From: Oscillospiraceae bacterium | GTDB taxonomy: Bacteria > Bacillota > Clostridia > Oscillospirales > Ruminococcaceae | Length of the DNA stretch: 10,753 nt | NCBI GenBank assembly: GCA_031281115.1 | Contig: JAITFV010000261.1 | Location: forward strand, 1 to 10,753 | Direction of reading: 5' to 3' | Shown here: one piece after another, positions 1-10,753 of the stretch | Position numbering within the stretch: position 1 is the stretch's first letter | Layout of the letters: each line of letters begins with the position of its first letter | Made by a program: the position numbers and the translations under genes | The notes under the pieces: generated by a model | Told to the model about the DNA's origin: nothing | The model's database searches: none | The model's input: only the letters and a program-made list of their open reading frames with translations

Positions 1-172
1 TTCGCTTTTTAAGTTAAAGGGGCTTGCGCTGTTGCGACAGCGCCCGCTGCGCTCACGCAGCGGAAACCCGTTTAAATTGAAACTGTGGAACAGTTTTCAA
101 TTTAAACGATTATAACTTAAGATTTTGTATATCTTAAATTAAACGAAGCGAAGCATTATGAAAAATTTTGCC
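1..172. repeat. Multi-hairpin intergenic repeat element
   Basis: This stretch has no convincing ORF and is packed with inverted repeats. GCGCTGT (26-32) pairs with ACAGCGC (37-43). CCGCTGCG (44-51) pairs with CGCAGCGG (56-63). A 17-bp arm at 69-85 pairs with 91-108 with one bulged T. TTAAGAT (117-123) pairs with ATCTTAA (131-137). Outer segments also match: TAAGTTA (10-16) with TAACTTA (113-119), and TTCGCTT (1-7) with AAGCGAA near 147-153. The right end (149-172) recurs with one mismatch at 10434-10457, and the first hairpin recurs at 9398-9415. I read this as a dispersed, non-coding, structured repeat family. It could instead be a terminator cluster of a gene upstream of the window. Confidence 0.65.
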
Positions 173-255
173 TTGTCTGATAACAAAAATACAGGTCAGA
201 TGTCAAGTTTATTTCTTGGCAATCCCTTAGAAACGGCAAGGTTTAATCGGGGTAA

Positions 256-278
256 TATTCTCTGTTGGTGAAGAAAGG
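256..278 (+). repeat. Duplicated 5' leader, copy 1
   Basis: Positions 256-278 are identical over 23 nt to 1882-1904. Both copies lie just upstream of a start codon and end in AAGAAAGG. The following bases (TAA, then GAAAAT directly before ATG) are also nearly the same, with one 1-nt gap. The purine-rich end may act as a ribosome binding site, but it sits about 12 nt from the ATG at 291, which is long. In this copy a tiny ATG-AAA-ATA-TGA frame starts at 283 and its stop overlaps the methyltransferase ATG. That could couple translation. Confidence 0.6.
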
Positions 279-290
279 GCTAATGAAAAT

Positions 291-824
291 ATGAAATTAC
301 ACATCGGCTGCGGCGAAAAGTTTTTGCTCGGATTCAAGCATATGGACATCATAGAACACCCTCACATTGATTACGCAGGCAATGCAGGCGATTTATCATT
401 CCTTAAAGCCGGAAGCGTCGATGAAATCTACGCCTGTCACGTTCTTGAGCACTTTAACCGCAACGAGACCAACGATGTTTTATCAGAGTGGAGCCGCGTA
501 CTGCGAAGCGGCGGTACGCTTAGGATTTCTGTCCCTGACTTCGGCGCAATCGCTGCAGAATACGCAGCTAACAACGATTTGGATTCTGTGCTGGGATTAT
601 TGTACGGCGGTCAGAATTATAAATACAACTTTCATTATCAAGCATATGATTTCAACAGATTAGAATCGCTCTTGGAAAAAGCGGGTTTCACGAACGTATG
701 CAGATATAATTGGCAGGAATTTCTTCCCGCCGATTATGATAACTACAGCCGTGCATATCTTCCTCACATGGATTTTCAAAACGGCAGATTAATGAGCCTC
801 AACATTGCGGCAGCGAAGGGATAA
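291..824 (+). CDS. Class I SAM-dependent methyltransferase, small
   Basis: This 177-residue protein is a predicted cytosolic methyltransferase with a Rossmann-like SAM-binding fold. Motif I is LHIGCGE at residues 3-9, followed by an acidic strand end (HMDIIEH, 17-23). A post-motif segment ACHVLEHF lies near residues 48-55, and the RVLRSGGTLRISVPD block near 69-83 is typical of type-11 methyltransferases. The acceptor cannot be read from the sequence. Small enzymes of this kind are often found in surface polysaccharide clusters, and the next two genes make GDP-sugars, so a sugar or glycan acceptor is a reasonable inference. It starts at the ATG at 291, preceded by the duplicated leader, and ends in AAKG with TAA at 822-824. 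It appears full length for this compact family. Confidence 0.8.
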   Translation: MKLHIGCGEKFLLGFKHMDIIEHPHIDYAGNAGDLSFLKAGSVDEIYACHVLEHFNRNETNDVLSEWSRVLRSGGTLRISVPDFGAIAAEYAANNDLDSVLGLLYGGQNYKYNFHYQAYDFNRLESLLEKAGFTNVCRYNWQEFLPADYDNYSRAYLPHMDFQNGRLMSLNIAAAKG

Positions 825-846
825 GTTTGAAAGATTTCTTTCAAAC
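825..846. repeat. Perfect 10-bp inverted repeat after the methyltransferase
   Basis: GTTTGAAAGA (825-834) and TCTTTCAAAC (837-846) are perfect reverse complements separated by TT, starting one base after the methyltransferase stop. No T-tract follows, so it is a weak terminator candidate. It could be an mRNA-processing or stability hairpin between the methyltransferase and GDP-fucose synthase genes. Confidence 0.55.
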
Positions 847-914
847 CCGTCGGTTTGTGCTTCAAAAACGAACTCGGCATAAATCCTCCTCAAGAGGAAG
901 GAATGGTTATAATT

Positions 915-1853
915 ATGGATAAAAGCGCAAAAATATTCATAGCGGGACACAGAGGTATGGTCGGTTCAGCAATTGTACGTGTTCTGGAGAAAACCGGCTA
1001 CGCTAATATCATAAAGAAAACACGCCGCGAACTTGATTTAACCCGGCAAAAAGATGTAGAAGATTTTTTCGCCGAGGAAAAACCCGACTGCGTATTCTTA
1101 GCAGCAGCGACAGTAGGCGGAATATTGGCTAACATGAAAAATCAGGCAAGTTTTCTGACAGAAAACTTGCAAATTCAATGTAATGTCATTAACAGCGCAT
1201 ATTTAAGTAAAGTCAAGAAGCTTCTCTTCCTCGGCTCATCCTGTATATTCCCGAAGGAAGCGGAGCAGCCGATTTCCGAATCCGCGCTGCTTACAGGTTT
1301 GCTTGAGCCTACTAACGAAGGCTACGCCATCGCAAAAATCGCGGGATTAAAACTTTGCGAATATTATAACAGGCAGCAGGGTGCAGATTTTATAAGTCTC
1401 ATGCCTTGTAACTTATATGGTTATAATGATAATTTTGACCTTGAAAATTCTCACTTTCTGCCCGCTCTTATTCGTAAATTCTATGAAGCAAAAAAAATTA
1501 ACGCAGACGCAGTTACTGTTTGGGGAACCGGAAAAGTATACAGAGAGCTGCTCTTTGTCGATGATTTGGCAAGAGCCTGCGTTTTCGTTATGAATAATTA
1601 TTCGGGAGCAGACTTTTTGAATGCGGGATACGGCGAAGACTTCACTATCGCGGAGTACGCCGGGATGGTGAAAAAAATATCCGGCTTTAAAGGTGATGTT
1701 ATTTATGACACCTCTAAGCCCGACGGAATGTTCAGAAAAATCATGGATTCAAGTAAACTCCGGAGACTCGGTTGGAAGCCGGAGGTTGAACTCGGGGAAG
1801 GAATTAAACTCACATATGATTGGTACGCAGCATGGCGGCAAAAAGACAACTGA
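915..1853 (+). CDS. fcl: GDP-L-fucose synthase
   Basis: This is an NADP-dependent 3,5-epimerase/4-reductase of the short-chain dehydrogenase family. It converts GDP-4-keto-6-deoxymannose to GDP-L-fucose in the cytosol for glycan synthesis. The 312-residue length is normal. The dinucleotide motif GHRGMVGSA lies near residues 10-18, the SSCIFP segment carries the catalytic Ser near 109, and the YxxxK pair is in EGYAIAKIAG near 136-140. The conserved KPDG segment lies near the C-terminus. I chose the ATG at 915 because the SD-like AGAGGAAGG (893-901) is 13 nt upstream. The in-frame ATG at 903 abuts that SD, and longer TTG-initiated forms add no family sequence. The partner GMD dehydratase is not in the window. 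The pyrophosphorylase that supplies GDP-mannose is the next gene. Confidence 0.9.
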   Translation: MDKSAKIFIAGHRGMVGSAIVRVLEKTGYANIIKKTRRELDLTRQKDVEDFFAEEKPDCVFLAAATVGGILANMKNQASFLTENLQIQCNVINSAYLSKVKKLLFLGSSCIFPKEAEQPISESALLTGLLEPTNEGYAIAKIAGLKLCEYYNRQQGADFISLMPCNLYGYNDNFDLENSHFLPALIRKFYEAKKINADAVTVWGTGKVYRELLFVDDLARACVFVMNNYSGADFLNAGYGEDFTIAEYAGMVKKISGFKGDVIYDTSKPDGMFRKIMDSSKLRRLGWKPEVELGEGIKLTYDWYAAWRQKDN

Positions 1854-1880
1854 AGCGGGTCGCTTCGTTTTAAAACGAAG
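1852..1880. repeat. Overlapping alternative hairpins between fcl and manC
   Basis: GAAGCG (1852-1857) pairs with CGCTTC (1861-1866). CTTCGTTTTAAAACGAAG (1863-1880) is a perfect 18-nt palindrome. Both use CTTC at 1863-1866, so the two structures exclude each other. The first stem begins inside the fcl stop codon. They sit just upstream of the duplicated leader of manC. A regulatory role is possible but unproven. Confidence 0.5.
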
Positions 1881-1881
1881 T

Positions 1882-1904
1882 TATTCTCTGTTGGTGAAGA
1901 AAGG
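1882..1904 (+). repeat. Duplicated 5' leader, copy 2
   Basis: This is identical over 23 nt to 256-278 and holds the same position relative to the downstream start codon, here the manC ATG at 1916. The AAGAAAGG end is about 11 nt from the ATG. The frame that reads ILCW-stop across the core is closed by a TAA at 1871-1873 here, so the conserved element is not the tail of a shared peptide. Confidence 0.6.
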
Positions 1905-1915
1905 TTTAAGAAAAT

Positions 1916-3217
1916 ATGAATGTAGTTCTTTTATCGGGCGGTTCCGGCAAGCGATTATGGCCGTTATCGAACGAAATGCAGTCAAAGCAGTTTTTAAAGC
2001 TGCTTAAAAATGACGATGATGTTTACGAATCAATGGTTCAGAGGGTCGTGCGGCAACTGACATCGGTTCACAAAAAAGCAAATCTGTTCGTGTCGTGTAA
2101 TATGAGTCAGGAAGATATTGTGAAACGGCAGCTCGGAGCTATTGAAACAATCTTAGAGCCGTCAAGAAGAAATACTTTTCCGGCTATCGCGCTTGCCGCA
2201 GCGTATTTACATTTCGAGAAAAATCTCGACAGAGAGCAGGTTTTTGTAGTTTGCCCGATTGACGTTTTCGCCGAGAGCGAATACTTCGAGCTTTTAAAAA
2301 ATACCGCAGAATTAGTCGGGAGTAATCAGCATAACATAGGTTTAATGGGTGCGCTCCCCTCCTATCCCTCCGCAAAGTACGGGTACATCCTCAGAAGCGG
2401 CGGCGTTGTTTCAGGATTTGTTGAAAAGCCGCCCGAGAGCAAAGCGGCAGAATTAATAGCCGGCGGAGCGTTATGGAACTGCGGCGTTTTTGCGCTTAAA
2501 ATCGGTTATGTTCTCGATATTGTTAAAAAATATATTTACTCCGACAGCTTTGAAAGCGTTTTTGAGCAGTACGGCGAACTGCCGAAAATTAGTTTTGACT
2601 ACGAAGTGGTTGAAAAAGAAGCGTCCATCGGCGCGGTTACTTACGGCGGTATATGGAAAGACCTCGGAACATGGAATACCCTCACCGAGGAAATGAATGA
2701 TAGCAATGTCGGCAGCGTACTCGTTTCCGAAAACTGCAAAGACACTCATGTACTCAATATGCTGAACACCCCCGTTATTGTGCAGGATATTAATGACGCT
2801 GTAATTGTTGCGAGCCATGACGGAATTTTAGTAAGCAGCAAACAAGGCAGCTCTTTTATGAAGCCGCTCGCCGAACAGATTTCTCAGCGCCCTATGTATG
2901 AACAGCGGCGCTGGGGCGATTACCGCGTGTTGGACTATAAGCAAAACGCAGGAAATTCTTCGCTTGTTAAGCGTATACGCATAGATGCGGGACAAACCAT
3001 GACCCGCAAATCCTGCGGCAGCCGCAGTGAGGTTTGGGTAGTTGTAAGCGGGAAAGGGATTTTAACAGTAGACGCTGTTGACTCTGTTGTTTCTACCGGC
3101 AGCATGGCAGAAATACCGCAAAATGCTGAGTATTCATTTTTAGCCGCAACAGAGCTGGAACTTATTGAAATACAATTCGGAGCAGGTGCGCTTGAGGAAG
3201 AAGAGGCTGTATTATAG
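1916..3217 (+). CDS. manC: Mannose-1-phosphate guanylyltransferase with degenerate cupin domain
   Basis: This cytosolic enzyme makes GDP-mannose from mannose-1-phosphate and GTP and feeds the GDP-fucose route of the preceding gene. The N-terminal nucleotidyltransferase domain (about residues 1-260) opens with LSGGSGKRLWPLS at 6-18 and SKQFLKLL just after, the nucleotide-binding signature of the family. FVEKP (near 168) and WNCGVF are further family blocks. Residues from about 330 to 425 form a cupin like the C-terminal isomerase half of ManC/AlgA, starting at RRWGDYRVLD. The usual histidine-rich metal site before the R-x-E-x-W block reads TRKSCGSRSEVW and has no histidine. The later proline-histidine position is also changed (PQNAEYSF). 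Phosphomannose isomerase activity is therefore doubtful, while guanylyltransferase function looks intact. At 433 residues it is slightly short for bifunctional forms. Confidence 0.88.
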   Translation: MNVVLLSGGSGKRLWPLSNEMQSKQFLKLLKNDDDVYESMVQRVVRQLTSVHKKANLFVSCNMSQEDIVKRQLGAIETILEPSRRNTFPAIALAAAYLHFEKNLDREQVFVVCPIDVFAESEYFELLKNTAELVGSNQHNIGLMGALPSYPSAKYGYILRSGGVVSGFVEKPPESKAAELIAGGALWNCGVFALKIGYVLDIVKKYIYSDSFESVFEQYGELPKISFDYEVVEKEASIGAVTYGGIWKDLGTWNTLTEEMNDSNVGSVLVSENCKDTHVLNMLNTPVIVQDINDAVIVASHDGILVSSKQGSSFMKPLAEQISQRPMYEQRRWGDYRVLDYKQNAGNSSLVKRIRIDAGQTMTRKSCGSRSEVWVVVSGKGILTVDAVDSVVSTGSMAEIPQNAEYSFLAATELELIEIQFGAGALEEEEAVL

Positions 3218-3222
3218 CCGCG

Positions 3223-3235
3223 CCCCACAAGCCGC
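3223..3235. repeat. 13-nt direct repeat flanking the HTH locus, left copy
   Basis: CCCCACAAGCCGC here is identical to 3770-3782. A GCGC run precedes both copies, separated by one extra base in the right copy. The pair brackets the HTH gene with its operators and terminators. It may mark a cassette boundary or be a dispersed GC-rich repeat. Confidence 0.45.
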
Positions 3236-3240
3236 AGAGA

Positions 3241-3275
3241 TTGAGAATGCCTTGCATTTTCAACATTTTAATTTT
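3241..3275 (+). terminator. Intrinsic terminator after manC
   Basis: TTGAGAATGC (3241-3250) pairs with GCATTTTCAA (3254-3263) with one G-U pair and a CTT loop. T-rich sequence CATTTTAATTTTC follows. It lies 24 nt past the manC stop and probably ends the sugar-nucleotide transcript. Confidence 0.65.
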
Positions 3276-3348
3276 CTTCTTCTTCGTTAGATTCGTCAGC
3301 AATCAATGCTTGTTCAGCTTTACGTTGAACCAGTTTATAGGATTTTAG
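3268..3348 (-). pseudogene. Remnant of a small leftward ORF without a usable start
   Basis: On the minus strand an open frame of 26 codons runs from 3348 to a TAA at 3270-3268. It reads like real protein, with a lysine/glutamine-rich start (YKLVQRKAEQALIADE) and an acidic end (SNEEEEN). A GGAGG ribosome binding site (3360-3356) and a perfect-consensus promoter (3406-3378) lie directly upstream at normal distances. The frame has no ATG, GTG or nearby TTG start, and an in-frame TAA sits at 3351-3349. An ATG at 3362-3360 is in another frame and stops after five codons. A lost start codon or a small indel would explain this. I recognise no family. It is a decayed or mis-sequenced small gene, or a chance frame. 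Confidence 0.35.
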
Positions 3349-3377
3349 TTAAATACCTCCATAAGTTTTATATTTCT

Positions 3378-3406
3378 ATTATATGGGAATATCCCATATT
3401 TGTCAA
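3378..3406 (-). promoter_or_regulatory. Consensus leftward promoter with palindromic operator in its spacer
   Basis: Read on the minus strand, TTGACA (3406-3401), a 17-bp spacer and TATAAT (3383-3378) give a perfect sigma-A promoter. The palindrome ATATGGGAATATCCCATAT (3381-3399) fills the spacer and part of the -10 box. A protein bound there would block RNA polymerase. The adjacent XRE gene is the natural candidate repressor because its own start region repeats the TATGGG/CCCATA half-sites. Confidence 0.75.
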
Positions 3407-3411
3407 TAGAT

Positions 3412-3447
3412 AAATCCCCCATAGTGTATAATAACTATGGGGGATTT
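3412..3447 (+). promoter_or_regulatory. Operator-like inverted repeat and -10 box of the HTH gene
   Basis: AAATCCCCCATAG (3412-3424) and CTATGGGGGATTT (3435-3447) form a perfect 13-bp inverted repeat around a 10-nt centre that contains TATAAT (3427-3432). No good -35 lies 17 nt upstream; the closest TTGTCA is 21 nt away. The right arm ends 2 nt before the ATG and contains the only SD-like bases (GGGGGA). This fits autoregulation by the encoded HTH protein, either at DNA or as an RNA hairpin hiding the start. Confidence 0.6.
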
Positions 3448-3449
3448 GC

Positions 3450-3677
3450 ATGAGTGAAAAAATACGAGGGCTTCGAGAAGATAAAGATTTGACGCAGAAG
3501 CAGTTAGCGCGGTATTTAAACGTAGACCAATCTACGTATTCCGACTATGAAACCGGCAATTTAAACATTCCGATTGCTGTGCTTGTAAAATTGTCGATTT
3601 TTTATGAAACAAGTGTTGATTATCTTTTAGATTTAACCGATAATACGAATCCATACAAACGCAAGAGCGGGGTTTAA
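3450..3677 (+). CDS. Small XRE-family HTH transcriptional regulator
   Basis: This 75-residue protein is almost only a Cro/CI-type helix-turn-helix domain. LTQKQLARYLNVDQSTYSDYE at about residues 14-34 covers helices 2 and 3, followed by the usual helix with PIAVLVKLSIFYETSVDYLLD at 40-60. The basic tail NPYKRKSG has no dimerisation or sensor domain. Proteins of this size act as dimeric DNA-binding repressors in phage, toxin-antitoxin and housekeeping loci. The ATG at 3450 lies directly behind a long inverted repeat, and a second palindrome with the same TATGGG half-sites occupies the divergent leftward promoter, so it probably represses both directions. Its regulated partner on the left appears decayed. 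No integrase, toxin or other mobile gene is visible nearby. Confidence 0.85.
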   Translation: MSEKIRGLREDKDLTQKQLARYLNVDQSTYSDYETGNLNIPIAVLVKLSIFYETSVDYLLDLTDNTNPYKRKSGV

Positions 3678-3695
3678 ATATCCCGCTGTTTTTCA
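3666..3695 (+). terminator. Terminator overlapping the HTH gene stop
   Basis: AGCGGG (3666-3671) pairs with CCCGCT (3682-3687), and GTTTTTCATTTT follows. The TAA stop of the HTH gene (3675-3677) lies in the loop. The 6-bp stem is short but GC-rich. Confidence 0.5.
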
Positions 3696-3725
3696 TTTTC
3701 TTCCATCGGTCTCGCTGTATTTATA

Positions 3726-3758
3726 CTAAAATCCAATAAACTGGTTTATTGGATTTTT
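3726..3758 (+). terminator. Perfect 14-bp hairpin with T-run
   Basis: AAAATCCAATAAAC (3728-3741) and GTTTATTGGATTTT (3744-3757) are perfect reverse complements with a 2-nt gap, and one more T follows. It could end rightward transcription from the HTH gene as a second terminator. The left arm with its preceding CT (3726-3741) is found again at 9421-9436 without its partner arm, so it also belongs to a dispersed repeat family. Confidence 0.55.
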
Positions 3759-3769
3759 GGGAGGGCGCA

Positions 3770-3782
3770 CCCCACAAGCCGC
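3770..3782. repeat. 13-nt direct repeat flanking the HTH locus, right copy
   Basis: CCCCACAAGCCGC matches 3223-3235 exactly. It lies between the 14-bp hairpin and the pst operon terminator. Confidence 0.45.
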
Positions 3783-3802
3783 CAGGTATAACCTCAAGAA
3801 GT

Positions 3803-3839
3803 CTGTTAAAATTAAAAGGTTTGGACTTATCCAAACCTT
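3803..3839 (-). terminator. pst operon terminator overlapping the last stop codon
   Basis: On the minus strand AAGGTTTGGA (3839-3830) pairs with TCCAAACCTT (3825-3816) around a TAAG loop, and TTAATTTTAAC follows. The TAA of the last ATPase gene (3829-3827) is the loop, so the final codons (GRFG) encode the ascending arm of the stem. Confidence 0.8.
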
Positions 3840-4582
3840 CCTCTTATATAATCGCTCGTTCTCTGGTCTTTCGGCGTTGAAAAGACCTCTATATTTGCGC
3901 CTTCTTCTATAAGTTTCCCCATCAGCATAAACGCCACACGGTCAGAAATGCGCGCCGCCTGTTGCGTATTGTGCGGGGAAATAATAATTGTGAACTGCTC
4001 TTTAAGCTCAACAAGCGATTCTTCAATCTTCGCGGTTGAAATCGGGTCAAGCCCCGAACAAGGTCGGTCAAGCAATACGACCTCAGGTTCCAAAGCCAGC
4101 ACCCGTGCAAGGCAAAGCCGCTGCTGCTGCCCGCCCGAAAGGCTCATTGCGGGAATCTTCAGCCTATCTTTAACCTCGTCCCATAGTGCTGCCTGAATCA
4201 GCGCCTTCTCCGCTATTTCGGAGAGGGCTTTTTTGCTTCTCTTACGGGCAAGGCGCGGCCCGTAAGTAATATTATCGTAAATCGACATGGGGAGCGGCGT
4301 AGGTACATCGAAGACAATTCCCACCCGGCGCCGAAGCTCCGTCACGCTTGAATGTTCGGAAAAAATACTTTGCCCGTCCAATAGTATTTCACCCTCGATT
4401 TTTACACCGGGAGTAAGGTCGCACAAACGGTTCAGCGTACGCAGCAGCGTCGTAATCCCGCTGTTCGCAGGTCCGATAATTGACATAATCTCATTTGCGG
4501 GAATCCGCAGATTTAGATTCTCGATAGCAAGCTTCTCGCCGTAATAAAAATTCAATTTATTTATATTAATCTTATCAGGCAT
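3827..4582 (-). CDS. pstB: PstB-like ATPase with degenerate nucleotide site
   Basis: This 251-residue member of the PstB phosphate-importer ATPase family is the last gene of the pst operon. The overall sequence is clearly PstB (SIYDNITYGP, QQQRLCLARVLAL, DYIRGRFG end), but catalytic positions are changed. Walker A reads GPANSGITT at 37-45 with Ile43 where lysine should be. The Q-loop reads VFDVP with Asp92 for Gln. Walker B reads LLDRP with Arg173 for the catalytic Glu. The signature LSGGQ (148-152), the D-loop SGLD and the H-loop His204 are kept. It probably cannot hydrolyse ATP alone and would supply the signature motif to the other PstB. The TAAGGAG that ends pstA gives its SD, 6 nt before the ATG. 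An intact reading frame with conserved signature argues against a pseudogene. Confidence 0.9.
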   Translation of the reverse strand: MPDKININKLNFYYGEKLAIENLNLRIPANEIMSIIGPANSGITTLLRTLNRLCDLTPGVKIEGEILLDGQSIFSEHSSVTELRRRVGIVFDVPTPLPMSIYDNITYGPRLARKRSKKALSEIAEKALIQAALWDEVKDRLKIPAMSLSGGQQQRLCLARVLALEPEVVLLDRPCSGLDPISTAKIEESLVELKEQFTIIISPHNTQQAARISDRVAFMLMGKLIEEGANIEVFSTPKDQRTSDYIRGRFG

Positions 4583-4591
4583 ATTCTCTCC

Positions 4592-5428
4592 TTACCTGCC
4601 TTTCGCTACAAAGCGGTTAATAAGCATATTCGCGACTACATTTATCAGGAATACCAAAATAATCAGCACTGCTGCCGTTCCGTAAGCGTTTCTTGTGGAA
4701 AGCCCTTCCATAACAAGCGTATAAAAATGCACAGCCATCGTCTTTGACGAATCCATGACAGAACGCGGCATAGCAAGTTCGACGCCTGCTGTCATAATGA
4801 GCGCGGCTGTTTCCGCAACGCACCGCCCGACACTTAAAATCAGCCCGTTCGCAATACCTCGAATCGCAGACGGAACTACAGCCCTGCGTATAGTCTGCCA
4901 CTTCGTCCCGCCGAGTGAATAGCTCACCTCGCGGTAAGTCACGGGGACAGAGCGGATTGCCTCCTCGGAAGTTCGGATAAGTGTCGGCAGAATCATAATC
5001 GCAACAGTCAACCCGCCCGAGAGAATTGACCAATCTAACCCCAGCACGTCAACGAAGAATATGAACCCGAAAAGCCCGTAAATAATTGAGGGTATTCCTG
5101 CGAGCGATTCGGTGCAGAAGCGGATAATACGGGTAATAATCCCGCCCCGCGTATATTCGGCTAAGTAAAACGCAGTCCCGACGCCGAAAGGCATCGCAAC
5201 CAAAACAGCGAGCAGCGTTACCGACAGCGTACCGACAATCGGCGAAGCGATTCCGCCCGCCCGTCCCGAACGGCGCGGAACTTCCGTAAGGAAACTCCAG
5301 TTAATTACCGATAACCCGCGGTAAAGAATAAAAACTATAATAAATAAAAGCACGGCAATAACTAACAATGCAACTGCCCAAATCAAGCCCTTGGCGAATT
5401 TCTGGGCAGTACGCGGATTCACTCTCAT
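4592..5428 (-). CDS. pstA: Phosphate ABC transporter permease PstA
   Basis: This is an integral membrane subunit of the high-affinity phosphate importer that pairs with PstC to form the channel. The 278 residues include an N-terminal membrane helix (about 12-36) and a set of further hydrophobic segments consistent with six helices. The cytoplasmic coupling (EAA-like) loop SYSLGGTKWQTIRRAVVPSAIRG lies around 170-193. The GRCVAET segment after it matches the conserved Arg/Glu helix of PstA. The ATG directly abuts the pstC stop with no spacer, and the SD-like AGAAGG lies inside the end of pstC, so translation is likely coupled. Its own stop overlaps the SD of the last ATPase gene. Confidence 0.93.
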   Translation of the reverse strand: MRVNPRTAQKFAKGLIWAVALLVIAVLLFIIVFILYRGLSVINWSFLTEVPRRSGRAGGIASPIVGTLSVTLLAVLVAMPFGVGTAFYLAEYTRGGIITRIIRFCTESLAGIPSIIYGLFGFIFFVDVLGLDWSILSGGLTVAIMILPTLIRTSEEAIRSVPVTYREVSYSLGGTKWQTIRRAVVPSAIRGIANGLILSVGRCVAETAALIMTAGVELAMPRSVMDSSKTMAVHFYTLVMEGLSTRNAYGTAAVLIILVFLINVVANMLINRFVAKGR

Positions 5429-6283
5429 CTACTTAACCTTCTTTCGGGTAATAATCTGCGCGGTAATGTTCAGAATCATGATAATTACGAACAAAACTAT
5501 ACCGGTCGCGAAAAGTGCCTGCTGATGCTGACCGGAGGCGTAGCTCATTTCTATACCTATATTAGTTGTGAGGGTTCTCACAGAGTCTAAAATTGACTCC
5601 GGTAAAGCCACGGCGTTTCCGAGTACCATAATAACCACCATCGTTTCACCGACAGCGCGTCCGATGCCTAAAATAACCCCGGCAACTATGCCTGACTTTG
5701 CAGCGGGGAGCTGAACCCGCAGAATCGTCTGCCAGTGCGTCATGCCAAGCGCCAACGCCCCTTCTTTATATGTACGGGGTTGTGCTATAATCGAAACCTC
5801 GGAAATACTTATAATAGTGGGCAGAATCATAATTCCGAGAACAACAGAACCCGCAAGTATGCTCATTCCCAGCCCCCCAAAATGATTGCTGATTGCAGGG
5901 ACAATGAAAATCATACCCCAAAATCCGTACACAACAGAGGGAATCCCTGCCAGCAGTTGAATCGCAGGTCTGAACACGGTTCTCATCGGTGCCGGCGCGA
6001 ATTCAGCCATAAATATACTGCAGCAGATTCCCACCGGAATTCCGATTAATGCCGCGCCGAGCGTAACCGAAACAGTGCCGACAATCATCGGGAAAATCCC
6101 GAACTGCCCTTGCCCGGGCGACCAGTTCATACCGAAGGTAAAGCTGAACAAACCGACTTCGGCAATCAGCGGCATTCCGCTGACGAAGATAAAAACAGTA
6201 ATTATTACAAGCGCGGATATAGTCGATAAGGCAAGCGTAAAGAATACCCCGCCCGATAATTTCTCTCTAATCTTCTTCATCAT
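5429..6283 (-). CDS. pstC: Phosphate ABC transporter permease PstC
   Basis: This is the second permease of the phosphate importer. It has 284 residues with an N-terminal membrane helix (about 14-36) and several further hydrophobic spans. The coupling loop ALALGMTHWQTILRVQLPAAKSG lies near 176-198. GRAVGET near 207-213 keeps the Arg and Glu known to matter in E. coli PstC. The gene overlaps the end of pstS by 17 nt. Two successive ATGs (6283 and 6280) follow GGGGAAGGG. The second has the better SD spacing, so the true start may be 6280. Tight packing points to a single polycistronic transcript. Confidence 0.93.
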   Translation of the reverse strand: MMKKIREKLSGGVFFTLALSTISALVIITVFIFVSGMPLIAEVGLFSFTFGMNWSPGQGQFGIFPMIVGTVSVTLGAALIGIPVGICCSIFMAEFAPAPMRTVFRPAIQLLAGIPSVVYGFWGMIFIVPAISNHFGGLGMSILAGSVVLGIMILPTIISISEVSIIAQPRTYKEGALALGMTHWQTILRVQLPAAKSGIVAGVILGIGRAVGETMVVIMVLGNAVALPESILDSVRTLTTNIGIEMSYASGQHQQALFATGIVLFVIIMILNITAQIITRKKVK

Positions 6284-7121
6284 TTACCCTTCCCCTGATG
6301 GAAATTAAACCTTCAGCCATTAGTATTTCCTGCCCTTCATCGGAAAGAACAAAATCAATAAAGTGCCGCGTCGGGCTTCCCGGTTCCGGTTCTTTCGCAG
6401 AAACAAATAAAAACGCTCTGAAAAGCTCATACTCGCCGCTCAGAACATTTTTCTGTGTCGGCGCAACGCCGCCTAAACTCAAAGCCTTAACATCGCTCAT
6501 GCCGGGCTGCGGTTCTGCAAGCCCGAGCGAAATAAAGCCAATCGTGTCCCGGTTTCCCGAAACCAATTGTCTGATTGCGCCGTTAGAATTTTGCACAACC
6601 GCTCTCTGCGATATAAACTCGTCTGCCATAACAAGCTCCTGAAACGCGCCCCGCGTTCCCGAACCTTCTTCACGGGCGATGATGTGAATTCTCGCGTCAT
6701 GCCCGCCGACTTCGCTCCAGTTGGTTATACTGCGGGTATAAATATCACGAACTTGCTGTATTGATAAATTATCGACAGGGTTGTCCGGGTGGATGATAAT
6801 CGCCAATCCGTCTAAGGCAATCTCAACTGACCATAAATCCTGCTCTTCCTCCGTCAGAGAGCGCGACAGCATACCGATTTCAGCGATTTCATTCCGCACA
6901 GCCCTTATTCCTGCCGAAGAACCTCCGCCTTGAATGCCGACAATGTGGTTCGGGTACAGAAATCTATACTCTTCAACTAAAATCTCAACATACGGATGAA
7001 CCGAGGTAGAACCGGCGGCAATCACGCGGGTGGTTTTTTCTTCACTGCTGCCGTTCTCTGCACATGCAGAAAGCACAGACATCGAAATAATAACTATTGC
7101 TGCAATTATCAATCGTTTCAT
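6267..7121 (-). CDS. pstS: Phosphate-binding lipoprotein PstS
   Basis: This extracellular substrate-binding subunit captures phosphate and delivers it to PstCA. The 284-residue precursor has a lysine/arginine start, a hydrophobic signal segment and a lipobox LSAC with Cys20 as the lipidated residue, so it is membrane-anchored in a Gram-positive envelope. Pocket motifs are visible: AGSTSVHP (36-43), GGGSSAGI (65-72) and REEGSGTRGAF (150-160), matching the Arg, Ser, Gly and Thr ligands of the family. The usual ADIG aspartate is glutamate here (IAEIGMLSR, Glu81). The ATG at 7121 lies 3 nt after the stop of the upstream ATPase with only a weak SD, which suggests translational coupling. pstS is second in the operon, not first as is usual. 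Confidence 0.93.
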   Translation of the reverse strand: MKRLIIAAIVIISMSVLSACAENGSSEEKTTRVIAAGSTSVHPYVEILVEEYRFLYPNHIVGIQGGGSSAGIRAVRNEIAEIGMLSRSLTEEEQDLWSVEIALDGLAIIIHPDNPVDNLSIQQVRDIYTRSITNWSEVGGHDARIHIIAREEGSGTRGAFQELVMADEFISQRAVVQNSNGAIRQLVSGNRDTIGFISLGLAEPQPGMSDVKALSLGGVAPTQKNVLSGEYELFRAFLFVSAKEPEPGSPTRHFIDFVLSDEGQEILMAEGLISIRGRVNDEED

Positions 7122-7124
7122 ATT

Positions 7125-7907
7125 CTATCCGAATCTTCCTGTAATATAATCTTCTGTTCTTTTATCTTTAGGGTTGGAAAACATAAGCGAAGTAGCGGAG
7201 TACTCGACTAACCGACCGATTTTCTTATCGTCAATCATCATGAACATGGACATATCCGACACTCGAATCGCCTGCTCCATATTGTGCGTGACTATTATAA
7301 TCGTGTATTTTTTCGCAAGCTCCAGCATAAGCCCTTCAATTTTCATGGTTGATTCAGGGTCAAGAGCGGAACAGGACTCATCCATTAATATAACCTCGGG
7401 GTTCACCGCCAAAGCGCGAGCGATGCAAAGCCGTTGCTGCGCTCCCGCTGACAGCTCCTGCGCCGGCTTTTTTAATATATCTTTTACTTCGTCCCACAGC
7501 GCGACCTGCGTCAGGCAGGTTTCAGTTATTTCAGCAAGTTTTTCTCTGCTTTTTGTGCCGTGACTCTTTGGTCCCATGATGATATTTTCATAAATACTCA
7601 CCGGGAATACATTAGGTTTTTGAAAAACCATGCCGATTTTTTTTCTCACATCTACAACATAGGTGTTTTTCCCGTAAATCGGCTTCTTATCAAGAAAAGC
7701 CTCGCCTTCAATGCGGGCAGACGGGATTAAATCATTCATGCGGTTAAAAAGCCGCAAAAGCGAAGATTTCCCGCAGCCCGACGGCCCGATAATCGCCGTA
7801 ATCGCCTTCTCCGGAATCCCCGCCGTTATATCCCCCAACGCATGAAAACTTCCGTAATAAAGGTTTAAATCCTTTGTTTTGATTTTACTTTTCCGGGATT
7901 TCCCCAT
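7125..7907 (-). CDS. pstB: PstB-like ATPase with intact Walker motifs and degenerate signature
   Basis: This is a 260-residue ATPase of the phosphate importer and the first gene of the operon. Walker [10 protein letters not shown] (41-49), Q-loop VFQKP (Gln96), Walker B ILMDES (Asp176, Glu177), D-loop SALD and H-loop THN (His208) are all intact. The signature that should read LSGGQ is LSAGA (152-156), with Ala for the third-position Gly and Ala for Gln; the Ser and the fourth-position Gly remain. This is the mirror image of the defects in the last gene of the operon. Together they fit a heterodimer in which this protein binds and hydrolyses ATP against the other subunit's LSGGQ. The ATG at 7907 has only a weak SD (GGCGGT, about 12 nt upstream). 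It ends 3 nt before pstS. Confidence 0.92.
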
Positions 7908-7960
7908 CTTTTGTTTTACCGCCGTTCGTAATATTATTACATTTTTTTACAACCTTTATA

Positions 7961-7989
7961 AGTATAGCAAAAAAAAGCACACTTTGCAA
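7961..7989 (-). promoter_or_regulatory. Probable pst operon promoter
   Basis: On the minus strand TTGCAA (7989-7984), a 17-bp spacer and TATACT (7966-7961) form a good sigma-A promoter, predicting a start near 7954 and a leader of about 47 nt before the pstB-like ATG. I do not see clear repeated PhoP-type TTAACA direct repeats, so phosphate control cannot be read from the sequence. A 12-nt palindrome TTTAGTACTAAA lies just upstream at 7994-8005. Confidence 0.6.
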
Positions 7990-8043
7990 GTAGTTTAGTA
8001 CTAAAAAATTTAAAATTATTTAGAATAAAAAATAAAAAATCTA

Positions 8044-8072
8044 TTGACAAACCCAAAATATTATGTTAGAAT
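8044..8072 (+). promoter_or_regulatory. Strong rplJ-rplL promoter with AT-rich upstream element
   Basis: TTGACA (8044-8049), a 17-bp spacer and TAGAAT (8067-8072) give a near-consensus sigma-A promoter with a start near 8079. The 35 bases upstream (about 8004-8040) are almost pure A/T, like the UP elements of ribosomal promoters. It diverges from the pst promoter. Confidence 0.8.
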
Positions 8073-8103
8073 GACAGTGCTGTTCTAAAGACAGCAGGTG
8101 ATG

Positions 8104-8135
8104 ACAATGGACAATGTACAATTGACAGTGTACAA
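8104..8135. repeat. TGACAAT-type repeat inside the L10 leader
   Basis: The block contains repeated (G/T)GACAAT-like and TACAA units. Its 17-nt core ACAATGTACAATTGACA (8111-8127) recurs exactly at 8800-8816, downstream of rplJ. It occupies the variable arm of the L10 leader. Confidence 0.6.
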
Positions 8136-8215
8136 ATGTGCAGTTATCGTAAATCCTGCCGAGGAATGGGATAATACGAACGGACGCGCACTGCGCGCTC
8201 TTGCAAGTATTTTTT

Positions 8216-8247
8216 CCTTTTCCTGCCGGAAAAGGTTTTCTTGTTTT
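8216..8247 (+). terminator. Attenuator terminator of the L10 leader
   Basis: CCTTTTCC (8216-8223) pairs perfectly with GGAAAAGG (8228-8235) around TGCC, followed by TTTTCTTGTTTT. It lies about 33 nt before the rplJ ATG, the place expected for L10-controlled premature termination. Confidence 0.82.
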
Positions 8248-8279
8248 ATACGGACAGTAATAAATATAAGGAGGAACTC

Positions 8280-8789
8280 ATGCCGAGTAAAAAGATTTTA
8301 CAGGAAAAAGAGCAGTTTGTTGATGATTTAGCTGCAAAGTTAAAGAATTCTGCCTGCGGTGTAATGGTTGATTACATGGGAATTGATGTCACTAACGATA
8401 CAAAGCTGCGTAAAGATTTACGTGAAGCGAATATTGAATACTTCGTAGTAAAGAACACGCTCTTAAAGCGCGCACTTGAAAAAGCGGGAATTTCAGGCTT
8501 AGACGAGCATCTTGAGGGACCTACGGCTATCGGGCTTTGCGCTGATGACTTGATAGCGGCGCCGAAACTGTTGTACAAGCAGGTCGAAGCATCAAAAGGC
8601 GCGTATAAAATCAAAGCGGGCTTCATGGAAGGCGCGGCGGTAGACGCGGGTGTAATTGAAGAATACGCGAAACTTCCGAGCAAGGAAGAACTCGTGGCGA
8701 AATTACTCTTCATGCTGCAATCACCTATGCAGAGAATGGCAATCGCAATCAGTGAAATCGCAAAGAAAAACGAAGAAGGCGCGGCGTGA
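8280..8789 (+). CDS. rplJ: 50S ribosomal protein L10
   Basis: L10 forms the base of the ribosomal stalk and carries L7/L12 dimers, which recruit translational GTPases. The 169-residue length is normal. The N-terminal rRNA-binding domain includes GVMVDYMGIDVTNDTKLRKDLR and the family block VVKNTLLKRALEKAG (about 60-74). The C-terminal helix LLFMLQSPMQRMAIAISEIAKK (about 141-162) is the L7/L12-binding spine. I chose the ATG at 8280 because AAGGAGG (8268-8274) sits 5 nt upstream; a longer TTG-initiated frame begins inside the attenuator region. Its promoter, leader and attenuator precede it and rplL follows. rplK-rplA are not upstream; the divergent pst operon is. Confidence 0.96.
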   Translation: MPSKKILQEKEQFVDDLAAKLKNSACGVMVDYMGIDVTNDTKLRKDLREANIEYFVVKNTLLKRALEKAGISGLDEHLEGPTAIGLCADDLIAAPKLLYKQVEASKGAYKIKAGFMEGAAVDAGVIEEYAKLPSKEELVAKLLFMLQSPMQRMAIAISEIAKKNEEGAA

Positions 8790-8790
8790 C

Positions 8791-8836
8791 GGACAATTAA
8801 CAATGTACAATTGACAATTGACAATTTACAATTACG
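8791..8836. repeat. TGACAAT heptamer-type repeat between rplJ and rplL
   Basis: The rplJ-rplL spacer contains GGACAATTAACAAT, then two TTGACAA units and TTTACAATTA, a run of imperfect 7-nt repeats. It shares an exact 17-nt core with the L10 leader copy (8800-8816 and 8111-8127). The motif has many internal ACAATTG palindromic hexamers. Confidence 0.65.
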
Positions 8837-8882
8837 CACAAACCTAACAGATTTACACATTTATTAACAGGAGGAAAATAAA

Positions 8883-9260
8883 ATGGCATCAGAAAAAATA
8901 ACCGCAATGGTAGAAGAGGTAAAAACTCTTACGGTTTTGGAACTCAATGAATTAGTAAAAGCTCTTGAAGAAGAATTCGGCGTATCCGCAGCAGCAATGG
9001 TAGCGAGCGGTCCTGCGGCAGGCGCAGGCGCGGCGGCGGCTGAAGAAAAGACAGAATTTGATGTAATGCTCATGGGCTTCGGCGACGCGAAAATGAACGT
9101 TATAAAAGCTGTTAAAGACCTCTGCGGTCTCGGACTCAAGGAAGCGAAAGACTTTGTTGAAGCGGCTCCGAGAGCTGTTAAAGAAGGTGTTTCCAAGACC
9201 GAAGCAGAAGAACTTCAGAAGAAACTTCAAGAAGCCGGCGCGACTGTTGAATTAAAATAA
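8883..9260 (+). CDS. rplL: 50S ribosomal protein L7/L12
   Basis: L7/L12 is the multicopy stalk protein that recruits and stimulates translation factors. The 125 residues show the standard order: an N-terminal dimerisation helix region ([34 protein letters not shown]), an alanine/glycine-rich flexible hinge (about 38-54), and the C-terminal factor-binding domain with [24 protein letters not shown] (about 82-105). AGGAGG (8869-8874) lies 8 nt before the ATG. It is cotranscribed with rplJ under the L10 leader. A strong terminator follows at 9316, and rpoB is not downstream, which differs from the common rplJL-rpoBC order. Confidence 0.97.
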
Positions 9261-9315
9261 GAGTTTTCAAATAAAACCCCGTCTTGACGAGAGGATGGCG
9301 TAAGAAAATGTTTTC

Positions 9316-9360
9316 AAAACGGTGTAGCCATAAGGTTACGCCGTTTTCTTTGGTTATTTT
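9316..9360 (+). terminator. rplJ-rplL operon terminator
   Basis: AAAACGGTGTAGCC (9316-9329) pairs with GGTTACGCCGTTTT (9334-9347) around ATAA, with two G-U or mismatched positions, followed by CTTTGGTTATTTT. It lies 55 nt past the rplL stop. Confidence 0.8.
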
Positions 9361-9397
9361 GGGGAGCAATAAAAATTAATACAAACACCATGCTTGA

Positions 9398-9415
9398 GCG
9401 CTGTTGCAACAGCGC
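9398..9415. repeat. 18-nt palindrome shared with the window start
   Basis: GCGCTGTTGCAACAGCGC is a perfect palindrome. With its GCTTG flank it matches the first hairpin at 22-43, which differs by one base in the centre. No T-run follows, so it is not an obvious terminator. Confidence 0.55.
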
Positions 9416-9420
9416 CATCC

Positions 9421-9436
9421 CTAAAATCCAATAAAC
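9421..9436. repeat. 16-nt dispersed repeat half-arm
   Basis: CTAAAATCCAATAAAC is identical to 3726-3741, where it forms the left arm of a perfect hairpin. Here the partner arm is missing. The rest of the 9361-9480 spacer shows no ORF or other structure that I can support. Confidence 0.5.
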
Positions 9437-9481
9437 CACAAAGAATTACCTACTGTTTGCTTCCAAAGTAATAATATTTTA

Positions 9482-9511
9482 TTGACAAAAGCATACAAAA
9501 TATAGTATAAT
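9482..9511 (+). promoter_or_regulatory. Promoter of the LRR lipoprotein gene
   Basis: TTGACA (9482-9487), an 18-bp spacer and TATAAT (9506-9511) form a near-perfect sigma-A promoter, giving a leader of about 30 nt. The SD-like GCGAGG (9535-9540) sits 6 nt before the ATG at 9547. Expression independent of rplJL is expected. Confidence 0.8.
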
Positions 9512-9546
9512 TTAAGTGTGACTTTGAACAAGAAGCGAGGTAAAAC

Positions 9547-10356
9547 ATGAGAAATAGCATTATATTGTTGCTTATTGTGGTATTTCTGCTTACAGCTTGC
9601 GGCAACACCGAGTCGGAAACATTCCCCGAACCAGAGCCCGAGTTTATGCAAACAGATGAAACGTCCGAATTTGATATTCCCGACTTCATAACTATTAAAA
9701 ACGAACAAATAAGCACGAGATTAAAAATTCTTGATTTAAATAACATGGAACTCACTGATGTTGATATAGAACCCTTAAAATATATGATTAATTTAACAGA
9801 GCTGTATTTATGGGATAATAAAATCTATGATATAACCCCGCTTAGCGGATTGACGGAGTTAACGGTTTTAAATCTGGGAGGAAATGAAATCGCTGATATA
9901 ACTCCGATAAAAGAATTAATAAACTTGCAAATCCTGTATTTATGGGGAAATAAAATAAGGAATATATCTGCGCTTGAAAATTTAGAAAATTTAACAGAAT
10001 TACGAATGCAAAACAATCAAATCCGTGATATAACCCCGCTCAGCGGATTAAAGGATTTAACCGAATTGTGGTTACACATAAATATAATCAGTGATTTAAC
10101 TCCACTTGTCGATTTAACAAACTTAACAACTTTATATTTGAGAACAAATCAAATCCGTGATATAACGCCACTCAACGGATTAATAAATTTAGAAGTGTTA
10201 TACATACAGTGTAATAATGTTATTGACATATCGCCTCTTGTAGGATTAACAAATTTAAAAGATTTGCGTTTAAACGGGAATTCTATAAGAGACAAGAGCC
10301 CCTTAGACGAACTGGTAAATCTTTCGGTAACCATATTTAATTGCGATTGTCATTAG
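9547..10356 (+). CDS. Leucine-rich-repeat surface lipoprotein
   Basis: This 269-residue predicted lipoprotein has a signal segment ending in the lipobox LLTAC (Cys18), then an acidic linker rich in Glu and Pro (about 19-45). The rest is a ladder of 22-residue leucine-rich repeats of the SDS22/internalin kind with consensus LTxLxLxxNxIxDITPLxGLxN. I count eight regular units from about residue 83, one looser unit before them and a truncated last unit ending NCDCH. Such domains bind proteins or glycans; the ligand cannot be inferred. No LPXTG, transmembrane tail or catalytic domain is present. Two terminal cysteines might cap the solenoid. Several units are nearly identical in DNA, so unit number may vary by recombination. 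The gene has its own promoter, and its stop lies in a long inverted repeat. Confidence 0.88.
   Translation: MRNSIILLLIVVFLLTACGNTESETFPEPEPEFMQTDETSEFDIPDFITIKNEQISTRLKILDLNNMELTDVDIEPLKYMINLTELYLWDNKIYDITPLSGLTELTVLNLGGNEIADITPIKELINLQILYLWGNKIRNISALENLENLTELRMQNNQIRDITPLSGLKDLTELWLHINIISDLTPLVDLTNLTTLYLRTNQIRDITPLNGLINLEVLYIQCNNVIDISPLVGLTNLKDLRLNGNSIRDKSPLDELVNLSVTIFNCDCH
9823..10185 (+). repeat. Near-identical DNA repeats inside the LRR gene
   Basis: A segment encoding I(R/Y)DITPL(S/N)G recurs at 9823, 10021 and 10153, spaced 198 and 132 nt, exact multiples of the 66-nt LRR unit. ATCCGTGATATAAC is shared by the last two, and the first two share GATATAACCCCGCT. In-frame gain or loss of units by recombination is therefore possible. 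Confidence 0.7.
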
Positions 10357-10515
10357 ACTTCTTGCGTAACTCGTTTGCGGTAGAATTTTCGGCAAATTTT
10401 CCACCCTGCTTCGTTAAAATTTTTCGCAAGGCACGAAGCATTACGAAAAATTTTGCCTCGCGTGACGAAAAAATTTACTCGAAAATCCACTCGCTCAGAG
10501 TTACGCAAAAAGTCT
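10355..10515. repeat. Large imperfect inverted repeat of about 160 bp
   Basis: The outer arms AGACTTCTTGCGTAACTC (10355-10372) and GAGTTACGCAAAAAGTCT (10498-10515) are complementary at 17 of 18 positions. Pairing continues inward imperfectly (GAATTTTCG near 10383 with CGAAAATC near 10480). Inside, TGCTTCG (10408-10414) pairs with CGAAGCA (10434-10440) and AAAATTTTTCG pairs with CGAAAAATTTT. Positions 10434-10457 match 149-172 at 23 of 24 bases. No transposase is present. It resembles a MITE-like or structured dispersed element and fills almost all the space between the LRR gene and the next gene. Confidence 0.7.
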
Positions 10516-10546
10516 ATTAAATCAATTTATTATAAGGAGAACCATC

Positions 10547-10753
10547 ATGACCCCAATCGAAAAACTTAAAAAGTGCTACGATAGCATTAAAGAAAGAATC
10601 CCTTTCAAGCCGAAGGTCGCGATTATCCTTGGCTCCGGGCTTGGCGAACTCGCTGATGAAATCGATGCCGCCGCAACCATAGATTACAGCGAGATAGACG
10701 GCTTTCCGCAATCCACGGTTATCGGACACAAAGGCCGCTTCGTCTTCGGGAGA
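10547..10753 (+). CDS. punA: Purine nucleoside phosphorylase, 5' part
   Basis: This enzyme cleaves purine (deoxy)nucleosides with phosphate to free base and (deoxy)ribose-1-phosphate in purine salvage. Only the first 69 codons are in the window. They read [16 protein letters not shown], then the phosphate-binding motif [15 protein letters not shown] (about 25-39) and [17 protein letters not shown] (about 52-68), the two signature blocks of the trimeric PNP family. AAGGAG (10534-10539) lies 7 nt before the ATG. The gene is intact to the edge of the window. The large inverted repeat lies directly upstream. No clear separate promoter is visible. It is unrelated in pathway to the LRR gene before it. 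Confidence 0.9.

Follow-up and report, generated by a model that had tools for sequence, protein, structure and literature searches.

The five-gene operon described here very probably encodes a phosphate importer, PstS-PstC-PstA-B1-B2, with an obligate heterodimer of two different ATPases, B1 and B2, in which one ATP site is canonical and the other degenerate. In ABC dimers, each ATP site joins the Walker A and Walker B motifs of one subunit to the signature of the other subunit, and the motif losses of B1 and B2 are reciprocal in the manner of the asymmetric ABC heterodimers of the TAP, TM287/288 and Pdr5 type.

The Operon and Its Genes

The DNA analysed is a stretch of 10,753 nt (hereafter the window) from Oscillospiraceae bacterium assembly GCA_031281115.1, contig JAITFV010000261.1, forward strand; the host of the importer is described as a gut bacterium. 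Five closely packed minus-strand genes run from 7907 to 3827 in the order B1-PstS-PstC-PstA-B2, and every frame is intact, which bears out the earlier note as to the open frames of both ATPases. B1 (7125..7907, minus strand), a PstB-type ATPase of 260 aa, scores 352.8 bits with the TIGR00972 model, above its cut-off of 343.2 bits; B2 (3827..4582, minus strand), of 251 aa, scores 338.8 bits, and because this is 4.4 bits under the cut-off, it is named here a PstB-lineage ATPase and not a PstB equivalog. Between them, on the same strand, are genes for a PstS-type binding protein (6267..7121; TIGR02136, 215 bits, cut-off 206.6), the PstC permease (5429..6283; TIGR02138, 293.1 bits, cut-off 196.45) and the PstA permease (4592..5428; TIGR00974, 276.2 bits, cut-off 193.45, and also identified by a tree). 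Since PstS, PstC and PstA all pass their curated family cut-offs, the system belongs by sequence with the Pst phosphate importers. The spacing is tight, with a 3 bp gap between B1 and PstS, a 17 bp overlap of PstS and PstC, no gap between PstC and PstA, and a 9 bp gap between PstA and B2.

From the families of PstS, PstC and PstA, and from PhoU, which is the next gene after B2 in 9 of the 20 loci (at L178, one of the remaining loci, the contig ends there), we infer that phosphate would be the substrate. In the window, that place is taken by a small gene judged by eye to be of the helix-turn-helix kind. A lone PhoU of the same genome (C35) was considered as the displaced partner of the operon and rejected, as it did not group with the B2-adjacent PhoUs in a PhoU tree.

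The Motifs of B1 and B2 and Their Conservation

In B1, Walker A (K47), the Q-loop (Q96), Walker B (D176-E177) and the H-loop (H208) are intact, and the signature is a degenerate LSAGA (residues 152-156). In B2, it is the signature, LSGGQ at 148-152, that is intact, together with H204 and the A-loop aromatics, and the degenerate positions are I43 in Walker A, D92 in the Q-loop and D172-R173 in Walker B. These assignments, first made in the earlier note, proved correct residue by residue. The proposal that the pair would form one canonical and one fully degenerate site stands for the loss of Lys, Gln, Glu and the signature, but “fully” is too strong, given that the H-loop histidine and the A-loop are retained. 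The H-loop histidine of B2 is preceded by Pro (PHN instead of THN), and the D-loop reads SGLDP in B2 and SALDP in B1.

The conservation of these changes was followed in lists of homologues ranked by score, with profiles that contain the motif positions; since such lists are the top of the score order, rarer forms may be missed. Among the best 120 of 7979 matches to B2, all 120 lack the Lys, Gln and Glu and have LSGGQ; position 43 is Ile in 97, Thr in 18 and Val in 5, position 92 is Asp in 88 and Glu in 32, and position 173 is Arg in all 120. The D-loop of these same proteins is SGLDP or TGLDP in every case, as against SALDP in 83 of 86 intact PstBs. For B1, the best 120 of 8000 matches included that of the window itself, which was set aside, and the 119 others each keep the Lys, Gln, Asp-Glu and His; none has SGGQ, and all of them have another residue in place of the first signature Gly. 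LSAGA, which the earlier note gave as the B1 signature, is therefore present in the window but is only one of many forms among B1 homologues, the constant feature being the loss of that Gly. No orthologue with canonical residues restored was found among the homologues listed (0/120 for B2 and 0/119 for B1), as the specialisation proposed earlier would have it.

Reciprocal motif loss was seen in 15 of 15 complete operons (the window, L044-L049, L172-L177, L210 and L212), all with the gene order B1-S-C-A-B2 and two of them (L045 and L174) with extra intergenic DNA. These operons, together with both homologue tables, bear out the prediction that the motif changes of the two subunits co-occur across species.

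A species-genome collection was scanned with the B2 alignment and the best 80 loci were kept, the choice thus resting on a B2 profile; the 88 PstB-like ORFs of loci L063-L141 served as a control. The full ATPase motif set, which neither B1 nor B2 has, is complete in 76 of the 88, and the other 12 make up exactly six adjacent complementary pairs; a lone degenerate PstB was not found among the 88. An adjacent pstB pair with both members intact occurs at L098. The intact set of 86 used above consists of the 76 plus 10 PstBs from individual genomes, and its 86/86 intact motifs are partly a matter of construction, because degenerate pairs had first been removed by motif; the fair count is 76 plus 12 of 88.

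Distribution across Genomes

B2 was searched for in 60 relatives, then in 394 genomes of the order, and then in further samples of families and a class. In the 394 genomes, B2 orthologues were clear of canonical PstBs by score (at least 429.9 versus at most 353.2 bits), and the lowest score accepted in later searches was 419.2 bits. The distribution is patchy. In the search of the 60 relatives, the B2 type was found in 7 of 35 further genomes from the genus. The order sample had it in 8 of 394 genomes and the family sample in 2 of 247, the genome of the window being counted in both. A second family had it in 5 of 18 genomes, and a small class in the same phylum in 3 of 4. When 398 genomes from the phylum were scanned with a mixed profile (A3), the score did not separate the canonical and B2 types; the 29 new loci inspected comprised 3 of the B2 type and 26 canonical ones. 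A tblastn search of plasmid records with the B2-side protein of L086, described below, returned 136 records, every one under 60% identity.

All searches together gave 20 genomes with B2, and B1 is also present in 18 of them. In three genomes (G061, G925 and G1029, the last being the genome of L062), B1 is on a separate contig from B2 and has the signature LAIGR, LLPGQ or LTPGQ, respectively, none of them with SGGQ; in G925, the split may be just an assembly break, because both genes adjoin contig ends. The two genomes in which B2 but no B1 was found (G003 and G561, 82% and 79% complete) have contigs that break off in or at pstA, immediately before B2. The reverse case is G040 (90% complete), where B1 adjoins the end of a contig and B2 was not found.

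Complementary Pairs in Other Phyla

The six complementary pairs, found among the best 80 loci, lie outside Bacillota, in a planctomycete (L073), WOR-1 (L074), Elusimicrobia (L075), Aminicenantes (L086), Ignavibacteriae (L097) and Deltaproteobacteria (L103). In all six, the B1-side partner keeps the Lys, Gln, Asp-Glu and His and has a degenerate signature (LSAEQ, LSLEA, LSLEQ twice, LTGEQ or LTEEQ), and the B2-side subunit keeps the Lys, the Glu and [LM]SGGQ, with the Q-loop Gln changed to Ala or Ser and the H-loop His to Asn. Among the best 120 of 7993 homologues of this B2 side, the pattern is complete in 119, and the remaining one carries Gln at the Glu position. In 5 of the 6 loci, PhoU comes after the B1-side gene. 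Two routes seem to have led to the disabling of the same site, since the window type lost the Lys and Glu and kept the His, and the other type did the reverse; intermediates (Lys lost with His changed to Asn, or the reverse) were absent from the 240 B2-side proteins listed.

In a quick PstB tree, built with the motif columns removed and with SH-aLRT but no bootstrap, the B2 side of the other phyla and the B2 type of the window are on one side of a branch with SH-aLRT 99; the six other-phyla subunits as a group of their own reach only 66. These sequence relationships speak for a single origin on the B2 side. B1 forms a group (SH-aLRT 99), as does the B1-side set of the other phyla (88), and these are not resolved as sisters; moreover, two canonical PstBs, L092 and L136, stand beside B1 (SH-aLRT 82 and 87), so that the signature may have been lost repeatedly. 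The PstA proteins of the 15 operons group with those of L073, L086 and L103 (SH-aLRT 95) and not with those of L074, L075 and L097, and the PstC tree has no joint group of the 15-operon and other-phyla proteins. The occurrence of such pairs in several phyla suggests a retained design and not decay.

Proposed Mechanism and Alternatives

In the heterodimer proposed here on the strength of the reciprocal motifs, Walker A, Walker B, the Q-loop and the H-loop of B1 would face the LSGGQ of B2 to make a canonical, hydrolysing site, and Walker A, the Q-loop and Walker B of B2 would face the broken signature of B1 to make a degenerate site that would not hydrolyse ATP and probably hardly binds it. One ATP would then be hydrolysed per cycle. 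Only the heterodimer would have a canonical site, because a B1 homodimer would have both signatures broken and a B2 homodimer would lack the Lys and Glu twice. That B1 accompanies B2 in 18 of the 20 genomes lends indirect support to their assembly with each other. Two points count against the model: H204, needless for a wholly dead site, is kept in B2, and these permeases might in principle also bind the canonical PstB encoded elsewhere in the genome.

A more specific version of this scheme, which we offer tentatively as the less probable elaboration, is that the second site is a nucleotide-free structural lock in which the place of the ATP gamma-phosphate is taken by Arg173 and its acidic counterpart at position 92. 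Arg173 would pair with the Asp or Glu at 92, the salt bridge being a guess from their conservation, and B1-B2 would stay closed on that side, with just the other side opening in each cycle. The shared loss of the Q-loop Gln might have come first, after which two sets of residues would have disabled the site, one in the lineage of the window and one in the other phyla.

Another possibility, which we consider unlikely, is that B1 works as a homodimer despite its signature and that B2 stands outside the motor, with a regulatory role that involves no hydrolysis, for instance as a partner on which PhoU docks. The position of PhoU directly after B2 in nearly half of the loci and the retention of all catalytic residues in B1 are in keeping with it, but the signature Gly lost throughout the listed B1 proteins would weaken both sites of such a homodimer, and neither the LSGGQ that every listed B2 keeps without needing it nor the reciprocity of the losses would be explained.

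It is slightly more improbable still that B1 and B2 both have as their partner, and modulate, the PstB encoded in another, canonical pst operon. A canonical pstS-C-A-B-phoU operon does exist in the same genome (contig C259, with a response regulator there by eye), and a canonical PstB is also encoded in several relatives. The earlier note had held that a third complete PstB pairing with these permeases would speak against a B1-B2 heterodimer; the third PstB is there, but it is set in its own operon with its own permeases. Two genomes with the pair, G006 and G016, gave no third PstB at an E-value of 1e-60, although, as they are 86% and 88% complete, it may have been missed. Also against this alternative, the PstA and PstC proteins of the 15 operons each form a group of their own (SH-aLRT 99 and 100).

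Selection and Predicted Fold

Selection on the B1-B2 pair was estimated from pairwise dN/dS (Nei-Gojobori), for which only unsaturated dS was used. The ratios are 0.04-0.09 for B1 and 0.03-0.11 for B2, and are rough because dS is so high (1.0-2.4 for both); 3 of 6 B1 and 2 of 6 B2 comparisons with the window were saturated and gave no ratio. Comparison genes gave 0.05-0.12 (PstA and PstC), 0.12-0.18 (PstS) and 0.02-0.04 (canonical PstB from these genomes). The purifying selection expected for both ATPases was thus found wherever dS was unsaturated. AlphaFold predicts confident PstB folds for both, with a mean pLDDT of 93.7 for B2 and 92.8 for B1, and the solved structures closest to the two models are those of E. 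coli PstSCAB (9k3s and 9k3x). Decay, in which both genes would be degenerating duplicates with accidental motif losses, could be favoured by a second, canonical Pst system relaxing selection, but it is rejected as extremely improbable in view of the open frames, the low dN/dS, the confident folds and conserved replacements such as the invariant Arg173 of the listed homologues, and the earlier preference for specialisation is upheld on the same grounds.

Comparison with Known Systems

Arguments over whether both ATP sites must work in importers that depend on a binding protein have drawn on engineered mutants. Importers with one ATP site permanently lost seemingly exist, in two chemically different versions and in several phyla, and since they mostly share a genome with a canonical Pst system, one-site and two-site motors become comparable within one family. 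Members of both types carry the automatically assigned name “phosphate ABC transporter ATP-binding protein (PstB)”, and this masks their non-equivalence.

E. coli PstSCAB (9k3s, 9k3x and 9k3y) has the same subunits, with TM-scores of 0.87-0.97 and 51-52% identity to both models. In each entry there are two PstB chains with a single sequence (four chains over two entries and two in the third), so that E. coli PstB is taken to be a homodimer of two chains of one sequence, whereas the operon of the window has two different PstBs and one degenerate site. In Enterococcus faecalis, PstB1 and PstB2 are encoded in tandem in one pst operon and have non-equivalent functions; as far as the available part of that article goes, the motifs are intact in both and there is no degenerate site, unlike in B1 and B2 (PMC12096839). 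According to the accessible text of PMC11466899, the fused importers RbsA and NupO of Bacillus subtilis have one degenerate ATP site; these are Type II importers with two NBDs per polypeptide, whereas the system of the window is type I with separate subunits. A PstBA-PstBB pair was modelled together in the same paper and, in that text, is not called degenerate. The E. coli peptide importer DppD/DppF has two different ATPases, each against one permease, and the portion of the report available describes both as capable of ATP binding and hydrolysis within the complete transporter (PMC12136057), unlike what is proposed for B1 and B2. No report of a degenerate PstB was found in the open-licence literature searched, and the earlier impression that no phosphate importer is known in this form agrees with this.

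The asymmetric ABC heterodimers of the TAP, TM287/288 and Pdr5 type are exporters with TMD and NBD in one chain. The closest likeness to B1 and B2 is Pdr5, where a canonical and a degenerate site likewise arise through reciprocal motif losses: its degenerate site, in the part of PMC7756269 that describes it, has Lys changed to Cys, Glu to Asn and His to Tyr, and the partner signature LNVEQ is close to the LSLEQ of B1-side subunits in other phyla. TM287/288, to judge from the partial account available, also has one canonical and one degenerate site. Both, however, are exporters of other families, whereas here the permeases PstC and PstA are separate subunits of an importer and there is a binding protein, PstS. 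We infer that the B1-B2 system would work like the asymmetric exporters while standing outside their families.

Flanking genes and a second PhoU

Beyond B1, the PstB-type ATPase with the degenerate signature, the window carries a ribosomal protein L10 leader (8067-8250, a match to Rfam RF00557), which precedes rplJ-rplL and is divergent in orientation relative to the pst operon. A leucine-rich-repeat protein gene (9547-10356, plus strand) was recognized by eye; its repeats are spaced by 66 or 132 bases, and the N-terminal start of its product, also judged by eye, resembles that of a lipoprotein. Downstream of B2, the PstB-lineage ATPase, on the side that phoU occupies in nine related loci, sits an XRE-like helix-turn-helix gene of 75 aa (3450-3677, plus strand; by eye). 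Family scores point to GDP-fucose synthase-like and mannose-1-phosphate guanylyltransferase-like genes at 855-3217 (plus strand), both scoring below the curated cut-offs.

The window's genome has a second PhoU gene (locus L214, 2079-2702), which has no pst gene nearby and whose product, in the PhoU tree, clusters with the canonical operon's PhoU, apart from the B2-adjacent PhoUs.

Related operons

The complete operon of the relative G026 (locus L045) contains an insertion of about 870 bases at the pstA/B2 junction (2810-3680) and, by eye, a repeat-rich spacer at the pstS/pstC junction (5446-5760). Two other operons are split: B2-phoU adjoins unrelated genes in L062, and pstA-B2 adjoins phage-like genes (by eye) in L178, each apart from the remaining operon genes; in both genomes, a separate contig holds B1-pstS-pstC. 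Finally, the B1 homologues listed include two B1-type proteins, P0283 and P0307, from MAGs labelled Treponema and Defluviitaleaceae, an occurrence that may reflect either transfer or misbinning.
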